This document shows positions 1-64,000 of a stretch of DNA of 64,000 nucleotides, piece after piece (position 1 is the first letter of the stretch; every line of letters starts with the position of its first letter). A program made the translations under genes and the position numbers. The stretch is taken from NCBI RefSeq assembly GCF_006715785.1, contig NZ_VFNX01000001.1, forward strand, positions 2,990,501 to 3,054,500. Reading direction: 5' to 3'. This DNA comes from Streptomyces puniciscabiei (lineage in GTDB: Bacteria; Actinomycetota; Actinomycetes; Streptomycetales; Streptomycetaceae). A model generated the notes under the pieces. It was not told where the DNA came from. It searched no databases and saw only the letters and a list, made by a program, of their open reading frames with translations.

Positions 1-280
1 CGCCGCCTATCTCTCCGCGTGCGGCGAGGCGGAGTTCGCCGTCCTGCGGGACTACTGCCAGGTCTCCGACTCCACGCTCAGCAAGACCCTCTCCGCGCTG
101 GAGAAGACGGGCTACGTCGGCATTCGCAAGGGGTACCTCGGCAAGCGCCCGCGTACCTGGGCCGCGCTCACGCTCACCGGCCGCAGGGCCCTCGCCCGGC
201 ATCTGGCGGCGCTGGAGGAGATCGCGGCGACGGCCCGCCGGGCCGCGGGTGCCGGCGCGCAGGACACGGGCGACGTCTGA
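1..280 (+). CDS. Winged-helix transcriptional regulator, C-terminal part
   Basis: Partial gene: the start lies before the window and reading begins at base 2. The visible 92 residues contain a helix-turn-helix recognition segment (SDSTLSKTLSALEKTGYV) followed by a wing (GYLGKRPRTWAALTLTGR) and a C-terminal helix. This is the arrangement of single-domain winged-helix regulators of the MarR/HTH_34 type, which bind DNA as dimers in the cytoplasm. It ends in TGA and is followed by a convergent aquaporin gene 14 bp away. The effector and targets cannot be told from this fragment. Confidence 0.75.
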   Translation, partial: AAYLSACGEAEFAVLRDYCQVSDSTLSKTLSALEKTGYVGIRKGYLGKRPRTWAALTLTGRRALARHLAALEEIAATARRAAGAGAQDTGDV

Positions 281-294
281 CGGACGCCGCGGAT

Positions 295-1242
295 CTACCC
301 CTCGTCGGTGGTGCGCACCGGAGTCGCCCGGCCCGGCTCCGGCAGCTCGGCCAGCTCCGCCCGGACCAGCAGGACGTCACCGATGAAGAGGTCGTACACG
401 GCGATCCCGACCACGCCGCCGACCAGCGGCCCGACGATCGGGATCCACCAGTAGCCGCTGTACCCGCCGGACACGCTGCCCGGGAAGGCGAGGCTGCCCC
501 AGCCCGCCGCGTAGGTGAGCAGGCGCGGCCCGAAGTCACGGGCCGGGTTGATGGCGTACCCCGCGTTGGCGCCGTAGGACATGCCGATGGCAGCGACGAC
601 GAAGCCCACGACCAGCGGGCCGAGGTTGGCCTGCACGGCCTGGTTGCGCAGGTCGAGGACGGCGGCGATCAGCATCAGCAGGAACGCCGTACCGACGATC
701 TGGTCGATCAGCGGCCCCCAGATCCCGCCGTGGTAGTAGGCCGCCGGGAAGGTGGCGAAGATCGAGAAGGTGGCGTTGGTGTGCCCGTTCACCTTCGGCG
801 CGGGCGAGACGGCGTCATACGCGTTGATGGCCTGGTGGTACACGAGGTAGACCAGCGCCGCGCCGGTGAGCGCGCCGGCCACCTGCGAGAACCAGTACGG
901 CAGGACCTTGGCCCAGGAGAATCCGCGGCGCACCGCCATGGCCAGGGTCACCGCCGGGTTGATGTGGGCACCGCTGACGCCACCGGCCACGTACACGCCG
1001 AAGACGACCGCGAACGCCCAGCCCCAGGTGATCAGCAGCCAGTCACCGGCCGCCAGGAAGATCGTGGTGGGCGTCGCCGCACGGCCGGAGCCGGGCAGCG
1101 CGGCGACCGCCGTCGCGACCACACCGCAGCCGAAGGAGATGAGCACGAACGTCCCGAGGAACTCGGCGAGGCACTCGCCCAGCAGTCCGCCCCGGGCTCT
1201 GAGCCGGGACGGCTTGATGATCGCGGGGATTTCGACAGCCAC
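295..1242 (-). CDS. MIP-family aquaglyceroporin (GlpF-like)
   Basis: A membrane channel for glycerol or water. Both NPA half-helix motifs are present: SGAHINPAVTLA near residue 95 and GYAINPARDFGPRL near residue 225. The Asp after NPAR is typical of glycerol-conducting members rather than strict water channels. Hydrophobicity fits six membrane spans. At 315 residues it is longer than E. coli GlpF, partly from a periplasmic-side insertion around residues 140-175 (VSPAPKVNGHTNATF). GTG start chosen because an AGGGGG ribosome site lies about 7 bases upstream. No glpK or glpD is adjacent, so its use in glycerol catabolism is inference only. Confidence 0.9.
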   Translation of the reverse strand: MAVEIPAIIKPSRLRARGGLLGECLAEFLGTFVLISFGCGVVATAVAALPGSGRAATPTTIFLAAGDWLLITWGWAFAVVFGVYVAGGVSGAHINPAVTLAMAVRRGFSWAKVLPYWFSQVAGALTGAALVYLVYHQAINAYDAVSPAPKVNGHTNATFSIFATFPAAYYHGGIWGPLIDQIVGTAFLLMLIAAVLDLRNQAVQANLGPLVVGFVVAAIGMSYGANAGYAINPARDFGPRLLTYAAGWGSLAFPGSVSGGYSGYWWIPIVGPLVGGVVGIAVYDLFIGDVLLVRAELAELPEPGRATPVRTTDEG

Positions 1243-1344
1243 GGAGGCCCCCTTGGAGAGAGCAATACGGCCAACATCACCATATTGGCTTACAAAGCCC
1301 CGCCCCGCAGGGTGACAGTGCTCCGTCAGCCCCAGGGCCCCGGC

Positions 1345-2010
1345 TCAGCTGTCGAGATCGTCGGCGAAGTGCCGGAACCCGTGCCGGTCCCGGTGCAAGC
1401 CCCACAGCGTCTCCGCCAGCACGGCCGGGTCCTTGCGCGCGTGCCCCGGGGTGATCGCCCCCGGGATCACCAGCTGCGCCACATGGATGCCCTCGCCGGC
1501 CAGCCGCTCGTGCAGCAGATGGCCGTACGCGCTCTCCGCGGCGAACGCGATGGACGTCCCCGCCCGTTCGGTGTGCGGGACGACGGCGGTGCCGCCGTTG
1601 ACGAGGAGGATCGTCCCGCGCCCCAGCCGGCGCATCCCCGGCAGCACCTGCTGCACGGCGGCGACCGGGCCGTACACGGAGAACTCGATGGGCCCGACCA
1701 GATCCCGGTGCCGGGTCTCCAGCACCGGCCGCATGAAGTCCCGGTGCGGCACGGGGCTGTACTGCAGCACCTCGACGGTCCCCACCTCGGCCGCCGCCCG
1801 TCCCAGCGCCGCGGCCAGCTCCTCCGGCCTGCGCACGTCGGCGACGAACCCCCGGGCCGCCACCCCACTGCCCTCGAGGTCCCGCACCAGCGTGTCGAGC
1901 CGTTCCCGGTCCCGGGCGAAGAGGGCCACCGTGAACCCCTCCCGCCCGAACCGCCGCGCGACGGCGGCGCCGAGCCCGGGCCCGGCGCCCACAATGGCGA
2001 TACTGCTCAT
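1345..2010 (-). CDS. SDR-like NAD(P)-binding protein lacking YxxxK
   Basis: A Rossmann-fold short-chain dehydrogenase/reductase relative of 221 residues. The N-terminal cofactor loop GAGPGLGAAVARRFG is clear, and RDRERLD fits an NADP-type second strand. The usual catalytic Tyr-xxx-Lys is not recognisable: the expected region reads SAYGHLLHERL, with Tyr but no Lys four residues on, and the Ser strand is LVNGGTAVV. ATG at 2010 was chosen over a longer open frame, whose extra 74 residues are Arg/Pro-rich and not protein-like. It is divergent from ctaD. Substrate unknown; it may be a weak or non-classical reductase. Confidence 0.75.
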   Translation of the reverse strand: MSSIAIVGAGPGLGAAVARRFGREGFTVALFARDRERLDTLVRDLEGSGVAARGFVADVRRPEELAAALGRAAAEVGTVEVLQYSPVPHRDFMRPVLETRHRDLVGPIEFSVYGPVAAVQQVLPGMRRLGRGTILLVNGGTAVVPHTERAGTSIAFAAESAYGHLLHERLAGEGIHVAQLVIPGAITPGHARKDPAVLAETLWGLHRDRHGFRHFADDLDS

Positions 2011-2249
2011 GCCCCCATTCTGGTGGCCCGGCGTGCGGCGCGCGGCCTGGACGCCCTGGGCCCCGGGGGCCCCGTGCGGGCGGACGCCATCGAGCCGGTG
2101 CGCCGGCGGCCGGCCACTGCTCCGTCCGGGTGCATCCGTCACGCGGTCGGCCGCGCGTCGGGGGGCGCGTGCGGCGCTCCGCGGCAAAGGATGGCCAGTA
2201 GCAGACGTATGGCGTGCGCGGACCGCGAGCATCAGGAGACAGACGAGTT

Positions 2250-3968
2250 GTGAGCATCCTCAACGAACCCCATGGTGCCGCCGCGGCCGAGGACGCCTAC
2301 GAGAGCGAGGTACCGGTCCGGGGCAGGCGGCCCGGCAGCGTCGTGGTGAAGTGGCTGACGACCACCGACCACAAGACGATCGGCACGCTGTATCTGGGCA
2401 CGTCCTTCGCGTTCTTCCTGATCGGTGGCTTGATGGCCCTGATCATGCGCGCCGAACTGGCCCGGCCGGGCCTGCAGATCGTCTCGAACGAACAGTTCAA
2501 CCAGCTGTTCACGATGCACGGCACCGTGATGCTGCTGATGTTCGCCACCCCGCTGTTCGCCGGCTTCACCAACTGGATCATGCCGTTGCAGATCGGCGCG
2601 CCGGACGTGGCGTTCCCGCGGCTGAACATGTTCGCCTACTGGCTGTACCTGTTCGGCTCGCTCATCGCGGTGGCCGGCTTCCTCACCCCGCAGGGCGCGG
2701 CCTCCTTCGGCTGGTTCGCCTACTCCCCGCTGACCGACGCGGTCCGCTCGCCGGAACTCGGCGGCGACCTGTGGATCATGGGGCTGGCCTTCTCCGGCTT
2801 CGGCACGATCCTCGGCTCGGTCAACTTCATCACCACGATCATCTGCATGCGCGCTCCCGGTCTGACCATGTTCCGCATGCCGATCTTCTGCTGGAACGTG
2901 CTGCTGACCGGTGTCCTGGTCCTGCTCGCGTTCCCGGTCCTCGCCGCCGCCCTGTTCGCCCTGGAGGCCGACCGCAAGTTCGGCGCTCACGTGTTCGACG
3001 CCGCCAACGGTGGACCACTCCTGTGGCAACACCTCTTCTGGTTCTTCGGCCACCCGGAGGTGTACATCATCGCCCTGCCGTTCTTCGGCATCGTCTCCGA
3101 GATCATCCCGGTCTTCTCCCGCAAGCCGATGTTCGGCTACATGGGCCTGATCGCCGCGACCATCTCCATCGCCGGTCTGTCCGCGACGGTGTGGGCCCAC
3201 CACATGTACGTCACCGGCGGGGTGCTGCTGCCGTTCTTCGCCTTCATGACCTTCCTGATCGCCGTGCCGACCGGCGTGAAGTTCTTCAACTGGATCGGCA
3301 CCATGTGGAAGGGCAGTCTGTCCTTCGAGACGCCGATGCTGTGGTCGGCGGGCTTCCTCGTCACGTTCCTCTTCGGCGGCCTGACCGGTGTCATCCTGGC
3401 GTCCCCGCCGATGGACTTCCACGTCTCCGACTCGTACTTCGTGGTGGCCCACTTCCACTACGTGGTCTTCGGCACGGTCGTCTTCGCGATGTTCGCGGGG
3501 TTCCACTTCTGGTGGCCGAAGTGGACCGGCAAGATGCTGGACGAGCGCCTCGGCAAGATCACCTTCTGGACGCTGTTCGTCGGCTTCCACACCACCTTCC
3601 TGGTCCAGCACTGGCTGGGCGCCGAGGGCATGCCCCGCCGCTACGCCGACTACCTGGCGGCCGACGGCTTCACCGCTCTGAACACCGTCTCCTCCATCGG
3701 CTCGTTCCTGCTCGGCCTGTCGATGCTGCCGTTCCTCTACAACGTCTGGAAGACGGCCAAGTACGGCAAGCCGGTCGGCGTCGACGACCCCTGGGGCTAC
3801 GGCCGCTCCCTGGAGTGGGCGACCTCCTGCCCGCCCCCGCGGCACAACTTCCTCACCCTCCCCCGGATCCGCAGCGAATCCCCGGCGTTCGACCTGCACC
3901 ACCCCGACATCGCGATGCGCGAGCACGAGCACCAGATCCCGGCGCGGCCCTACCGAGGGCAGGGGTGA
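2250..3968 (+). CDS. ctaD: Cytochrome c oxidase subunit I (aa3 type), stand-alone copy
   Basis: Catalytic subunit of the membrane heme-copper oxidase: oxidises cytochrome c, reduces O2 to water and pumps protons. About 572 residues with twelve expected membrane spans. Ligand motifs are all visible: heme a His in FTMHGTVML, CuB His and cross-linked Tyr in FFGHPEVY, the CuB His pair in WAHHMYV, and the heme a3/a His pair in [13 protein letters not shown] start at 2250 chosen for the AGGAG upstream at 2234. No ctaC, ctaE or qcr genes are near, so it is probably a second copy that supplements or replaces the main subunit I. It overlaps the next gene by GTGA. Confidence 0.95.
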
Positions 3969-4309
3969 GCGGTCCGCCGGCGCGGGGAGCCGACGACGCG
4001 CTCGCCAACGAGGTGGAGGGATACCTGCTCTGGCAGGCCCGAATCGCCGAGGCGGAGCAGCGAGCGCACGAATTCACCGGTCCCCTGGAGTGGCTGACGA
4101 CCGCACAGCGCGAGGAGATCGAGCGCCGGTACGTCACCGACGCCCTGGCCCGCTCCCGCGCCGACCTGGAACGCATCGCGGCCCGCTGCACGTCCCTGCG
4201 CGCCGAGTACGAGCACCGCTACCGGGAACTGAAGCGCCGCTGCCTGGCCGTGACCCTCGCGGTGTGCGCGGGCTGCACGGCCGTGGCGACACTGTTGCTG
4301 CTCCTGTGA
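3965..4309 (+). CDS. Small coiled-coil, C-terminally membrane-anchored protein
   Basis: I do not recognise a family. The 114 residues are rich in Glu, Arg and Ala and predict a long helical stretch ([19 protein letters not shown] and [20 protein letters not shown]). They end in a hydrophobic segment, [19 protein letters not shown], that would anchor the tail in the membrane with the bulk in the cytoplasm. It starts on a GTG that overlaps the ctaD stop (GTGA), so translation is probably coupled. That makes an accessory or assembly role for the orphan oxidase subunit the natural guess, but nothing in the sequence proves it. Confidence 0.7.
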
Positions 4310-4316
4310 CCCGGGC

Positions 4317-5027
4317 TCACGCCATCCAGAAGAAGACCGCCGTCATCCGCTTGTCCTCCAGCGTGGTGCCGCAGTAGTCCGTCGCGCTGTGCACGAGGTT
4401 GGCGTTGTAGAGGAGGAGGCGGTTGTACTTGTGGGGGACGCGGACGTCCTCCTCGAAGTGGCCGGCCGGGACGAACCTCGTGCCGAGGGCCTCGACGAGG
4501 TTGTTGTGCGGGGCCTGGACGATGTTGCCACCGAGCCGGCCGCCGGGCAGTGACTGGCGGTAGAAGGCGGTGCCGCAGTTCTTGGGGACGCCGGGATTGA
4601 GGTACAGCACGGCGGCGTACCGGCACAGCGCCCGCGAGTCCGTGTGCGGGCGGGGCTCGCTCTCGCCCTCGCCGACCACCTGCACGCAGTTGTGGTTGAG
4701 GGTGCCGCCGCCCGGCGCCTGCTGCACCCACAGCTCCTTCGCCCCGGTGGCCTGCTTCACCAGCCGCTCCACCCGGGCGAGTTCACCGGGTTCCAGACCG
4801 GGCATGGCCCGCAGGCCGGGCCAGGTCTCGGAGGTGTACGGATAGCCCTTCACCCAGTCGTCCTTGGCCAGGCACCGCTCCCGTACGGCGTCCACGTCGG
4901 GCAGGACGTCGTCGAACACCCAGTAGTCGCGGCCCTTGGTGGGCTTGCGGTAGGGCAGGACGGGAAGGGCGCCGGAAGCCGGGGGCCGGCCGGCCGGCAT
5001 GCGGGGCGACGGTGGCTGTGGGGGCAT
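4317..5027 (-). CDS. DUF6445-type protein with Fe(II)/2-oxoglutarate oxygenase-like motif
   Basis: A 236-residue cytoplasmic protein. After a proline-rich N-terminus it carries RPHTDSRALCRYAAVLYLN near residue 127 and LLLYNANLVHSATDY near residue 205, followed by KRMTAVFFWM. The HxD...H...R spacing is that of the double-stranded beta-helix Fe(II)/2-oxoglutarate-dependent oxygenases (prolyl-4-hydroxylase-like). FNCG-type text (PGVPKNCGTAFYRQ) and strong conservation-like aromatic content suggest a folded enzyme. Substrate unknown. It is convergent with the ctaD pair and divergent from a secreted-protein gene. A shorter start at 5000 is possible because neither start has a clear ribosome site. 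Confidence 0.7.
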   Translation of the reverse strand: MPPQPPSPRMPAGRPPASGALPVLPYRKPTKGRDYWVFDDVLPDVDAVRERCLAKDDWVKGYPYTSETWPGLRAMPGLEPGELARVERLVKQATGAKELWVQQAPGGGTLNHNCVQVVGEGESEPRPHTDSRALCRYAAVLYLNPGVPKNCGTAFYRQSLPGGRLGGNIVQAPHNNLVEALGTRFVPAGHFEEDVRVPHKYNRLLLYNANLVHSATDYCGTTLEDKRMTAVFFWMA

Positions 5028-5191
5028 GCGGCGAATCTATGCCAACGGTTCCTCTCGCCTCTCCCGAGGAATGGTCAACTCTTCTTTTACCTGCCGCACC
5101 GATACGAACGGCGTCCGCATCCGTACTGCTGTGCGTCCGAACCACCCCGAGCCGTCATCGGGGCGGGATCCACGACCGGGCAGGAGGCACG

Positions 5192-5968
5192 GTGCGCTTT
5201 TCGCGGAACGCGACGGGAACCCTCTTCGTGGGCGGTGCGATGGCCATGACCCTCGTCGCACTCGCCTACCCGAGCATGCTCGGCGTGACCAAGGTGACCA
5301 CCGCGCAGGACCGCGTCATCGCCAACACCCAGTGGGGGCCGCTCACCGAGCAGGACCGCGACTTCGTGGTGAAGGTGCGGGCCGCCGGTCTGTGGGAGTA
5401 CCCGGTGGGGCAGATGGGGCTGCAGAAGGGCACCACTCCGGGGGTCATCACGGCCAGCAAGCACCTGGTCGACGGGCACGCGGCCCTGGACACCACCTGC
5501 CGCAAGATCGCGCCGATGCTGAACATCACGCTGCCCAATCTGGCGAGCCCCCAGCAGCAGGGCTTCGTCAGCCAGTTGAAGGCGGACAGCGGGAAGAAGT
5601 TCGACAGCGACTTCGCCAACATCCTGCGGATGACGCACGGCGCGATCTTCAACACCATCTCGAAGATCCGGTCCACCACCAAGAACTCGCTGGTGCGCGC
5701 CCTCGCCGACCAGGCCAACAACACCGTGCTGGACCATATGACGGTGATGGAGAAGACCGGTCTGGTCGACTTCGACCAGACCCTCTTCCAGCAGACGACC
5801 CCGCCCAAGCTGCCCGCCTCCGACCTGACCCCGCCACCCCCGGCCGCCGGTCAGCCGGAGGTGGTGCTCACCCCGCCGCCGAACCCCACGTCGACGCCCG
5901 TCGACCTCAGCGGTCTGACCGGCGGCAACGCCCCGGCGGCACCGAGCCCCGGGCCGACGGCGGGTTAG
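5192..5968 (+). CDS. Exported DUF4142 protein with proline-rich tail
   Basis: 258 residues. An N-terminal signal or anchor segment (GTLFVGGAMAMTLVALAYP) is followed by a helical domain with LTEQDRDFVVKVRAAGLWE at about residues 45-65 and repeated Ala/His-rich helices. This is the pattern of DUF4142, a ferritin-like four-helix family of exported proteins. The last 55 residues are a disordered Pro/Thr-rich tail. GTG chosen because CAGGAGG sits 5 bases upstream. The gene ends convergently with the glucosidase, their stop regions overlapping by 4 bp. Function of the family is not established. Confidence 0.75.
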   Translation: MRFSRNATGTLFVGGAMAMTLVALAYPSMLGVTKVTTAQDRVIANTQWGPLTEQDRDFVVKVRAAGLWEYPVGQMGLQKGTTPGVITASKHLVDGHAALDTTCRKIAPMLNITLPNLASPQQQGFVSQLKADSGKKFDSDFANILRMTHGAIFNTISKIRSTTKNSLVRALADQANNTVLDHMTVMEKTGLVDFDQTLFQQTTPPKLPASDLTPPPPAAGQPEVVLTPPPNPTSTPVDLSGLTGGNAPAAPSPGPTAG

Positions 5969-7629
5969 CCCCTGGGGGCCAGCCACACGGTCGTGTCCGG
6001 CGGGAGCGCCCTGCCGTCGAGCGGGCAGCTGGCCAGCAGCACCTCGCCCGGCGGCAGCGGCAGCGGTCGCTCGCCCAGGTTGGTCACGCAGCGCCAGGCC
6101 GCCGAGCGTGTGAAGTCCAGCACGCCGGCGGGGGCGTCCGGGGTCCAGGTCAGCGCCTCGCCCTCCAGCAGCTTGCGGCGCAGCCGCAGGGCGGTGCGGT
6201 AGAGCTCCAGGGTCGAGCCCTCGGCCTCCGTCTGCGCCTCGACGGCGTACGCCGCGAAGGACGGAGGCTGCGGCAGCCAGGCGGCGCCCGGCCCGAAGCC
6301 GTACGAGGGCCCGGTCGTCGTCCACGGCAGCGGCACCCGGCAGCCGTCGCGGCCCTTGCGGACATGGCCGGTCTGCTCCCAGATGGGGTCCTGGAGCACC
6401 TCGGTGGGCAGGTCGGCGACCTCGGGGAGGCCGAGTTCCTCGCCCTGGTAGAGGTACGACGAGCCGGGCAGCGCGAGCATCAGGAGGGTCGCGGCGCGGG
6501 CCCGGCGCAGGCCGGCGGCGGGGTCGACGGCGGGCGCGGTGCCGCCGGACAGCAGCCAGGCGGCCGGATCGGTGCCGGGCGGAAGCATCAGGCGCGAGGC
6601 GTGGCGTACGACGTCGTGGTTGGACAGCACCCAGGTGGCGGTGGCGCCGGCGGCGTGGGCGGTGGCCAGCTCGTCGGTGATGACCCGGCGGAGCTCACCG
6701 GCATCCCAACGGGCTTCGAGGTATTCGAAGTTGAAGGCCTGGCCGAGTTCGTCCGGGCGGGCGTACAGCGCGCGGCGCGGCCCGGGGACCCAGGCCTCGG
6801 CGACGGCCGTGCGCGGCGGGCGGTAGGCGTCGAAGACCTTCCGCCAGTCCCGGTAGATCTCGTGGACCTCGTCGCGGTCCCAGTAGGGGTGGCTGCCCGG
6901 CGGGACGAGCGGCAGTGCCTCCTCGCCGGTGGCGCCGAGGTTCCCGGTGTCCCGCAGGGGCTCGCCGAGGTCCTTGGCCAGGCCATGGGCGACGTCGATG
7001 CGGAAGCCGTCGACGCCCCGGTCGGCCCAGAAGCGCAGGGTGGTGCGGAAGTCGGCGCGGACGTCCTCGTCGTCCCAGTTGAGGTCGGGTTGTTCGGCGG
7101 CGAAGAGGTGCAGGTACCACTCGCCGTCCGGGATCCGCTGCCAGGCGCTGCCGCCGAAGACGGACTGCCAGTCGGTGGGCGGGAGTTCGCCGCGCGCGCC
7201 CCGGCCGGGGCGGAAGACGTAGCGCTCGCGGGCCGGGGAACCGGGGCCGGAGCGCAGGGCCTCCTGGAACCAGGGGTGCCGGTGCGAGGTGTGGTTCGGG
7301 ACGATGTCGACGACGACCTTCAGGCCGAGCCGGTGGGCCTCGCCGACCAGGGCGTCGAAGTCGTCCAGGGTGCCGAGGCGGGGGTCGACGTCCCGGTGGT
7401 CGGCGACGTCGTAGCCGCCGTCGGCCAGTTCCGAGGGATAGAAGGGGCTCAGCCACAGGGCGTCGACGCCGAGGCGGGCGAGGTGGTCCAGGCGCAGGGT
7501 GATGCCGCGCAGATCGCCGAGCCCGTCGCCGTCGGCGTCGGCGAAGCTGCGGGGATAGACCTGGTAGATGACGGCCTGACGCCACCAGTCGGGGCTCTTG
7601 GAGGAGAGGTCCGGGAAGCGGTCTGCCAT
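5965..7629 (-). CDS. GH13 alpha-glucosidase / oligo-1,6-glucosidase type
   Basis: Cytoplasmic glycoside hydrolase of 554 residues, expected to split terminal alpha-glucosides such as maltose or isomaltose. The (beta/alpha)8 barrel signatures are in order: DIVPNHTSHRHPWF, GFRIDVAHGLAKD with the nucleophile Asp, AVAEAWV with the acid/base Glu, and VLSNHDVVRH with the transition-state Asp. The N-terminus WWRQAVIYQVYPRSFADADGDG is typical of the exo-acting GH13 glucosidases. A C-terminal beta-sandwich follows. The second ATG was used because it fits family N-termini. No transporter or LacI regulator is adjacent. Confidence 0.9.
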   Translation of the reverse strand: MADRFPDLSSKSPDWWRQAVIYQVYPRSFADADGDGLGDLRGITLRLDHLARLGVDALWLSPFYPSELADGGYDVADHRDVDPRLGTLDDFDALVGEAHRLGLKVVVDIVPNHTSHRHPWFQEALRSGPGSPARERYVFRPGRGARGELPPTDWQSVFGGSAWQRIPDGEWYLHLFAAEQPDLNWDDEDVRADFRTTLRFWADRGVDGFRIDVAHGLAKDLGEPLRDTGNLGATGEEALPLVPPGSHPYWDRDEVHEIYRDWRKVFDAYRPPRTAVAEAWVPGPRRALYARPDELGQAFNFEYLEARWDAGELRRVITDELATAHAAGATATWVLSNHDVVRHASRLMLPPGTDPAAWLLSGGTAPAVDPAAGLRRARAATLLMLALPGSSYLYQGEELGLPEVADLPTEVLQDPIWEQTGHVRKGRDGCRVPLPWTTTGPSYGFGPGAAWLPQPPSFAAYAVEAQTEAEGSTLELYRTALRLRRKLLEGEALTWTPDAPAGVLDFTRSAAWRCVTNLGERPLPLPPGEVLLASCPLDGRALPPDTTVWLAPRG

Positions 7630-7731
7630 ACGGGATCCCTTCGGGAAGGACACGACGGTACAGGGAATCTGTCCATATTGCCCGGAAAAGGAACCTTCGG
7701 CCGACGCGGAGCGGCACCCGACCGCCGACGC

Positions 7732-8088
7732 CTAGCGTGGCGCGGCGCAGTGCTCCAGCAGCCCCGCCACCTCGCCGTCCACCACCCGGTACCGGACGAC
7801 CCGGCCCTCCTTCTCGCCCGCGACGACACCGGCCGCTCGCAGCAGCCGCAGGGCCTGGGAGACGGCGGGGTCGTTCATGCCCGTGGCGATGGCGAGGTCG
7901 GAGACGGCGAGGGGACCGGTGTGATGGAGGGCGAGCAGGAGGGAGAGCCGGTTGGGGTCGGCCAGCAGGGAGAAGCGGTCGGCCCAGGTACGGACGTGGC
8001 CCGCGTCGCCGATGGCGGCGATCGCCTCGCACACCCGGTGACCGTCGATGGTGCGGCGGTCGGCTCGGTCGGCAGGCACGAGATGCAT
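7732..8088 (-). CDS. ArsR/SmtB-family metal-sensing repressor
   Basis: A 118-residue winged-helix repressor. The core reads RFSLLADPNRLSLLLALHH, then DLAIATGMNDPAVSQALRLLRAAGVV (recognition helix around PAVSQALRLL) and a wing REEGRVVRYRV-like stretch (KEGRVVRYRVVDG). It is divergent from a HoxN/NixA-type permease, so it most likely senses Ni or Co and represses itself and/or the permease. Potential ligands are the N-terminal MH, the DGH..C segment near residue 17 and the C-terminal EHC. ATG at 8088 has a GAGG ribosome site; the upstream ATG at 8112 has none. A candidate operator lies 35 bp upstream. Confidence 0.85.
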   Translation of the reverse strand: MHLVPADRADRRTIDGHRVCEAIAAIGDAGHVRTWADRFSLLADPNRLSLLLALHHTGPLAVSDLAIATGMNDPAVSQALRLLRAAGVVAGEKEGRVVRYRVVDGEVAGLLEHCAAPR

Positions 8089-8122
8089 GGCCTCATCCTC
8101 GCAGCCCTGCATGTGATCTTGA

Positions 8123-8146
8123 ATACCTGCTCGGTTGTGCAGCTAT
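8123..8146. promoter_or_regulatory. Candidate ArsR-type operator (inverted repeat)
   Basis: Imperfect dyad with arms ATACCTGC and GCAGCTAT separated by 8 bases; one mismatch between arms. Outer ATA/TAT ends and an interior CTGC/GCAG are typical of ArsR/SmtB operators. It lies between the repressor start and the riboswitch of the divergent permease, so one bound dimer could affect both promoters. Confidence 0.6.
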
Positions 8147-8167
8147 GCAGAAGACCGCCGGCACCCC

Positions 8168-8342
8168 TACGGTGGTCGGGCCGTGGTGTTCGGGAAGTCG
8201 ATGCAAGGTCGACGCGGCCCTCGCCACTGTGATCGGGGAGTTCCCGTCCCGTCCGGCACCCGCCGGGCCACTGGTCGGTCGTACGACTGGGAAGGCAGGG
8301 ACGGCGAACGCACCACCCCGTAAGCCAGGAGACCGGCCACGG
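8168..8342 (+). ncRNA. Cobalamin riboswitch
   Basis: The B12 box is plain at 8322-8338 (AAGCCAGGAGACCGGCC). Upstream the other conserved blocks occur in order: GGGAAG at about 8192, GTCGATGCAAGGTCGAC stem, a GCCCTCGCCACTGTGA block near 8218-8233 followed by CGGGGAG, and the CACTGG...CGACTGGGAAGGC hairpin at about 8270-8296. This is the cobalamin riboswitch architecture. Its expression platform would be the 40 bases before the permease start. Binding of adenosylcobalamin is expected to switch the permease off, which argues that the permease feeds cobalt into B12 synthesis. The 5' limit is approximate. Confidence 0.92.
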
Positions 8343-8383
8343 CAGCTCACGAAGTGATCCACGAGGTGCTGGAGCGTGAACCG

Positions 8384-9487
8384 ATGGCCAATGCTGCCGA
8401 TACCCCTGCTGTGACGGCTTCCTTCCGCTGGCGGCGCGAGGACACGATCAGGACGGCGGGGCTGCTGGCGGTCATCGCCGCCCTGCACGTCGTGGCGTTC
8501 GGCGTCCTCTTCCTGCTCGTCGCCCCCGAGCACTACAAGGTCGGCCGGGACGTCTTCGGCATCGGCCTCGGCGTCACCGCGTACACGCTGGGCATGCGGC
8601 ACGCCTTCGACGCCGACCACATCGCGGCGATCGACAACACCACCCGCAAGCTGATGGCCGACGGCAAGCGGCCGGTGTCGGTGGGGTTCTGGTTCGCGCT
8701 CGGCCACTCCAGCGTGGTGGTGGTCCTGGCGCTGCTGATCGCGGGCGGCACCGCGCTGGCCGGGAAGGTCATGGACCAGCACTCGCACACCCACCAGGTG
8801 CTGGGTTTCCTCGGTACGACGATCTCGGGTGGCTTCCTCTACCTCATCGCCGCCCTCAACCTGGTCGCCCTGGCGGGCATCCTGCGGGTCTTCCGGGCGA
8901 TGCGGGCGGGAACGTACGACGAGAAGGAACTCGAACAGCACCTGGACTCCCGGGGGTTCATGAACCGCATCCTCGGGCGCCTGACCAAGTCGATCTCCCG
9001 CCCCGGCCAGATGTTCCCGCTCGGCTTCCTCTTCGGGCTCGGCTTCGACACGGCCACCGAGGTCACGCTGATGGTGATGGCGGGCTCGGGCGCGGCGGCC
9101 GGCCTGCCCTGGTACGCGGTCCTCTGCCTGCCCCTGCTCTTCGCCGCCGGGATGAGCCTGTTCGACACCCTCGACGGCACGTTCATGAACTTCGCCTACC
9201 AGTGGGCCTTCTCCAACCCGGTGCGCAAGGTCTTCTACAACCTCACCATCACCGGACTGTCCATCGCCGTCGCCTTCTTCATCGGCACGATCGAGCTGGT
9301 CGGCGTCCTGCACGACAAGCTCGCCCTGAGCGACTCCGTGACCGGCTGGATCGCTGGGCTGAACCTGGACAGCGTCGGCTACCTCATCGTCGCCCTGTTC
9401 GTCGTGGTGTGGGCGGCGGCGCTGGCGTACTGGCGCCTCGCACGGGTGGAGGAGCGCTGGACGGCCCCCGCGCCCGGCGGCCGGTGA
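8384..9487 (+). CDS. NiCoT (HoxN/HupN/NixA) cobalt/nickel permease
   Basis: A 367-residue integral membrane importer of Co2+ or Ni2+. The family signature motifs are all present: RHAFDADHIAAIDN (HX4DH) in span II, LGHSSVVV, LFGLGFDTATEV and AAGMSLFDTLDG. About eight membrane spans are expected. A cobalamin riboswitch immediately upstream and a divergent ArsR repressor point to cobalt as the relevant metal. The ATG at 8384 has a GGAG about 10 bases upstream; a GTG/ATG 30 bases earlier would add ten residues inside the untranslated leader. Confidence 0.95.
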   Translation: MANAADTPAVTASFRWRREDTIRTAGLLAVIAALHVVAFGVLFLLVAPEHYKVGRDVFGIGLGVTAYTLGMRHAFDADHIAAIDNTTRKLMADGKRPVSVGFWFALGHSSVVVVLALLIAGGTALAGKVMDQHSHTHQVLGFLGTTISGGFLYLIAALNLVALAGILRVFRAMRAGTYDEKELEQHLDSRGFMNRILGRLTKSISRPGQMFPLGFLFGLGFDTATEVTLMVMAGSGAAAGLPWYAVLCLPLLFAAGMSLFDTLDGTFMNFAYQWAFSNPVRKVFYNLTITGLSIAVAFFIGTIELVGVLHDKLALSDSVTGWIAGLNLDSVGYLIVALFVVVWAAALAYWRLARVEERWTAPAPGGR

Positions 9488-9494
9488 CGGGACG

Positions 9495-10478
9495 TCACGC
9501 AGGCTGCGGAGCCGCGCGTTCGACCGTCTCCAGGTACAGCTTCACGTAGCGGTCCACGGCGACCTCCAACGCCACGTCCGCCATGGCCTGTTGGCGCCTG
9601 CCCTCGTGGATCTCGGACTCGCCGGGGCGGGGACGGCGGTCGACGATCGTCTGGCCCCGGGTCGGGCCGGGGGCCAGGGACACCTCGACCGGGAGCAGCC
9701 GGGTGGTGATGCCCTGCGGGTCGGCGACCGCGCACACCGCGCCCGCGTCACCCAGGCCGCCCGCCTCCTCCGCCTCGGGCGCCTCGCCCTGTGCGGTCGG
9801 CCGGTGGGCGAGGAGTTCGCCGGCCAGGCGGGTGCCGGGCTCGGCGCTGGCGCGCAGCCGGTGCACCTCCGGGGCGGGCACGACCACCTGCATGAAGACG
9901 TCGAGGCCGTACATGGTGAGCGGCACCCCGGCCGTGAGCAGGATCGCCGCCGCCTCCGGGTCGTGCCAGACGTTGAACTCGGCGACCGGAGTCGCGTTCC
10001 CGACGGCCACCGCGCCGCCCATGAAGACGATCCGCTCGATGTTGCGGGTCACTTCCGGGTGCGTGCGCAGCAGCAGGGCGATGTTGGTCAGAGGGGCGGT
10101 GGGGATCAGGGTGACCGGGCGCGGGGAGGCCAGGATCTCGCGGCGGAGGAGGGCCACGGCGTCCAGCTCGCAGGCGCGGCGCTTCGGCGCGGGCAGACCC
10201 AGGTCGCCCATGCCGTCGGCGCCGTGCACATGCTGCGCCGGGCGCGCCGGTTCGATCAGCGGACGTTCGGCGCCCCGGCCCACCGGGATGTCCGGGGCGC
10301 CCGCCTGCTCCAGCACGGTCAGGGTGTTGCGGACCACGCCGTCGACGTCCGTGTTCCCGGCCACGCAGGTCACCGCCCGCAGGTCGAGGCCCGGATGGCG
10401 CACGGCCAGCAGCAGGGCGAGGGCGTCGTCGACCCCGGTGTCGCAGTCGATGATCACGGGGATGGGCTGACCGGTCAC
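9495..10478 (-). CDS. Nucleoside hydrolase (IunH/CU-NH family)
   Basis: Cytoplasmic N-glycosidase of 327 residues that cleaves ribonucleosides to ribose and base for salvage. The calcium-binding N-terminal signature DCDTGVDDALAL is intact, and the family motifs VIIDCDTG, GADGMGDLG and PTAPLTNIALLL follow. Residues FNVWHDPEAA and MYGLDVFMQVVV match substrate-loop segments. The C-terminal catalytic-site motif normally reading HDP is altered: it reads LGDAGAVCAVADP, so the usual His is absent. GTG start with AAGGAG upstream. Convergent with the metal permease, 7 bp apart. Base preference cannot be inferred. Confidence 0.88.
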   Translation of the reverse strand: MTGQPIPVIIDCDTGVDDALALLLAVRHPGLDLRAVTCVAGNTDVDGVVRNTLTVLEQAGAPDIPVGRGAERPLIEPARPAQHVHGADGMGDLGLPAPKRRACELDAVALLRREILASPRPVTLIPTAPLTNIALLLRTHPEVTRNIERIVFMGGAVAVGNATPVAEFNVWHDPEAAAILLTAGVPLTMYGLDVFMQVVVPAPEVHRLRASAEPGTRLAGELLAHRPTAQGEAPEAEEAGGLGDAGAVCAVADPQGITTRLLPVEVSLAPGPTRGQTIVDRRPRPGESEIHEGRRQQAMADVALEVAVDRYVKLYLETVERAAPQPA

Positions 10479-10518
10479 GGCGGGCTCCTTCCGTCAAGCC
10501 GACCTTAGATCAGTACGG

Positions 10519-11751
10519 TCACTCCCACAGCGCGGTGCCGCGTGCGGCCACCCGTGCGCAGATCCGCCGCAGCAGCTCCGGCACCGGCAGCTCCCCGGGC
10601 CTGCGGCCGTCCCGCAGCCGTACGGCGGCCAGGCCCGCCTCCGCCTCGCGGGCGCCGATCACCGCCTGGTACGGCACCAGGCGGGCGGCGCGGATCCGGG
10701 CGCCCAGGGTGCCCTCGGCGGGCCCCGCGAGTTCGGCGCGCAGGCCCAGCCCGGCCGCCTCGCGCACGAGCTCGGCCGCCTGCCCCAGCTGCTCCTCGCC
10801 GACCGGCAGGACGGCCAGCTGCACCGGGGCAAGCCAGGCCGGGAAGGCGCCCGCGTGCGCCTCGATCAGATGGGCGACGGCCCGCTCGACGCTGCCGATG
10901 ATGCTGCGGTGCACCATCACGGGCCGGTGTTTCGCGCCGTCGGCCCCGATGTAGTGCAGGTCGAAGCGGGCCGGCTGGTGGAAGTCGATCTGCACGGTGG
11001 ACAGGGTGGACTCGCGGCCGGCCGGGTCGGCGATCTGCACGTCGATCTTCGGGCCGTAGAAGGCGGCCTCGCCCTCCGCCTCCTCGTACGCCACGCCGGA
11101 GGCGTCCAGCACCTCCCGCAGCAGCTCGGTGGCCCGGCGCCACAGCTCCGGATCGGCGACGTACTTGCCGCCCTGACCGGGCAGCGACAGGCGGTGCCGT
11201 ACGGCCTCGATGCCGAGGTCGGCGTAGGCGCGGGCGATCAGCTCCAGCGCGGCGCGGGCCTCCTCCACGGCCTGGTCCAGGGTGCAGAAGATATGGGCGT
11301 CGTTGAGCTGGATGACGCGGACGCGGGTCAGGCCCCCGAGGACGCCGGAGAGTTCGGCGCGGTGCATGCTGCCCAACTCGGCGAGCCGCAGGGGCAGTTC
11401 CCGGTAGCTGTGGGAGCGGGAGCGGTAGATCACGGCGTGGTGGGGGCACAGGCTGGGCCGCAGCACGACCTCCTCCGCACCGAGTCTCATCGGCGGGTAC
11501 ATGTCGTCGCTGTAGTGGTCCCAGTGCCCGGAGATCTCGTACAGCTCCCGTTTGCCGAGCGCGGGCGAGTACACGTGCCGGTACCCGGCCCGGCGTTCGG
11601 CCTCGCGGATGTACTCCTCCAGGGTGTGCCGTACGACCGCGCCGTCCGGCAGCCAGTACGGCAGGCCCGCGCCGATCAGCGGGTCGGTGTCGAACAGGCC
11701 GAGCTCACGGCCGAGGCGGCGGTGGTCGGGAAGTGCGGCGTCGCCGTTCAT
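10519..11751 (-). CDS. Short threonyl-tRNA synthetase paralogue without editing domain
   Basis: Class II aminoacyl-tRNA synthetase of 410 residues. It has the ThrRS catalytic core: MYPPMRL, RPSLCPHH with the zinc Cys, SYRELPLRLAELGSMHRAELSG (motif 2 region), NDAHIFCT with a zinc His, and VMVHRSIIGSVERAVAHLIE (motif 3 region with the third zinc ligand). An HGTP anticodon-binding domain follows from about residue 315. Full-length bacterial ThrRS is about 640 residues; the N-terminal TGS and editing domains are missing here. It sits behind a Thr-codon leader peptide and attenuator, so it is probably a backup synthetase made under threonyl-tRNA shortage. A drug-resistance role, known for ThrRS paralogues in borrelidin and obafluorin producers, is possible. 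Confidence 0.9.
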   Translation of the reverse strand: MNGDAALPDHRRLGRELGLFDTDPLIGAGLPYWLPDGAVVRHTLEEYIREAERRAGYRHVYSPALGKRELYEISGHWDHYSDDMYPPMRLGAEEVVLRPSLCPHHAVIYRSRSHSYRELPLRLAELGSMHRAELSGVLGGLTRVRVIQLNDAHIFCTLDQAVEEARAALELIARAYADLGIEAVRHRLSLPGQGGKYVADPELWRRATELLREVLDASGVAYEEAEGEAAFYGPKIDVQIADPAGRESTLSTVQIDFHQPARFDLHYIGADGAKHRPVMVHRSIIGSVERAVAHLIEAHAGAFPAWLAPVQLAVLPVGEEQLGQAAELVREAAGLGLRAELAGPAEGTLGARIRAARLVPYQAVIGAREAEAGLAAVRLRDGRRPGELPVPELLRRICARVAARGTALWE

Positions 11752-11798
11752 GGGCGGTCTCCTCGCTGCGGGAGGCGGACGCCCACGGCACACGAAAA

Positions 11799-11821
11799 CC
11801 CCGGGGCGTTCGCCCCGGGGC
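11799..11821 (-). terminator. Attenuator hairpin before the ThrRS paralogue
   Basis: A perfect 10-bp inverted repeat (CCCCGGGGCG / CGCCCCGGGG, two-base loop) followed on the minus strand by TTTTCG. It lies between the leader peptide and the synthetase gene. Its 5' arm can pair instead with GTCCCGG inside the leader (11854-11848), giving the mutually exclusive structures expected of an attenuator. Confidence 0.8.
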
Positions 11822-11839
11822 TTCGATGCTGGTCAGGTG

Positions 11840-11902
11840 TCAGCGCGCCGGGACGGTCTCCGGCGTCGTCGTGCTCTTCGGGCACTGCTGGGCGCGCTGC
11901 AT
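11840..11902 (-). CDS. Threonine-rich leader peptide of attenuator
   Basis: A 20-codon open frame, ATG to TGA, encoding a peptide that includes STTTPET. Three consecutive Thr codons (ACG ACG ACG) and a fourth three codons later make it a threonine sensor. The frame's own ends pair: CAGCGCGCC (codons 2-4) with GGCGCGCTG (codons 18-21), a perfect 9-bp stem. A ribosome stalled on Thr codons would break that stem, free GTCCCGG to pair with CCGGGGC of the terminator's 5' arm, and so allow read-through into the ThrRS gene. No good Shine-Dalgarno is visible; a TACGGT sequence a few bases upstream may be a -10 box giving a leaderless message. Confidence 0.75.
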   Translation of the reverse strand: MQRAQQCPKSTTTPETVPAR

Positions 11903-12095
11903 ACGGCGACCGTAGCAGCCGCCGGCGCACCAGGGCGAGGCGATTTCCGCCGCCCACCCGCCCTGACCCTGGCGGCTCGTTCACCCGGACCGGCGGGCCA
12001 CTCACCCGGACGGCCCGGAGCGCTGGTGGGCCGGTCGGGGCGGTGGTGCCGTGAGATCAGGCACCCCACCGCCCCGCAGCCCAGGAGGCTCCTCG

Positions 12096-12884
12096 ATGAC
12101 CTCTCTGCACGACGCGCTACGCCCCCGCGGCCTCCCGCTCTGGCTCACCATTGCCGGGCTCCTCGCGATGGGCGGCTGCGCGGCGCTCGGTCTGAGGCAG
12201 CCGGAGACCGCGACCCCGCCCCTGCCGACGATCGACAAGCCGTCGCCGACACGGAAGGGGGCCACCCGGGCCGACGGCACCCTCACCGACGAGCAGGCGC
12301 AGGCCGCGCTGCTCAACCAGAACGACCTCGGCGCCCCCTGGACGGCGACCGGCGGTGCGGCCACCTGGCGGGACCAGCTGCTGAAGGCGACCACCTCGGC
12401 AGGCGCCTGCCAGCGGCTCCTGGACGCCCTCTACAGCGACGAACTCCTCGGCGGCCCCGCCCGGTTCGCCGTCGGCCTGGACGACACCGACACCGACGCC
12501 CAGCTGCGCTACCAGATCGCCGACCGCCGCCCCTCCGACGTGGACGCGGCGCTCGCCTGGCTGAAGACGATGCCGGCGCAGTGCGCGCGGTTCACGGCCA
12601 CCACGCAGACCGGGATCACGGAGGACGTCCAGGTCTCCGACGCCCCGTTGCCGCAGGTCGGGGACGCGCGCCAAGGCCTCAGGATCAGCATCGCCGCCAC
12701 CGACACCGACGACCGGCACGCCACGCTCACGCTGGACGTGGCCGCCGTCCGGGTCGGCCCGGACGCGTTCGCCCTCACCAACGGCGGCCTGCGCGACGTA
12801 CCGAACGACGCCACCCAGGCCGCCGTCCAGATCGGCGCCCTGCGCCTGGCGGACATCCGCAAGCAGGGCCGGGCACAGGTCTGA
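12096..12884 (+). CDS. Putative sensor-like lipoprotein
   Basis: 262 residues with an N-terminal hydrophobic segment LPLWLTIAGLLAMGGC ending in a lipobox-like Cys, although the -3 residue is Met rather than Leu/Val. The remainder is a secreted alpha/beta domain. It begins TLTDEQAQAALLNQNDLGAPWT, a start shared with Streptomyces sensor-like extracellular domains such as the PknH C-terminal type. ATG chosen because CAGGAGG lies 8 bases upstream. It is convergent with the XRE-TPR regulator. Ligand unknown. Confidence 0.7.
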   Translation: MTSLHDALRPRGLPLWLTIAGLLAMGGCAALGLRQPETATPPLPTIDKPSPTRKGATRADGTLTDEQAQAALLNQNDLGAPWTATGGAATWRDQLLKATTSAGACQRLLDALYSDELLGGPARFAVGLDDTDTDAQLRYQIADRRPSDVDAALAWLKTMPAQCARFTATTQTGITEDVQVSDAPLPQVGDARQGLRISIAATDTDDRHATLTLDVAAVRVGPDAFALTNGGLRDVPNDATQAAVQIGALRLADIRKQGRAQV

Positions 12885-12907
12885 GCCGCGGGTCTGAGCC
12901 GCGGGCG

Positions 12908-14251
12908 TCACAGCGGCGGCTGGGCGGGCGCCGGTCCCAGGGTGGTCGTGCCCGGCGTCGTGCGGTGACCGAGGCCGGTCCGGTACGCGTCCAGGGCGGC
13001 CTCGATACGGCCTGTGCGGCGCAGCAGGTCGCCCAGGAGACGGCACAGGTCGGCCAGGTCGCCGGCGGCCCCCGCCCGTTCCAGCAGGCTGAGCGCGCGG
13101 ACGTAGTGCTCCTCGGCGGCCTCGGTGTCCCGGGCGTCCTCGGCGATGATGCCGAGCAGGCGGTGGGCCGCGGCGGCGTGGACCGCGCCGCGCTCGGAGG
13201 AGAAGTCACCGAGGACGCCCCGCAGGAGTACGGCGGACTCCTCCGGCTTGCCCCGGCGGTGCAGGACGTCGGCGAGCTCCACGGCGGCCTGGCTGCGGTA
13301 CAGGGCGGCCCGGCTCTCCGAGAGCATCGTGTACGCCTGGCGCAACTCGGCCTCGGCGCGCTCCAGTTCGTCGTTCTGCGCGCAGACGTAACCGCGCATC
13401 CAGTGGCAGTTGGCCAGCTCGGTGCGCAGCCGCAGCGTGCGGTACAGCTCGGCCGCCTTGGCGAGGGAGGCGTCGGCCTCGGTGACCCGGCCCTCGGCGA
13501 TCAGGGTGCGGGCCACCGAGCGGTGCATCCGGGCGATCAGCGCGGGGTCGCCGGCCCGCGGTGCGAGGGCGAGGGCGAACTCGGCGGCCTGGGCGGCGCG
13601 GGCGTGCGCGCCCATGTCCATGTACGGGCCGATCACGCTGGCGTAGAGCAGCAGCAGGGCGTCGGGGTCGTGCAGTCCGCCGCGGTTGAGCTCGTCGAGC
13701 GTCGACTCCAGCAGATAGACGGCGTAGCGCAGTTCACCGGCCAGGTAGTGGGCGACGGCGCGGCCCCGGACGGCGGGCACCCGCACCGGCAGCGACTCCT
13801 CGGCCAGCCGCGACTCGGCACGCTCGAAGAACTCCCGGGCCCCCTCCAGCTCGCCCGTCTCCAGCGCGCACTCACCCAGGCCCAGCAGCGCGGTGGCCTG
13901 CTCGGAGCGCAGCCCGTGGGTCTCCGCCTCCGCGAGCAGCGCCGCGTACTGCCCGGCGGCCTCCTCGGCCCTGCCGTCGGCGAGGACCCGCTGCGCCTCG
14001 GTGAGGCGCAGCCGCAGGTCGGTGGCGAGGTGGGCGGGGCGGCCGACGGCCAGCTCCTCGAAGGCCACGCCGAGCCGGCCGGCGATGTGCCGCAGCGCCT
14101 CGTCGGAGGCCCGGACCCGGCCCGCCTCCAGGGTGGAGATGTAGGCGGGTGTGTAGGCCGGCTCCGCCAACTGTCGCTGGGTCAGCCCGCGTTGGGTGCG
14201 CAGATGCTGTACGCGCCGCCCGATGACCTCGGGGTCGTCCCGTTCCCGCAT
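12908..14251 (-). CDS. XRE-family regulator with TPR sensor domain
   Basis: 447 residues. Residues 8-65 form an XRE helix-turn-helix (VIGRRVQHLRTQRGLTQRQLAE, then TPAYISTLEAGRVRASDEAL). Residues ~75-440 are a solenoid of tetratricopeptide repeats rich in A-L-Y-E pairs (GLGECALETGELEGAREFFE; LGDLLRRTGRIEAALDAYR). This HTH-TPR layout is that of the RRNPP peptide-responsive regulators (PlcR, NprR, Rgg-like), and is also common in Streptomyces proteins of unknown ligand. A divergent gene for a 57-residue secreted peptide begins 115 bp away with an AT-rich palindrome between them, which makes a peptide-sensing circuit plausible but unproven. Confidence 0.85.
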   Translation of the reverse strand: MRERDDPEVIGRRVQHLRTQRGLTQRQLAEPAYTPAYISTLEAGRVRASDEALRHIAGRLGVAFEELAVGRPAHLATDLRLRLTEAQRVLADGRAEEAAGQYAALLAEAETHGLRSEQATALLGLGECALETGELEGAREFFERAESRLAEESLPVRVPAVRGRAVAHYLAGELRYAVYLLESTLDELNRGGLHDPDALLLLYASVIGPYMDMGAHARAAQAAEFALALAPRAGDPALIARMHRSVARTLIAEGRVTEADASLAKAAELYRTLRLRTELANCHWMRGYVCAQNDELERAEAELRQAYTMLSESRAALYRSQAAVELADVLHRRGKPEESAVLLRGVLGDFSSERGAVHAAAAHRLLGIIAEDARDTEAAEEHYVRALSLLERAGAAGDLADLCRLLGDLLRRTGRIEAALDAYRTGLGHRTTPGTTTLGPAPAQPPL

Positions 14252-14322
14252 GGTCCCCGCCCCCCCAACTCCCTTGATGGCCCTTGCCGTTCGGCCCGTT
14301 CAGCCCCTAGGTTAAACGGCGG

Positions 14323-14338
14323 ATTAAGTCTGCTTAAT
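14323..14338. promoter_or_regulatory. AT-rich palindrome between regulator and peptide gene
   Basis: Perfect dyad ATTAAG-TCTG-CTTAAT, with a further TTAAAC 10 bases to the left. It stands out in GC-rich DNA and sits between two divergent genes, about 70 bp from the regulator start and 28 bp from the peptide start. Likely an operator of the XRE-TPR regulator. Confidence 0.55.
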
Positions 14339-14365
14339 ACGTCGCTGTTGTGTTGCGAGGTCGCC

Positions 14366-14539
14366 GTGCCCGGACGTACATCCGCACCCTACGGAAACAA
14401 CACCACCGCACGCCGGGCCGTCGCCGCCGCGGTGATCGCCGCGACCGCCCTGATCCTCGCGGCGAACGCGGGCCCGGCCCGGGCGGCGGCCCCCGGACCG
14501 GGCACCCACAGCCAGCAGGCGATCAGCACGTCCAGGTAG
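14366..14539 (+). CDS. Small secreted peptide precursor divergent from XRE-TPR regulator
   Basis: 57 codons from a GTG with GCGAGG 5 bases upstream. The product has a charged N-terminus, a hydrophobic core AVAAAVIAATALILAANAG and an ARA-A signal peptidase site, leaving a short mature peptide of about 17 residues (APGPGTHSQQAISTSR region). A hydrophobic signal sequence with a very short hydrophilic remainder next to an HTH-TPR regulator is the arrangement of RRNPP signal precursors. The alternative is the truncated 5' end of a larger exported protein, since non-coding remnant-like sequence follows. Confidence 0.5.
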   Translation: MPGRTSAPYGNNTTARRAVAAAVIAATALILAANAGPARAAAPGPGTHSQQAISTSR

Positions 14540-14805
14540 CCCGGAAGAGGTTGCCCTCGAACCGTCCGGCCATGCCACTCCACCGGGCCCGCGGCCTGCT
14601 CACCCAGCGGCATCTCGAACGCCCGCCAGGCCGCCGCCCTGCTGGCGATCGCCCTCGACCACGGCTCCGGCCCGAACCCCGGGGACGCACGCCGACCGCA
14701 ACCACGCGCGCGCCGGGGTCCGGCCTGCGCGCAGGCGGGAGTGTTCGGCCGGACCGCGCCCGGGACAGGGTGTTCGCACAACCGCCGGAGGCCTACGCTC
14801 CCCCC
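14540..14805. other. Gap with no confident gene
   Basis: This 266-bp stretch holds no open frame I can support. Protein-like fragments (for example RQAAALLAIALDHGSGPNPGD in one frame near 14625) suggest decayed coding sequence, possibly the broken continuation of the preceding exported protein. The promoter of the amidohydrolase must lie near its 3' end. Confidence 0.4.
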
Positions 14806-16050
14806 ATGACCTCTGCCGCCGCCCGTACCGCCCTGGACCTGACCTCCGGCCTCCCGGTGACGGACCTGGAGGGCCTCTACCGCGACCTGCACCGCCATCC
14901 CGAGCTGTCCCTGCGCGAGCACCGCACCGCCGGGACACTGGCCGGGCGGCTGCGGGGCGCCGGGTTCGAGACGGCGGAAGGCGTCGGCGGCACCGGGGTC
15001 GTGGGCCGGCTGGCGAACGGCGACGGGCCGACCGTGCTGCTGCGGGCCGACATGGACGCGCTGCCGGTGCGGGAGGCCACCGGACTGCCGTACGCCTCCG
15101 AGGCCGACGGGGTGATGCACGCCTGCGGGCACGACCTGCACGTCACCTGGCTGACCGGCGCCGCCGAGGCACTGGCCGCCGGGCGGGAGACCTGGCGGGG
15201 CACCCTGCTGGTGGTGGGACAGCCCGCCGAGGAGACCGGGCAGGGCGCGGCCCGGATGGTCGCGGACGGGCTGTACGAGCGGTTCGGGCGGCCGGACGTG
15301 CTGCTCGGACAGCATGCCGCCCCCGGCCCGGCGGGCCTGTACCCGCACGCGCCGGGCCTGATCATGTCGGCGGCGACGGACGTGGACATCGTGGTGCACG
15401 GCCGGGGCGGGCACGGCTCGCGCCCGGAGTCCACCGTCGACCCCGTCGTCACCGCCGCCTACCTGGTCACCCGCCTGCAGACGGTCGTCTCCCGGGAACT
15501 CGCCGCCGGCGAGTCCGCCGTGCTGACCGTGGGCCGGATCGAGGCCGGCACCCGGCACAACATCATCCCGTCCGAGGCCCGCATCTCGCTGAACCTGCGC
15601 AGCCAGTCCGAGGCCGTCCGGCAGCGCATGCTGGAGGCCATCCGGCGGATCGCGCACGGCGAGTGCCTGGCCGCCGGCTGCCCGCGCGAGCCCGACATCA
15701 CCCTCGGCAACACCTTCCCGGTGACCGTGAACGACGCGCCCACCGACGCCACGGTGGCCGCCGTGCACGGCGAGGTGTTCGGCGCGGGCACGGTGTTCGA
15801 CCCGGGCCCGGCGATGGGCAGCGAGGACTTCCCCGCGCTGGCGCTCGACGGCGCCATCCCGTACTCGTACTGGTTCGTGACCACCACCCCGGCCGAGGTG
15901 TGGGACCAGGCGCCCGGCGACACCCTCCCGGAGAAGTTCGCGGCCGTACCGAGCAACCACAGCCCGCACTTCGCGCCCGACCTGTCCGTGATCGCCCCGG
16001 GTGTCCGCACGCTCGTCTCGGGGGCCCTGGCGCTGTTGTCCGCGGCATGA
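14806..16050 (+). CDS. M20-family amidohydrolase (hippurate hydrolase-like)
   Basis: 414-residue cytoplasmic metallo-amidase of the M20D group, hydrolysing N-acyl amino acids or related amides. The two-metal site is visible: RADMDALPV, ACGHDLHV (with HACGHD), QPAEETGQGA and the late MGSEDFPAL and NHSPHFAPD. The lid domain insert begins with VHGRGGHGSRPESTVDP. ATG start taken from the first Met with family-like sequence; GGAG occurs 15 bases upstream. No neighbouring transporter or operon partner is seen. Exact substrate cannot be read from sequence. Confidence 0.9.
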   Translation: MTSAAARTALDLTSGLPVTDLEGLYRDLHRHPELSLREHRTAGTLAGRLRGAGFETAEGVGGTGVVGRLANGDGPTVLLRADMDALPVREATGLPYASEADGVMHACGHDLHVTWLTGAAEALAAGRETWRGTLLVVGQPAEETGQGAARMVADGLYERFGRPDVLLGQHAAPGPAGLYPHAPGLIMSAATDVDIVVHGRGGHGSRPESTVDPVVTAAYLVTRLQTVVSRELAAGESAVLTVGRIEAGTRHNIIPSEARISLNLRSQSEAVRQRMLEAIRRIAHGECLAAGCPREPDITLGNTFPVTVNDAPTDATVAAVHGEVFGAGTVFDPGPAMGSEDFPALALDGAIPYSYWFVTTTPAEVWDQAPGDTLPEKFAAVPSNHSPHFAPDLSVIAPGVRTLVSGALALLSAA

Positions 16051-16103
16051 CGCCCGCGTGACGTCCCACTCCTCCCCCACACCGAGCAAGGCCCCGCCAG
16101 GCC

Positions 16104-17528
16104 CTACTGCGCGGCCTGAAGCTGCCGCAGCTGCCGCCGGACGTTCTCCAGCGCCCCCTGCCGGCGGCCCGGCACCCGCAGCCGCAACTCCGCGAGCGCC
16201 GGCCCGAGTTCACGGGCCCGCGCCACGTCCTTGATCCGGCCCCACTGGTGGTGCGCCCGGTCCACAGCCGCCTCCACGGCAGGCGCGTCCACCGCCTGCC
16301 CGGCGGCCAGCCGCACCCCCGCGACCGCGAGCCACGCCCGGCAACTGCCCACCGTGTCCCCCGCGAACATGGCGAGATCCGCCCGGACTTCGGCCCAGTG
16401 CAGGGCCTCGTCGGAAGCCGGGCCATGAGCACGCACGGCAGCCTGCTCCTGCCGAGCGGCAATCACATCGGCATCGGCATGCCGCCCGTCCTGCACGGCG
16501 GCACTGATGACGGCATGGGGGTCCTCGCCGATGGCACCGGCGTCCCGCTCGACGGCGTGGGGCTGTTGTCCGATGCCGGGCGGGATCTGCTGCACGCCGA
16601 GCGGAGCCTGACCGGTCGCAGGCGAAGGCGGCTGCACGGCGAGCCGGGCCTGACCGGTCGCGGACGAAGGCTGCTCGGCGCCGGACGGCGGCTGCTCGAC
16701 GGTGTGCGGCGCTGGTGTGGTGCCGGGCTGGGTCGGCCCGGCGGCATACGGCGCCTGCCCGGTGGCGGGTGGGGGCGGGGCCTGCCTCAGCGGGAGGGGG
16801 TGCGGGGGGTGAGGCGTGCCAGGTGCGGTGGGGGGCCGGGCTTCCGGCCGACCGGTTCGGGTGGACGGGTGGGCGAACGGGCGGCTGGGGGCCGATACCC
16901 CGGGAACGGCAGCCAGCACCAGGTCACGGCCCGCGCTGGACTCGGCGATCCGGGCCAGCGCCTGCTCGTGCAACTGAGGGAGCGGCGGCCGGTGTCCGCT
17001 GCGCAACAGCGTCGCCACCGCCTTCATGTACGCCGGCTCGGCCGCCCCCCGCCGCCCACCCGGCGCCACACGGCCGTACACCGCCGCGCCGGCCCCGCAC
17101 TCCAGCCCCCGCTCGGCGACGTACCGCCACGCCTCCGCATCCGCGTGCAGGTCCACGACCAGCGCGGTGTCCGCGGCGGAGCGCAACCGCAGCTCCTCCC
17201 GTATCCAGTGCCAGGGCAGCGCGGTGTAGCGAACCGTCGTCGAGGTGGTGCGCGCCAGCGCCAGATGGGGCAGCCGCTGCCTGCGGTCCAGCTGGAGCTG
17301 CCCGGCGATGTACACGGTCAGCGGCCCGGGCGCGGCCGCGGCGGCGCGCAGCCGGGTCAGTACGGCCTGCGGCTCCAGCGGATCGGCGAGTTCGACGACG
17401 TTGGCGGTGTCGGTGCCGGACAGCACGGCGGGGGCGACAGCGGCCAGCACCGGCAGCACACCGGCCGCGTCCACCAGGCGCCCCCGGCCCAGCGGCGAGG
17501 CCGCGAGCAGCAGCACGGTTCCGGGCAT
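16104..17528 (-). CDS. Conserved-looking two-domain protein of unknown function
   Basis: No family recognised. 474 residues in three parts. Residues 1-205 are an alpha/beta domain (MPGTVLLLAASPLGRGRLVDA, LTVYIAGQLQLDRRQR, DTALVVDLHADAEAWRYVAERG) that looks caspase- or hydrolase-like in layout, without a certain catalytic pair. Residues ~210-330 are a Pro/Gln/Ala-rich linker with degenerate repeats (PATGQAP, GVQQ). The C-terminal ~130 residues are helical and Trp/Arg-containing (AEVRADLAMFAGDTVGSCRAWL), resembling a TPR-like domain. ATG chosen for the GGAGGACC ribosome site. An earlier ATG adds 21 low-complexity residues. Confidence 0.7.
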   Translation of the reverse strand: MPGTVLLLAASPLGRGRLVDAAGVLPVLAAVAPAVLSGTDTANVVELADPLEPQAVLTRLRAAAAAPGPLTVYIAGQLQLDRRQRLPHLALARTTSTTVRYTALPWHWIREELRLRSAADTALVVDLHADAEAWRYVAERGLECGAGAAVYGRVAPGGRRGAAEPAYMKAVATLLRSGHRPPLPQLHEQALARIAESSAGRDLVLAAVPGVSAPSRPFAHPSTRTGRPEARPPTAPGTPHPPHPLPLRQAPPPPATGQAPYAAGPTQPGTTPAPHTVEQPPSGAEQPSSATGQARLAVQPPSPATGQAPLGVQQIPPGIGQQPHAVERDAGAIGEDPHAVISAAVQDGRHADADVIAARQEQAAVRAHGPASDEALHWAEVRADLAMFAGDTVGSCRAWLAVAGVRLAAGQAVDAPAVEAAVDRAHHQWGRIKDVARARELGPALAELRLRVPGRRQGALENVRRQLRQLQAAQ

Positions 17529-17678
17529 CGGTCCTCCCCCTGCAGCCCCTGTCGGCCCCTGCCGACCTGGCCGGCTCCGGGCACTCTCCACGCTCTCCAG
17601 CCAGCACCGTAACCGCTGCGGCTGCGAACGCGCGCCTCAGGCAGGCACGGGAAGGCGTCAGGACCGCAAAAGTCCCCC

Positions 17679-18872
17679 TTAGCCGTGTTCACCGCGTTCG
17701 CCACGCTCTCCGCGTTCTCCGTCTTCGCCCTGTTCGCCGTTTTCGCCGTCCGCCCCCGCCGCCTCCCGGGTTCCCCGCATCCTCCGCAGCCGCCGCACGG
17801 CGAACACCGTGGTGTCGTCGGCCAGCCTGCCGCCGCAGTGCCGCAGTACGCCGTCGCGGACCGTGCGGACCAGCATCCGGGGGTCGGCGTGGCCGGCACC
17901 GGCGGCGACCGCGGGCGCGAGCTGCCGGGCCAGTGGGTAGAAGGTGCCGCACCGGTCGCGGGCCTCGGCCACCCCGTCGGTGACCAGCAGCAGCGTCTCG
18001 TCGTCGGTGAGCGGCACCCGGTGCACGGGTGGCAGACCGCCCGCGAGGTCGGCGAAGCCGAGCGGCAGCCCGTCGCCGCTGGGCAGCTCGCGGACTCCGT
18101 ACGGGCCGACGGCGAGCGGCGGCTCATGGCCGAAGTTGGCGATCTCGATGCTCTCCGGGGCGTCCTCGGGGAAGCCGATCAGCACGGCGGTGGCGAACCG
18201 GTCGCCGTCGGCGCGGCCGAGCGCGGTGGTGTGCCGGCGGTGCCGCAGCATCCGGGTCTCCAGCCGCTCGGCGACGGTCGCGAGGTCCTTCTCGTGGTAA
18301 CCGGCCTCGCGGAAGGTGCCGAGCAGTGCGGCGGCGGTCTCCACCGCGCCGAGCCCCTTGCCCTGCACATCGCCGACGAGGACGCGGGTGCCGTGCGGGC
18401 CGGGCTGGATGTCGTAGAAGTCGCCGCCGACCCGGGCCTCGACGTCGGCGGCCAGATACACCCCGGCGTGCTCCAGTCCGGCCCAGCGCGGCGGCAGCGG
18501 GCGCAGCACGGTACGGCGGGTGGTCTCGGCGATGTCCTGGATGTGCAGGGTCTGCCGCTCCTTGCGCAGCCGTACGGCGCAGGCCACCACGGCGACCAGG
18601 ACGAAGTCGCCGAGACCGGCCTGGTACTCGCCCGGCCAGGCGCTGTCGACGGCGACGTACGTCACCACCGCCAGCACGGCGAAGGCGCCCGTCGTCCACA
18701 CCCCGCAGATCGCGGCGGCCGTGCCGGGGACCAGCACGATCCAGGTGATGATCCGGAACCGCTCGGTGGTGTTGAAGTCCAGCAGCACGATGCCGACGAG
18801 CAGCAGCAGGGACACCCAGCCGACGTTCCGGCCGCGGACGCGCAGCCGCCGGCGCCGCCGGCCGTACTCCAT
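17679..18872 (-). CDS. Membrane-anchored PP2C/SpoIIE-type phosphatase with collagen-like tail
   Basis: 397 residues. About three to four N-terminal membrane spans (VGWVSLLLLVGIVLLD, IITWIVLVPGTAAAICGVW and AFAVLAVVTYVAV) precede a cytoplasmic SpoIIE/RsbU-type serine phosphatase. Metal-binding motifs are ARVGGDFYDIQ, LVGDVQGKGLGAVETA, TDGVAEARD and LADDTTVFAVRR. These phosphatases usually act on anti-sigma antagonists. The last 24 residues form Gly-x-y triplets (GENGEQGEDGERGERGERG), a collagen-like tail not usual in this family. A GTG at 18881 is an alternative start. Confidence 0.88.
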   Translation of the reverse strand: MEYGRRRRRLRVRGRNVGWVSLLLLVGIVLLDFNTTERFRIITWIVLVPGTAAAICGVWTTGAFAVLAVVTYVAVDSAWPGEYQAGLGDFVLVAVVACAVRLRKERQTLHIQDIAETTRRTVLRPLPPRWAGLEHAGVYLAADVEARVGGDFYDIQPGPHGTRVLVGDVQGKGLGAVETAAALLGTFREAGYHEKDLATVAERLETRMLRHRRHTTALGRADGDRFATAVLIGFPEDAPESIEIANFGHEPPLAVGPYGVRELPSGDGLPLGFADLAGGLPPVHRVPLTDDETLLLVTDGVAEARDRCGTFYPLARQLAPAVAAGAGHADPRMLVRTVRDGVLRHCGGRLADDTTVFAVRRLRRMRGTREAAGADGENGEQGEDGERGERGERGEHG

Positions 18873-19049
18873 GTCCGTCACGAGATGTCCGTCACGAGCG
18901 GGCGGCCCTCCAAGTCTCTCGGCGCCTCCCAGCGAAACACGGGAGAGAACCCGCCGCATCCGGGCACTCGTCACTCTCCTGGCCGACTTGCCAGGCCCTG
19001 CCCCCCGGTGTGCTCTGGAAGGCGGGGGCGAGGAGAGAGGAGTGCTCTC

Positions 19050-19529
19050 ATGGCTCAAGCGGCACCCGTGCCCGGCGGCGTCTCCCGCCCCGGTCGCAGG
19101 GAGATCGGAGGACGGGCCTACAGCGGGCGCGCCCGTCCGCCCGACGTCTTCGACGCGCGCACCCACCGCATCGCCCACTTCGCCGTCCCGGTCGTACTGG
19201 GCCTGATCTACGGCTACTGGGTGGCCGCCGACGCCCGCCAGGGCGGCCCCATCACCGGCGGGAACCTGCTGCTCGGCTGGCTGAGCGCGCTGGTGTTCGC
19301 GGGGGTGTCCATCGCCCTGCTGAGGCTCGCCCCACGGATGCAGCGGGAGCTGCACGCGCTGCTGTGGTCGGCGTTCGCCGGCATCGCGTTCGGCTTCCTG
19401 TACATCCAGACGCCGCACTCGGTCTGGCGGTCCGTGATGATGTCGCTGCTCGTGGCGGGATGCACCTTCGGCGCGTTCTTCTACCGCTACTACACGCGCG
19501 AGGACGCTTTCGGGCGCCGCGTCCACTGA
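19050..19529 (+). CDS. Four-span membrane protein, unknown function
   Basis: 159 residues with a basic cytoplasmic N-terminus and four hydrophobic segments: FAVPVVLGLIYGYWVAA, LLLGWLSALVFAGVSIALL, ALLWSAFAGIAFGFLYIQ and VMMSLLVAGCTFGAFFYRYY. AGGAGAGAGG lies 10 bases upstream of the ATG. Divergent from the PP2C phosphatase gene and followed by a strong hairpin. No catalytic motif seen and no family recognised. Confidence 0.75.
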   Translation: MAQAAPVPGGVSRPGRREIGGRAYSGRARPPDVFDARTHRIAHFAVPVVLGLIYGYWVAADARQGGPITGGNLLLGWLSALVFAGVSIALLRLAPRMQRELHALLWSAFAGIAFGFLYIQTPHSVWRSVMMSLLVAGCTFGAFFYRYYTREDAFGRRVH

Positions 19530-19560
19530 TCCGCCCGGGCCGCGAGGGCGACGGGCGCGG

Positions 19561-19590
19561 GCGTGGGTCCCGGCGGGCCGGGACCCACGC
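19561..19590 (+). terminator. Hairpin terminator after the four-span protein
   Basis: Perfect 12-bp stem GCGTGGGTCCCG / CGGGACCCACGC with a six-base loop, about 30 bases after the stop. Only a short pyrimidine-rich tract follows, as is common for Streptomyces terminators. Confidence 0.7.
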
Positions 19591-19766
19591 CTCCCCTGTT
19601 CCCCACTTCCCTCACCCCGGTCTCCTCCCCTCACACCAGGAAACACCCGTTCGGGTGAACCCTCCACCGGAGCTCGGCGTCCCCGGTTCCGCCAAGGGGT
19701 GCGGGCCTTCGCCCGGATGCACGCGCCCCGCTCGCGCCCGCGCCCGCAGGGCCGTTGGCTGGAAGC

Positions 19767-20774
19767 GTGCCCCCACGCCTCAGGAGCGCCCTGTCGGCCG
19801 TACTGCTCGCCCTGTCCTGCCTGCTCGTGCCGTTCGGCGCGCTGGCGGCCTGGGCGGCGTACGGGCTTCTCGACACGGGCCGGTACGTCACCACGATGGC
19901 TCCGCTGGCCGCCGACCCGAACGTGCGGGAGGCCGTCGCGGACACGGTCGGTGACGGCATCCTGCGCGCGGTGGACCAGCATCTGGGCGTCCGCCCCGCC
20001 GGGGGCACCCCCTCCGGGGGCGGCTCCGTCCGGCCGTTCGTGCGCGACGCGGTGCGCTCCTTCACCCAGACCGAGGCCTTCCGGCTGGCCTGGGACACCG
20101 GCAACCGGGTCATCCACGACGCGGTCCTGCGCGCCCTGCGCGACGAGGAGGACGGCGTGACGGCCGGGCGGCCGGTCACCGTCGACCTCGCCGCCGTCAC
20201 CGACCAGGTCAAGCGGCAGCTGACCCGGGACCATGTACCGCTGGCAGCGCGCATCCCGGTGGAGCACACCGCTGTCTCCGTGCTCCCGGCGGGCCGACTG
20301 GCCTCCTTCCGGAAGGGTTTCCACGTGCTCGAAGTCGCCAGTCTCTGGCTGCCGGTGGCGGCGGTCGCCTTCGCCGCCACCGGCATCGCCCTCGCCGTCC
20401 ACCGCAGGCGCGCAGTCGCAGCGACCGCGCTGGGCACCGCCCTGGGCGGCGGCCTGCTCAGCCTGGCCCTCACGGTGGGCCGCAGCCTCACCCTCGCCGG
20501 CCTGCCCGCCGACGTGCCCCATCCGGCGGCCGGCGCGGTCTACGACGCCCTCACCGGCACCCTGCGCACGGTGGCCTGGCTGCTGCTCGCCCTGGGCCTC
20601 ACCGTGGCCCTGACCGCCTGGCTGACCCGCCGTCCGGACCGACACCGCCCGACACGCCACCGCACCACACCCGTCACGGCCACGCCGGCCACGCCCCTCA
20701 CTCCGGCCCCCGCCCCCGTCACAGGGGCGGCGGAGCCGCCTCCGGCATCTCCGGCATCCACAACCTGGGGATGA
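19767..20774 (+). CDS. Integral membrane protein with large extracytoplasmic domain
   Basis: About 335 residues. An N-terminal span (SAVLLALSCLLVPFGALAAWAAYGLL) is followed by an external domain of about 165 residues with VTTMAPLAADPNVREAVADTV and a conserved-looking region ending in LASFRKGFHVLEVAS. Three further spans and a Pro/Thr-rich cytoplasmic tail follow. This order is seen in Streptomyces membrane proteins of unknown role. Start is uncertain: GTG at 19767 or TTG at 19755, both with weak ribosome sites. Confidence 0.7.
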   Translation: MPPRLRSALSAVLLALSCLLVPFGALAAWAAYGLLDTGRYVTTMAPLAADPNVREAVADTVGDGILRAVDQHLGVRPAGGTPSGGGSVRPFVRDAVRSFTQTEAFRLAWDTGNRVIHDAVLRALRDEEDGVTAGRPVTVDLAAVTDQVKRQLTRDHVPLAARIPVEHTAVSVLPAGRLASFRKGFHVLEVASLWLPVAAVAFAATGIALAVHRRRAVAATALGTALGGGLLSLALTVGRSLTLAGLPADVPHPAAGAVYDALTGTLRTVAWLLLALGLTVALTAWLTRRPDRHRPTRHRTTPVTATPATPLTPAPAPVTGAAEPPPASPASTTWG

Positions 20775-20922
20775 GCCGGGCGCCCTGGCGGGACGCGGGG
20801 CCACATCGATCAGCGGCTCCGCCGCGGGGCGCGGGCAAGCCCAACGCCCCCGCGGCCGGGAGCGGCCCCGGGAACAACGGCGATTCCCGCACCGGGCGGC
20901 ACACACCCCGTACGCTCGGCCC

Positions 20923-21876
20923 GTGAACCGAAGCCGCGTGCGCGGGCTCGGTGTCTGGTGCGCCGGGCTGCTGCTGGCCGGGGTCGGTGTGGTGGCCGGC
21001 TGCCGGGTCGCCGGCACCGACGGGGTCACCCCCGTGCCCCAGTTGCTCGCCTTCCTGCCCTGGCTGCTCGTGCCGGCCGGTCTCGCCCTGCTGTGCGCGC
21101 TGCTCGCCCGCTGGTGGCCGGGCGTGCTGTGCGGGGCCGTCGTACTCGGCGTGCTCGCCTGGTACCTCCAGCCGTACGACGGCACCACCGGCCCCGGCGG
21201 CCCGCCGCTCGCCACCCTGCGCGTGCTGACCTCCAACCTGGAGTTCGGGCGCGGCACCCCCGCCCTGGTCCCGTGGATCCGGGCCTTGCGCCCGGACGTC
21301 GTCTTCGTCGAGGAGTGCGAGTTCACCTGCCAGGCCACACTGGAGGCCGACTTCGCGACCGGCTACCCGTACCGGCAGGCGGTCCGCGCGGCCGGCTCCC
21401 ACGGCTCGCTCATCCTCAGCCGCCGGCCCCTGAGACCGACGGCCGGCGTGCCCGGCACCATGGGCATGCCCGGCGCGGTCGCCGACGTGCACGGACACGC
21501 CGTACGCCTCCAACTCGCCCACCCCATGCCGCCGTTGCCGGGCCAGGTCGACCTGTGGCGGCGCGAGCTCGGCAGGCTCCGCGCCTTCGCGGCCGCCGAC
21601 CCCGCTGCGCCCACCGTGCTGGCCGGCGACTTCAACGCGACCCGGGACCACGCGGCCTTCCGGCACATCCTGGACACCGGACTGAGCGACGCCGCCCGGC
21701 TCGCCGGAGACGACCGCGCCGCCAGCTGGCCCGCGCGCACCGCCGCCGTCGTCGGCACCCAGATCGACCACGTCCTGCTCTCGCCGGACTTCACCGCGAC
21801 CGGCGCCCGCTTCCTGCCCGTGGCCGGCAGCGACCACCGCGCCCTCGTCGTGGACCTCACCCTCCACGACCGCTGA
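20923..21876 (+). CDS. Membrane-anchored endonuclease/exonuclease/phosphatase-family enzyme
   Basis: 317 residues. Three N-terminal membrane spans put the C-terminal EEP domain (about residues 92-315) outside the membrane. Motifs are LRVLTSNLEFG (metal Asn), VVFVEECEF (catalytic Glu), VLAGDFNATRD (Asp/Asn), TQIDHVLLS (Asp-His) and GSDHRALVV (terminal catalytic His). Family members hydrolyse phosphodiesters in nucleic acids, lipids or polyphosphates; the substrate here is not apparent. GTG start. It begins about 150 bp after the previous membrane protein. Confidence 0.88.
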   Translation: MNRSRVRGLGVWCAGLLLAGVGVVAGCRVAGTDGVTPVPQLLAFLPWLLVPAGLALLCALLARWWPGVLCGAVVLGVLAWYLQPYDGTTGPGGPPLATLRVLTSNLEFGRGTPALVPWIRALRPDVVFVEECEFTCQATLEADFATGYPYRQAVRAAGSHGSLILSRRPLRPTAGVPGTMGMPGAVADVHGHAVRLQLAHPMPPLPGQVDLWRRELGRLRAFAAADPAAPTVLAGDFNATRDHAAFRHILDTGLSDAARLAGDDRAASWPARTAAVVGTQIDHVLLSPDFTATGARFLPVAGSDHRALVVDLTLHDR

Positions 21877-21914
21877 CCCCGGGCCGGTGGTCACGAACCG
21901 GTGATAATGGCCGC

Positions 21915-23858
21915 ATGCCGCGCGAGTTCCCCATCGGCCTGACCCCTCCCGACTGGCTGGTCCGGAACCTCCGCCCCCAGCAGGCCCCGGTCAACAAGGC
22001 CGCCGTCGCCCGCGCCGCCGTCGCGATGTCCCTGCCCCTGGCGATCGGCCTCGCCACCGGCTACCCGGCGTACGGCGCCCTCGCCTCCATGGGCGCCCTG
22101 TCCGGCGTCATCGGCGACACCGCCGACGCCTACCGCATGCGCGTCCTCAACATCGCCGTACCGCAGCTCTTCGGCGCGGTCGGCGTGACGCTGGGCACGC
22201 TGGTGTACGGCCACGGCTGGTACGCGGTCGCCGTGGTGACCGGGATCGCCCTGCTCTCCGGCATGATCTCGACGATCGGCGCGGTGGCCTCGGTCTCGGG
22301 CCTGCTGCTCCTGCTGAACTGCGTGGTCGGCGCGGGCCTCCCCCTGCCGCACCCCTGGTGGCTGGCCCCGGCCCTGATGACCGGCGGAGGCCTGCTGGTC
22401 CTCCTCCTCGCCCTGCTGGCCTGGCCGTTGCGCTCCGGGGTGCCCGAACGCGCGGCGGTGGCGGACGCCTACGACACCGTGGCGGCGCTGTTCTCCGTCG
22501 CCGGCACGGACCGGACCGACGAGTACGACGAGGCCCGCCGAGCGGTCACCCAGTCCCTCAACCAGGCCTACGACCTGATCCTGGCCCGACGCGCCCGCCA
22601 CCACGGCCGCAGCCGCGAACTCACCCGCCTGCTGGCCCAGTTGAACGCCATCACCCCGGTGGTGGAGGCGGCCCCCGCGGCCCATCTGGCAGGCCGGCCC
22701 CTGCCGCCCGGGATCCCGCAGGCGATCCGCCACCTGGCCCGGGCGGTCGCGACGGGCCACACGGGCCCGACAGCCCTGAACCTCCCGGCACCGGCGACGG
22801 AGACGGCCCGCGCGGTGGACCACGCCCTGCGCCACACGGCCGAGGTGGTGACGGCCCCCGACGTGGACCCCCGGGGCATCGACGACCGCCTGGGCCGCCC
22901 GGCGGCGCTGGGCATCCGCACGGCGAGAGCGGCCCGCAACGTGATCCTCTCCGCCAACTCCTGGCGCTACGGGCTGCGCCTCGCGGTCTGCATCGGCATC
23001 GCCCAGGCCCTGGTGTCGCTGATCCCCGTGCCCCGCTCCTACTGGGTGGCCCTGACGATCACCTTCGTGCTGAAGCCCGACTTCGGCTCGGTCTTCTCCC
23101 GCGCCCTGCTGCGCGCCCTCGGCACGGTGGCGGGCCTGGTCATCGCCGCGGTGGTCCTGGCGGAGGTCCCACTGGGCTGGTGGGACGTCCTGGCGATGCT
23201 GCTCCTGGCCCCCCTGATCCCGGCCCTGACCCCCCGGGGCTACGGCTACCAGACGGCGGCGATCACCCCCGTGATCCTCCTCCTCTCGGACATCCTGAAC
23301 CACCAGGGCACGGCCCTTCTCCTCCCCCGCCTGACGGACTCACTCCTGGGCTGCGCGATCGCGCTCACCGCCGGCTACCTCCTGTGGCCGGAGAGCTGGC
23401 GCACCAGGGTCGGCGACCGCCTGGCCGACGCGGTGGCGGACACGGCCCGCTATGTGGAAGCGGCCTTCGCCCCCGACGGCGACCCGGCCGCCCGTGCCCG
23501 CATGCGCCGCCGCCTCTACCGCGACCTGTCGGTGATCCGTACGGAGTTCCAGCGGGCCCTGACCGAACCACCGCCGACCGGCCGGCGTGCCGCCGCGTGG
23601 TGGCCGCTGGTGGTGGCGGTGGAGCGGATCGTCGACGCGACGACGGCCGCCCGCGTCCGCGTGCGGCACGGGGCACCGCCCCCGGCCCCGGCCGAGATCG
23701 CCCAGGTGGTCCTGCAGCTCCGGGAGCTGTCGGAGGGCGTACGGGACGCGGAAACCCTGACGCCGGTGCGCACGGATCTCACCGGTCCCGCGGGCAGTGT
23801 CCTGGAGCCCCTCCGCCAGGAGGTCGCGGCGGCCAGGTCGATCGCTTCCCCTCACTGA
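21915..23858 (+). CDS. FUSC-family inner-membrane protein (aromatic acid exporter-like)
   Basis: 647 residues arranged as two copies of a hydrophobic block, residues ~25-175 and ~345-500, with helical cytoplasmic segments after each. The signature NSWRYGLRLAVCIGIAQAL and PRSYWVALTITFVLKPDFG is that of FUSC/YccS-type proteins, thought to export aromatic acids or fusaric acid-like compounds. No membrane-fusion partner is adjacent, as expected for a Gram-positive. ATG at 21915, 36 bp after the EEP gene, so they could be cotranscribed. Confidence 0.85.
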   Translation: MPREFPIGLTPPDWLVRNLRPQQAPVNKAAVARAAVAMSLPLAIGLATGYPAYGALASMGALSGVIGDTADAYRMRVLNIAVPQLFGAVGVTLGTLVYGHGWYAVAVVTGIALLSGMISTIGAVASVSGLLLLLNCVVGAGLPLPHPWWLAPALMTGGGLLVLLLALLAWPLRSGVPERAAVADAYDTVAALFSVAGTDRTDEYDEARRAVTQSLNQAYDLILARRARHHGRSRELTRLLAQLNAITPVVEAAPAAHLAGRPLPPGIPQAIRHLARAVATGHTGPTALNLPAPATETARAVDHALRHTAEVVTAPDVDPRGIDDRLGRPAALGIRTARAARNVILSANSWRYGLRLAVCIGIAQALVSLIPVPRSYWVALTITFVLKPDFGSVFSRALLRALGTVAGLVIAAVVLAEVPLGWWDVLAMLLLAPLIPALTPRGYGYQTAAITPVILLLSDILNHQGTALLLPRLTDSLLGCAIALTAGYLLWPESWRTRVGDRLADAVADTARYVEAAFAPDGDPAARARMRRRLYRDLSVIRTEFQRALTEPPPTGRRAAAWWPLVVAVERIVDATTAARVRVRHGAPPPAPAEIAQVVLQLRELSEGVRDAETLTPVRTDLTGPAGSVLEPLRQEVAAARSIASPH

Positions 23859-23930
23859 GCCCTTCGCTAACCTTACGTGTCCGTCCTGGCCAGGGATCGA
23901 CGGGCATCAACTCACGCGAAGGGTTGCGCA

Positions 23931-25568
23931 ATGGGCATTCTCACTCGCCTGCGGAACGCATTCAGCCGCTCCCGCAAGGGACGCCCCACCGAGGCAGAGG
24001 ATGCACACCGCCTGCCGACCCAACCGGAAACCACACCCCACACGACCGACCGCACCGTCCCCGAACCCCGCCGCTCCTCCCCCGAGGAGCACGACCTGGT
24101 GGCAGCCGCCTTCGACAAGGTGAAGGTCCCCCACCCGACAGAACCGACGAAGCCCGAGCCAGAGCCGAAGCCCGAGCCCGAGGCGCCGGTCGAGCCCGAG
24201 GCTGAGGCGCCGGTCGAGCCCGAGGCTGAGGCGCCGGTCGAGCCCGAGGCTGAGGCGCCGGTCGAGCCCGAGGCGCCGGTCGAACCCGAGGCGCCGGTCG
24301 AGCCCGAGGCCGAGACGCAGCCCGAGCCGGAGGCTGAGGCGCAGGTGAGGCCCGAGGCTGAGGCGCAGGCCGCGCCGGAAGCCGAGGCGGAGGAGGCCGT
24401 CGAGGCGGCGTCCGTGACGGTGGAGGAGCCCACCGCACCGACCGACGAGCCGACCGCCCCGCAAGCCGCCGACGGCGAGGACGCCCCACAGGGGCCACCC
24501 GCACCCGACGACGAGACCCGCACGGGTGGTGCGGGTGGGAACGACACCGCCGAAGGCGAAGCCGAGGCGGAGGCGCCCCACGCCGAAGCACCGCAGACAA
24601 CCCGCGAAGCCGAGGCGGAGGAGGCCGTCGAGGCGGCGTCCGTGACGGTGGAGGAGCCCACCGCACCGACCGACGAGCCGACCGCCCCGCAAGCCGCCGA
24701 CGGCGAGGACGCCCCACAGGGGCCACCCGCACCCGACGACGAGACCCGCACGGGTGGTGCGGGTGGGAACGACACCGCCGAAGGCGAAGCCGAGGCGGAG
24801 GCGCCCCACGCCGAAGCACCGCAGACAACCCGCGAAGCCGAGGCGCACGCCGAACCGGCTCCCACGCCGGAGGCGGTGTCGGCCACGAAGACCCCCGCCA
24901 CCCCCCTCGCCAGGGTCAAGTCCCGCACCCCCTCCCTCGCCACCGCCTACAAGGCCGCCACAGCGACGCTGAAGAAGACCGACCTCACCGGCACCCGAGC
25001 CAAGGTCTACCTCGTGCTCGACCGCTCCGCGAGCATGCGGCCGTACTACAAGGACGGCTCCGCCCAGGCCCTCGCCGACCAGACCCTCGCCCTCGCCGCC
25101 CACCTGGACCCCGAGGCCGCGGTCCACACCGTCTTCTTCTCCACGGAGCTCGACGGCACCACCGACCTCACCCTCACCCCGGACCACGAGACCAAGATCG
25201 ACGACGTCCACGCCGGCCTCGGCCGCATGGGCCGTACCAGCTACCACGCCGCCGTGGAGGCCGTACTCGCCCACTACGACCAGTACGAGAAGGACACCAC
25301 CCCCCGCACCCCCGCCCTCGTCGTCTTCCAGACCGACGGCGCCCCGGACGCGAAGACCCCCGCCACCCAGGCCCTCACCGACGCGGCGCAGTCGCACCCC
25401 ACCGTCTTCTTCTCCTTCGTCGCCTTCGGAGAGCACGACAACAAGGCCTTCGACTACCTCCGCAAGCTGAAGACCGGCAACACGTCCTTCTTCCACGCGG
25501 GCCCCGCCCCCCGCGAGCTGACCGACGCGGAGCTCTACGAAGGCGTACTCGCCGCCTGGCGGCCGTAA
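23931..25568 (+). CDS. VWA-domain protein with long acidic repeat region
   Basis: 545 residues. A basic N-terminus ([18 protein letters not shown]) precedes an acidic Pro/Glu/Ala-rich region from about residue 75 to 310, then a von Willebrand A domain (~360-535) with the metal site: VLDRSASM (DxSxS), [12 protein letters not shown] (Thr) and FQTDGAPD (Asp). The VWA resembles the TerY/TerF type seen with tellurium-resistance clusters, but no ter genes are near. The repeat region contains an exact 228-bp tandem duplication and octapeptide EAPVEPEA repeats. Role probably scaffolding or metal-dependent binding; no signal peptide is seen. Confidence 0.85.
24183..24312 (+). repeat. 24-bp tandem repeats encoding EAPVEPEA
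   Basis: Near-identical 24-bp units (GAGGCGCCGGTCGAGCCCGA plus GGCT) repeated at least three times in full, then as shorter 15-bp derivatives. All keep the reading frame of the VWA protein, so copy number could change without breaking the gene. Confidence 0.85.
24378..24833 (+). repeat. Exact 228-bp tandem duplication inside VWA gene
   Basis: Two adjacent 228-bp copies (24378-24605 and 24606-24833) read as identical at every base, encoding 76 residues twice. A further 12 bases of the unit follow. The absence of synonymous differences points to a recent duplication or ongoing homogenisation. Confidence 0.92.
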
Positions 25569-25593
25569 CACTCGGTCACCACGGGCAATCCTC

Positions 25594-25636
25594 GGGCCGC
25601 CCCTTCCCACGCTGTAAAACGGGAAGCGGGCGGCCC
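25594..25636 (+). terminator. Hairpin after the VWA gene
   Basis: GGGCCGCCCCTTCCC pairs with GGGAAGCGGGCGGCCC (one bulged base) around a loop containing TGTAAAAC. It lies 25 bases after the stop and before the metG promoter region. Confidence 0.6.
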
Positions 25637-25701
25637 ACCCGTGTCGGCTACGATTTCAAGGTTCGAAACCGCAGAAAAGCAGCGACCTGGGAGCAGCCAC
25701 G

Positions 25702-27417
25702 ATGGCTCGACACCTCATCACCAGCGCCCTTCCGTACATCAACGGGATCAAGCACCTGGGCAACATGGTGGGGTCCATGCTCCCGGCGGACGTGTACTCC
25801 CGCTACCTCCGCCAGCGCGGCCACGACGTCCTGTACATCTGCGCCACCGACGAGCACGGCACCCCGGCCGAGCTTGCCGCGAAGGAGCAGGGCCTGCCGG
25901 TCGCCGAGTTCTGCGCCCAGGCGCACGACGCGCAGAAGGCGGTCTACGACGGCTTCCACCTCGCCTTCGACTACTTCGGCCGCAGCTCCTCCCCGGAGAA
26001 CCGGGACATCACCCAGCACTTCGCCCGCAAGCTGCACGAGAACGGCTTCATCGAGGAGCGGGCGATCCGCCAGGTCTACAGCCCCGCCGACGGCCGCTTC
26101 CTGCCCGACCGCTACGTCGAGGGCACCTGCCCGCACTGCGGCTACGACAAGGCCCGCGGCGACCAGTGCGAGAACTGCACCCGCGTGCTGGACCCGACCG
26201 ACCTGATCAACCCGCGCTCGGCGATCTCCGGCTCCACGGACCTGGAGGTCCGCGAGACCAAGCACCTCTTCCTCCTGCAGTCGAAGCTGGAGAACGAGGT
26301 CCGCGAGTGGGTGGCCCGGCACGACAAGGACTGGCCGCAGCTCGCCTCCTCCATCGCCCACAAGTGGCTGACCGAGGGCCTGCACGACCGCGCGATCACC
26401 CGTGACCTGGACTGGGGCGTCCCGGTCCCGGCCGACACCTGGCCGGAGCTGGCCGCCGAGGGCAAGGTCTTCTACGTCTGGTTCGACGCGCCGATCGAGT
26501 ACATCGGCGCGACGAAGGAGTGGGCCGACCAGGACCCGGACAACCGTGACTGGAAGTCCTGGTGGTACGACGCGGACGAGACCGTGCGCTACACCGAGTT
26601 CATGGCGAAGGACAACGTCCCCTTCCACACGGTGATGTTCCCGGCCACCGAGCTGGGCGTGCGCGAGCCGTGGAAGAAGGTCGACTACGTCAAGGCCTTC
26701 AACTGGCTGACGTACTACGGCGGGAAGTTCTCCACCAGCCAGAAGCGCGGTGTCTTCACCGACCAGGCCCTGGACATCCTGCCCGCCGACTACTGGCGCT
26801 ACTTCCTCATCGCCAACGCCCCGGAGTCGGACGACTCGTCCTTCACCTGGGAGCACTTCACCGCCACGGTCAACAAGGACCTCGCCGACACCCTCGGCAA
26901 CTTCGTCAACCGCGTCCTGTCCTTCTCGAAGAAGCGCTTCGGCGAGGAGGTCCCCGCGGGCGGCACCCCCGGCGAGGCCGAGACGCGGCTCGGCGAGCAG
27001 ATCGCCGAGCTCCTCGCCGAGTACGAGGGCCACATGGAGGCCATGCAGTTCCGCAAGGCCGCCGCGGCCCTGCGTGCCCTGTGGTCGGCGGGCAACTCCT
27101 ACCTGGAGGAGAAGGCCCCCTGGCTGCAGATCAAGACCGACAAGGACGCCGCGGCCCTCACACTGCGTACGGCGATGAACCTGATCCACCTGTACGCGGT
27201 GGTCTCCGAGCCGCTGATCCCGGCCTCGGCGAAGACGATGCGCGAGGCGTTCTCGCTGGCCGACGACACCGCGACCTGGGTCACCGCCGACGAGGCCAGG
27301 GCACTCGCCACGGTCCCGGACGGCACCCCCTTCACGGTCCCGCCGGTGCTGTTCGCCAAGCTGACCGACGAGGACCTGGCGGCGTACAAGGAGCGCTTCG
27401 GCGGCGAGGAGCAGTAA
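25702..27417 (+). CDS. metG: Methionyl-tRNA synthetase
   Basis: Class I synthetase of 571 residues that charges initiator and elongator tRNA-Met. The HIGH-type motif is HLGN in [16 protein letters not shown]; the KMSKS-type loop is [10 protein letters not shown]. The connective peptide carries a zinc knuckle CPHCGY...CENC near residues 136-160. The C-terminal anticodon-binding helices include [18 protein letters not shown]. It ends without the C-terminal dimerisation (EMAP-like) domain found in E. coli MetG, as usual for actinobacteria. GGGAGCA ribosome site before the ATG. Confidence 0.97.
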
Positions 27418-27440
27418 CCCCGCCGCACCTCGCTCTCGTC

Positions 27441-27483
27441 CACCGCCCGGCAAGTGGCCCGCACAGGCTGCGGCCGGGCGGTG
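27441..27483 (+). terminator. Hairpin terminator after metG
   Basis: CACCGCCCGGC (27441) pairs perfectly with GCCGGGCGGTG (ending 27483) around a 21-base loop, 24 bases after the metG stop. Confidence 0.6.
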
Positions 27484-27523
27484 TCTTACCTATCCTGATG
27501 ACGGATCGGACGGGTGGGGGACG

Positions 27524-28009
27524 ATGACGGCAACGGGGGAGACGGGGCCCGAAGGGGCTTCGGTCCGCAGGGAGTTCGCGTTAGAGCGGTACCGCTACAT
27601 CCTGCAGCAGATCAACGCGGTGAACGAGAACGCCCACCGCTTCCTCGCCCTCTACCAGACGCTCGCCACCGCACTCGCGAGCGGCGCCGTCGCCCTCTTC
27701 GTGGGATACCGGAGGTGGGACATCCCCGCGTCCACCGCGCGCGGCGGTGTGATCGGGCTGCTCACCCTGACCACCGTGGTCGCCGCCTTCACCTGCACCC
27801 TGATCCTCGTCGGCGTGCTGTCCTGGCTCGACTACCGCAACGAAGAGTGCGACATCACCGACGAGTTGATCGGCCCCGGCTTCCGCGAGCGTCCCCGCCC
27901 CGGCAACTTCGTGCGCTGGTACGAGACGTACGTACTGCTCTTCATCCTCGTCTCGGTGATCGCGATGTGGCTGCTCGCCGGGCTCCTCCTCCTGCCGTCG
28001 ATGAGGTGA
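27524..28009 (+). CDS. Three-span membrane protein, partner of HD/Hsp90-like ATPase
   Basis: 161 residues. A helical N-terminus (FALERYRYILQQINAVNENAHRF) precedes two membrane spans (LATALASGAVALFVGY and VIGLLTLTTVVAAFTCTLILVGVL). A cytoplasmic stretch DYRNEECDITDELIGPGF follows, then a third span (YVLLFILVSVIAMWLLAGLLLL). Codon 20 (27581) is TTA, the rare leucine codon read by the bldA tRNA in Streptomyces. Its stop is embedded in the ribosome site of the next gene, so the two are translationally linked. In conflict systems such small membrane proteins are often effectors or anchors; that role is inference here. Confidence 0.75.
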   Translation: MTATGETGPEGASVRREFALERYRYILQQINAVNENAHRFLALYQTLATALASGAVALFVGYRRWDIPASTARGGVIGLLTLTTVVAAFTCTLILVGVLSWLDYRNEECDITDELIGPGFRERPRPGNFVRWYETYVLLFILVSVIAMWLLAGLLLLPSMR

Positions 28010-28017
28010 TCGTCCCG

Positions 28018-30702
28018 GTGCCCGAGCACGGCTACCAGAGCACCTTCCTGTGGCGGAGCACCCTGGCCGCGAGGACGGACGGTGACGCCCAGGCCGAGCA
28101 GCGCGAACAGCTGCGCACGTCGTACCTCGACCTGCGCCGGAACGCGGCGGTGCTCCTCGGGGAGAACGCCCGCAGCATGCCCGACTTCACGGTGCACGAC
28201 ATCAGCCATGTGGACGCCCTGTGGGAGACGGCCGATCTCGTGTGCGGACACGAGGTCACCCTCAATCCCGCCGAGGCGTACGTCCTCGGGTGTGCCTTCG
28301 TGCTGCACGACGCCGCGATGGGCGAGGCCGCGTACCGGACGAGCGTGCGGGACACCCTGGGTGAGTCACGCTGGCACGACCTCGTGTCGATGACGTACTA
28401 CCACCGCAAGGGGTGCTGGCCGGACCGGGACGAGCTGGACGATCCGCCCGCCGAGATCACCGAGGAGTGCCGGGCGACCGCCATCCGCGAGACGCACGCG
28501 GAACAGGCGCGCCGCCTGGTGGACCAGGCCTGGCGGTCCAGCACGGGCCAGGAGATCCACCTCATCGAGGACGGCCGGCTGCGCGAGTTCTACGGCCCGT
28601 TGATCGGCGCTCTCGCGGCCAGCCACTGGTGGCCCGTGGACCGGCTCGCGGAGGAGTTCCGCCACCGCAGCGGTCCACTCCCCGGGCAGCCGGGCGAGTG
28701 GACCCTCGACAAGCTCAAACTGGCCTGCGTCCTGCGGCTCGCCGACGCCACCCAGATCGACGCCCGGCGCGCTCCGGAGTTCCTGTTCTCGCTGCGCGAT
28801 CCGCAGGGCGGCTCCCGGGAGCACTGGCGTTTCCAGGTGCACGTCAGCCAACCGGTGCTGGACGGCGACCGGGTCAGGTACTCCTCCAACCGGCCGTTCC
28901 TCCCCGAGGACACCGGTGCCTGGTGGCTGGCCCTCGACCACCTGCGCGCCGTCGACCGCGAACTGAAAGCCGTCGACGCACTCCTGCACGACCACGGGCA
29001 GCACCGGCTCGCGGCCCGCGCGGTCGCCGGGGTCGACGCGCCGGAGCGGTTCGCCCAGCACTTCCGCGTCCAGGGCTGGCGCCCCATCGACGCCACGGTC
29101 AAGGTCTCCGACGTCCCCGCCCTGGTCAAGAGCCTGGGCGGGGAGCAGCTGTACGGCGACCAGCCGGAGGTCGCGGTGCGCGAACTGATCCAGAACGCTC
29201 AGGACGCCGTCCTGGCCCGCCAGGCGCTGCAACCCGGCTTCACCGACGGGCGCATCGAGGTCCGGCTGACCCGGACCGACGGCTCCTGGCAGCTGGAGGT
29301 CCGCGACAACGGCCTCGGCATGGACGAGGAGACCCTCATCCACGGCCTGCTCGACTTCGGCAACAGCGGCTGGAGTTCCGCCGCCGTCCGCAACCGGCTG
29401 CCCGGGCTCGCCGACGGCGGGTTCACGCCCAGCGGGCGGTTCGGCATCGGCTTCTTCTCCGTGTTCCTGCTGGGCGACGAGGTGGAGCTGATCACCCGCC
29501 GCTACGACGCCGGCACCCAGGACGCCCGCCGCCTCTCCTTCGACGGCCCGTCCAGCCGCCCCCTGCTGACACCACTGACCGGCCAGGGCTGGGTCCCGGA
29601 GGGCACGACGGTCCGCGTCACCCTGAAGAAGGGCCCCAACGACGTGCGGGGTCTGCTCTACTACACCGACGACGACCGTCTCGACCAGCTGGTGCGGCGG
29701 CTGGTCCTGGAGAACGCCGTACCCATCCGCATCTGGGAACCGGGCGCGTCCGATCCCGGGGTCCTCGCCCCCTTCTCCCTGGCCACGGGAGAGGCGGACG
29801 AGGTCTTCGACCGGCTGCATCCACCGGCGACCCACGGATGGCGCGCCGGGCAGGAGAAGCAACGTCTCCGGCTGCGCGACGACTTCGTGCGCCGGGCCAC
29901 GGAACTCCTCGACGACCGGGGACGGCGTATCGGCCTGGCCACGCTCGGGGACGAACTGTTCTACGCGGGGCGCGGCAACTACCGGGGGATCGTCACGGTC
30001 AACGGGTTCCTGGCGGACGAGTCGACCGCCTTCGCCGGGTACCTCGCCGGCCGGCCCGGCCGGGCCTCGCGCGACCAGGCCGCCCTGGTCGCCACGCAGG
30101 ACGGGATGCGCGCGTGGATGCGCAGCCAGGAGCAACGGCTCCGCGACCTCGGGCAGTTCAGCGACCCCTTCCAGCTGGAACACGCCTACACCCTGTACAG
30201 CGCCTTCAACGGGATCCCGGACGACGTCGCCTTCGCCATCACGGGCCAGGGCCTGCTCCGTCCGGCCGACGCCGCCGGCTGGGTCGCCCGGCGCGACGAG
30301 GTCTTCCTGTCCTTCGGTCTTCCCCTGGCATGGCGAAGCCGGCCTCCGGAGGTCCTCCACTACTTGTCGGGGCAGTCCGTGCGACTGCCCGAGGACTGGA
30401 TCATCATCTGCGGCAGAGCCGCCACCGCGCCCCTGTCGGAGGTGTTCCCTGCGGTGGAGAACTTTGACGCCGACTACGGGTTCGCACGCCACCACACCAC
30501 GCTGACCTGGCAGAAGGCGTGGTGGCGGATGTCGGGGGAGCTTGAAGGGCTCTTCCTTCGCGCCGTGTGCGAGGCATGGTCGTGCACCCTTGAGGCCGTG
30601 CTCGCGCCCGTCGAGCGGCGCAACTGGTACGACATCCGCCACCTGGACGACGAGAGCCTCGGCGGCGTCCTGGGCTACCTCCTGCGCCGACCGGGCCGAT
30701 GA
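28018..30702 (+). CDS. HD-domain plus Hsp90-like ATPase, candidate defence protein
   Basis: 894 residues. Residues ~50-260 carry HD-hydrolase features: TVHDISHVDALWE, FVLHDAAMG (His97-Asp98) and LRLADATQID (Asp243). Residues ~375-540 are a GHKL/Hsp90-type ATPase: VRELIQNAQDAVLA (N box), EVRDNGLGMDEETL (G1) and SGRFGIGFFSVFLLG (G2). A long C-terminal region without recognised motifs follows. From memory this HD plus Hsp90-like fusion matches the HD-Ce class described in computational surveys of bacterial conflict systems. GTG at 28018 has GAGGTGAT 7 bases upstream; the GTG overlapping the previous stop is an alternative. It lies between metG and a DoxX gene as an apparent insertion. Confidence 0.82.
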   Translation: MPEHGYQSTFLWRSTLAARTDGDAQAEQREQLRTSYLDLRRNAAVLLGENARSMPDFTVHDISHVDALWETADLVCGHEVTLNPAEAYVLGCAFVLHDAAMGEAAYRTSVRDTLGESRWHDLVSMTYYHRKGCWPDRDELDDPPAEITEECRATAIRETHAEQARRLVDQAWRSSTGQEIHLIEDGRLREFYGPLIGALAASHWWPVDRLAEEFRHRSGPLPGQPGEWTLDKLKLACVLRLADATQIDARRAPEFLFSLRDPQGGSREHWRFQVHVSQPVLDGDRVRYSSNRPFLPEDTGAWWLALDHLRAVDRELKAVDALLHDHGQHRLAARAVAGVDAPERFAQHFRVQGWRPIDATVKVSDVPALVKSLGGEQLYGDQPEVAVRELIQNAQDAVLARQALQPGFTDGRIEVRLTRTDGSWQLEVRDNGLGMDEETLIHGLLDFGNSGWSSAAVRNRLPGLADGGFTPSGRFGIGFFSVFLLGDEVELITRRYDAGTQDARRLSFDGPSSRPLLTPLTGQGWVPEGTTVRVTLKKGPNDVRGLLYYTDDDRLDQLVRRLVLENAVPIRIWEPGASDPGVLAPFSLATGEADEVFDRLHPPATHGWRAGQEKQRLRLRDDFVRRATELLDDRGRRIGLATLGDELFYAGRGNYRGIVTVNGFLADESTAFAGYLAGRPGRASRDQAALVATQDGMRAWMRSQEQRLRDLGQFSDPFQLEHAYTLYSAFNGIPDDVAFAITGQGLLRPADAAGWVARRDEVFLSFGLPLAWRSRPPEVLHYLSGQSVRLPEDWIIICGRAATAPLSEVFPAVENFDADYGFARHHTTLTWQKAWWRMSGELEGLFLRAVCEAWSCTLEAVLAPVERRNWYDIRHLDDESLGGVLGYLLRRPGR

Positions 30703-30744
30703 CCGGTGTGCGGAACTACTTGTTGCCGCCCAGCCGCGAGAATC

Positions 30745-31092
30745 TCAGGCGGCGTGTCCGAGGACGAGCGCGCCGACGACGGGGGCCGCGTAGATCAGCG
30801 GGAAGGGGATGTGGGAGTACCAGCGGGCGCGGGCCACGGTGACAGCGGCCCCGAGGAAGTAGAGCACCAGCCCGATCCCGGCCAGCACCCCGATCACCGG
30901 CACGAACAGCCCGACGACCAGACCCACGGCCCCGGCGGCCTTGGCCACCCCGAGCAGGGTCCACCACGATCGCGGCACCCGGTAGTCGGTGAGCGTCTTG
31001 ACGATCCACTGGGCCCGCAGCAGCAGTACGGCGCCGGAGAAACCGGCCATCAGCGCGGCGAGCAGGGTGACGACGATGTGGGCGGTGTGCAT
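30745..31092 (-). CDS. DoxX-like membrane protein
   Basis: 115 residues, four hydrophobic spans. The middle segment WWTLLGVAKAAGAVGLVVGLFVPVIGVLAGIGLVLYF is typical of DoxX-like proteins, small inner-membrane proteins with a loose link to redox or thiosulfate metabolism. ATG at 31092 with GGGAGCC upstream. Convergent with the HD/Hsp90 gene and divergent from the AbiEii-like gene. Confidence 0.8.
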   Translation of the reverse strand: MHTAHIVVTLLAALMAGFSGAVLLLRAQWIVKTLTDYRVPRSWWTLLGVAKAAGAVGLVVGLFVPVIGVLAGIGLVLYFLGAAVTVARARWYSHIPFPLIYAAPVVGALVLGHAA

Positions 31093-31179
31093 GAGAGGCT
31101 CCCGTGGAGAGGGGATCCGACTGCGGACACCTCTTTGACCCCCCGGCCCGTGCCCGTGTGACAGAACCCGGAAAAAATC

Positions 31180-31887
31180 TTGAACGTCCCCGAACCCCAC
31201 CACCGGCTCCTCGCCGACGTCGTCACCACGGGCGGTCCGTACGGGCTGGTGCTCGCCGGTGGATACGCGCTGCAGGCGCACGGACTGGTGTCGCGTCCGC
31301 ACGCGAATCTCGACTTCGCCACGGAGAGTTCCGAGGGCATGGACCGGATCGCCGCCGCGCTCGGCACGGCCCTGGAGGCGCGGGGCCGGCAGGTGCGAGT
31401 CGGTGCGGTCGCCGCGCTCAGCGCGCAGCTGACGGTCAGCGACCCGCCGACCGGCGGGAGGTGCGCCCTCGTGCTGCACAAGGAGGCCTTCTGGCAGCCG
31501 CCGGCGCTCACCGCGTACGGGCCTGCGCTCTCCCTGGAGGACGCCGTCGGCACGAAGATCCGGGCGCTGTACGACCGGGGCGCGGCCGTCGACCTGATCG
31601 ACGCGCGGGCCGCCGCCGCCCGCTTCTCCCTGCCCGACCTGGAGGAACTGGGCCGTCGGCACGCCCACGACCCGTTCGATCTGCCGACCCTGCAGTCCCG
31701 GCTGACGGGTACGGACTTCTATTCCGACGTGGACTTCTTCCGGTACGGGCTGACGGAGGACCAGGTCATGGCCCTGCGCGCCTGGGCCCAGCGCTGGTCC
31801 GACGACATCGCCGAGCGCCTCCTGGAAGACGGCGCGTCCCCCGACATCGAGCCGGAGACGGACTCCGGCCCCGACGCGGGGGACTGA
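31180..31887 (+). CDS. AbiEii/MenT-like nucleotidyltransferase-fold protein
   Basis: 235 residues. The nucleotidyltransferase motif region reads LVLAGGYALQAHGLVSRPHANLDFAT: the Gly-Gly is intact but the metal-binding D-x-[DE] has become N-L-D. A later conserved block TKIRALYDRGAAVDLIDARA matches the family. In classical AbiE toxin-antitoxin pairs an AbiEi antitoxin precedes this gene; none is present here. TTG start taken because no ATG/GTG fits and GGAAAA lies upstream. It may be a housekeeping or inactive relative rather than a toxin. Last ~20 residues are acidic. Confidence 0.72.
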   Translation: MNVPEPHHRLLADVVTTGGPYGLVLAGGYALQAHGLVSRPHANLDFATESSEGMDRIAAALGTALEARGRQVRVGAVAALSAQLTVSDPPTGGRCALVLHKEAFWQPPALTAYGPALSLEDAVGTKIRALYDRGAAVDLIDARAAAARFSLPDLEELGRRHAHDPFDLPTLQSRLTGTDFYSDVDFFRYGLTEDQVMALRAWAQRWSDDIAERLLEDGASPDIEPETDSGPDAGD

Positions 31888-31901
31888 CGGACGGCGCCGT
31901 A

Positions 31902-33665
31902 CTACTTCGGCTGCGGCTTCCTGATGTTCAGGTGCAGCTCGCGCAGGCGGGCCTCCTCCAGCTCGGTCGGGGCGCCCATCATCAGGTCCTGGGCGTTGCC
32001 GTTGAGCGGGAAGGCGATCGTCTCGCGGATGTTGGGCTCGTCCGCGAGGAGCATGACGATGCGGTCGACGCCGGGGGCGATGCCGCCGTGCGGCGGGGCA
32101 CCGAAGCGGAACGCGCGGAGCATGCCGGCGAACTTCTCCTCGACGGTCTCACGGTCGTAGCCCGCGATCTCGAAGGCCTTGAGCATGATCTCCGGCTCGT
32201 GGTTCCGGATCGCGCCGGAGGACAGCTCGACGCCGTTGCACACGATGTCGTACTGCCAGCCCAGGATGTCCAGCGGGTCCTGGGTCTGAAGGGCCTCCAG
32301 ACCGCCCTGCGGCATGGAGAAGGGGTTGTGCGAGAAGTCGATCGCTCCGGTCTCCTCGTCCTTCTCGTACATCGGGAAGTCGACGATCCAGCAGAAGCGG
32401 AAGACGCCCTCCTCGAAGTGACCGGCCCGGCGAGCGGCCTCCACCCGCACCGCGCCCATGATCTTGGAGACCTCGTCGAACTCGCCCGCGCCGAAGAAGA
32501 CCGCGTGGCCGGGGGCCAGCGACAGGCGCTTGGTCAGCTCGGCGACGTTGTCCTCGGTGAGGAACTTCGCGATCGGGCCGGACAGCGCGCCGTCCTCGCC
32601 GACACGGACCCAGGCCAGGCCCTTCGCGCCGAGCGAGACCGCGAACTCGCCGAGCTGGTCGAAGAACTTGCGCGGCTGGTCCTGGACGGCCGGGACGGCC
32701 AGCGCGCGCACGTGCTTGCCGGCGAACGCCTTGAACTCCGAGCCCTCGAAGACATCGGTGATGTCCACCAGCTCCAGCTTGGCGCGCAGGTCCGGCTTGT
32801 CGGAGCCGTACTTCAGCATCGCCTCGCGGAACGGGATGCGGGGGAACGGGGAGGTGACGTGGCGGCCGCCGCCGAACTCCTCGAACAGCTCCGTCATCAG
32901 CTTCTCGACGGGCTGGAAGATGTCCTCCTGCTCGACGAAGGACATCTCGATGTCGAGCTGGTAGAACTCGCCCGGCGAGCGGTCGGCGCGGGCGTCCTCG
33001 TCCCGGAAGCAGGGCGCGATCTGGAAGTAGCGGTCGAAGCCGGAGATCATCAGCAGCTGCTTGAACTGCTGCGGGGCCTGCGGAAGCGCGTAGAACTTGC
33101 CGGGGTGCAGACGCGAGGGGACGACGAAGTCGCGCGCGCCCTCGGGGGAGGTGGCGGACAGGATCGGCGTCGCCATCTCGTTGAAGCCCATCGCCGTCAT
33201 CTTGTGGCGCATCGCCGAGATGACCGCCGTACGCAGCATGATGTTGCGGTGCATGCGCTCGCGGCGCAGGTCCAGGAAGCGGTACTCCAGGCGCCGTTCC
33301 TCGTTGACGCCGTCCTCGGTGTTGATCGTGAACGGCAGCGGCGCGGCGGCGCCCAGCAGCTCGACCTCGGCCACCTCGACCTCGACCTCACCGGTGGGCA
33401 GGTCGGGGTTGATGTTCTCGGTTCCACGTGAAACAACGCGGCCGTCGACGCGGACCGTGGACTCCTTGGAGATCTTGTCCAGGGCCTCGTACGCCGGCGT
33501 GCCGGGGCGGGCGACCAGCTGCGTGATGCCGTAGTGGTCGCGCAGATCGATGAAGAGGATGCCGCCCAGGTCGCGCCGATTGTGCAGCCAGCCGCTCAGC
33601 CGGACGTCGGTGCCGACGTCAGAGGCGCGGAGCTGCCCGCAGGTGTGGGACCTGTACCGATGCAT
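31902..33665 (-). CDS. aspS: Aspartyl-tRNA synthetase
   Basis: Class IIb synthetase, 587 residues, the usual bacterial length with a GAD insertion. N-terminal OB-fold anticodon domain ([26 protein letters not shown]), motif 2 in [29 protein letters not shown] sequence, and motif 3 in [14 protein letters not shown]. Convergent with the AbiEii-like gene and divergent from the PAS/GAF phosphatase. A ParB-binding-type palindrome lies inside the coding region at codons for the S/R-rich stretch ENxxxRGT (33421-33434). Whether it also charges tRNA-Asn cannot be decided from sequence by eye. Confidence 0.97.
33421..33434. other. parS-like chromosome partition site
   Basis: GTTCCACGTGAAAC (its reverse complement is GTTTCACGTGGAAC). 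The canonical ParB site is GTTTCACGTGAAAC; the single G/A variant is, from memory, common among S. coelicolor parS sites clustered around oriC. It is embedded in aspS without disturbing the frame. Confidence 0.8.
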
Positions 33666-33886
33666 CGTCGTTCATCGTCCTTCGAGAAGAGTTGGCGTCT
33701 GCCGGGTTTGCCGCCCCGGCAAGAACGGGCACGGGGCCCGGACCCATCAAGGGTACCGGGCACCCCAAGCTCGGCTCCCCACCATTTCGCGTGCCTCCGC
33801 ACTGGAGGATCCTCCGAGCCGGAGCGGCTCGGGATCCTCTGTTCCTACGGTGGCACCTATCGGTCAGATCTTCTTAAAGTGGGCGA

Positions 33887-36175
33887 ATGCGTACAGGCGA
33901 GCCCCTCCCGTCGGTCGGGGATGTCCTCGCCGCCCTCGCGACCGGGCTGTGGCACTGGGACACGGCCGCCCGAGAAGTCACCGTGGACGCGGAGGCGGCG
34001 CGGCTGCTCGGGCTGCCCGCGGAGCCGACCACCCTCACCGAGGTCCAGACCCGGGCCCGGCTGCACCCCGAGGACTGGAACGAGATCACCGGGGTGATCC
34101 CGCTGGCCGTCGACGAGGGCACGCTCGCCGAGGTGCGCATCCGGATCATGGACGAGCAGGGGAACGTCCTGCGGGTCGTCCGCAGCCGCTCCAAGCCGTC
34201 CTTCGATCCCGAGCGGCGGGCGTACGAGCTGATCGGCACCCTGCAGGAGGTCACCGAGCCGACCCCGGGCACCCGGGCCGCCCGCAGCGCGGTCACCGGC
34301 GACTGGCGGCGCTCGCGGGAGGCGTTCCTGCTGGACGCGGGCCGGGCGCTGGCCGAGGCGCGGTCCACCGCCGAGGTGCTGCGGGTGGTCGGCGGCCTGT
34401 CGATGCCGGGCTTCTCCCCGGACGGGCTCGTGGTGTTCGGGGTGGAGGGCGACCGGCTGACGATCACCGGCCAGCACGGGCACCAGCCCGGCGACATGGG
34501 CCCCTTCTCCCACATGTCGCTGCGCACCCACTACCCGGCGGCCGAGGTGGTCCGCACGGGCCGCGCGGTGTATCTGTCCTCCCCCGCGGAGTACAAGGCC
34601 CGCTACCCGGCGACCTGGCCGCTCGCCCGGCGCTTCGGACGCCGCTCCTGGGCCTTCCTGCCGCTGACGGCGGCCGGACGCACGATGGGCGCCTGGATGG
34701 CGGCCTTCGCCTATCCGGTGGCGTTCACGCCCGACGAGCGCGCCGTGCTGACGACGGTGGCCCGGATGCTCGCCCAGGCGCTGTCCCGGGCCGGGGCCGA
34801 GGAGTCCGAGCGGGAACTGACCGAGGGCCTGCAGCGCTCCATGCTGCCCTCGCTCGGCCCGGAGATCCCCGGGATGCAGGTGGCCGCCCGGTACATCCCG
34901 ACGGGCGGCGGGCTCCAGGTCGGCGGCGACTGGTACGACATGATCCCGCTGCCCTCCGGCCGCTTCGCGCTGGCCATGGGCGACGTCCAGGGCCATGACG
35001 TACGGGCCGCGGGTCTCATGGGCCAGCTGCGCATCGCCCTGCGCGCCTACGCCGCCGAGGGCCACCGCCCGGACGCCGTGCTCACCCGCGCCTCCCGGTT
35101 CCTGCACGGCATCACCCACGACGACCAGATGACCGACGTCCGCTTCGCGACCTGCGTGTACGTGGAGGCCGACCCGGCGACCGGGAAACTGGAGATCGCC
35201 CGCGCCGGGCACCCGGACCCGGCGATCCGGATGGCCGACGGCACGGTCATGATGAGGCCGACGGCGGGCGGACTGCCGCTGGGCGTGGACCCGGACCCGG
35301 ACTATCCGACGACCCGGTTCACCCTGGAACCCGGCGAGACGCTGATGCTCTGCACCGACGGCCTGCTCGAGACCGGCGGACACGACCTGGACAGCGGCTG
35401 GCGCCGGCTGCGCGCGATCCTGGAGGCGCATCCAGGGGGCGACGGGGCCGAAGACGGGGTCGGCCTGGAGTCACTGGCCGACGCGCTGGTGCAGGGCGTG
35501 CACGGACCGTCCTCCCACCACACCACCGGTCCCCTGGCGGACCGCCGCGAGGACGACATCGCGCTGGTGCTGCTGTGCCGGCTGCTGGAGGGCGCCGCGC
35601 GGCCCGCCGTACGGCGCACCCTGCTGTCGGTGGCCCAGGACGAGCCGGACCGGATCGCCGAGGCCCGCCGGCACGTGCGCGAGCTGCTGCACGACTGGGC
35701 CTCGGCCGAACAGGTCGACTCGGCGGTGCTGCTGGTCTCCGAGATGGTCACCAACGTCCTCGTCCACACCGACACCGACGCGCTGCTGCTCGCCGAGGTG
35801 ACCGGGGAGACGGGCGCGCGTGGCCTGCGGGTGCAGGTCACCGACGCGGGCGACGACCTCCCGCACAAGCGCCGCCCCGGCGAACTGGCCTCCTCCGGCC
35901 GCGGTCTGATGCTGATCGAACTCCTCGCGGACGCCTGGGGGGTGGACCCGCGGGGCGAGGGCAAGAGCATCTGGTTCGAGCTCTATGAGTCGGGGGGTGC
36001 GGCCGGGGGTGTGCCTGGAGGCGTGCCGCGGGCTGCGTCGGACGAGGACGGGCCGGAAGGTGACGCGTCGTCGGCAGGCGGCACACCGGCGGATGGCCCG
36101 CCGGACGACGAGCCGGAGCCCGACGCGCCGGAGTCGGGCGCGTCGGAGGCGGACGCCTCGGAGGGCGCCGCGTAA
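33887..36175 (+). CDS. PAS-GAF-PP2C-HATPase multidomain phosphatase/regulator
   Basis: 762 residues. PAS domain ~10-125; GAF ~145-300; SpoIIE/RsbU-type serine phosphatase ~325-545 with QVGGDWYDMIPLP, AMGDVQGHDVRA and LCTDGLLETGG; RsbW-like HATPase ~570-695 with LLVSEMVTNVLVHT (N box), VTDAGDD and SSGRGLMLIELLADAWG. This layout suits a partner-switching controller of an alternative sigma factor, sensing a signal through PAS/GAF. The tail from residue ~700 is disordered (Pro, Glu, Asp, Ser, Ala) and overlaps the 3' end of the opposite-strand gene by 193 bp. No adjacent anti-sigma antagonist gene. Confidence 0.9.
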   Translation: MRTGEPLPSVGDVLAALATGLWHWDTAAREVTVDAEAARLLGLPAEPTTLTEVQTRARLHPEDWNEITGVIPLAVDEGTLAEVRIRIMDEQGNVLRVVRSRSKPSFDPERRAYELIGTLQEVTEPTPGTRAARSAVTGDWRRSREAFLLDAGRALAEARSTAEVLRVVGGLSMPGFSPDGLVVFGVEGDRLTITGQHGHQPGDMGPFSHMSLRTHYPAAEVVRTGRAVYLSSPAEYKARYPATWPLARRFGRRSWAFLPLTAAGRTMGAWMAAFAYPVAFTPDERAVLTTVARMLAQALSRAGAEESERELTEGLQRSMLPSLGPEIPGMQVAARYIPTGGGLQVGGDWYDMIPLPSGRFALAMGDVQGHDVRAAGLMGQLRIALRAYAAEGHRPDAVLTRASRFLHGITHDDQMTDVRFATCVYVEADPATGKLEIARAGHPDPAIRMADGTVMMRPTAGGLPLGVDPDPDYPTTRFTLEPGETLMLCTDGLLETGGHDLDSGWRRLRAILEAHPGGDGAEDGVGLESLADALVQGVHGPSSHHTTGPLADRREDDIALVLLCRLLEGAARPAVRRTLLSVAQDEPDRIAEARRHVRELLHDWASAEQVDSAVLLVSEMVTNVLVHTDTDALLLAEVTGETGARGLRVQVTDAGDDLPHKRRPGELASSGRGLMLIELLADAWGVDPRGEGKSIWFELYESGGAAGGVPGGVPRAASDEDGPEGDASSAGGTPADGPPDDEPEPDAPESGASEADASEGAA

Positions 36176-37191
36176 CGGGTCCGCAGTTCCTGTACGACCC
36201 CGAAGGCGGCCGCGGTCAGCGGGACCGCGAGCAGCATCCCGAGGATGCCCGCCACGGACGCCCCGGCGGTGATGGCGAGCATCACCACGGCCGGGTGCAT
36301 CTGCACGGTCCGGCTCTGGATGACCGGCTGCAGCACATGCCCCTCCAGCACCTGCACGGCGAGGACGACCCCGAGCGTCCACAGGGCGATGACGAAGCCG
36401 CGGTCGGCGAGGGCGACCAGGACGGCCACCGCACCGGAGACGAAGGCACCGAGGTAGGGGATGTAGGCGCCGACGAAGACGAGCGCACCGAGCCCGACCG
36501 CGCCGGGCACCTGGAGGACCAGCAGACCGACAGTGATGCACACGGCGTCGATGAGCGCGATGAGCGTCGTGCCGCGCATGAACCCCTCGACCGCCTCGAA
36601 GGCACGCCGGGCGACGGCCTCCAGGGTGTCGGCGGTGCCGCCGGGCGCGACGGCCCGCAGGACCTCCACGGCCCGGTGGGAGTCGCGCAGGAAGAAGAAG
36701 ACGAGCAACAGGGCGAGCACGGCCATCGCGAGGGACTCGCCGACGACGCTGACCCCACTGATGACGTTGGACGCGGCCGTGCCCCCGAACCTGCTCAGCA
36801 GCGCGCGCGAGTTCGCGGCGAGGTCGTCGAGACCGGTACCCGCGGCCCCGAAGTGCTGTGCGACACCCTTGGCGGCCTCCCGCAGCGAGGCGATGATCTG
36901 GTCGCCGGTGTCGATGAGCGCCGCGACGACGATGTACACGGCACCGCCGACGACGGCCACGACGGCGACACAGGTGAGCCCGGCCGCCACCGACGCCTGC
37001 ACCCCGCTCCGCACGAGCCGCCGGTACAGCGGTCCGAGCAGCGCGGTACCGAGCAGCGCGAGCAGCACCGGTGTGACGGCGGTACGGAACTCCCCGCACA
37101 GCCGTACCCCGACCCACCCCACCCCGGCGACCAGCAGCAGCACGGCACACCAGGCGGCAAGGCGTCGAACGGGGTCGGGCAACAACTGCAC
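35983..37191 (-). CDS. AI-2E family permease-like membrane protein
   Basis: 402 residues with about eight membrane spans, for example LAAWCAVLLLVAGVGWVGV, GLTCVAVVAVVGGAVYIVVAAL and MAVLALLLVFFFLRD. The signature ALVFVGAYIPYLGAFVSGAVAVLVAL and EGHVLQPVIQSRTVQMHPAVVMLAI is characteristic of the TqsA/PerM (AI-2E transporter) family. Family members export small solutes or act as Na+/H+ antiporters; quorum-signal transport is not implied. The last ~60 residues are Ser/Pro/Ala-rich and lie antisense to the tail of the neighbouring phosphatase. GTG start. Confidence 0.88.
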   Translation of the reverse strand: MQLLPDPVRRLAAWCAVLLLVAGVGWVGVRLCGEFRTAVTPVLLALLGTALLGPLYRRLVRSGVQASVAAGLTCVAVVAVVGGAVYIVVAALIDTGDQIIASLREAAKGVAQHFGAAGTGLDDLAANSRALLSRFGGTAASNVISGVSVVGESLAMAVLALLLVFFFLRDSHRAVEVLRAVAPGGTADTLEAVARRAFEAVEGFMRGTTLIALIDAVCITVGLLVLQVPGAVGLGALVFVGAYIPYLGAFVSGAVAVLVALADRGFVIALWTLGVVLAVQVLEGHVLQPVIQSRTVQMHPAVVMLAITAGASVAGILGMLLAVPLTAAAFGVVQELRTRYAAPSEASASDAPDSGASGSGSSSGGPSAGVPPADDASPSGPSSSDAARGTPPGTPPAAPPDS

Positions 37192-37410
37192 GCGTCCAGC
37201 GGATCATGCGCACCGCCGGGTGTCCTGCCGCGCGGGCCCGGGCGGGTGAGGCGCACGCCGTCCCTGGTGGGCGTCCTCGGCGTGGTGCGGGAGGGCCGTT
37301 CACTCCGTGTGTGCGTTCGAGATGCAGCGCGTGACGATCTAGGCAAGCCTGAGGGCATTCCCCCAAGACCATCCGTCTTGCCGGAGGACCCAGGAAAGGA
37401 ATCGATCACT

Positions 37411-37536
37411 ATGCGTACCATCGCTGCTTTCTTCGCCGCCGCGCTCCTGACCGTGCTGGCAGCCCCCGTCGCCTCCGCTGGCGAGCACGGCAACGGAATC
37501 TGCGACAGCCACACGATCAGCAAGCTGTGCTGGTGA
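37411..37536 (+). CDS. 41-residue secreted peptide with a Cys pair
   Basis: Signal peptide MRTIAAFFAAALLTVLAAPVASA with a clean ASA cleavage site, leaving an 18-residue mature peptide GEHGNGICDSHTISKLCW. Two Cys residues ten apart could form a disulfide loop. AGGAAAGGA lies about 10 bases before the ATG, and a 21-bp hairpin follows, so it is a complete single-gene unit. I do not recognise a family. It could be a signal, a toxin-like peptide or a surface component. Confidence 0.75.
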   Translation: MRTIAAFFAAALLTVLAAPVASAGEHGNGICDSHTISKLCW

Positions 37537-37546
37537 CCTCCTTGTG

Positions 37547-37591
37547 AAAGGGGACAGGCCGTGGACCTAGGGTCCACGGCCTGTCCCCTTT
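37547..37591. terminator. Strong bidirectional terminator
   Basis: Perfect 21-bp stem (arms 37547-37567 and 37571-37591) with a three-base loop. It starts with AAA and ends with TTT, so it can end transcripts from the peptide gene and from the convergent pirin gene. Confidence 0.92.
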
Positions 37592-37600
37592 CGGCGCAGG

Positions 37601-38572
37601 TCAGATACCGTTCGCGGACATCCCGTGCACCGCCGGGATCGTCCCCAGCCGGCCCTTCTGGAAGTCCTCGAAGGCCTGCATCAGCTCTTCCTTGGTGTTC
37701 ATGACGAAGGGTCCGTAGTGCGCCATGGGCTCCCGTATGGGCTGTCCGCCCAGCACGACGACCTCCAGATCCGGGGTGTGGGCGTCCTGCTTGTCGTCCG
37801 CGCGGACGGTCAGCGCGGACCCGGCGCCGAACACCGCGGTCTGGCCGAGGCGGATCGGCCGGCGCTCCGCACCGACGCTGCCGCGTCCCGCGAGGACGTA
37901 GGCCAGGCCGTTGAAGTCCTCCCGCCAGGGCAGGGTGACCTCGGCGCCGGGGGCGACCGTCGCGTGGACCATCGTGATCGGGGTGTGCGTGATGCCGGGG
38001 CCCTTGTGGCCGTCCAGTTCGCCCGCGATGACGCGCAGCAGCGCACCGCCGTCCGGGGTCGTCAGCAGCTGCACGCTGCCGCCGCGGATGTCCTGGTAGC
38101 GGGGGGCCATCATCTTGTCCTTGGCCGGGAGGTTCACCCACAGCTGCAGGCCGTGGAAGAGGCCGCCGGACACGACGAGGGACTCCGGCGGAGCCTCGAT
38201 GTGCAGCAGACCCGAGCCGGCCGTCATCCACTGGGTGTCGCCGTTGGTGATGGTGCCGCCCCCGCCGTGGCTGTCCTGGTGGTCGAAGGTGCCGTCGATG
38301 ATGTAGGTGACGGTCTCGAAACCGCGGTGCGGGTGCCAGGGGGTGCCCTTGGGCTCACCCGGCGCGTACTCCACCTCGCCCATCTGGTCCATCATGATGA
38401 ACGGGTCGAGGTGGCGGTAGTGGATCCCCGCGAACGCCCGGCGCACCGGGAAGCCCTCGCCCTCGTAACCGCTCGGAGCGGTCGAGACGGCAAGCACCGG
38501 ACGCGCCACGGCGTCGGCGGGAGCGGTCACACGGGGCAGCGTCAACGGGTTCTCGACGGTCACTGCAGGCAT
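37601..38572 (-). CDS. Pirin-family protein
   Basis: 323-residue bicupin. The N-terminal metal site is seen in HLDPFIMMDQMG, GTPWHPHRGFETVTYIIDG and SGLLHIEAPPES, with the His/His/Glu ligands of pirins. Family members act as quercetinases or as redox-sensitive regulators; the physiological role in Streptomyces is unknown. AAGGAGG lies before the ATG. The coding region contains a sequence very close to the phage phiC31 attB site, which in S. coelicolor also lies in a pirin gene. A palindrome is present just upstream of the start. Confidence 0.93.
   Translation of the reverse strand: MPAVTVENPLTLPRVTAPADAVARPVLAVSTAPSGYEGEGFPVRRAFAGIHYRHLDPFIMMDQMGEVEYAPGEPKGTPWHPHRGFETVTYIIDGTFDHQDSHGGGGTITNGDTQWMTAGSGLLHIEAPPESLVVSGGLFHGLQLWVNLPAKDKMMAPRYQDIRGGSVQLLTTPDGGALLRVIAGELDGHKGPGITHTPITMVHATVAPGAEVTLPWREDFNGLAYVLAGRGSVGAERRPIRLGQTAVFGAGSALTVRADDKQDAHTPDLEVVVLGGQPIREPMAHYGPFVMNTKEELMQAFEDFQKGRLGTIPAVHGMSANGI
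38333..38366 (+). other. phiC31-type attB site
   Basis: This 34-bp stretch matches the remembered minimal phiC31 attB at all but three positions. The central TTG crossover core is at 38349-38351, flanked by GTGCCAGGGGGTGCCC on the left and GGCTCACCCGGCGCG on the right. It is uninterrupted, so no phage is integrated here. Confidence 0.88.
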
Positions 38573-38599
38573 GGTCGGACCTCCTTGTGCATCCAGATT

Positions 38600-38615
38600 A
38601 GTTGAGCGTTGAACT
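38600..38615. promoter_or_regulatory. Imperfect palindrome upstream of pirin
   Basis: AGTTGAGCGTTGAACT, a 16-bp imperfect dyad with AGTT/AACT ends, in the 5' region 28 bp before the pirin start. The pattern resembles MarR-type operators. No regulator gene is adjacent. Confidence 0.4.
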
Positions 38616-38714
38616 TTATGCCACCCCTAACAGAACGAGCCCGGAGGTAATTCCTCCGGGCTCCAGGTGACGGGCACTTTCCAAGGCGTCGCACAACGGC
38701 GTCGCACAAAGGCG

Positions 38715-39067
38715 TCACACAAAGGCGAAGAAGACGACGGGCACGGCCGCGAGCACCCCGCCGGCCAGGACCGGAATCGCTCCCGTCGGGGTCCGCGGCG
38801 CCGTAGCGGATCGACGCCCACGCCGCACCGCCCGTGTCCGAGCTCACACACTCGCGCCGCACCCCCCGAGCGTCGGTACAGGAGTAGACGTAACGCGTCA
38901 GCGGGCCGTTCTCGGTGCCGATCCCATGGGACGACTCCAGCCGCCCTTCCGCCGTGCCCCCGCCTGCGCAAACGACGGGCGCCACCCCCCCGGCCACCCC
39001 CCAGCACACCGTCCGTCAGCGCGAAGACACCGCCCCCGGCCCACCACAGCCGCCGTCCGCGCGGCAA
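38715..39067 (-). pseudogene. Frameshifted small exported/membrane protein
   Basis: Protein-like sequence moves through all three frames. The first frame begins (TTG, 39067) LPRGRRLWWAGGGVFALTDGVLG. A second frame continues VAGGVAPVVCAGGGTAEGRLE, then LTRYVYSCTDARGVRREC. A third frame ends GAIPVLAGGVLAAVPVVFFAFV and stop, an obvious final membrane span. The first switch falls in G-runs near 38985-39000. Together they would make one two-span protein with an external Cys-containing domain. Either the gene is decayed or the assembly has indels in homopolymers. It would have followed the SseB-like gene in an operon, 6 bp apart. Confidence 0.6.
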
Positions 39068-39073
39068 GGGCGG

Positions 39074-39538
39074 CTAGCCGTACATCCGGCGCATCGCGAA
39101 GTCGACCATCTGCTCGACCGCCTTCGCGTCGAAGACCATCCGGTGTTCGCCCTCCATGTCCAGGACGAAGCCGTAGCCGGTCGGCAGGAGATCGATGACC
39201 TCCGCCCCCGTGATCACGAAGTACTTGGACTCCTTGCCCGCGTACCGGCGCAGTTCCTTGAGCGAGGTGAACATCGGGATCACCGGCTGCTGGGTGTTGT
39301 GCAGGGCGAGGAAGCCGGGGGTGTCGCCGCGTGGGCAGTACACCTTCGACGTGGCGAAGATCTGCTGGAAGTCCTCGGCGGACATCTGCCCGGTGGTGAA
39401 GGCGCGCACCGCGTCCGCGAGGGAGGGCGGGGACGGCTCGGGATACAGCGGCGGCTGCTGCCCGTAGCCGCCGGCCATCGGCTGCTGGGGTGCGGCGTAC
39501 TGCTGCTGAGCACCGACGTTCTGGTCGTAGCCGTACAT
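39074..39538 (-). CDS. SseB-domain protein
   Basis: 154 residues. A Gln/Tyr/Pro-rich N-terminus (VGAQQQYAAPQQPMAGGYGQ) is followed by an SseB-type domain: LADAVRAFTTGQMSAEDFQQIF, KVYCPRGDTPGFLALH, PVIPMFTSLKELRRYAG and VITGAEVIDLLPTGYGFVLD. SseB-like domains occur widely in actinobacteria with no firm function. ATG start is the first Met; no other start is likely. The following frameshifted gene lies 6 bp downstream. Confidence 0.85.
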   Translation of the reverse strand: MYGYDQNVGAQQQYAAPQQPMAGGYGQQPPLYPEPSPPSLADAVRAFTTGQMSAEDFQQIFATSKVYCPRGDTPGFLALHNTQQPVIPMFTSLKELRRYAGKESKYFVITGAEVIDLLPTGYGFVLDMEGEHRMVFDAKAVEQMVDFAMRRMYG

Positions 39539-39589
39539 GGGCGCAAGCGTACCGAGGGCGGGGGTGAGGCGGATGTCGGGCGCCTTTTA

Positions 39590-39638
39590 TGTAGCGAGCA
39601 CTAGGGAAACAGGGCTAGCATTTCTATAGCGAGCGATA
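39590..39638. promoter_or_regulatory. Pair of related dyads upstream of the alpha/beta hydrolase
   Basis: TATAGCGAGCGATA (39625-39638) fits the dyad TATnGCnnGCnATA exactly. A related copy, TGTAGCGAGCACTA, lies at 39590-39603, 35 bp away (about three to four helical turns). Both share TAGCGAGC. They are just before a GTG-started hydrolase gene and resemble TetR- or MarR-type operators. Confidence 0.5.
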
Positions 39639-39665
39639 CACATCTACTGCCCCTGGGGGATCCCT

Positions 39666-40412
39666 GTGCCCGACACCCACTCCCGCCCCACCCTGCTCCT
39701 CGCTCACGGCGCCGGCGGCTCGACAGCGGCCAACTACGGACCGGTGATGGAGGAGTTGAGGACCAGGTACCGCGTGATCGGCGCCGACTATCCGGGCGCG
39801 GGCAGCACCCCGCGCGCCACCGGGCCGCTCGAACTGGACGGCCTGGCCGACCGGTTGGTGGCCGCCGCCGACGCGGAGGGCGTCGAGCGCTTCGGTGTGT
39901 CCGGCTACTCGCTGGGCGGGGCGGTGGCGATACGGCTGGCCGTGCGGTATCCGGAGCGGGTGACGGGGCTCGTGCTGACCGCGCCCTTCGCCCGCGCCGA
40001 CGCGCAGGTACGGCTCACCGCGCGCGTGTGGCGGGCGCTCATCGAGTCGGGCGACCCCGGCACGCTGGGCCGTTTCGTGGTCGCCCACGCCCTGGGCCCG
40101 GCGGCCCTGGAGGCGATGGCCCCGCAGGAGCTGGAGGCGGCGGTGAAGGAGAGCGGGGCGGATGTGCCGAAGGGGACGCCGGAGCACGTGGAGCTGGTGG
40201 AGCGGCTGGACGTGACCGCGGACCTGGCCCGGATCACCGTACCCACACTGGTCGTGTCGCCGGTCGACGACCGGCTGATCCCGCCCCGGCTGCACCGTGC
40301 GGTGGCGACGGGCATCCCGGGGGCCCGGCTGGTGGAGATACCGGGCGGTCACCTGACTTTCGCCGAACAGCCGGACCGGTGGGCGGCGCTGCTCAGCGGC
40401 GGGGCCGAGTAG
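39666..40412 (+). CDS. Alpha/beta hydrolase
   Basis: 248-residue soluble serine hydrolase. Oxyanion motif AHGAGGS, nucleophile elbow GVSGYSLGGAVA, acid in VSPVDDRLIPP and catalytic His in IPGGHLTFAEQ are all in order, giving a complete Ser-Asp-His triad. GTG start. Substrate cannot be told; family members include esterases, lactonases and haloperoxidase-like enzymes. It is followed by an acyl-CoA dehydrogenase on the same strand but with its own promoter region. Confidence 0.9.
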   Translation: MPDTHSRPTLLLAHGAGGSTAANYGPVMEELRTRYRVIGADYPGAGSTPRATGPLELDGLADRLVAAADAEGVERFGVSGYSLGGAVAIRLAVRYPERVTGLVLTAPFARADAQVRLTARVWRALIESGDPGTLGRFVVAHALGPAALEAMAPQELEAAVKESGADVPKGTPEHVELVERLDVTADLARITVPTLVVSPVDDRLIPPRLHRAVATGIPGARLVEIPGGHLTFAEQPDRWAALLSGGAE

Positions 40413-40422
40413 ACGCTGCTCA

Positions 40423-40436
40423 CACTTGAGCAAGTG
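40423..40436. promoter_or_regulatory. Palindrome upstream of acyl-CoA dehydrogenase
   Basis: CACTTG-AG-CAAGTG, perfect 6+6 dyad, about 110 bp before the dehydrogenase start in an AT-richer intergenic stretch. Too weak for a terminator; a regulator site is the likelier reading. Confidence 0.4.
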
Positions 40437-40543
40437 GGGTTGCTTGTTATTACCGGCGGGTAGCATCATCGTAGCTACTTGTTGGTACGTGAACTAGGTG
40501 CGAGGAGTCAGTGCCTCGCCGATCCCTCTACGGAGCCGTCGCC

Positions 40544-42370
40544 ATGGGGCACTACAAGTCGAATCTCCGCGACATCGAGTTCAACCTCTTCGAAGTACTG
40601 GGGCGCGACAAGGTGTACGGCACCGGCCCGTTCGAGGAGATGGACGTCGACACCGCCAAGAGCGTCCTGGAGGAGCTGACCCGCCTCTCCGAGAACGAGC
40701 TGGCCGAGTCCTTCGCCGACGCCGACCGCAACCCGCCCGTCTTCGACCCCGAGACCAACACCGCCCCCGTCCCGGCGTCCTTCAAGAAGAGCTACCAGGC
40801 CTTCATGGACTCCGAGTACTGGCGGCTCGGCCTGCCCGAGGAGATCGGCGGCACCACCTCGCCGCGCTCCCTGATCTGGGCCTACGCCGAGCTGATCCTG
40901 GGCGCCAACCCGGCCGTGTGGATGTACTCCTCGGGCCCGGCGTTCGCCGGCATCCTCTTCGAGGAGGGCAACGAGGTCCAGAAGCACATAGCGAAGATCG
41001 CCGTGGAGAAGCAGTGGGGCTCCACGATGGTGCTCACCGAGCCCGACGCGGGCTCCGACGTGGGCGCCGGCCGCACCAAGGCGGTCCAGCAGGAGGACGG
41101 CTCCTGGCACATCGAGGGCGTGAAGCGCTTCATCACCTCCGGTGAGCACGACATGTCGGAGAACATCCTCCACTACGTGCTCGCGCGTCCCGAGGGCGCC
41201 GGCCCCGGCACCAAGGGCCTGTCCCTGTTCCTCGTGCCGAAGTACCTGTTCGACTTCGAGACCGGCGAGCTGGGCGAGCGCAACGGCGTCTACGCCACCA
41301 ACGTCGAGCACAAGATGGGCCTGAAGGCCTCCAACACCTGCGAGATGACCTTCGGCGACCGGCACCCCGCCAAGGGCTGGCTGATCGGCGACAAGCACGA
41401 CGGCATCCGCCAGATGTTCCGCATCATCGAGTTCGCCCGCATGATGGTCGGCACGAAGGCGATCTCCACGCTGTCCACCGGCTACCTGAACGCGCTGGAG
41501 TACGCCAAGGAGCGCGTCCAGGGCCCCGACCTCGCGCAGTTCATGGACAAGACCGCGCCCAAGGTCACCATCACCCACCACCCGGACGTGCGCCGCTCGC
41601 TGATCACGCAGAAGGCGTACGCGGAGGGCATGCGCGCCCTGGTGCTGTACACCGCCTCGATCCAGGACGCGATCCAGATCAAGGAGGCGGCCGGCGAGGA
41701 CGCCTCCGCCGAGCACGCGCTGAACGACCTGCTGCTGCCGATCGTCAAGGGCTACGGCTCCGAGAAGGGCTACGAGCAGCTCGCCCAGTCGCTGCAGACC
41801 TTCGGCGGCTCCGGCTTCCTGCAGGAGTACCCGATCGAGCAGTACATCCGGGACTCCAAGATCGACACCCTGTACGAGGGCACCACGGCGATCCAGGGCC
41901 AGGACTTCTTCTTCCGGAAGATCGTCCGCAACCAGGGCGCCGCGCTGAACTCCCTCGCCGAGGACATCAAGAAGTTCCTGGCGCTCGGCACCGGCGGCGA
42001 GGAGCTGGCCGGCGCCCGTGAGCACCTGGCCAAGGCGGCCGTGGAGCTGGAGGCGATCGTCGGCCTGATGCTGACCGACCTCGCCGCCACCGAGCAGGAC
42101 ACCAAGAACATCTACAAGGTGGGCCTGAACACCACCCGCCTGCTCATGGCCTCCGGTGACGTCGTCGTCGGCTACCTGCTGCTCAAGGGCGCCGCGGTCG
42201 CCGCCGAGAAGCTGGCCACGGCCTCCGCCAAGGACCAGGCGTTCTACACCGGCAAGATCGCCGCGGCGAAGTTCTTCGCGGCGAACGTCCTGCCGGGCGT
42301 CACCCTCGCCCGCAAGGTCGCCTCCGGTGTCGAGCTGGACCTGATGGAGCTGGACGAGGCCGCGTTCTAG
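40544..42370 (+). CDS. Acyl-CoA dehydrogenase
   Basis: 608-residue FAD enzyme catalysing the first step of beta-oxidation. Larger than the 380-residue classical type because of an N-terminal extension and a C-terminal helical domain of ~120 residues (the long DUF1974/AcdB-like layout). FAD and substrate motifs: [29 protein letters not shown], and [32 protein letters not shown] near residue 425, where the Glu of YEG is the candidate catalytic base. ATG at 40544 gives the natural N-terminus [10 protein letters not shown]; a GTG at 40511 with GAGGAG is an alternative. Downstream hairpin. Confidence 0.92.
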
Positions 42371-42393
42371 AAGGTAGTTGCGGATTCCCTGTG

Positions 42394-42424
42394 CGGGCCC
42401 GCTCCCTTTCCGGGAGCGGGCCCG
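42394..42424 (+). terminator. Hairpin terminator after acyl-CoA dehydrogenase
   Basis: Perfect 13-bp stem CGGGCCCGCTCCC / GGGAGCGGGCCCG with a five-base loop, 23 bases after the stop. No U-run. Confidence 0.75.
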
Positions 42425-42446
42425 TGCACGTCGTTAAGGTGAACCC

Positions 42447-43745
42447 ATGAGCGCAGCATCCCGCTTCGACCGCGGCCACACCGACGACCTCATGTCCTTC
42501 CTGGCGGCGAGCCCGTCGCCGTACCACGCCGTGGCGAACACCGCCGAACGGCTGGAGAAGGCGGGCTTCAGGCAGGTCGCCGAGACGGACGCCTGGGACT
42601 CCACGAGCGGCGGCAAGTACGTGCTGCGCGGCGGCGCGATCGTCGCCTGGTACGTCCCCGAGGGCGCCGCGGCGCACACGCCGTTCCACATCGTCGGCGC
42701 ACACACCGACTCCCCGAACCTCAGGGTCAAGCCGCGCCCGGACAGCGGGGCGCACGGCTGGCGTCAGGTCGCCGTCGAGATCTACGGCGGCCCGCTGATG
42801 AACTCCTGGCTGGACCGCGACCTGGGCCTGGCCGGCCGGCTGAGCCTCAGGGACGGCTCCTCGGTCCTGGTCAACGTGGACCGGCCGCTGCTGCGCGTGC
42901 CCCAGCTCGCCATCCATCTGGACCGTTCGGTCAGCACCGAGGGGCTCAAGCTCGACAAGCAGCGTCACCTGCAGCCGGTCTGGGGTCTCGGCGACGATGT
43001 GAGCGACGGCGATCTGATCGCCTTCCTGGAGCAGGAGACGGGCCTCGCGGCCGGCTCGGTCACCGGCTGGGACCTGATGACGCACCCGGTGGAGGCCCCG
43101 GCCTACCTCGGCCGGGACCGGGACCTGGTCGCCGGTCCGCGCATGGACAACCTGCTGTCGGTGCACGCGGGCGCCGCCGCCCTGGCCGCCGTCGCGACCT
43201 CCGGCGCCCCGCTCACCCGTATCCCCGTGCTGGCCGCCTTCGACCACGAGGAGAACGGCTCCCAGTCGGACACCGGCGCGGACGGCCCGCTGCTCGGCAG
43301 CGTGCTGGAGCGCTCGGTCTTCGCGCGCGGCGGCTCGTACGAGGACCGGGCCCGGGCCTTCGCCGGCACGGTCTGTCTGTCCTCCGACACGGGCCACGCC
43401 GTCCACCCCAACTACGCCGAGCGGCACGACCCGACGCACCACCCCCGGGTCAACGGCGGCCCCATCCTCAAGGTCAACGTCAACAACCGCTACGCCACGG
43501 ACGGTTCGGGCCGCGCGGTGTTCGCCGCCGCCTGCGAGAAGGTGAACGTGCCCTTCCAGTCGTTCGTCTCCAACAACTCCATGCCGTGCGGCACCACCAT
43601 CGGCCCCATCACCGCGGCCCGCCACGGCATCCGCACGGTCGACATCGGCGTGGCGATCCTCTCCATGCACAGCGTGCGCGAACTGTGCGGCGCGGACGAC
43701 CCGTTCCTGCTGGCGAACGCCCTGACGGCCTTTCTGGAGGGCTGA
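42447..43745 (+). CDS. apeB: M18-family aminopeptidase
   Basis: 432-residue cytosolic zinc aminopeptidase preferring acidic or neutral N-terminal residues. Two-metal ligands: HIVGAHTDSPNLRVK (His/Asp), AAFDHEENGSQS (Glu), LSSDTGHAVHPNY (Asp) and a C-terminal His in AILSMHSVRELC. The N-terminus DLMSFLAASPSPYHAVANTAERL is typical of M18. Follows the acyl-CoA dehydrogenase terminator; a small membrane protein gene follows 88 bp later. Confidence 0.95.
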   Translation: MSAASRFDRGHTDDLMSFLAASPSPYHAVANTAERLEKAGFRQVAETDAWDSTSGGKYVLRGGAIVAWYVPEGAAAHTPFHIVGAHTDSPNLRVKPRPDSGAHGWRQVAVEIYGGPLMNSWLDRDLGLAGRLSLRDGSSVLVNVDRPLLRVPQLAIHLDRSVSTEGLKLDKQRHLQPVWGLGDDVSDGDLIAFLEQETGLAAGSVTGWDLMTHPVEAPAYLGRDRDLVAGPRMDNLLSVHAGAAALAAVATSGAPLTRIPVLAAFDHEENGSQSDTGADGPLLGSVLERSVFARGGSYEDRARAFAGTVCLSSDTGHAVHPNYAERHDPTHHPRVNGGPILKVNVNNRYATDGSGRAVFAAACEKVNVPFQSFVSNNSMPCGTTIGPITAARHGIRTVDIGVAILSMHSVRELCGADDPFLLANALTAFLEG

Positions 43746-43833
43746 CCGAGGACGGGTCGAGGGCTAGGCGGGACTTCCCCGGGTACCCGGACGGCACCGG
43801 AGATTCCGGAACCGAAAGGGGAGGCGACTTCTC

Positions 43834-44088
43834 ATGGGGCTCGGAGGATGCATCATCCTCATCGCCGTGGGGGCCATCCTCACGTTCGCGACCGACTGGC
43901 ACATGCACGGCGTCAACCTCACGGTCGTCGGCCTGATCCTGATGGCCGTGGGACTGATCGGCGTGGCGACCTTCAGCGGCATCGCCCGGCGCCGCCGCGT
44001 GGTGATGCCACCGACGCCGGTGGTGGAGGAGGAACCCCACCACCACCGCCACAGCGTCGACGGCTACAGCGACGGTTACGGCGTCTGA
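43834..44088 (+). CDS. Small two-span membrane protein (DUF6458-like)
   Basis: 84 residues: MGLGGCIILIAVGAILTFATDW and LTVVGLILMAVGLIGVATFSGIA are two membrane spans, followed by a basic stop-transfer (ARRRR) and a cytoplasmic tail with a His run and Tyr/Asp residues. Matches the DUF6458 type common in actinobacteria. GGGGAGG lies 9 bases before the ATG. Function unknown. Confidence 0.8.
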   Translation: MGLGGCIILIAVGAILTFATDWHMHGVNLTVVGLILMAVGLIGVATFSGIARRRRVVMPPTPVVEEEPHHHRHSVDGYSDGYGV

Positions 44089-44101
44089 CGTGCCGTAACG
44101 C

Positions 44102-45910
44102 CTACTGCTGGTCCATGCCCGCAAGGACGAGCGGCAGGCGGTCCGCCCCGCCCTCGGTGAGACGGACCGGGACGCCCCAGTCCTGCTGGTGGACATGGCA
44201 GGCGGGGTATTCGTTCGCGGTGTCGTCGTCGCAGCTGGCGGCCATCGCCGAGACGTGCAGGACGCCCTCGGTGACCGCCGGGTCCAGCTCCAGGTCCCGG
44301 CTCAGGTCGGTGTCCGCCCCCTCGCCCTTGAGCAGCAGCTCGGGCGGGGTGGCGGAGACCAGGAGCCGGGTCGAGGGACCGTATCTGGTGTCCAGCTTCT
44401 GGCCCGCGGGGGCCTGGAAGATGACGTCCAGCCGGAGTCTGCCGGGGGCGACCTCGGTCGCCGCGCGCCGGGTGCGGTGGGCGACCGCCTCCACGCGCAC
44501 CGCCTCCTCGGGCAGCCGCAGCCGGGTCAGCCGGTGCCGGGCCGACTCCACCACCACGATGTCCTCGCCCACGAGCACGGCGTCGCTGGGCTCGCGCAGG
44601 TCGGTGGCGAGCGTGCTGACCTCGCCGGTAGCCGGGTCGTAACGGCGCAGGGCGTGGTTGTAGGTGTCGGCGACCGCCACCGAGCCGTCCGGCAGGGCGG
44701 TGACGCCCAGCGGGTGCTGGAACAGGGCCTGGCCGGCGGCGCCGTCGCGGTGACCGAAGTCGAACAGGCCGGTGCCGACGGCCGTGTGGACGTGCCCGTC
44801 CAGGTCCACCCAGCGCAGCGCGCTCGTCTCGGAGTCGGCGAGCCACAGCCGCTCGGCGGTGGCCGCGAGACCGGAGGGCTGCGCGAACCAGGCCTCGGCG
44901 CCGGGGCCGTCGACCAGGCCCTCGTTGGTGGTGCCCGCCGCCACGGCGACCGTGCCCGCGACCGGGTCGTACGTCCACAGCTGGTGGACGCCCGCCATGG
45001 CGATCCACACCTTGCCGCCGAACACCGCCACGTCCCACGGCGAGGAGAGGTCGACCTCGCGGGCCGGGCCGGAGGTGGCCGACCCCTGCCACCACTGCCT
45101 GCCGGTGCCGGCCAGGGTGGTCACCTCACCGGTCTCCGGGTCGAGGCGACGCAGGGCGTGGTTCACGGTGTCGGCCACCACCACCGAGCCGTCCGCCAGC
45201 AGGGCGAGGCCCTGCGGCTCGCTGAAAGCGGCCTCCTCGGGGCCGCCGTCGGCGAACCCGCGCGTGCCGGAGCCGATGCGCCGTACGACCGTCTCGGCGT
45301 CCTCGGCCAGCTCCACCAGCTGGTGCCGGGTGGTGTCGCTGACCAGGAGGTGCCCGGACGGAAGCAGCAGCGCCTTGCCGGGGAAGCGCAGGGTCGTCGG
45401 CTCCGGCTCCGGCGGCACGTACGGACCGTCGCCGCGGCGCAGGGTGCCCTTCGCCCCGTGCTCCGCCTCCAGCTCCTCGACCAGCCGCTCGATGGCGTGC
45501 GCGTGCCCCTCGCCCGCGTGCTGGGCGACGACGTAACCCTCCGGGTCGATCACGACGAGCGTCGGCCAGGCCCGCACCGCGTACTGCTTCCAGGTGGCCA
45601 GCTCCGGGTCGTCCAGCACCGGATGCTCCACGCCGTACCGCTCCACGGCGTCGACGACCGCCTGGTGCTCGGCCTCGTGCGCGAACTTCGGCGAGTGCAC
45701 CCCGATGACCACCACCGTGTCCCGGTGCCTCTCCTCCAGCTCGCGCAACTCGTCCAGGACGTGCAGGCAGTTCACGCAACAAAATGTCCAAAAATCAACA
45801 ATTACGATGCGCCCTCGGAGCGCGGCGAGACCGAGCTCCTTGTCACCTGTGTTGATCCAGCCACCCTTGCCGATCAGTTCGGGGGCGCGAACGCGTGCGT
45901 GCTTTGCCAT
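44102..45910 (-). CDS. NHL-repeat thioredoxin-family protein
   Basis: 602 residues. A thioredoxin-like domain (1-165) with active-site FWTFCCVNCLH, then six or more NHL beta-propeller repeats (GLALLADGSVVVADTVNHALRRLD; GVTALPDGSVAVADTYNHALRRYD) to about 480, and a C-terminal beta domain. This matches the actinobacterial NHLRC2-like family, thought to act in thiol redox or scaffold roles. The first ~45 codons are unlike the rest: codons such as GTA, ATT, GTT, GAT, TTT, ACA and TGT cluster at 45775-45805. A broken serine recombinase lies directly upstream, suggesting the 5' end came with an integrated element. Confidence 0.9.
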   Translation of the reverse strand: MAKHARVRAPELIGKGGWINTGDKELGLAALRGRIVIVDFWTFCCVNCLHVLDELRELEERHRDTVVVIGVHSPKFAHEAEHQAVVDAVERYGVEHPVLDDPELATWKQYAVRAWPTLVVIDPEGYVVAQHAGEGHAHAIERLVEELEAEHGAKGTLRRGDGPYVPPEPEPTTLRFPGKALLLPSGHLLVSDTTRHQLVELAEDAETVVRRIGSGTRGFADGGPEEAAFSEPQGLALLADGSVVVADTVNHALRRLDPETGEVTTLAGTGRQWWQGSATSGPAREVDLSSPWDVAVFGGKVWIAMAGVHQLWTYDPVAGTVAVAAGTTNEGLVDGPGAEAWFAQPSGLAATAERLWLADSETSALRWVDLDGHVHTAVGTGLFDFGHRDGAAGQALFQHPLGVTALPDGSVAVADTYNHALRRYDPATGEVSTLATDLREPSDAVLVGEDIVVVESARHRLTRLRLPEEAVRVEAVAHRTRRAATEVAPGRLRLDVIFQAPAGQKLDTRYGPSTRLLVSATPPELLLKGEGADTDLSRDLELDPAVTEGVLHVSAMAASCDDDTANEYPACHVHQQDWGVPVRLTEGGADRLPLVLAGMDQQ

Positions 45911-47000
45911 GATCCAGACCAACCACACCTGAGTCCAAGCTATTCCGCGTGGCTTTCGCCCGCCCAGACGATGCGGAGCCGTCTGTCGGGATCGAACCGT
46001 CGCCCCCTGCCCGGAGCCCTGGTCACCCATACCCTTTCCACTGCGGCAAAGAGGAGCCCTCGCCTTTCCTGTACCTCGCTCCGCTCCCATTGCGCCACGA
46101 GCGTCGGATTCCTGCTCAGGAAGGCGTCGACCACCGCTTCCTCGACACGGACGGCCATCGCCCTGGCTCCTGGGAAGGTGTGCCCCAGCCGTACCCCCTG
46201 ACACACGTACGAGGTGCCGTTCTTGCTCATCCGTGTACCGCAGCCGTCGACGGCGCAGAACAGCAGTCCCGTAAGGAGATGAGCAGCCCCGCGGACCGGA
46301 CGCCTGACACCATCGCCCCGAAGCCTGGTCCTGGACTCCAGCGCAGCGACGATCCGCCGCTGCTCCTCCACCGTGACGATTCCCTCAGAGGGACTTCCCC
46401 GCAAGCGCCTCATCGGCGATCAGACGTGCGTACACAGCGGTCTCAGGGTCCGTTGTCAGTCGTCCGGAGCCGGGGTCGATACGCAGCCCGTAGGGCGGCT
46501 GCCCGCCGATCCACCTGCCTCGGCCACGCACGTACTGCTTGGCGTGACGAATGCGTTCACCTTGCGTCTCAGCCTCGGTACGTGCCCACTCGGACAGCGA
46601 GGCCATGGCCAGCCGGTCCCCGGCGATCGTCGAATCCAGCCCGTCCATCACAGAGACCAGCCGTCCGCCGACCTTGTCGAACTCGTCCAGGAGAGGTCCG
46701 ACTTCGGCGGTCCCTTTCCGGCTCAGGCGATCCTGCTTCCAGACGATCACGGTCCGTACGGCTCCCGACGTAACCGCGTTCCTGGCCGCGTCGAATCGTT
46801 TCCGCGTTACCTCCTTATAGCCGGACCTGCCTCGGTCCACGTGTACCTGACGAACCAACAGTCCATGCTGCTCGGCCCAGGTCCGGCAATCGACCTCCTG
46901 CCGCTCGATCGCCGTCTTCCCCTCCCGGTGCAGTGACAGCCGTAGACAGAGATCGGCATGGATGTCCACCTGCTGCACATCCCCTCCAGAGTTGCTCACT
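45776..47000. mobile_element. Remnant of a serine-integrase element
   Basis: The segment has lower GC at third positions than its surroundings and holds only a degenerate large serine recombinase. Its left edge runs into the 5' coding end of the NHL-thioredoxin gene at an AT-rich stretch, as an attL junction would. I could not find a matching attR or a second 5' end of the NHL gene on the right, so the right boundary is approximate and the body of the element appears deleted. Confidence 0.5.
45940..46999 (-). pseudogene. Degenerate large serine recombinase
   Basis: The N-terminal part (GTG, 46999 to 46385) has the resolvase domain: LCLRLSLHREGKTAIERQ with the likely catalytic Ser, VIVWKQDRLSRKG, then GQPPYGLRID starting the recombinase domain, ending in a stop after DEALAGKSL. 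The C-terminal part, in another frame (46413 to 45940), resumes at EGIVTVEEQRRIVAALE, with a zinc ribbon (LLFCAVDGCGTRM...YVC). Large serine integrases have ~80 residues between these points, so a deletion plus frameshift has inactivated the gene. Not expected to be functional. Confidence 0.88.
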
Positions 47001-47045
47001 CCGTGAACGAACAGCAGAGTCGGAGGTGATGAACTTGGCGTGTGC

Positions 47046-47441
47046 CTACGTCAGCGCGCGGCCCGTCGTGACGTCCACGTGGGCTGGGACCTCCTCGTGC
47101 CGGTCGCCGACGGAGAGGGTGCCGGCGGGCTCGAAGAGGAGGACCTCGGCGCGCTCGGGCGCGGACGGCTTGTGATAGGTCCCGCGCGGGACGGTGAACA
47201 CCGAGCCCCTGGTCAGGACGACCGTGCGCTCCCCGGCCGGCTCGCGCAGGCCGAGGTGCACCTCGCCGTCCAGGACCAGGAAGAACTCGTCGGTGTTCTC
47301 GTGCGCATGCCAGACGTGCTCGCCCTCGAACTTGGCGATGCGGACGTCGTAGTCGTTGACGGCGGCGACGATACGGGGGCTCCAGCACTCGCTGAAGGAG
47401 GCGAACGCCTTGTCCAGGGCGATGGGTTCCTTGGGTTCCAT
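47046..47441 (-). CDS. Cupin-domain protein
   Basis: 131-residue single cupin barrel. Motif 1 is GEHVWHAHENTDEFFLVLDGEVHLGL with the metal His/His/Glu, and motif 2 is GSVFTVPRGTYHKPSA with the final His. Such small cupins bind a divalent metal and may be isomerases, dioxygenases or sensors. Divergent from the GlxA-type regulator 51 bp away, so the regulator may control it. ATG at 47441 with CAGGAT upstream. Confidence 0.88.
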   Translation of the reverse strand: MEPKEPIALDKAFASFSECWSPRIVAAVNDYDVRIAKFEGEHVWHAHENTDEFFLVLDGEVHLGLREPAGERTVVLTRGSVFTVPRGTYHKPSAPERAEVLLFEPAGTLSVGDRHEEVPAHVDVTTGRALT

Positions 47442-47492
47442 GCGGTCATCCTGCGGGTTCCGGTACGGCCGGACGAGTGCTAGGAATCGCAT

Positions 47493-48491
47493 ATGCCGCA
47501 AGGATCCTCTCAGCCGCCGCACCCGGGGGTGCCGCACCGGGTCGTCGTGATCGTGGACGAGGGCACCAACCCCTTCGAGGTGGGCGTCGCGACGGAACTG
47601 TTCGGCCTGCCCAGACCCGAACTGGGCGTTCCTGGACCGCCGTACACGGTGACGCTGTGCACACCCGCCCCGCGGATCCGGATGAACCACGGCTTCTTCA
47701 TCCTGACCGGCGTACCCGGCCTGGAAGCGGTGGATGAGGCCGACACCCTCGTCGTACCCGGACGCCCCGACAACGTCGTACCGCGCGGAGCCGACGTCCT
47801 GGACGCCATCCGGCGCACGCACGCGCGCGGGGCGCGCATCGTCAGCTTCTGCACCGGCAGCTTCGCCCTCGCCGAGGCCGGACTGCTCGACGGGCGCCGG
47901 GCCACCACCCACTGGATGTGGGCGGACGCCTTCCGGGACCTGCATCCCAAGGTGCTGCTGGAGCCGGACGTCCTCTTCGTGGACGAGGGCGACCTCCTCA
48001 CCGCCGCCGGCAGCGCGGCCGCACTCGACCTCGGGCTGCACCTCTGGCGCCGCGACCACGGCGCCGAACTCGCCGCCGCCGTCTCCCGGCGCCTGGTGTT
48101 CGCCGCCCACCGTGACGGCGGCCAGCGGCAGTTCGTGGAGCGCCCGGTTCCCGAGGTGCCCGACGAGTCGCTCGGTCCGTTGCTGGCCTGGGCGCAGGAG
48201 CGGCTGGGCGAACCGCTGACCGTGGCCGACCTCGCCGCCCGCGCGGCCGTCAGCCCCGCCACCCTGCACCGTCGCTTCCGCGCCCAGCTGGGTACGACCC
48301 CGCTCGCCTGGCTCACCGGGGAGCGGGTGGCGCTGGCCTGCCGGCTGATCGAGCGGGGTGAGGAGCGCCTGGACGTCGTCGCGGCCCGCAGCGGCCTGGG
48401 TACGGCGGCCAACCTGCGGGCCCGGCTGCGCCGGGAGACGGGGCTCAGCCCGTCGGCGTACCGGAGGCGGTTCGGTCCGGCCACACCGTGA
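47493..48491 (+). CDS. GlxA-type AraC-family regulator (DJ-1/PfpI + AraC HTH)
   Basis: 332 residues. Residues 15-195 are a DJ-1/PfpI (GATase1-like) domain with the nucleophile-elbow Cys in IVSFCTGSFALAEAGLLDGRRAT. Residues ~230-328 hold two AraC helix-turn-helix units: LTVADLAARAAVSPATLHRRFRAQLG and LDVVAARSGLGTAANLRARLRRETGLSP. GlxA-like regulators usually activate neighbouring enzymes in response to amide-like small molecules. The divergent cupin is the obvious candidate target. Confidence 0.93.
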   Translation: MPQGSSQPPHPGVPHRVVVIVDEGTNPFEVGVATELFGLPRPELGVPGPPYTVTLCTPAPRIRMNHGFFILTGVPGLEAVDEADTLVVPGRPDNVVPRGADVLDAIRRTHARGARIVSFCTGSFALAEAGLLDGRRATTHWMWADAFRDLHPKVLLEPDVLFVDEGDLLTAAGSAAALDLGLHLWRRDHGAELAAAVSRRLVFAAHRDGGQRQFVERPVPEVPDESLGPLLAWAQERLGEPLTVADLAARAAVSPATLHRRFRAQLGTTPLAWLTGERVALACRLIERGEERLDVVAARSGLGTAANLRARLRRETGLSPSAYRRRFGPATP

Positions 48492-48522
48492 CGATCGACG
48501 CACGGCGGGGAACGGTACCCGC

Positions 48523-49017
48523 ATGAGACTCCTCGTACACGACCGGCTGCTCGGCATCGGCGACGACTACTGGATCGAGGACGAGCACGGCCGCAAGGTC
48601 TTCCTCGTCGACGGCAAGGCCATGCGGCTGCGGGACACCTTCCAGCTGAAGGACGCCCACGGGCGCGTGCTGATCGACATCCACCAGAAGATGCTGGCGC
48701 TGCGCGACACCATGGTGATCGAGCGGGACGGCGAGGGCCTGGCCACCATCAGGCGCAAACGGCTGTCCCTGCTGCGCAACCACTACCGGGTGTCCCTGGT
48801 CGACGGCACCGAGCTGGACGTCAGCGGCCGGATCCTCGACCACGAGTTCGCCATCGAGTACGACGGCGAACTCCTGGCCGTGATCTCCCGCCGCTTCCTG
48901 TCCCTCCGCGACACCTATGGCGTCGACATCGTGCGCGAGGACGCGGACCCGGCCCTGCTGATCGCGGTGGCGGTGTGCGTGATCCATCTGGCGCAGAAGG
49001 AGCGGGAGGAGGACTGA
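48523..49017 (+). CDS. LURP-one-related (tubby-like fold) protein
   Basis: 164 residues dominated by beta-strands in a repeating pattern: DYWIEDEHGRKVFLVDGKAMRLRDTFQLKD, then VLIDIHQKMLALRDTMVIERD, and DHEFAIEYDGELLAVISRRFL. This is the LURP-one/scramblase-like barrel (PF04525), usually with a central hydrophobic helix, here LLIAVAVCVIHLAQ near the C-terminus. Phospholipid binding is suggested for relatives. ATG start, 31 bp after the GlxA-type gene. Confidence 0.88.
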   Translation: MRLLVHDRLLGIGDDYWIEDEHGRKVFLVDGKAMRLRDTFQLKDAHGRVLIDIHQKMLALRDTMVIERDGEGLATIRRKRLSLLRNHYRVSLVDGTELDVSGRILDHEFAIEYDGELLAVISRRFLSLRDTYGVDIVREDADPALLIAVAVCVIHLAQKEREED

Positions 49018-49036
49018 CGGGCCTGAGAACTGCCCG

Positions 49037-49831
49037 CTAGTGGCGCGGTGGCTCCAGGCCCAGCACGCGGTCCTTCAGCGCCGGGAACTGCTCGCGGGTG
49101 GCCGCCACCCTCGCCGGGTCGAAGTCGACGGTGAGGACCTCCTCGTCGGAGCCCGCCTCGGCGAGCACCTCGCCCCATGGATCCACCACGATCGAGTGAC
49201 CGGCCTGCGGAACTCCCGCATGGGTCCCGGCCGTTCCACAGGCGAGCACGAACGCCTGGTTCTCCACCGCCCGTGCCTGAGCCAGCAGCGTCCAGTGCGC
49301 GCGTCGCCGCTCGGGCCAGCCCGCCGGGATCACCAGGGTCTCGGCGCCGGCGTCGACCAGCGACCGGAACAGTTCGGGGAAACGGAGGTCGTAGCAGGTG
49401 GCCACGCCGAGCGTGGTCCCGGGCAGCCGGACCGTCACCAGGTCCTGCCCGGCGCCCATCAGTACGGCCTCGCCCTTGTCGAAGCCGAAGCGATGGATCT
49501 TGCGGTAGGCGGCGGCCAGCTCACCGGAGGGGGAGAAGACGAGAGAGGTGTTGTAGAGCGGACCCTCCGGGTCTCGCTCGGGGACGGACCCCGCGTGCAG
49601 CCACACGCCCGCGTCGCTCGCCGCCTTGGCCATCGTCTCGTACGTCGGCCCTTCGAGCGGCTCGGCCTCGCGGCCGAAATCCTCGTAGGCGAAGGCTCCG
49701 GTGGTCCACAGCTCGGGCAGGACCACCAGGTCGGCACCGGCCTGTTCCCGGACCAGCGCGGCCACCCGCTGCCGCCGGGAGTCGACCGATTCGTCCTCGT
49801 TCACGGCGATCTGGATCAGCGAGGCGCGCAC
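49037..49831 (-). CDS. Carbon-nitrogen hydrolase (nitrilase superfamily)
   Basis: 264-residue amidase with the Glu-Lys-Cys triad: ADLVVLPELW (Glu), AAAYRKIHRFGFDKG (Lys) and LGVATCYDLRFPEL (Cys). Closest in layout to omega-amidase/deaminated-glutathione amidase-type enzymes acting on small amides in the cytoplasm. GTG at 49831 fits the family N-terminus VRASLIQIAVN; an upstream extension is low-complexity. Convergent with the LURP-one gene. Confidence 0.92.
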   Translation of the reverse strand: MRASLIQIAVNEDESVDSRRQRVAALVREQAGADLVVLPELWTTGAFAYEDFGREAEPLEGPTYETMAKAASDAGVWLHAGSVPERDPEGPLYNTSLVFSPSGELAAAYRKIHRFGFDKGEAVLMGAGQDLVTVRLPGTTLGVATCYDLRFPELFRSLVDAGAETLVIPAGWPERRRAHWTLLAQARAVENQAFVLACGTAGTHAGVPQAGHSIVVDPWGEVLAEAGSDEEVLTVDFDPARVAATREQFPALKDRVLGLEPPRH

Positions 49832-50013
49832 ACTACCACCGTCCTGGAATTCGAGTCGTCCACACAGGCCTACGATCGTCACACGAAAGCACTGCCGGGC
49901 TGCCTGGAGGCAGCGTAACTTAGCGTTCCAGACACCCGCCGCCGTGCCGCCGACGCCCGCTGGCAACGCCGCCACAACCTGCCCGTGTACCGACCGCCGA
50001 GGGGTCCCGTTCC

Positions 50014-50838
50014 GTGAGTCTGCATCCCACCCTCCAGCCCTACGCCGACGCCTGGACGCACTCCATCGAAGCGATATCCGAGATGGTCCAGTCGCTCGCG
50101 GAGGGCGAGTGGAACCGGCGGACCCCCTGCCCCGGCTGGTCGGTCCGGGACATCGTGTCGCACGTCATCGGCATGGACTGCGAGATGCTCGGCGACCCGC
50201 GCCCGATCCACTCCCTCCCCCGTGACCTCTTCCATGTCACCAACGAGCACCAGCGCTACATGGAGATGCAGGTCGACGTCCGCCGCCACCACACGGCGCC
50301 GGAGATGACGGCCGAGCTGGAGTACACGGTCATCCGCCGCAACCGCCAGCTGCGGGGCGAGTCCCGCGACCCCGGCACGACGGTCCGCGGCCCGCTGGGC
50401 AGCGAGATCACGGTGGAACAGGCCTACCGCGCCCGCGCCTTCGACGTATGGGTGCACGAGCAGGACCTGCGTTGGGCCCTCGGCTGCCCCGGCAACCTGG
50501 ACTCGCCGGGCGCGTACGTGGCCCGGGACGTCCTGCTGGAGGCGCTCCCCAAGGTCGTCGCGAAGAACGCGGACGCACCGCGCAGTTCGGCCGTCGTCTT
50601 CGACGTGCACGGCCCGGTGGAGTTCCTGCGCACCATCCGCGTCGACATTCAGGGCCGCGGCACCCTGGAGACCGCCCCGGCCCTCGGACCCGCCGCCACC
50701 CTCACCCTCGACTGGGAGACCTACGTCCGCCTGGCCTGCGGCCGCGTGACGCCGGAGGCGGCCGCCGACAAGGTGAAGACGGAGGGCGACCCGGACCTGG
50801 CGGCGGCGATCCTGAGGCACTTCGCGGTGACGCCGTAG
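50014..50838 (+). CDS. Maleylpyruvate isomerase-family (MDMPI/DinB-like) protein
   Basis: 274 residues. The N-terminal metal-binding four-helix bundle has SIEAISEMVQSLAEGEWNRRTPCPGWSVRDIVSHVIG and RAFDVWVHEQDLRWAL, which supply the His/Glu/His-type metal ligands of mycothiol-dependent isomerases. The C-terminal ~90 residues are an SCP2-like domain. In actinobacteria such proteins are mostly mycothiol-dependent enzymes of unknown substrate. GTG start. Confidence 0.88.
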   Translation: MSLHPTLQPYADAWTHSIEAISEMVQSLAEGEWNRRTPCPGWSVRDIVSHVIGMDCEMLGDPRPIHSLPRDLFHVTNEHQRYMEMQVDVRRHHTAPEMTAELEYTVIRRNRQLRGESRDPGTTVRGPLGSEITVEQAYRARAFDVWVHEQDLRWALGCPGNLDSPGAYVARDVLLEALPKVVAKNADAPRSSAVVFDVHGPVEFLRTIRVDIQGRGTLETAPALGPAATLTLDWETYVRLACGRVTPEAAADKVKTEGDPDLAAAILRHFAVTP

Positions 50839-50938
50839 GCCGTGCCGTGACGGGAGGCCGCCGACGGCGGGCACCCGAGCAGGCTGCCCAGCCCTTCAGC
50901 CGACTGGGAACGAGTGGTGCGCGGGTGGGAGAAGACGG

Positions 50939-52249
50939 CTAGGCCGCCGGCACGTGCACCGTCTCCACCCGGCTCGCCACCAACCGCTCCCGCTCACGCC
51001 GGGCAGCCCGCCCCCGCAGCCGCAGGATCTGGGAGACACCGAGCGCCTGCAGCAGGAACACGGCGCTGAACGCCACCGCGTAGTCGTCGCCGGTGGCGTC
51101 CAGCAGCACCCCCACCGCGAACAACGTCGTCATCGAGGCGACGAATCCACCCATGTTGGTGATACCGGACGCGGTCCCCTGTCGCTCGGGCGGGTTGGCC
51201 GGCCGCGCGAAGTCGAACCCGAGCATCGAGGCCGGCCCACACGCCCCCAGCACCGCGCACAACACCACCAGCAGCCACATCGGCGCATGCGCGCCGGGAT
51301 ACGCCAGCGTCGAAGCCCACAGCAGCGCCGTCGCCCCGACCGTGCCCAGCGCCAGCGGCAGCCGTGCGGCCTGGTGCCGGGCGACGATCTGGCCGTACAC
51401 CAGCCCGATCACCATGTTGGACAGCACGACCAGGGTGAGCAGTTCGCCGGCGGTGGCCCGGCTCAGCCCCTGCGCCTGCACCAGGAACGGCAGCCCCCAC
51501 AGCAGCAGGAACACCATCGCCGGGAACTGGGTGGTGAAGTGCACCCACAGCCCGAGGCGGGTGCCGGGCTCCCGCCAGGCCGCCGCGATCTGCCGGCGGA
51601 CGTAGGCGGCGCCCTGGTGCGGGGCCGGCTCGGGCTCGTGCCCCTCGGGGCGGTCCTTCAGGAACAGCAGCGTCAGCGCGAGGACGACGACACCCGCGAG
51701 CGCGCTGCCCGCGAAGGCGGGGGTCCAGCCGATGTCGTGCAGCAGCCGGGCGAGGACCAGCGTGGAGACCAGGTTGCCCGCCATGCCGACCAGCCCCGCG
51801 AGCTGCGCGACCAGCGGACCGCGCCGGGCCGGGAACCAGCGGGTGCCGAGCCGCAGCACGCTGATGAAGGTCATCGCGTCGCCGCAGCCCAGCAGGGCGC
51901 GGGAGGCGAGCGCGGTGCCGTACGACGGGGAGAAGGCGAAGCCCAGTTGCCCGGCCGTGAACAGCACGGCGCCGATGCTCAGCACCTTCTTGGTGCCGAG
52001 CCGGTCGACCAGCAGGCCGACGGGTATCTGCATGCCGGCGTAGACCAGCAGCTGGAGGATGGAGAACGTCGACAGGGCGGACGCGTTCACATGGAAGCGG
52101 TCCGCCGCGTCCAGCCCGGCCACGCCCAGTGACGTACGGAAGATGACGGCGACGAAGTAGACGGCGACGCCTATGGACCACACGGTGACGGCACGCCGGC
52201 CGCCCGGCGGATCACCCGGAAGGGTGAGGTTCCGCGCCGGCGCGCTCAT
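50939..52249 (-). CDS. MFS transporter
   Basis: 436 residues with twelve predicted spans. The MFS signature loop is LLVDRLGTKKVLSIGAVLF between spans 2 and 3, and a second half begins near residue 225. Layout resembles the nitrate/hexuronate-like or general drug:H+ MFS groups; the substrate is not apparent. It starts with ATG overlapping the stop of the GntR regulator gene (ATGA), so both form an operon and the regulator probably controls this transporter. Confidence 0.9.
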   Translation of the reverse strand: MSAPARNLTLPGDPPGGRRAVTVWSIGVAVYFVAVIFRTSLGVAGLDAADRFHVNASALSTFSILQLLVYAGMQIPVGLLVDRLGTKKVLSIGAVLFTAGQLGFAFSPSYGTALASRALLGCGDAMTFISVLRLGTRWFPARRGPLVAQLAGLVGMAGNLVSTLVLARLLHDIGWTPAFAGSALAGVVVLALTLLFLKDRPEGHEPEPAPHQGAAYVRRQIAAAWREPGTRLGLWVHFTTQFPAMVFLLLWGLPFLVQAQGLSRATAGELLTLVVLSNMVIGLVYGQIVARHQAARLPLALGTVGATALLWASTLAYPGAHAPMWLLVVLCAVLGACGPASMLGFDFARPANPPERQGTASGITNMGGFVASMTTLFAVGVLLDATGDDYAVAFSAVFLLQALGVSQILRLRGRAARRERERLVASRVETVHVPAA

Positions 52250-52920
52250 CGGACCTCACCCCGGGCAAGGTGCTCGAACCAGGTCACGTGCCGGTGCACG
52301 GCCCCGACGGCCGCCTCCGCGTCGCCGGCGCGCAGCGCGTCCAGGATCTCCTCGTGCTCGGCCAGCGTCTTGGCGATCCGGTCGGGGTGGGAGTGCATGA
52401 CGGCGACACCCATCCGCAACTGCCGGTCGCGCAGCTGGTCGTAGAGGCGGGACAGGATCTCGTTGCCGCCGCTGCGCACGATCTCGGCGTGGAAGTTGCG
52501 GTCGGTCACCGCGGCCGCGGCCAGGTCACCGGCGGCGGCCTGCGCCTTCTGCAGCTGAAGCAGCTCGGCCAATCGCTCGAGCAGACCGGGCGGGGCGGGT
52601 ACGGCCTTGCGGGCGGCGTGCTCCTCGACCAGCTGGCGGGTCTCCACCACGTCGGCGATCTCCTGCGCGGAGACCGGCAGGACCAGCGCGCCCTTCTTCG
52701 GGTAGAGCCGGATCAGGCCCTCGACCTCCAGCCGCAGCAGCGCCTCCCGCACGGGCGTGCGCGAGACCCCGACGGCCTCGGCCAGCTCGCCCTCGGTGAG
52801 CAGGGTGCCGCCCTCGTAGCGGCGGTCGAGGACGCCCTGCTTGACATGGGCGTACACGCGGTCGGCGGCGGGCGGTGGCTTGGGGTCTCGGCGGGCGGGC
52901 TGCTGGACGGCCGTGTTCAT
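52246..52920 (-). CDS. GntR/FCD-family regulator
   Basis: 224 residues. The N-terminal winged helix reads VYAHVKQGVLDRRYEGGTLLTEGELAEAVGVSRTPVREALLRLEVEGLIRLYPKKGA; the C-terminal FCD domain has NFHAEIVRSGGNEILSRLYDQLRDRQLR and HEEILDALRAGDAEAAVGAVHRHV with metal-type Asp/His residues. FadR-subfamily members sense small organic acids. First gene of a two-gene operon with the MFS transporter. A GTTGTATCTATC stretch just upstream on its own strand may be part of an operator. Confidence 0.92.
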   Translation of the reverse strand: MNTAVQQPARRDPKPPPAADRVYAHVKQGVLDRRYEGGTLLTEGELAEAVGVSRTPVREALLRLEVEGLIRLYPKKGALVLPVSAQEIADVVETRQLVEEHAARKAVPAPPGLLERLAELLQLQKAQAAAGDLAAAAVTDRNFHAEIVRSGGNEILSRLYDQLRDRQLRMGVAVMHSHPDRIAKTLAEHEEILDALRAGDAEAAVGAVHRHVTWFEHLARGEVR

Positions 52921-53107
52921 GCCCACAGGATAGATACAACACGTACGCAAGAGGCGGCGGCGTCCAGCATCCGGACGTGACACACGTCGCGCGCGGCGGC
53001 CGCACAACCATCTGTGCTACTTACGTGTCTCACACGTGCGGCCCTCTGCTCTGCCAGTTCAACTCGGCCGCATCCAGGGGCATTTACGACAATCGGGGTA
53101 TATCGCT

Positions 53108-54019
53108 TTGATTACCGGCATTAAGGGCACGCGCAGCACCCACCTCCGCAGAGCCGCCGCCGTCGCCGTCACCTCCGGCGCGCTGATCGCCACCGGTGCC
53201 CTCACCGCGGCGCCCGCTCAGGCGGTCACGACGCCCTCGATCGTGGCCAAGGGCGGCTACGTGATGAACAACACGGGCGGTTCGACGCTCTACACCAAGG
53301 CGGCGGACACCCGGCGCTCCACCGGCTCCACCACCAAGATCATGACCGCCAAGGTCGTGCTCGCGCAGTCGAACCTCAACCTCGACAAGCAGGTGACGAT
53401 CCAGAAGGCGTACAGCGACTACGTCGTCCAGAACAACGCCTCCCAGGCGCACCTGATCGTCGGCGACAAGGTCACCGTCCGCCAGCTGCTGTACGGCCTG
53501 ATGCTGCCGTCCGGCTGCGACGCCGCCTACGCGCTCGCCGACACCTACGGCAGCGGCACCACCCGTGCCGCGCGCGTGAGCAACTTCATCGGCAAGATGA
53601 ACGCTGCCGCGAAGAGCCTGCACCTGACGAACACGCACTTCGACTCCTTCGACGGCATCGGCAACGGCAACAACTACTCGACGCCGCGCGACCTCACGAA
53701 GATCGCCAGCAGCGCGATGCAGAACTCCACGTTCCGCGCCATCGTCAAGACGAAGTCGTACACCGCGAAGACGGTCACCAAGACGGGCAGCACCCGCACG
53801 ATGACCCCGTGGACCAACACCAACGGGCTGCTCAGCAGCTACAGCGGCACCATCGGTGTGAAGACGGGCTCCGGCCCGGAGGCCGGCTACTGCCTGGTCT
53901 TCGCCGCCACCCGCAACGGCAAGACGGTCATCGGCACCGTCCTGTCCTCCACCTCCATTCCCCAGCGTGAGTCGGACGCCAAGAAGCTCATGGACTACGG
54001 CTTCGCCAAGCTCGGCTGA
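53108..54019 (+). CDS. D-alanyl-D-alanine carboxypeptidase/transpeptidase, K15 type
   Basis: 303 residues, exported (core AAAVAVTSGALIATGALTAAPAQA). Penicillin-binding motifs: SxxK in STGSTTKIM, then SGC (LMLPSGCDAAYALAD) instead of the common SxN, and KTG in VKTGSGPEAG. The Ser-Gly-Cys variant is the one known from the Streptomyces K15 DD-transpeptidase. It acts outside the membrane on peptidoglycan stem peptides. TTG start with GGGG upstream; no ATG or GTG fits before the signal sequence. Followed by a hairpin. Confidence 0.92.
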   Translation: MITGIKGTRSTHLRRAAAVAVTSGALIATGALTAAPAQAVTTPSIVAKGGYVMNNTGGSTLYTKAADTRRSTGSTTKIMTAKVVLAQSNLNLDKQVTIQKAYSDYVVQNNASQAHLIVGDKVTVRQLLYGLMLPSGCDAAYALADTYGSGTTRAARVSNFIGKMNAAAKSLHLTNTHFDSFDGIGNGNNYSTPRDLTKIASSAMQNSTFRAIVKTKSYTAKTVTKTGSTRTMTPWTNTNGLLSSYSGTIGVKTGSGPEAGYCLVFAATRNGKTVIGTVLSSTSIPQRESDAKKLMDYGFAKLG

Positions 54020-54035
54020 CACACCCCAGGCACAC

Positions 54036-54066
54036 ACGGGCCCGTCGCGACCAGCGGCGGGCCCGT
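54036..54066 (+). terminator. Hairpin after the DD-peptidase gene
   Basis: ACGGGCCCG pairs with CGGGCCCGT around a 13-base loop, followed by TCTCG. It begins 16 bases after the stop and may also serve the convergent gene. Confidence 0.65.
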
Positions 54067-54092
54067 TCTCGTCGCGGGGGCAGGAGTCGGCG

Positions 54093-54893
54093 TCAGCGCG
54101 AGAGGTTCCCTCCGTTCCGTCTCCGGTCGTCATCCCGAGGGGCAAGCTGGTCGTAGGTCTTGAAGGTGTACGAGGCGTCGTACGACAGCAGGTTGCCTTC
54201 GGCCGCCGGCAGGCCGAGGCGTCGGTCGAGGGCGCCGGTGAGAGGCCCGCAGTGTTCGGCGGACGGGGCGGTGAAGGTGTCGTCGTAGGCGGAGAACCCG
54301 ATCACCGGGGGGTCCTGGGAGACCCACTTGGAGGGGCCGGAGCGCTTCAGCTGGAAATCGACGGGTGCGCCCGCGCCTATGGTGCAGCTGTGCGGCACCA
54401 GTGGGCCGAGGAGGCGGAACCGCAGGCTGAACCGCCCGGCGTAGAAGTCGGACCGGCCGCCGTACTCCGGCTGTATCGCCAGGCCCAGGACGGCCGCGCG
54501 ATCGCCCGCGGGCGTGCCGGTCACTCCGCCCGGGACGGCGGTGGGGGAGCTGTGCATCGCACCCCACACCTGGCCGTTGCTGCCGTCCGGCATCGGGCCT
54601 TCGGCGTGCGTCATGGTGATCGGGGCGAGGTTCACCGTGACCTTGCCGAGGGTCAACCGCGGGGCTGCCGTGTGCACTTCGCACCTCCAGCGGGCCGGGT
54701 CGACGCCGTCGGGCAGTGCCGGGCAGTCGCCGAAGTCGGTCGCGGCTGCAGCAAAGACGCGAGGCGCCGAGTAGGCGACACCCGGTGCGCACACCGCCGC
54801 CGTACCGGCGAGGACGGCGGCGGCGCCCGCGAGGGCGGCGACACGGCGGACGGGGGAGGCGGGACCGGGGCGAGGAGCAGCGGTTTTCGTCAT
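54093..54893 (-). CDS. Secreted protein of unknown function
   Basis: 266 residues with a signal peptide (RRVAALAGAAAVLAGTAAVCAPGVAYSAPRV). The mature part is beta-rich with four Cys residues (FGDCPALPDG, RWRCEVH, PHSCTIG, EHCGPL), which could give two disulfides, and LTLGKVTVNLAPITMTHAEG. No family recognised with confidence; overall look is of Streptomyces secreted beta-sandwich proteins. GAGGAG lies about 13 bases before the ATG. Confidence 0.78.
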   Translation of the reverse strand: MTKTAAPRPGPASPVRRVAALAGAAAVLAGTAAVCAPGVAYSAPRVFAAAATDFGDCPALPDGVDPARWRCEVHTAAPRLTLGKVTVNLAPITMTHAEGPMPDGSNGQVWGAMHSSPTAVPGGVTGTPAGDRAAVLGLAIQPEYGGRSDFYAGRFSLRFRLLGPLVPHSCTIGAGAPVDFQLKRSGPSKWVSQDPPVIGFSAYDDTFTAPSAEHCGPLTGALDRRLGLPAAEGNLLSYDASYTFKTYDQLAPRDDDRRRNGGNLSR

Positions 54894-55021
54894 GGCACCA
54901 GCGTGCCGCCGTGGCCACTCCCTCACCATCCGTGACGTCCCCGACCCGACCCTGAGCTGTCCCTGATGCAACGTCAGGGAACCGCGCGGGCGCGGGCCCA
55001 CCCGCCGAGACGTGAAGGGCG

Positions 55022-56674
55022 TCAGCCGAGGCCGGGAATCCGGATCCGCCGGAGTTCGTCCACCTTCAGTGCCCTGGCCAGCAGCAGATAGACGACGGCG
55101 AGGGCGAGCGTGCCGGCGGTGGTCGTGAGGGCCGTGCCCGCCGTACCGTGCCCCAGCACCCCGACACAGCCCCGCGCCGCGGCCCAGCCGGCCACCCCCG
55201 CGGCGCCCGCGGCGCACAGCAGCCGGGCGTAGGTGCCGCGCAGGGTGCCGTCGTCCAGCCGGCCACCGGTGCGGCGGGCCAGCAGACGTGCGGTGAGGAG
55301 GAGCCCGGCGAAGTAGGAGACGGTGTAGGCGCCGGCCATGCCGGTGACCGCCCACCGGGCGGGCAGCAGCAGGTGGCAGGCGGTGGCGAGCGCGATGTTG
55401 ACGGCCCCGATCCACACGGCCATGAAGAACGGCGTACGGGTGTCCTCGAAGGCGTAGAAGCCGCGCAGCAACAGGTACTGCGCGGAGAACGGGATCAGCC
55501 CGAGCCCGAAGGCCTGGAGCATGTGCCCCAGGGGCTGGGCCGTGGCGGCGTCGGTGGCGCCGTGGGCGAAGAGGAGGACGGCGATGTCCGGTCCGAGCGC
55601 GGTGAAGAGGACGGCGGCCGGGACGATCACGACCCCGCTGGCCCGCAGCGCCCGGGACAGATCGGCCCGCAGGTCACCGGTCCTGCCCTCGGCCGCCGCC
55701 TTGCTCATGCGCGGCAGCAGCGCCGTGACCAGGGACACGGTGACGACGGACTGGGGCAGCATCCAGATGGTCTGTGCGTAGCTGTAGGCGGTGTACCCGA
55801 CGCCCGCCTTCGGGAGCTGCGTGTCGGCGGAGTTGGCGTAGTGGGTGACGACGGTGAGGGCGACCAGATTGGTCAGCACGAACAACAGTGTCCACTTCGC
55901 GGCGTGGACCCCGGAACCGAGTCCCGCGCCGCGCCAGTCGAAACGGGGCCGGAACCGGAAGCCGGCGGCGCGGGCGAAGGGGACGAGGGCGAGGGCCTGT
56001 ACGGCGATCCCGAGGGTCGTACCGATTCCGAGCCAGCGGACCTGGGCGTCGGTGACGTCGGCGACGGAGCGGGGGACCGTCATCATCCCGAGGTAGACGC
56101 CGAACATCGCCACGAGGACCACGTTGTTGAGCACGGGCGTCCACATCATGGCGCCGAACCTCTCGCGAGCGTTCAGCACTTGGCCCATGATGGCGAACAG
56201 GCCGTAGAAGAAGATCTGCGGAAGCAGGAACCGGGCGAAGACGACGGTCAGCCGGAACGCCGCGTGCTCCCTGGGCGTATCCCTTATGTACAGGCTCACG
56301 ATCTCCGGGGCCGCCCACACGGCGAGCGCGGTCCCGACGGCCAGCACGCTGACGACGAGGGTGACGAGCCGCTGTTCGTACGCCCGCCCACCGTCGGCAT
56401 GGGTGGCCCGCGCCCGCACCAGCTGCGGCACCAGCACGGCGTTCAGCGCGCCGCCGATCAGCAGGGTGTACAGGCTGGTCGGCACGGTGTTGGCAGTGTT
56501 GTACGTGGTCGCGAGCAGCCCCGTTCCGAGCGCGGCCCCCTGCAGCATCTGCCGGATCAGCCCACTGGCCCGCGATACGACGGTGCCACCGGCCATGAGC
56601 ACAGAGGCCCGCCCGGCGCCCGCCTCCACCCTGGGTTTCGCGTGCCGGGCTGCCGCCTTCTCCCCCGTTACCAT
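55022..56674 (-). CDS. murJ: MurJ/MviN-family lipid II flippase-like protein
   Basis: 550 residues, about fourteen spans. Typical segments: VSRASGLIRQMLQGAALGTGLLATTYNTANTVPTSLYTLLIGGALNAVLVPQLVRA, LLPQIFFYGLFAIMGQVLNARERFGAMMWTPVLNN and FALEDTRTP-like FYAFEDTRTPFFMAVW. Family members flip lipid-linked peptidoglycan precursors. Streptomyces usually has another, longer mviN-like gene near the chromosomal replication region, so this may be a paralogue; the symbol reflects the family. ATG start. Confidence 0.88.
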   Translation of the reverse strand: MVTGEKAAARHAKPRVEAGAGRASVLMAGGTVVSRASGLIRQMLQGAALGTGLLATTYNTANTVPTSLYTLLIGGALNAVLVPQLVRARATHADGGRAYEQRLVTLVVSVLAVGTALAVWAAPEIVSLYIRDTPREHAAFRLTVVFARFLLPQIFFYGLFAIMGQVLNARERFGAMMWTPVLNNVVLVAMFGVYLGMMTVPRSVADVTDAQVRWLGIGTTLGIAVQALALVPFARAAGFRFRPRFDWRGAGLGSGVHAAKWTLLFVLTNLVALTVVTHYANSADTQLPKAGVGYTAYSYAQTIWMLPQSVVTVSLVTALLPRMSKAAAEGRTGDLRADLSRALRASGVVIVPAAVLFTALGPDIAVLLFAHGATDAATAQPLGHMLQAFGLGLIPFSAQYLLLRGFYAFEDTRTPFFMAVWIGAVNIALATACHLLLPARWAVTGMAGAYTVSYFAGLLLTARLLARRTGGRLDDGTLRGTYARLLCAAGAAGVAGWAAARGCVGVLGHGTAGTALTTTAGTLALAVVYLLLARALKVDELRRIRIPGLG

Positions 56675-56859
56675 GCCGTGAATGTAAGGCAGTTGGGGTC
56701 ATCGGCTGCCACCGGGCCCGCGCCGCCCCGCAGTTCGCCGGACCGATCCGCGGCGACATCGTCGCCCACACCGCACCGAACGCCCAACTATCCCCGTGAA
56801 CAAGGACACCTGGGCCGATACGCCTCATACTCGTCGGCCGTTGTAAGGTGCCGATGACC

Positions 56860-57252
56860 ATGTACACGATGAATCGGGGAACAGTGCATCTCTCTCTGAA
56901 GGCCGCGACCGTCACCGCTTCGCTCATCGGCGCCACGGCGTTCGCGATCGCACCGGCCGGCGCCGCGCCCGCGCAGACCACCGCGAAGACCACTTCCGCG
57001 GCCGCGTTCAGCTGCCACGTCTACAACCAGTCCGGCTCGGAGTTGAACGTGCGCAGCGGGGCCGGGACGACGTACTCCGTCATCGGCACCATCCCCGCCA
57101 AGGGCAAGCTGCCGTGCGGCAGCCTCGGCGAGAGCTCCGTGAACCGTCAGCGGTACAAGGCGTGCGGCATCACCAGCAACGAGTGGATGACCGTCCGGAT
57201 CAACGGCCACGACGGCTGGGTGGCCGTGGCGTGCGTGGCACTGGGCGTCTGA
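56860..57252 (+). CDS. Secreted SH3-domain protein
   Basis: About 130 residues: a signal peptide (LSLKAATVTASLIGATAFAIAPAGAAPA) and one bacterial SH3 domain with YNQSGSELNVRSGAGTTYSVIGTIPAKGKLPCG and NEWMTVRINGHDGWVAVACV. Four Cys residues may form disulfides. Such domains bind peptidoglycan or act as small cell-wall ligands. Start uncertain between 56848, 56854 and 56860; AAGGTG at 56845 spaces best with 56860. Confidence 0.82.
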   Translation: MYTMNRGTVHLSLKAATVTASLIGATAFAIAPAGAAPAQTTAKTTSAAAFSCHVYNQSGSELNVRSGAGTTYSVIGTIPAKGKLPCGSLGESSVNRQRYKACGITSNEWMTVRINGHDGWVAVACVALGV

Positions 57253-57663
57253 GCACCTGAGTCCCACCGAGCCGCCAGGGGACGCCGCTGCCCTTCCCGG
57301 CGGATGAGCAGGATGCCGCCGCCCGTCGGCCTACTCCTGGCGGCTGGTGCGTGGGGGACGCCCCGGACGAGCTGCCCGCACTACGACAGCGAACCGGGCC
57401 GCCGTTCCTCCTACCGAGCGGCCGTGGTCGCCGGCGGGCTCCGTCCCGGATGGGCCGTGGAGGACGGTGTCGGCGCCCATTTCATGAAGACGGCGTCCTG
57501 GGGGCGGTGACGCGTACGCCGGGAGAGCCAGGTCGGTGAGGAGCGACTCGCCGTTGCCATGTCTGTGTTTTTCGGGGAACTTCATCCTCAATCGTGAACC
57601 TCCCGCTTGCAGCTGGCATATTCGATTTCCTCCGCTCTACGTTCCGCAGCGGAGGTGGTTCAC
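57253..57663. other. Gap with no supported gene
   Basis: This 411-bp stretch contains only short overlapping frames with poor codon bias and no domain. The AT-richer part (about 57560-57640) likely holds the promoter of the BRO-domain gene; no dyad or RNA structure stood out. Confidence 0.4.
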
Positions 57664-58662
57664 ATGAGCGAACCCAGCAAGCGACCCGACTCGTCCGAAC
57701 GGCACGAGGCCATCGACATCAGCGACTTCGTGTACGCGGCGACCGGAGCCCGTGTGCGGAGGCTGACCATGCCGGACGGGAGTCACTGGTTTCCGGCGGT
57801 GGATGTGTGCAAGGAGCTCGGGCACACCAACCCGCAAAAGGCACTCGCCGACCATGTGCCGACCGACCATCGAGAGTCTCTCGAGACCCTAACTGGAGGT
57901 TACGGTCTCAGCATTCCCGCAGGTAGAGAGTGGCGCCGAGACCTGAATGTCATCTCACTCCAAGGTCTCATCCTTCTCGTCAACGCCTGCACCAAACCCG
58001 CCTGCGCCCCCTTCAAGCAGTGGGCCGCCGAGGTCATCGAGACCGTGCAGCGGGAGGGTTCCTACACCCTGGAAGAAGCCGAGGTGCAGCCCCTCGAGCC
58101 GGGCGCTCCGATCGCCTACGCCATGCCGGAGCAGGTCGCCGAGGCGATCGTCCGGCTCGAGGCGCACAACCTTCAATTGGACGAGGAGCTGGCGAACGGT
58201 CAGCGCAAATCGATCGCGCTGCAGGAGGAAACGCTGGTTCTGCAGAGGGAGTCCCTGACTCTGCAGCGGGAGATGCTGGCCACGCAGAAGGCCACCCTCG
58301 CCGTGCAGCAGGCCATGGTCCGGGCGATGGAACGGATCGCGGACCGGCTCGACGCCCTGGTCCTGGGCCCTCGGATGTCTGCCGGGCACGTCGGTGTGCT
58401 GCCCACCACGGAATCCGTACTGGCCGACTGGCGGCAACGCCTCTCCGTCACGGCGGACGTATGGGCCGTGGCCGTCGTCATCGCACCTGTCCTCGTGGAG
58501 AAGGGTGAGCTGCGGGAGCCGCTTGAATCGCTTGCCGCCCGTACGGGGCTCTCCGTGCACCGCGTCAACGAGTGTCTGCGCCTGCTGCGCAAGCACGCTT
58601 GTATCCGCTCTCGCGGTGGCGCCGAGGACGGGGCGCCTGTGTATGTGCTGAACCCGTCCTGA
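57664..58662 (+). CDS. BRO-N domain protein with coiled coil and C-terminal winged helix
   Basis: 332 residues. The N-terminal BRO/prophage-antirepressor domain is seen in VRRLTMPDGSHWFPAVDVCKELGHTNPQKALADHV and LNVISLQGLILLVNACTKPACAPFKQWAAEVIETVQREGSY. Residues ~165-230 form a heptad-like coiled coil with near-repeats (LQEETLVLQRESLTLQREML). The end (LAARTGLSVHRVNECLRLLRKHACI) looks like a winged helix. BRO proteins are usually phage antirepressors, yet no other phage gene is adjacent. Possibly a domesticated regulator. ATG start; strong terminator after it. Confidence 0.85.
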   Translation: MSEPSKRPDSSERHEAIDISDFVYAATGARVRRLTMPDGSHWFPAVDVCKELGHTNPQKALADHVPTDHRESLETLTGGYGLSIPAGREWRRDLNVISLQGLILLVNACTKPACAPFKQWAAEVIETVQREGSYTLEEAEVQPLEPGAPIAYAMPEQVAEAIVRLEAHNLQLDEELANGQRKSIALQEETLVLQRESLTLQREMLATQKATLAVQQAMVRAMERIADRLDALVLGPRMSAGHVGVLPTTESVLADWRQRLSVTADVWAVAVVIAPVLVEKGELREPLESLAARTGLSVHRVNECLRLLRKHACIRSRGGAEDGAPVYVLNPS

Positions 58663-58679
58663 AAGGACCTCGAAGAACA

Positions 58680-58722
58680 GAGGGGCGGCCGCAAGACGAT
58701 TTTGCGGCCGCCCCTCACGTTT
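58680..58722 (+). terminator. Rho-independent terminator after BRO gene
   Basis: Perfect 15-bp stem GAGGGGCGGCCGCAA / TTGCGGCCGCCCCTC with a seven-base loop, followed by ACGTTTTA. It lies 17 bases after the stop and just before the convergent bkd operon. Confidence 0.9.
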
Positions 58723-58746
58723 TAAAACGCTACCGGTCCAGGACCG

Positions 58747-60144
58747 TCACGCCCAGGTAATCAACCTTTTCGGCTGCTCCAGAATCGCCGCCACGTCTGC
58801 CAGGACCTTGGAGCCGAGTTCGCCGTCGACCAGGCGGTGGTCGAAGCTGAGTGCCAGGGTCGTCACCTGACGCGGCTTGACCTTGCCCTTGTGGACCCAG
58901 GGCTGGAGCTTGATCGCGCCGATCGCGAGGATCGCCGACTCGCCGGGGTTGAGGATCGGCGTGCCGGTGTCGACGCCGAAGACGCCGACGTTGGTGATGG
59001 TCACCGTGCCGCCCTGCATGGCCGCCGGGGACGTCTTACCCTCGCGGGCCGTCGCCACCAACTCGCCCAGGGCCTCGGCCAGTTGGGGGAGCGTCTTGTC
59101 GTGCGCGTCCTTGATGTTGGGCACGATCAGGCCGCGCGGGGTGGCCGCCGCGATGCCCAGGTTGACGTAGTGCTTGACCACGATCTCCTGCGCCGCTTCG
59201 TCCCAGGACGCGTTGATCTGCGGGTTGCGCTTGATGGCGACCAGCAGGGCCTTGGCGATCAGCAGCAGCGGGTTGACCCGCAGGCCCTGCATCTCCTTGT
59301 CCTGCTTCAGCTCCTCGACCAGCTTCATCGTGCGGGTCACGTCGACCGTCACGAACTCCGTGACATGCGGCGCGGTGAACGCCGAGCCGACCATCGCCGC
59401 CGCCGTGGCCTTGCGGACACCCTTGACCGGGATACGGGTCTCACGCGTGCCGTCATAGGAGGCGACCGGGGCCGGCGCCACCGCAGGCGCGGCGACCGGG
59501 GCCGGTGCCGGCTCCGCCGGCTTCGGCGTGGCCGCTGCGTGGACGTCGTCGCGGGTGATGATGCCGTCCGGGCCGGACGGGGTGACCAGGGCCAGGTCGA
59601 CGCCGAGGTCCTTGGCCAGCTTGCGCACCGGCGGCTTGGCCAGCGGGCGGGGCGTGCCGACGACCGCGCCGTGGCCGTGGCCGTTCAGCTCGGTCTGGAT
59701 CGCCTGGGCCGGCGCCGGGACCGTGACCTCGGGACCCTTGCGGGGACGGCGCTTGGTGGAGGACGTCGACACGCCATAGCCGACCAGGACGGGCTGGCGG
59801 CCCTCCGGCTTGGCCTCCGGCTCCGGCTCCGACTCCACGGCAGCTGCCTGCGGCTGCTCGGCCGGGGCTTCGGCGGGTGCCGTGCCGGTCACTTCTACCG
59901 CGATGATGGAGGTGCCCACGTCGACCGTGGTGCCCTCGGGGAAGTGCAGTGCGCGGACCACGCCGTCGTAGGGGATGGGCAGTTCAACGGCCGCCTTGGC
60001 CGTCTCGACCTCACACACCACCTGCCCGTCGGTGACCGTGTCCCCGGGCTGGACGTACCACTTGAGGATCTCCGCCTCGGTGAGTCCCTCGCCGACGTCC
60101 GGCATCCTGAACTCACGTACCAGCGCTTGCGTCATCGTCGTCAC
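58747..60144 (-). CDS. bkdC: Branched-chain alpha-keto acid dehydrogenase E2 (lipoyl acyltransferase)
   Basis: 465 residues. Lipoyl domain 1-85 with the lipoylated Lys in EVETAKAAVELP; an Ala/Pro/Glu linker; peripheral subunit-binding domain with RKLAKDLGVDLALVTPSGPDGIITRDDV; catalytic domain with ALSFDHRLVDGELG (catalytic His, DHR motif) near the end. Transfers the acyl group from E1 to CoA. Third gene of an E1alpha-E1beta-E2 operon. GTG at 60144 chosen because AGGAG is 6 bases upstream; the ATG at 60135 is an alternative. No E3 gene is in the operon. Confidence 0.93.
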   Translation of the reverse strand: MTTMTQALVREFRMPDVGEGLTEAEILKWYVQPGDTVTDGQVVCEVETAKAAVELPIPYDGVVRALHFPEGTTVDVGTSIIAVEVTGTAPAEAPAEQPQAAAVESEPEPEAKPEGRQPVLVGYGVSTSSTKRRPRKGPEVTVPAPAQAIQTELNGHGHGAVVGTPRPLAKPPVRKLAKDLGVDLALVTPSGPDGIITRDDVHAAATPKPAEPAPAPVAAPAVAPAPVASYDGTRETRIPVKGVRKATAAAMVGSAFTAPHVTEFVTVDVTRTMKLVEELKQDKEMQGLRVNPLLLIAKALLVAIKRNPQINASWDEAAQEIVVKHYVNLGIAAATPRGLIVPNIKDAHDKTLPQLAEALGELVATAREGKTSPAAMQGGTVTITNVGVFGVDTGTPILNPGESAILAIGAIKLQPWVHKGKVKPRQVTTLALSFDHRLVDGELGSKVLADVAAILEQPKRLITWA

Positions 60145-60154
60145 GACCCTCTCC

Positions 60155-61132
60155 TCAGTACGCCAGCGAGCGGTCGACGGCGTCGAGCACACGGTCCAGG
60201 TCCGGCAGGTACTCCTCCTCCAGACGCGCCGGCGGATACGGGGCGTGATAGCCGCCCACCCGCAGCACCGGAGCCTCCAGGTGGTAGAAGCAGCGCTCGG
60301 TGATCCGAGCGGCGATCTCCGCTCCGGAGCCGAAGAACACCGGTGCCTCGTGGACCACGACCAGCCGGCGGGTCTTCTCCACCGAGGTCTGGATGGCGTC
60401 GAAGTCCAGCGGGGACACCGACCGCAGGTCCAGCACCTCCAGGCTCTTGCCCTCCTCGGCCGCGGCCGCCGCGGCCTCCTGGCACAGCTTCACCATCGGC
60501 CCGTACGCCGCCAGAGTGAGGTCGGTGCCCTCGCGGACGACCTGCGCCTTGTGGAGCGGGGCGGGGATGGCGTCGACGTCCACCTCCGCCTTGTCCCAGT
60601 AGCGGCGCTTGGGCTCGAAGAAGATCACCGGGTCGTCGCTCTGGATGGCCTGCTGCATCATCCAGTACGCATCCGACGCGTTGGAGGGAGAGACGATCTT
60701 CAGGCCGGCCACGTGCGCGAACAGGGCCTCGGGGGACTCCGAGTGGTGCTCGACCGCGCCGATGCCGCCGCCGTAGGGGATACGGACGACGACCGGCATC
60801 TTGACCTTGCCCAGCGAACGCGCGTGCATCTTCGCGAGCTGGGTGACGATCTGGTCGTAGGCCGGGAAGACGAAGCCGTCGAACTGGATCTCCACCACCG
60901 GGCGGTAGCCGCGCAGGGCCAGGCCGATCGCGGTGCCGACGATGCCGGACTCCGCGAGCGGGGTGTCGATGACGCGGCTCTCGCCGAAGTCCTTCTGCAG
61001 ACCGTCCGTCACACGGAAGACACCGCCGAGCTTGCCGACGTCCTCACCCATCACCAGGACCTTGGGGTCCGTGTCCAGGGCGCGGCGCAGCGACTCGTTG
61101 ATGGCCTTCGCCATCGCCATCTTCTCGGCCAT
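60155..61132 (-). CDS. bkdB: Branched-chain alpha-keto acid dehydrogenase E1 beta
   Basis: 325 residues, transketolase-type pyrimidine-binding and C-terminal domains: VLVMGEDVGKLGGVFRVTDGL, RVIDTPLAESGIVGTAIGLAL (TPP aminopyrimidine Glu in the first motif), IPYGGGIGAVEHHSESPEALFAHVAGLKIVSPSNASDAYWMM. Forms the alpha2beta2 E1 that decarboxylates 2-oxo acids from Val, Leu and Ile, supplying starter units for branched fatty acids. The ATG lies immediately next to the E1 alpha stop, so translation is coupled. Distinguishing it from a pyruvate dehydrogenase relies on family resemblance only. Confidence 0.92.
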   Translation of the reverse strand: MAEKMAMAKAINESLRRALDTDPKVLVMGEDVGKLGGVFRVTDGLQKDFGESRVIDTPLAESGIVGTAIGLALRGYRPVVEIQFDGFVFPAYDQIVTQLAKMHARSLGKVKMPVVVRIPYGGGIGAVEHHSESPEALFAHVAGLKIVSPSNASDAYWMMQQAIQSDDPVIFFEPKRRYWDKAEVDVDAIPAPLHKAQVVREGTDLTLAAYGPMVKLCQEAAAAAAEEGKSLEVLDLRSVSPLDFDAIQTSVEKTRRLVVVHEAPVFFGSGAEIAARITERCFYHLEAPVLRVGGYHAPYPPARLEEEYLPDLDRVLDAVDRSLAY

Positions 61133-61133
61133 C

Positions 61134-62372
61134 TCAGCGACCCCCTTCAGCGTCCGCGAACGACGCCTGGTAGGCGGCGAACTGCGCTCGTTCCTCGTCG
61201 ACGAGCGCGTGCCCGTCCGCGTACACGTTCTCGAAGATGGCGAAGTGGTCCGGGTCGGGCATGGCGCGGACCGCTTCGCGCACTCGTTTGCCCAACGCCT
61301 CGGACTCGGCCTCGAGTTCCGCGAAGAATCCCTCGTCCGCGTGGTTTGAGGCCTCCAGGTACCGGCGGAGGCGCAGGATCGGGTCCTTCGCCTCCCAGGC
61401 CAGCCGCTCCTCATCCCCCCGGTAACGAGTGGGGTCGTCGGAGGTGGTGTGCGCGCCCATCCGGTAGGTGAACGCCTCGACCAGGGTGGGGCCCTCACCG
61501 CTGCGGGCCCGCTCCAGCGCCCACCGGGTCACCGCGAGACAGGCCAGCACGTCGTTGCCGTCCACCCGCACGCCCGGGAAACCGAAACCCTGCGCCCGCT
61601 GATACAACGGCACCCGGGTCTGCTTCTCGGTCGGCTCGGAGATGGCCCACTGGTTGTTCTGGCAGAAGAACACCACCGGCGCGTTGTAGACCGCGGAGAA
61701 GGTGAACGATTCGGCGACATCGCCCTGGCTGCTCGCGCCGTCGCCGAAGTAGGCGATGACCGCGCTGTCCGCGCCGTCCTTGGCGATGCCCATGGCGTAG
61801 CCGGTGGCGTGCAGCGTCTGGGAGCCGATGACGATCGTGTACAGGTGGAAGTTGTTGCTGTTCGGGTCCCAGCCGCCGTTGTTCACGCCGCGGAACATGC
61901 CGAGCAGGTTGGTCGGGTCGACATCGCGGCACCAGGCGACGCCGTGCTCGCGGTAGGTCGGGAAGACGTAGTCGTCGTCGCGCAGCGCTCGGCCGGAGCC
62001 GATCTGGGCGGCCTCCTGGCCGAGCAGGGAGGCCCACAGACCCAGCTCGCCCTGGCGCTGCAGGGCCGTGGCCTCGGCGTCGAAACGACGGGTGAGCACC
62101 ATGTCGCGGTACAGGCCGCGCAGGTCTTCGGGGGTGATGCCGGCGACGTAGGCGTCGTACTCGGCGTTCTTGACCCGCTCACCCTCGGGCGTCAGCAGCT
62201 GTACGAGCTCCGGCTCGGTGCTCTTCGCGGTGGCGCGGGTGCTGCGGGTGGTGCGCTTGGTGCCGGTGGCTCCGGACTTGGTACCGGCCGTGCCGGTCTT
62301 GCTGCCGGTGGTGCCGGCCTTGCCTGCGGCGCTGCGTCGCGGCTTGCGCGCGGCACTGCTGTCCACGGTCAC
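61134..62372 (-). CDS. bkdA: Branched-chain alpha-keto acid dehydrogenase E1 alpha
   Basis: 412 residues. TPP-binding region: DSAVIAYFGDGASSQGDVAESFTFSAVYNAPVVFFCQNNQWAIS (GDG...NN motif), and FTYRMGAHTTSDDPTRYR with the phosphorylation-loop-like segment. The first ~55 residues are unusual: a Thr/Gly/Lys/Ala-rich repeat (TTGSKTGTAGTKSGATGTK) likely disordered. GTG chosen because GGAGGAG lies 5 bases upstream. First gene of the operon; a palindrome about 190 bp upstream may be its operator. Confidence 0.92.
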   Translation of the reverse strand: MTVDSSAARKPRRSAAGKAGTTGSKTGTAGTKSGATGTKRTTRSTRATAKSTEPELVQLLTPEGERVKNAEYDAYVAGITPEDLRGLYRDMVLTRRFDAEATALQRQGELGLWASLLGQEAAQIGSGRALRDDDYVFPTYREHGVAWCRDVDPTNLLGMFRGVNNGGWDPNSNNFHLYTIVIGSQTLHATGYAMGIAKDGADSAVIAYFGDGASSQGDVAESFTFSAVYNAPVVFFCQNNQWAISEPTEKQTRVPLYQRAQGFGFPGVRVDGNDVLACLAVTRWALERARSGEGPTLVEAFTYRMGAHTTSDDPTRYRGDEERLAWEAKDPILRLRRYLEASNHADEGFFAELEAESEALGKRVREAVRAMPDPDHFAIFENVYADGHALVDEERAQFAAYQASFADAEGGR

Positions 62373-62863
62373 GTGTGCTCCTCCGTCGTTCCGGCCCCCG
62401 GGGTTGCCGGTAGGCCAGTGCGGCTCACCTGTTTCGACCACCGGGCACGGGGTGGGTGCCACTCGGCCGGGAACAGGCGTGACAGGTGCCCCGGCGAGCG
62501 CCCTGCAACCATCACGTTACCCACAGCTCCACATTTCTGTGAAACCCCACCTGACCTGCGATTTTGCTTGGATTTCCAAGTAAATCGGGGAGGTGTGGAA
62601 GCGTGCTGGTCACAGCCCTGCTTCAACGCCGAAGCAACGGAACGTTAACCCGCTCACCCGGGTCACGGGAAGAGTCGAATTGTTTGCGTGCGAGACCGGC
62701 TGCGCCGCTTATCTCGTCCATATCGAGGTCGAGAAGATCGGAAGCAGCGGAAAACTTTGATAAAGGCCGCGGCATGCTCACCACGTGACCGAAAGCGATC
62801 ACCGGCGACCGCCTGTGACAAGCCCCAGCTCACAGCGGTTTTGGGTGCCCTAGCATCTGCGGC
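62373..62863. other. Divergent promoter region of bkd operon and phosphotransferase
   Basis: 491 bp without a supported gene. It is AT-richer than its surroundings around 62535-62590 and 62740-62770. Apart from the palindrome listed separately I see no RNA element or terminator. Both flanking genes are transcribed away from it. Confidence 0.5.
62559..62587. promoter_or_regulatory. Extended palindrome upstream of bkd operon
   Basis: Inner dyad CTTGGA-TT-TCCAAG (62567-62580) is perfect. It is flanked by an outer pair CGATTT / AAATCG, so nested arms cover about 29 bp. The AT-rich, symmetric form and place suit an Lrp/AsnC-type regulator such as BkdR, which is known to control bkd genes in Streptomyces; no such regulator gene is in the window. 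Confidence 0.6.
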
Positions 62864-63907
62864 GTGCCGCGCTCATGTGTACCACCCGTTGTACCCAACG
62901 CGCCCCCTCTGGGCGCCCTGCTGCACCTGTACGCCGCCGGCACCGCCCTCACCTGTGAGCCGGTCGATCAGGGCCTGCTCAACCGCGGCTACCGGCTGCG
63001 CACCACCCGCGGCCGGTTTTTCCTCAAGCACCACTTCGATCCCGACACCGCCGACCCGGCCGCGATCGAGCGCCGGCACCGCGCCACCCAGCGCCTGGCC
63101 GACCTGGGCGTCCCCGTCTCGGTACCGCTCGCGCACCGTGAGGGCCGTACGGTCGCCGTCGTCGGCGGCCACGCCTACGCGCTGCACCCCTGGATCGACG
63201 GCAGGCACCGGCACGGCGGTCAGCTCACGCGCGGGGAGAGCGCACGCCTCGGCGCGCTCCTGGGCGCCGTGCACGCCTGTCTGGAGCGCGTGATGCCCCC
63301 CAAGGGGCGCACGCGGCCGGCCACAAGCCCCCACCCGGTGGAGAGCGCCGACCCGGCCGACACCTTCACCCTCATCGACGACCTGCTCGCCCATGTGCGC
63401 CGGCACCGGCCCGCCGACGCCTTCGACGAGCTGGCCCGGCACCGGCTGCTGGAACGCCGGGCGCTCCTGGAGCAGCACGCCGACCGGCGCCCGCCGCGCG
63501 GCGGCTCGGTGGGCTGGGTGCACGGCGACTTCCACCCGTTCAACGTGCTCTACAAGGGCGACGCCCCGGCGGCCATCGTCGACTGGGACCGGCTCGGCGT
63601 GCAGCCCCGCGCCGAGGAGGCCGTACGCGCCGCGGCGATCTTCTTCGTACGCCCGGTGGGCGCCCTGGACCTGCCGAAGGTACGCGCGTACGCGCGCGCG
63701 TACCGGCGCGCGGCCGGCGCCACGCCCTCCGAGCTGGCGGCGGCCGTGCGCCGGGTGTGGTGGGAGCGGCTGAACGACTTCTGGATGCTGCGCTGGCACT
63801 ACGAACGCGGCGACACGCGCGCGGACTGCCAGTTCCCGGCCGCGTCCGCGCTCGTGGTGTGGTGGACACGCGAGTACGACGCGGTGTGCGACGCGTTCAC
63901 CGAGTGA
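62864..63907 (+). CDS. APH/HemK-fold phosphotransferase-like kinase
   Basis: 347 residues with the aminoglycoside phosphotransferase/choline kinase fold. Brenner-type motif VGWVHGDFHPFNVLY and metal motif AAIVDWDRLGVQP are intact; the N-lobe has LLNRGYRLRTTRGRFFLKHH with the ATP-binding Lys. The many tryptophans near the C-terminus (VWWERLNDFWMLRWHYERG) are typical of homoserine kinase-like/APH family members. Small-molecule substrate unknown; resistance is not implied. GTG start. Confidence 0.88.
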   Translation: MPRSCVPPVVPNAPPLGALLHLYAAGTALTCEPVDQGLLNRGYRLRTTRGRFFLKHHFDPDTADPAAIERRHRATQRLADLGVPVSVPLAHREGRTVAVVGGHAYALHPWIDGRHRHGGQLTRGESARLGALLGAVHACLERVMPPKGRTRPATSPHPVESADPADTFTLIDDLLAHVRRHRPADAFDELARHRLLERRALLEQHADRRPPRGGSVGWVHGDFHPFNVLYKGDAPAAIVDWDRLGVQPRAEEAVRAAAIFFVRPVGALDLPKVRAYARAYRRAAGATPSELAAAVRRVWWERLNDFWMLRWHYERGDTRADCQFPAASALVVWWTREYDAVCDAFTE

Positions 63908-64000
63908 CGGCGCCCGCCCTGCCGGTGCCGGCTCAGGGGGACGCCGTCGAGGGCGATGCCGGCATCCTTCAGCCGGTGGTGGCGCCGGTGTCGAGGCCGC
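63908..64000. other. Window end, no gene assigned
   Basis: The last 93 bases contain no frame I can assign. A minus-strand gene could end at a TGA complementing 63969-63971, but only about ten codons of it would be inside the window. Confidence 0.3.

Follow-up and report, generated by a model that had tools for sequence, protein, structure and literature searches.

The window examined in this study is a stretch of 64,000 nucleotides of Streptomyces puniciscabiei, in which two adjacent genes, here called A and B, lie within the order metG, A, B, a DoxX-like gene (30745-31092), an AbiEii-like gene and aspS. Gene A encodes a small membrane protein, and gene B encodes a fusion of an HD-CE domain with an Hsp90-like ATPase (Table 1). 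A preliminary description of the same DNA had proposed that the two genes separate metG from an AbiEii-aspS block and have no housekeeping neighbor. The pair does lie between metG and the AbiEii-like gene, although the DoxX-like gene follows B; the second statement does not hold, as metG and aspS are themselves housekeeping neighbors.

Table 1. Genes, domains and junction of the A-B locus (positions in the window)
Feature	Position	Strand	Remarks
Gene A, 161-aa membrane protein	27524..28009	+	Three long helices in the model; all Pfam matches below cut-off; a conserved partner of HD-CE-Hsp90 proteins
ATG AGG TGA, 3' end of A (two codons and the stop)	28001..28009	+	Embeds the likely ribosome site of B, GAGGTGA; at all eight junctions compared
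Gene B, HD-CE/Hsp90-like ATPase fusion, 894 aa	28018..30702	+	Alternative in-frame GTG at 28006
HD-CE domain, B residues 54-317	28177..28968	+	H60, D61, H64, H97, D98, H160, H203, D243
GHKL/Hsp90 N-type ATP-binding domain, B residues 383-497	29164..29508	+	E389, N393, D430-G432-G434-M435, G473, G476, G478
Hsp90 middle-domain-like region, B residues ~498-724	29509..30189	+	R685 identical in 61/61 close homologues

At each of the eight junctions compared (the window, L043, L044, L045, L046, L096, L002 and L003), the TGA stop of A falls inside the ATGAGGTGA stretch, in agreement with the earlier claim that it lies within the ribosome site of the following gene. Since this stretch is common to the eight junctions, and the window is the only one of them to have an upstream GTG in frame with B, 28018, the start already proposed, appears to be the better start of B, and 28006 was ruled out by the same comparison. 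One homologue (P0003, 898 aa) fits the 28006 start.

Domain composition and conserved sites of B

The HD-CE family PF24391 matches B with an E value of 3e-52 and 178 bits, against a Pfam gathering threshold of 27, and HATPase_c_3 matches residues 383-497 (E 7e-9). At E 0.01 the Pfam search of B returned HD-CE and two HATPase families only, with no match to iHD-CE, Peptidase_C14 or DUF4263, while among the PADLOC-DB 2.0.0 models only TmtA matched B, and weakly (E 0.0011).

In an alignment of 61 B homologues, picked from 120 listed, E389, N393, D396, D430, G432, G434, M435, G473, G476, G478, T530 and R685 are identical throughout. Of these proteins, 59 have the HD domain, and all but one of them, P0105, retain H64, H97, D98, H203 and D243 (58 of 59); smaller departures are a Y at position 160 in P0090 and changes at positions 61, 66 and 250 in P0121. 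A second alignment, which included divergent B proteins, has positions 60, 64, 97, 98, 160, 203 and 243 intact in all 18 rows, with a G at position 61 in the B protein of Nonomuraea and with S and V at positions 473 and 685, respectively, in the divergent B proteins of G031, G956:C43, G147 and G1028. Both the HD-hydrolase residues (H64, H97-D98 and D243) and the complete GHKL/Hsp90-type ATP site noticed in the preliminary description of this 894-residue protein were therefore confirmed.

We take the ligand pattern of the HD domain to resemble that of two-metal HD enzymes, and any role of R685 is assumed by us from Hsp90. The Hsp90 N and middle domains in B are, in our judgment, genuine; toward the C terminus, some alignments with Hsp90 reach residue ~870 at 6-8 A rmsd and others end near residues 715-740.

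Gene A encodes a small helical membrane protein

The AlphaFold2 model of A consists of helices 9-61, 69-116 and 134-160 (mean pLDDT, 74.8). In the hydropathy profile, at a threshold of 1.6, two regions of A are clear, and the first span (~43-62) reaches it in the orthologue of Nonomuraea only, so that three membrane spans are plausible but not proven. The earlier designation of A as a three-span protein agrees with the three long helices modeled.

No SLATT model of Pfam matched A at E 0.01 or five A homologues at E 1, and the comparison of A with P0244, the SLATT_2 protein of G147 described below, gave no detectable sequence similarity and a profile-comparison probability of 0.2%; membership of A in the SLATT families was ruled out by these searches. 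A search of solved structures with A gave no match, and the PADLOC-DB 2.0.0 models gave none at E 0.1. Matches of A and its homologues to ThrE, DUF2157 and MlaE were below cut-off and were discarded, as they look like matches to membrane composition. No enzyme domain could be recognized in A by Pfam search.

The A-B pair is accessory, and the pairing is constant in the genus sample

Of 199 genomes of the genus, 7 have gene A; in a larger sample that overlaps the first, the count is 11 of 392, with 12 loci in total. This distribution rules out a core gene and agrees with the accessory character that had been proposed. A B-type gene adjoins A at all 12 loci, so that the two genes are co-inherited; neither of the two outcomes named beforehand as speaking against an accessory conflict system, a core distribution or separate inheritance, was thus observed. 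The order A then B occurs in the form of the window at seven of them (G000, G027, G104, G132, G109, G1013 and G1113). Both genes are affected in the decayed pairs of G009 and G956:C70, A is paired with a divergent B in G031 (GC 0.51) and G956:C43, and A and B are convergent on opposite strands in G1018. In Nonomuraea gerenzanensis B precedes A, with overlapping ends. The pairing therefore persists in three arrangements, whether B follows A, precedes it or converges with it. Two further pairs occur between metG and aspS in S. guryensis and Streptomyces sp. NRRL S-646, where one gene separates metG from A; B is broken in NRRL S-646. In G196, only the C-terminal part of B is present, and A is absent. 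Taken together, the A-B pair is accessory, with signs of horizontal spread and decay.

A profile search for A in 394 genomes of the class detected it only in the genome of the window, indicating that A is rare outside the genus. The phage collection gave nine records, each matching B only in part, at or near the ATPase domain, and no phage carrier of the pair. In the plasmid collection 250 records matched; among the 40 listed, the 38 other than those of Nonomuraea and Zymomonas cover 20-30% of B, again at or near the ATPase part. When the stretches beside three B-like genes from outside these actinobacteria, those of the Zymomonas plasmid, G262 and G495, were searched with tblastn for A or SLATT_2, neither was found; these genes, like the remnant in G196, depart from the pairing. 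The B-like gene of the Zymomonas plasmid lies ~1 kb upstream of a gene for a TIR-domain protein.

Exchange of A with SLATT_2

In a survey of 323 genomes for PF24391 (E 1e-8 or better), matches occurred in 62. Twelve loci scored at least 160 bits, with open frames of 801 to 1131 residues, and the decayed G009 fragment (110 bits) was counted as the thirteenth; G1113 was absent among the matches listed. The HD ligands are kept at all 13 loci and so is a small membrane partner, which is A at 11 of them and SLATT_2 at the other two, G147 and G1028. The partner in G147, P0244, matches SLATT_2 (PF18183) at E 3e-26, and the copy in G1028 is 71% identical to it and occupies the same position.

The B protein of G147, paired with SLATT_2, is 54% identical to that of G031, paired with A. 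Compared with the window, A of G031 is 71% identical, whereas B is only 22% identical. Within the B lineage of the window the two proteins diverge alike, with identities of 70-78% for A and 65-72% for B (the A identity of G104 in this comparison was drawn from the genus A search); the mismatch in G031 therefore argues for exchange between lineages rather than for slow change of A. This argument rests on the identities, as the tree support for the joining point of the G031 A is weak (0.127). A and SLATT_2 thus replace each other beside a divergent B lineage. Like A, SLATT_2, a membrane effector of nucleotide-linked conflict systems, is small and is encoded beside an HD-CE-Hsp90 gene; different from it, A has three predicted helices and lacks the detectable similarity to the G147 protein already mentioned.

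Loss of the HD site in relatives with other effector domains

Among the 62 genomes in which HD-CE was matched, 50 have no match above 120 bits (the G009 fragment not counted). All of the 21 weaker-scoring proteins examined match iHD-CE and wHTH-HSP90_Na-assoc (PF24401 and PF24410), and they resemble B in that a single chain holds an HD-CE-like domain and, after it, an Hsp90-type ATPase region. However, the HD dyad is absent in all 21, and the final aspartate is absent in the 20 that reach that column (L134 ends before it, and L118 is gapped at the first motif). A caspase domain (Peptidase_C14, PF00656) is present in 16 of the 21, the other five having no match, and their chains are 1407-2030 aa long by ORF calls. 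Different from this class, B keeps its HD site, has no caspase domain and has a separate membrane partner.

Among the closer relatives, P0105, the sole TIR fusion found, is 50% identical to B over its whole length and is a domain relative of B with a known immune effector domain (TIR-HD-CE-HATPase). It differs from B in its N-terminal TIR domain (E 4e-8) and in its degenerate HD site, with the ATP site kept. The HTH fusion P0108 keeps the HD site. Further fusions join HD-CE to a CARF-type CRISPR domain in G465 and to NACHT and HEAT repeats in G529. These observations are suggestive of a conserved core with varying outputs, in which the HD site tends to be lost where another effector is built in; the trend is no more than suggestive because it comes from one TIR fusion and one protein class, most of whose members have a caspase domain.

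Genomic neighborhood

The interval between metG and aspS was compared in the 14 genomes of the genus that have a metG of the window type, from a search of 41 genomes. The two genes are at most 10 kb apart in 11 of the 14; they are widely separated in G006 and G012, and G001 has them on separate contigs. The gap is 0.13-0.9 kb in G002, G008, G010, G018 and G021, and it holds 4-8 kb of other cargo, pectate lyase- and FG-GAP-like by eye, in G011, G013, G022 and G024. In G016, other genes occupy the same junction, with DoxX- and AbiEii-like genes (by eye) and aspS kept. The interval is thus a variable site with mixed, apparently nondefense cargo and not a defense island as such. Six of the 12 A loci are near metG (G000, G104, G027, G132, G009 and G1013), while the flanking sequence examined at the other six (G109, G031, G956 twice, G1018 and G1113) contained no metG; a function tied to metG or to translation was on this ground ruled out.

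Defense genes were sought with PADLOC around nine loci away from metG, namely A loci together with G147, G1028 and the B remnant of G196. Their 97 neighbors, called with a GC3-based gene caller that misses low-GC genes in L049, L095 and L050, matched 14 families in at most 12 proteins, compared with matches at E 1e-10 in at most 2 of the 49 other genes of the window, a difference that is not significant (P = 0.14). The defense-island context looked for at the window locus is accordingly not borne out, given these few matches and the mixed cargo in relatives. Of the defense neighbors, HmaC is the firmest; it occurs with HmaB next to the B gene of G1028 that is paired with SLATT_2. The SspH, mad2, mad3 and WYL matches cover only parts of their models, and the 2OG model is itself short. 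GajA and PDC-S07 are among the families matched around the nine loci. A LeoBC-like dynamin gene was noticed near the decayed G009 locus, and PDC-S27-like genes occur by the pairs of L002 and G956:C70.

Proposed function and alternative explanations

The sequence comparisons show the domains of B, their intact sites, the accessory distribution, the constant pairing in the genus sample and the A/SLATT_2 exchange. Sensing of infection, catalysis, its substrate, pore activity and defense are what we infer beyond them. With moderate confidence, we consider A and B to be a two-gene, horizontally spread, modular conflict system that most likely acts against phages, probably by an abortive mechanism. 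The conflict system proposed in the preliminary description is in this way supported in part, by the signs of horizontal spread, the decayed copies, the SLATT_2 exchange, the TIR fusion and the caspase relatives, although not by the neighborhood enrichment.

In the same reading, B would be the switch, in which the Hsp90-like ATP clamp, formed by the N and middle domains and a divergent C-terminal part, would recognize a sign of infection, and the ATP-driven closure of the clamp would license the HD domain in the same chain. The HD domain would act as a metal phosphohydrolase on a nucleotide, which may be cyclic, or on a nucleic acid. A would be the membrane arm, which together with B may breach or depolarize the membrane, the job of SLATT_2, a predicted nucleotide-responsive pore, in sister systems. 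A further-reaching and less probable form of this reading is a modular "Hsp90 immune switch" with plug-in outputs, in which the HD enzyme would make or destroy a nucleotide signal gating a swappable, membrane-breaching A or SLATT_2 and would be dispensable, decaying when a TIR or caspase domain is built in. The putative pore role of A is derived solely from the SLATT_2 exchange, as A has neither similarity to SLATT_2 nor a match among solved structures. SLATT proteins have been predicted to be nucleotide-signal-responsive pores that accompany nucleotide-related effectors (PMC7159879), a prediction that fits an HD enzyme with SLATT or A as a partner.

The same conflict system could also operate with the HD domain alone as the toxic output, a nuclease or (d)NTP hydrolase, and with A as a membrane anchor or damage sensor that recruits or restrains B. 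We find this arrangement rather doubtful, even though the loss of the HD site in the TIR fusion and in the iHD-CE proteins (most with caspase) is what would be expected of an interchangeable effector, the HD domain would be the output in the CARF-type fusion of G465, and A is small and has no recognizable enzyme domain. What speaks for a membrane-breaching A instead is that a small membrane partner occurs at all 13 HD-intact loci of the genus survey and that SLATT_2, a predicted pore, can replace A, since a swap with a pore-type protein would be unexpected for a mere anchor.

Functions outside defense appear improbable. One of them, a role in stress or in membrane quality control with an Hsp90-type chaperone and a nucleotide hydrolase tending A or its clients, would account for the genuine Hsp90 domains, the membrane-bound partner and the ordinary surroundings of the window, but such a core module would be expected to be conserved, whereas the pair is sporadic, with signs of movement and decay, and its core is of the same kind as in TIR- and caspase-bearing proteins. 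Equally unlikely is a selfish or interbacterial element, that is, a toxin-immunity or addiction pair with A toxic and B controlling, or the reverse, that ensures maintenance of the locus. The close linkage of the two genes, found together at every A locus and at variable sites, and the decay of both in G009 and G956:C70 would suit it; however, a toxin-antitoxin pair needs neither an ATP-driven Hsp90 clamp nor an intact HD enzyme, the TIR and caspase relatives resemble immune proteins, and G196 has a remnant of B without A.

If the conflict-system reading with the Hsp90-like clamp as sensor is true, Hsp90-type ATPases would join the known bacterial infection sensors, in a two-gene system whose sensing, enzymatic signal and membrane output could be dissected separately. 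Because A and SLATT_2 exchange naturally and the TIR and caspase relatives have lost the HD site, the role of each module could be tested directly, and a first handle would be gained on the unnamed membrane family A and on HD inactivation in caspase-Hsp90 proteins.

Relation to described families and systems

HD-CE, iHD-CE, SLATT_2 and Hsp90-like ATPases are already catalogued families. Judging from the Pfam names, earlier surveys of conflict systems presumably saw these families, although our literature search found no such paper. As far as the literature searched shows, family A with its three helices, the constancy with which it accompanies an HD-intact B in our sample, the A/SLATT_2 exchange and the disappearance of the HD site from relatives bearing TIR or caspase domains are undescribed.

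The VcSduA-type Shedu protein, which combines a GHKL ATPase with a DUF4263 nuclease and is reported to be active against phages, with the ATPase hypothesized to control the nuclease, resembles B as a single-chain GHKL ATPase coupled to a hydrolase (PMC12137116). It differs from B in having a PD-(D/E)xK nuclease in place of the HD domain and an N-terminal ATPase, hence another domain order, and in that the available text mentions no membrane partner (PMC12137116). With the Hsp90/HtpG chaperones, B shares the ATP-binding N domain and the middle domain fold; different from HtpG, it is fused to HD-CE and scores 61.2 bits, against an equivalog cut-off of 371.

Methionyl-tRNA synthetases and other genes at the cassette site

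The cassette lies at a site where two methionyl-tRNA synthetase types alternate. A metG of the window's type was found in 17 of 41 relatives (search at E 1e-100), and four cassette carriers present, at the same locus, a second type sharing about 26% identity with the window's metG. Judged by eye, genomes G016 and G013 encode, between metG and aspS, proteins resembling the window's AbiEii-like one. Furthermore, a pair of dynamin-like genes, one of which matches LeoBC/LeoA, is located close to the decayed cassette and aspS in genome G009.

HD-CE domains in other architectures

The HD-CE domain also occurs fused to other partners (see the table). The G529 gene has a GC content of 0.48, the genes upstream of it being higher. 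The genes adjoining the G465 fusion are, by eye, candidate type III CRISPR components. Protein P0108, an HD-CE-HATPase with an intact HD site, carries an N-terminal helix-turn-helix (HTH_3), and it is possible to hypothesize that this fusion represents a self-regulated form. Outside the genus, the HD-CE-HATPase gene of G262, a genome of the same phylum and a different family, is apparently frame-broken. On Zymomonas plasmid pZMOB03, a TIR-domain gene follows the HD-CE-Hsp90 gene about 1 kb downstream, with short ORFs only in the gap.

Coordinates of the features in the window and in fetched stretches (L)
Feature	Location	Remarks
AbiEii-like nucleotidyltransferase gene	window 31180-31887	weak match, E 5e-7; adjoins aspS
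Divergent methionyl-tRNA synthetase gene	L044:11383-12999	
Divergent methionyl-tRNA synthetase gene	L045:11290-12906	
Divergent methionyl-tRNA synthetase gene	L048:10255-11871	
Divergent methionyl-tRNA synthetase gene	L096:745-2361	
Dynamin-like gene pair	L048:969-4621	G009
HD-CE domain and CARF-type (Cas_APE2256), one fused protein	L084:801-3098	G465
NACHT NTPase and long HEAT-repeat array fused to HD-CE domain	L086:7139-10975	G529
HD-CE-HATPase gene	L080:7137-9805	G262; low GC, 0.50
TIR-domain gene with an HD-CE-Hsp90 gene upstream	L087:12678-15263	pZMOB03
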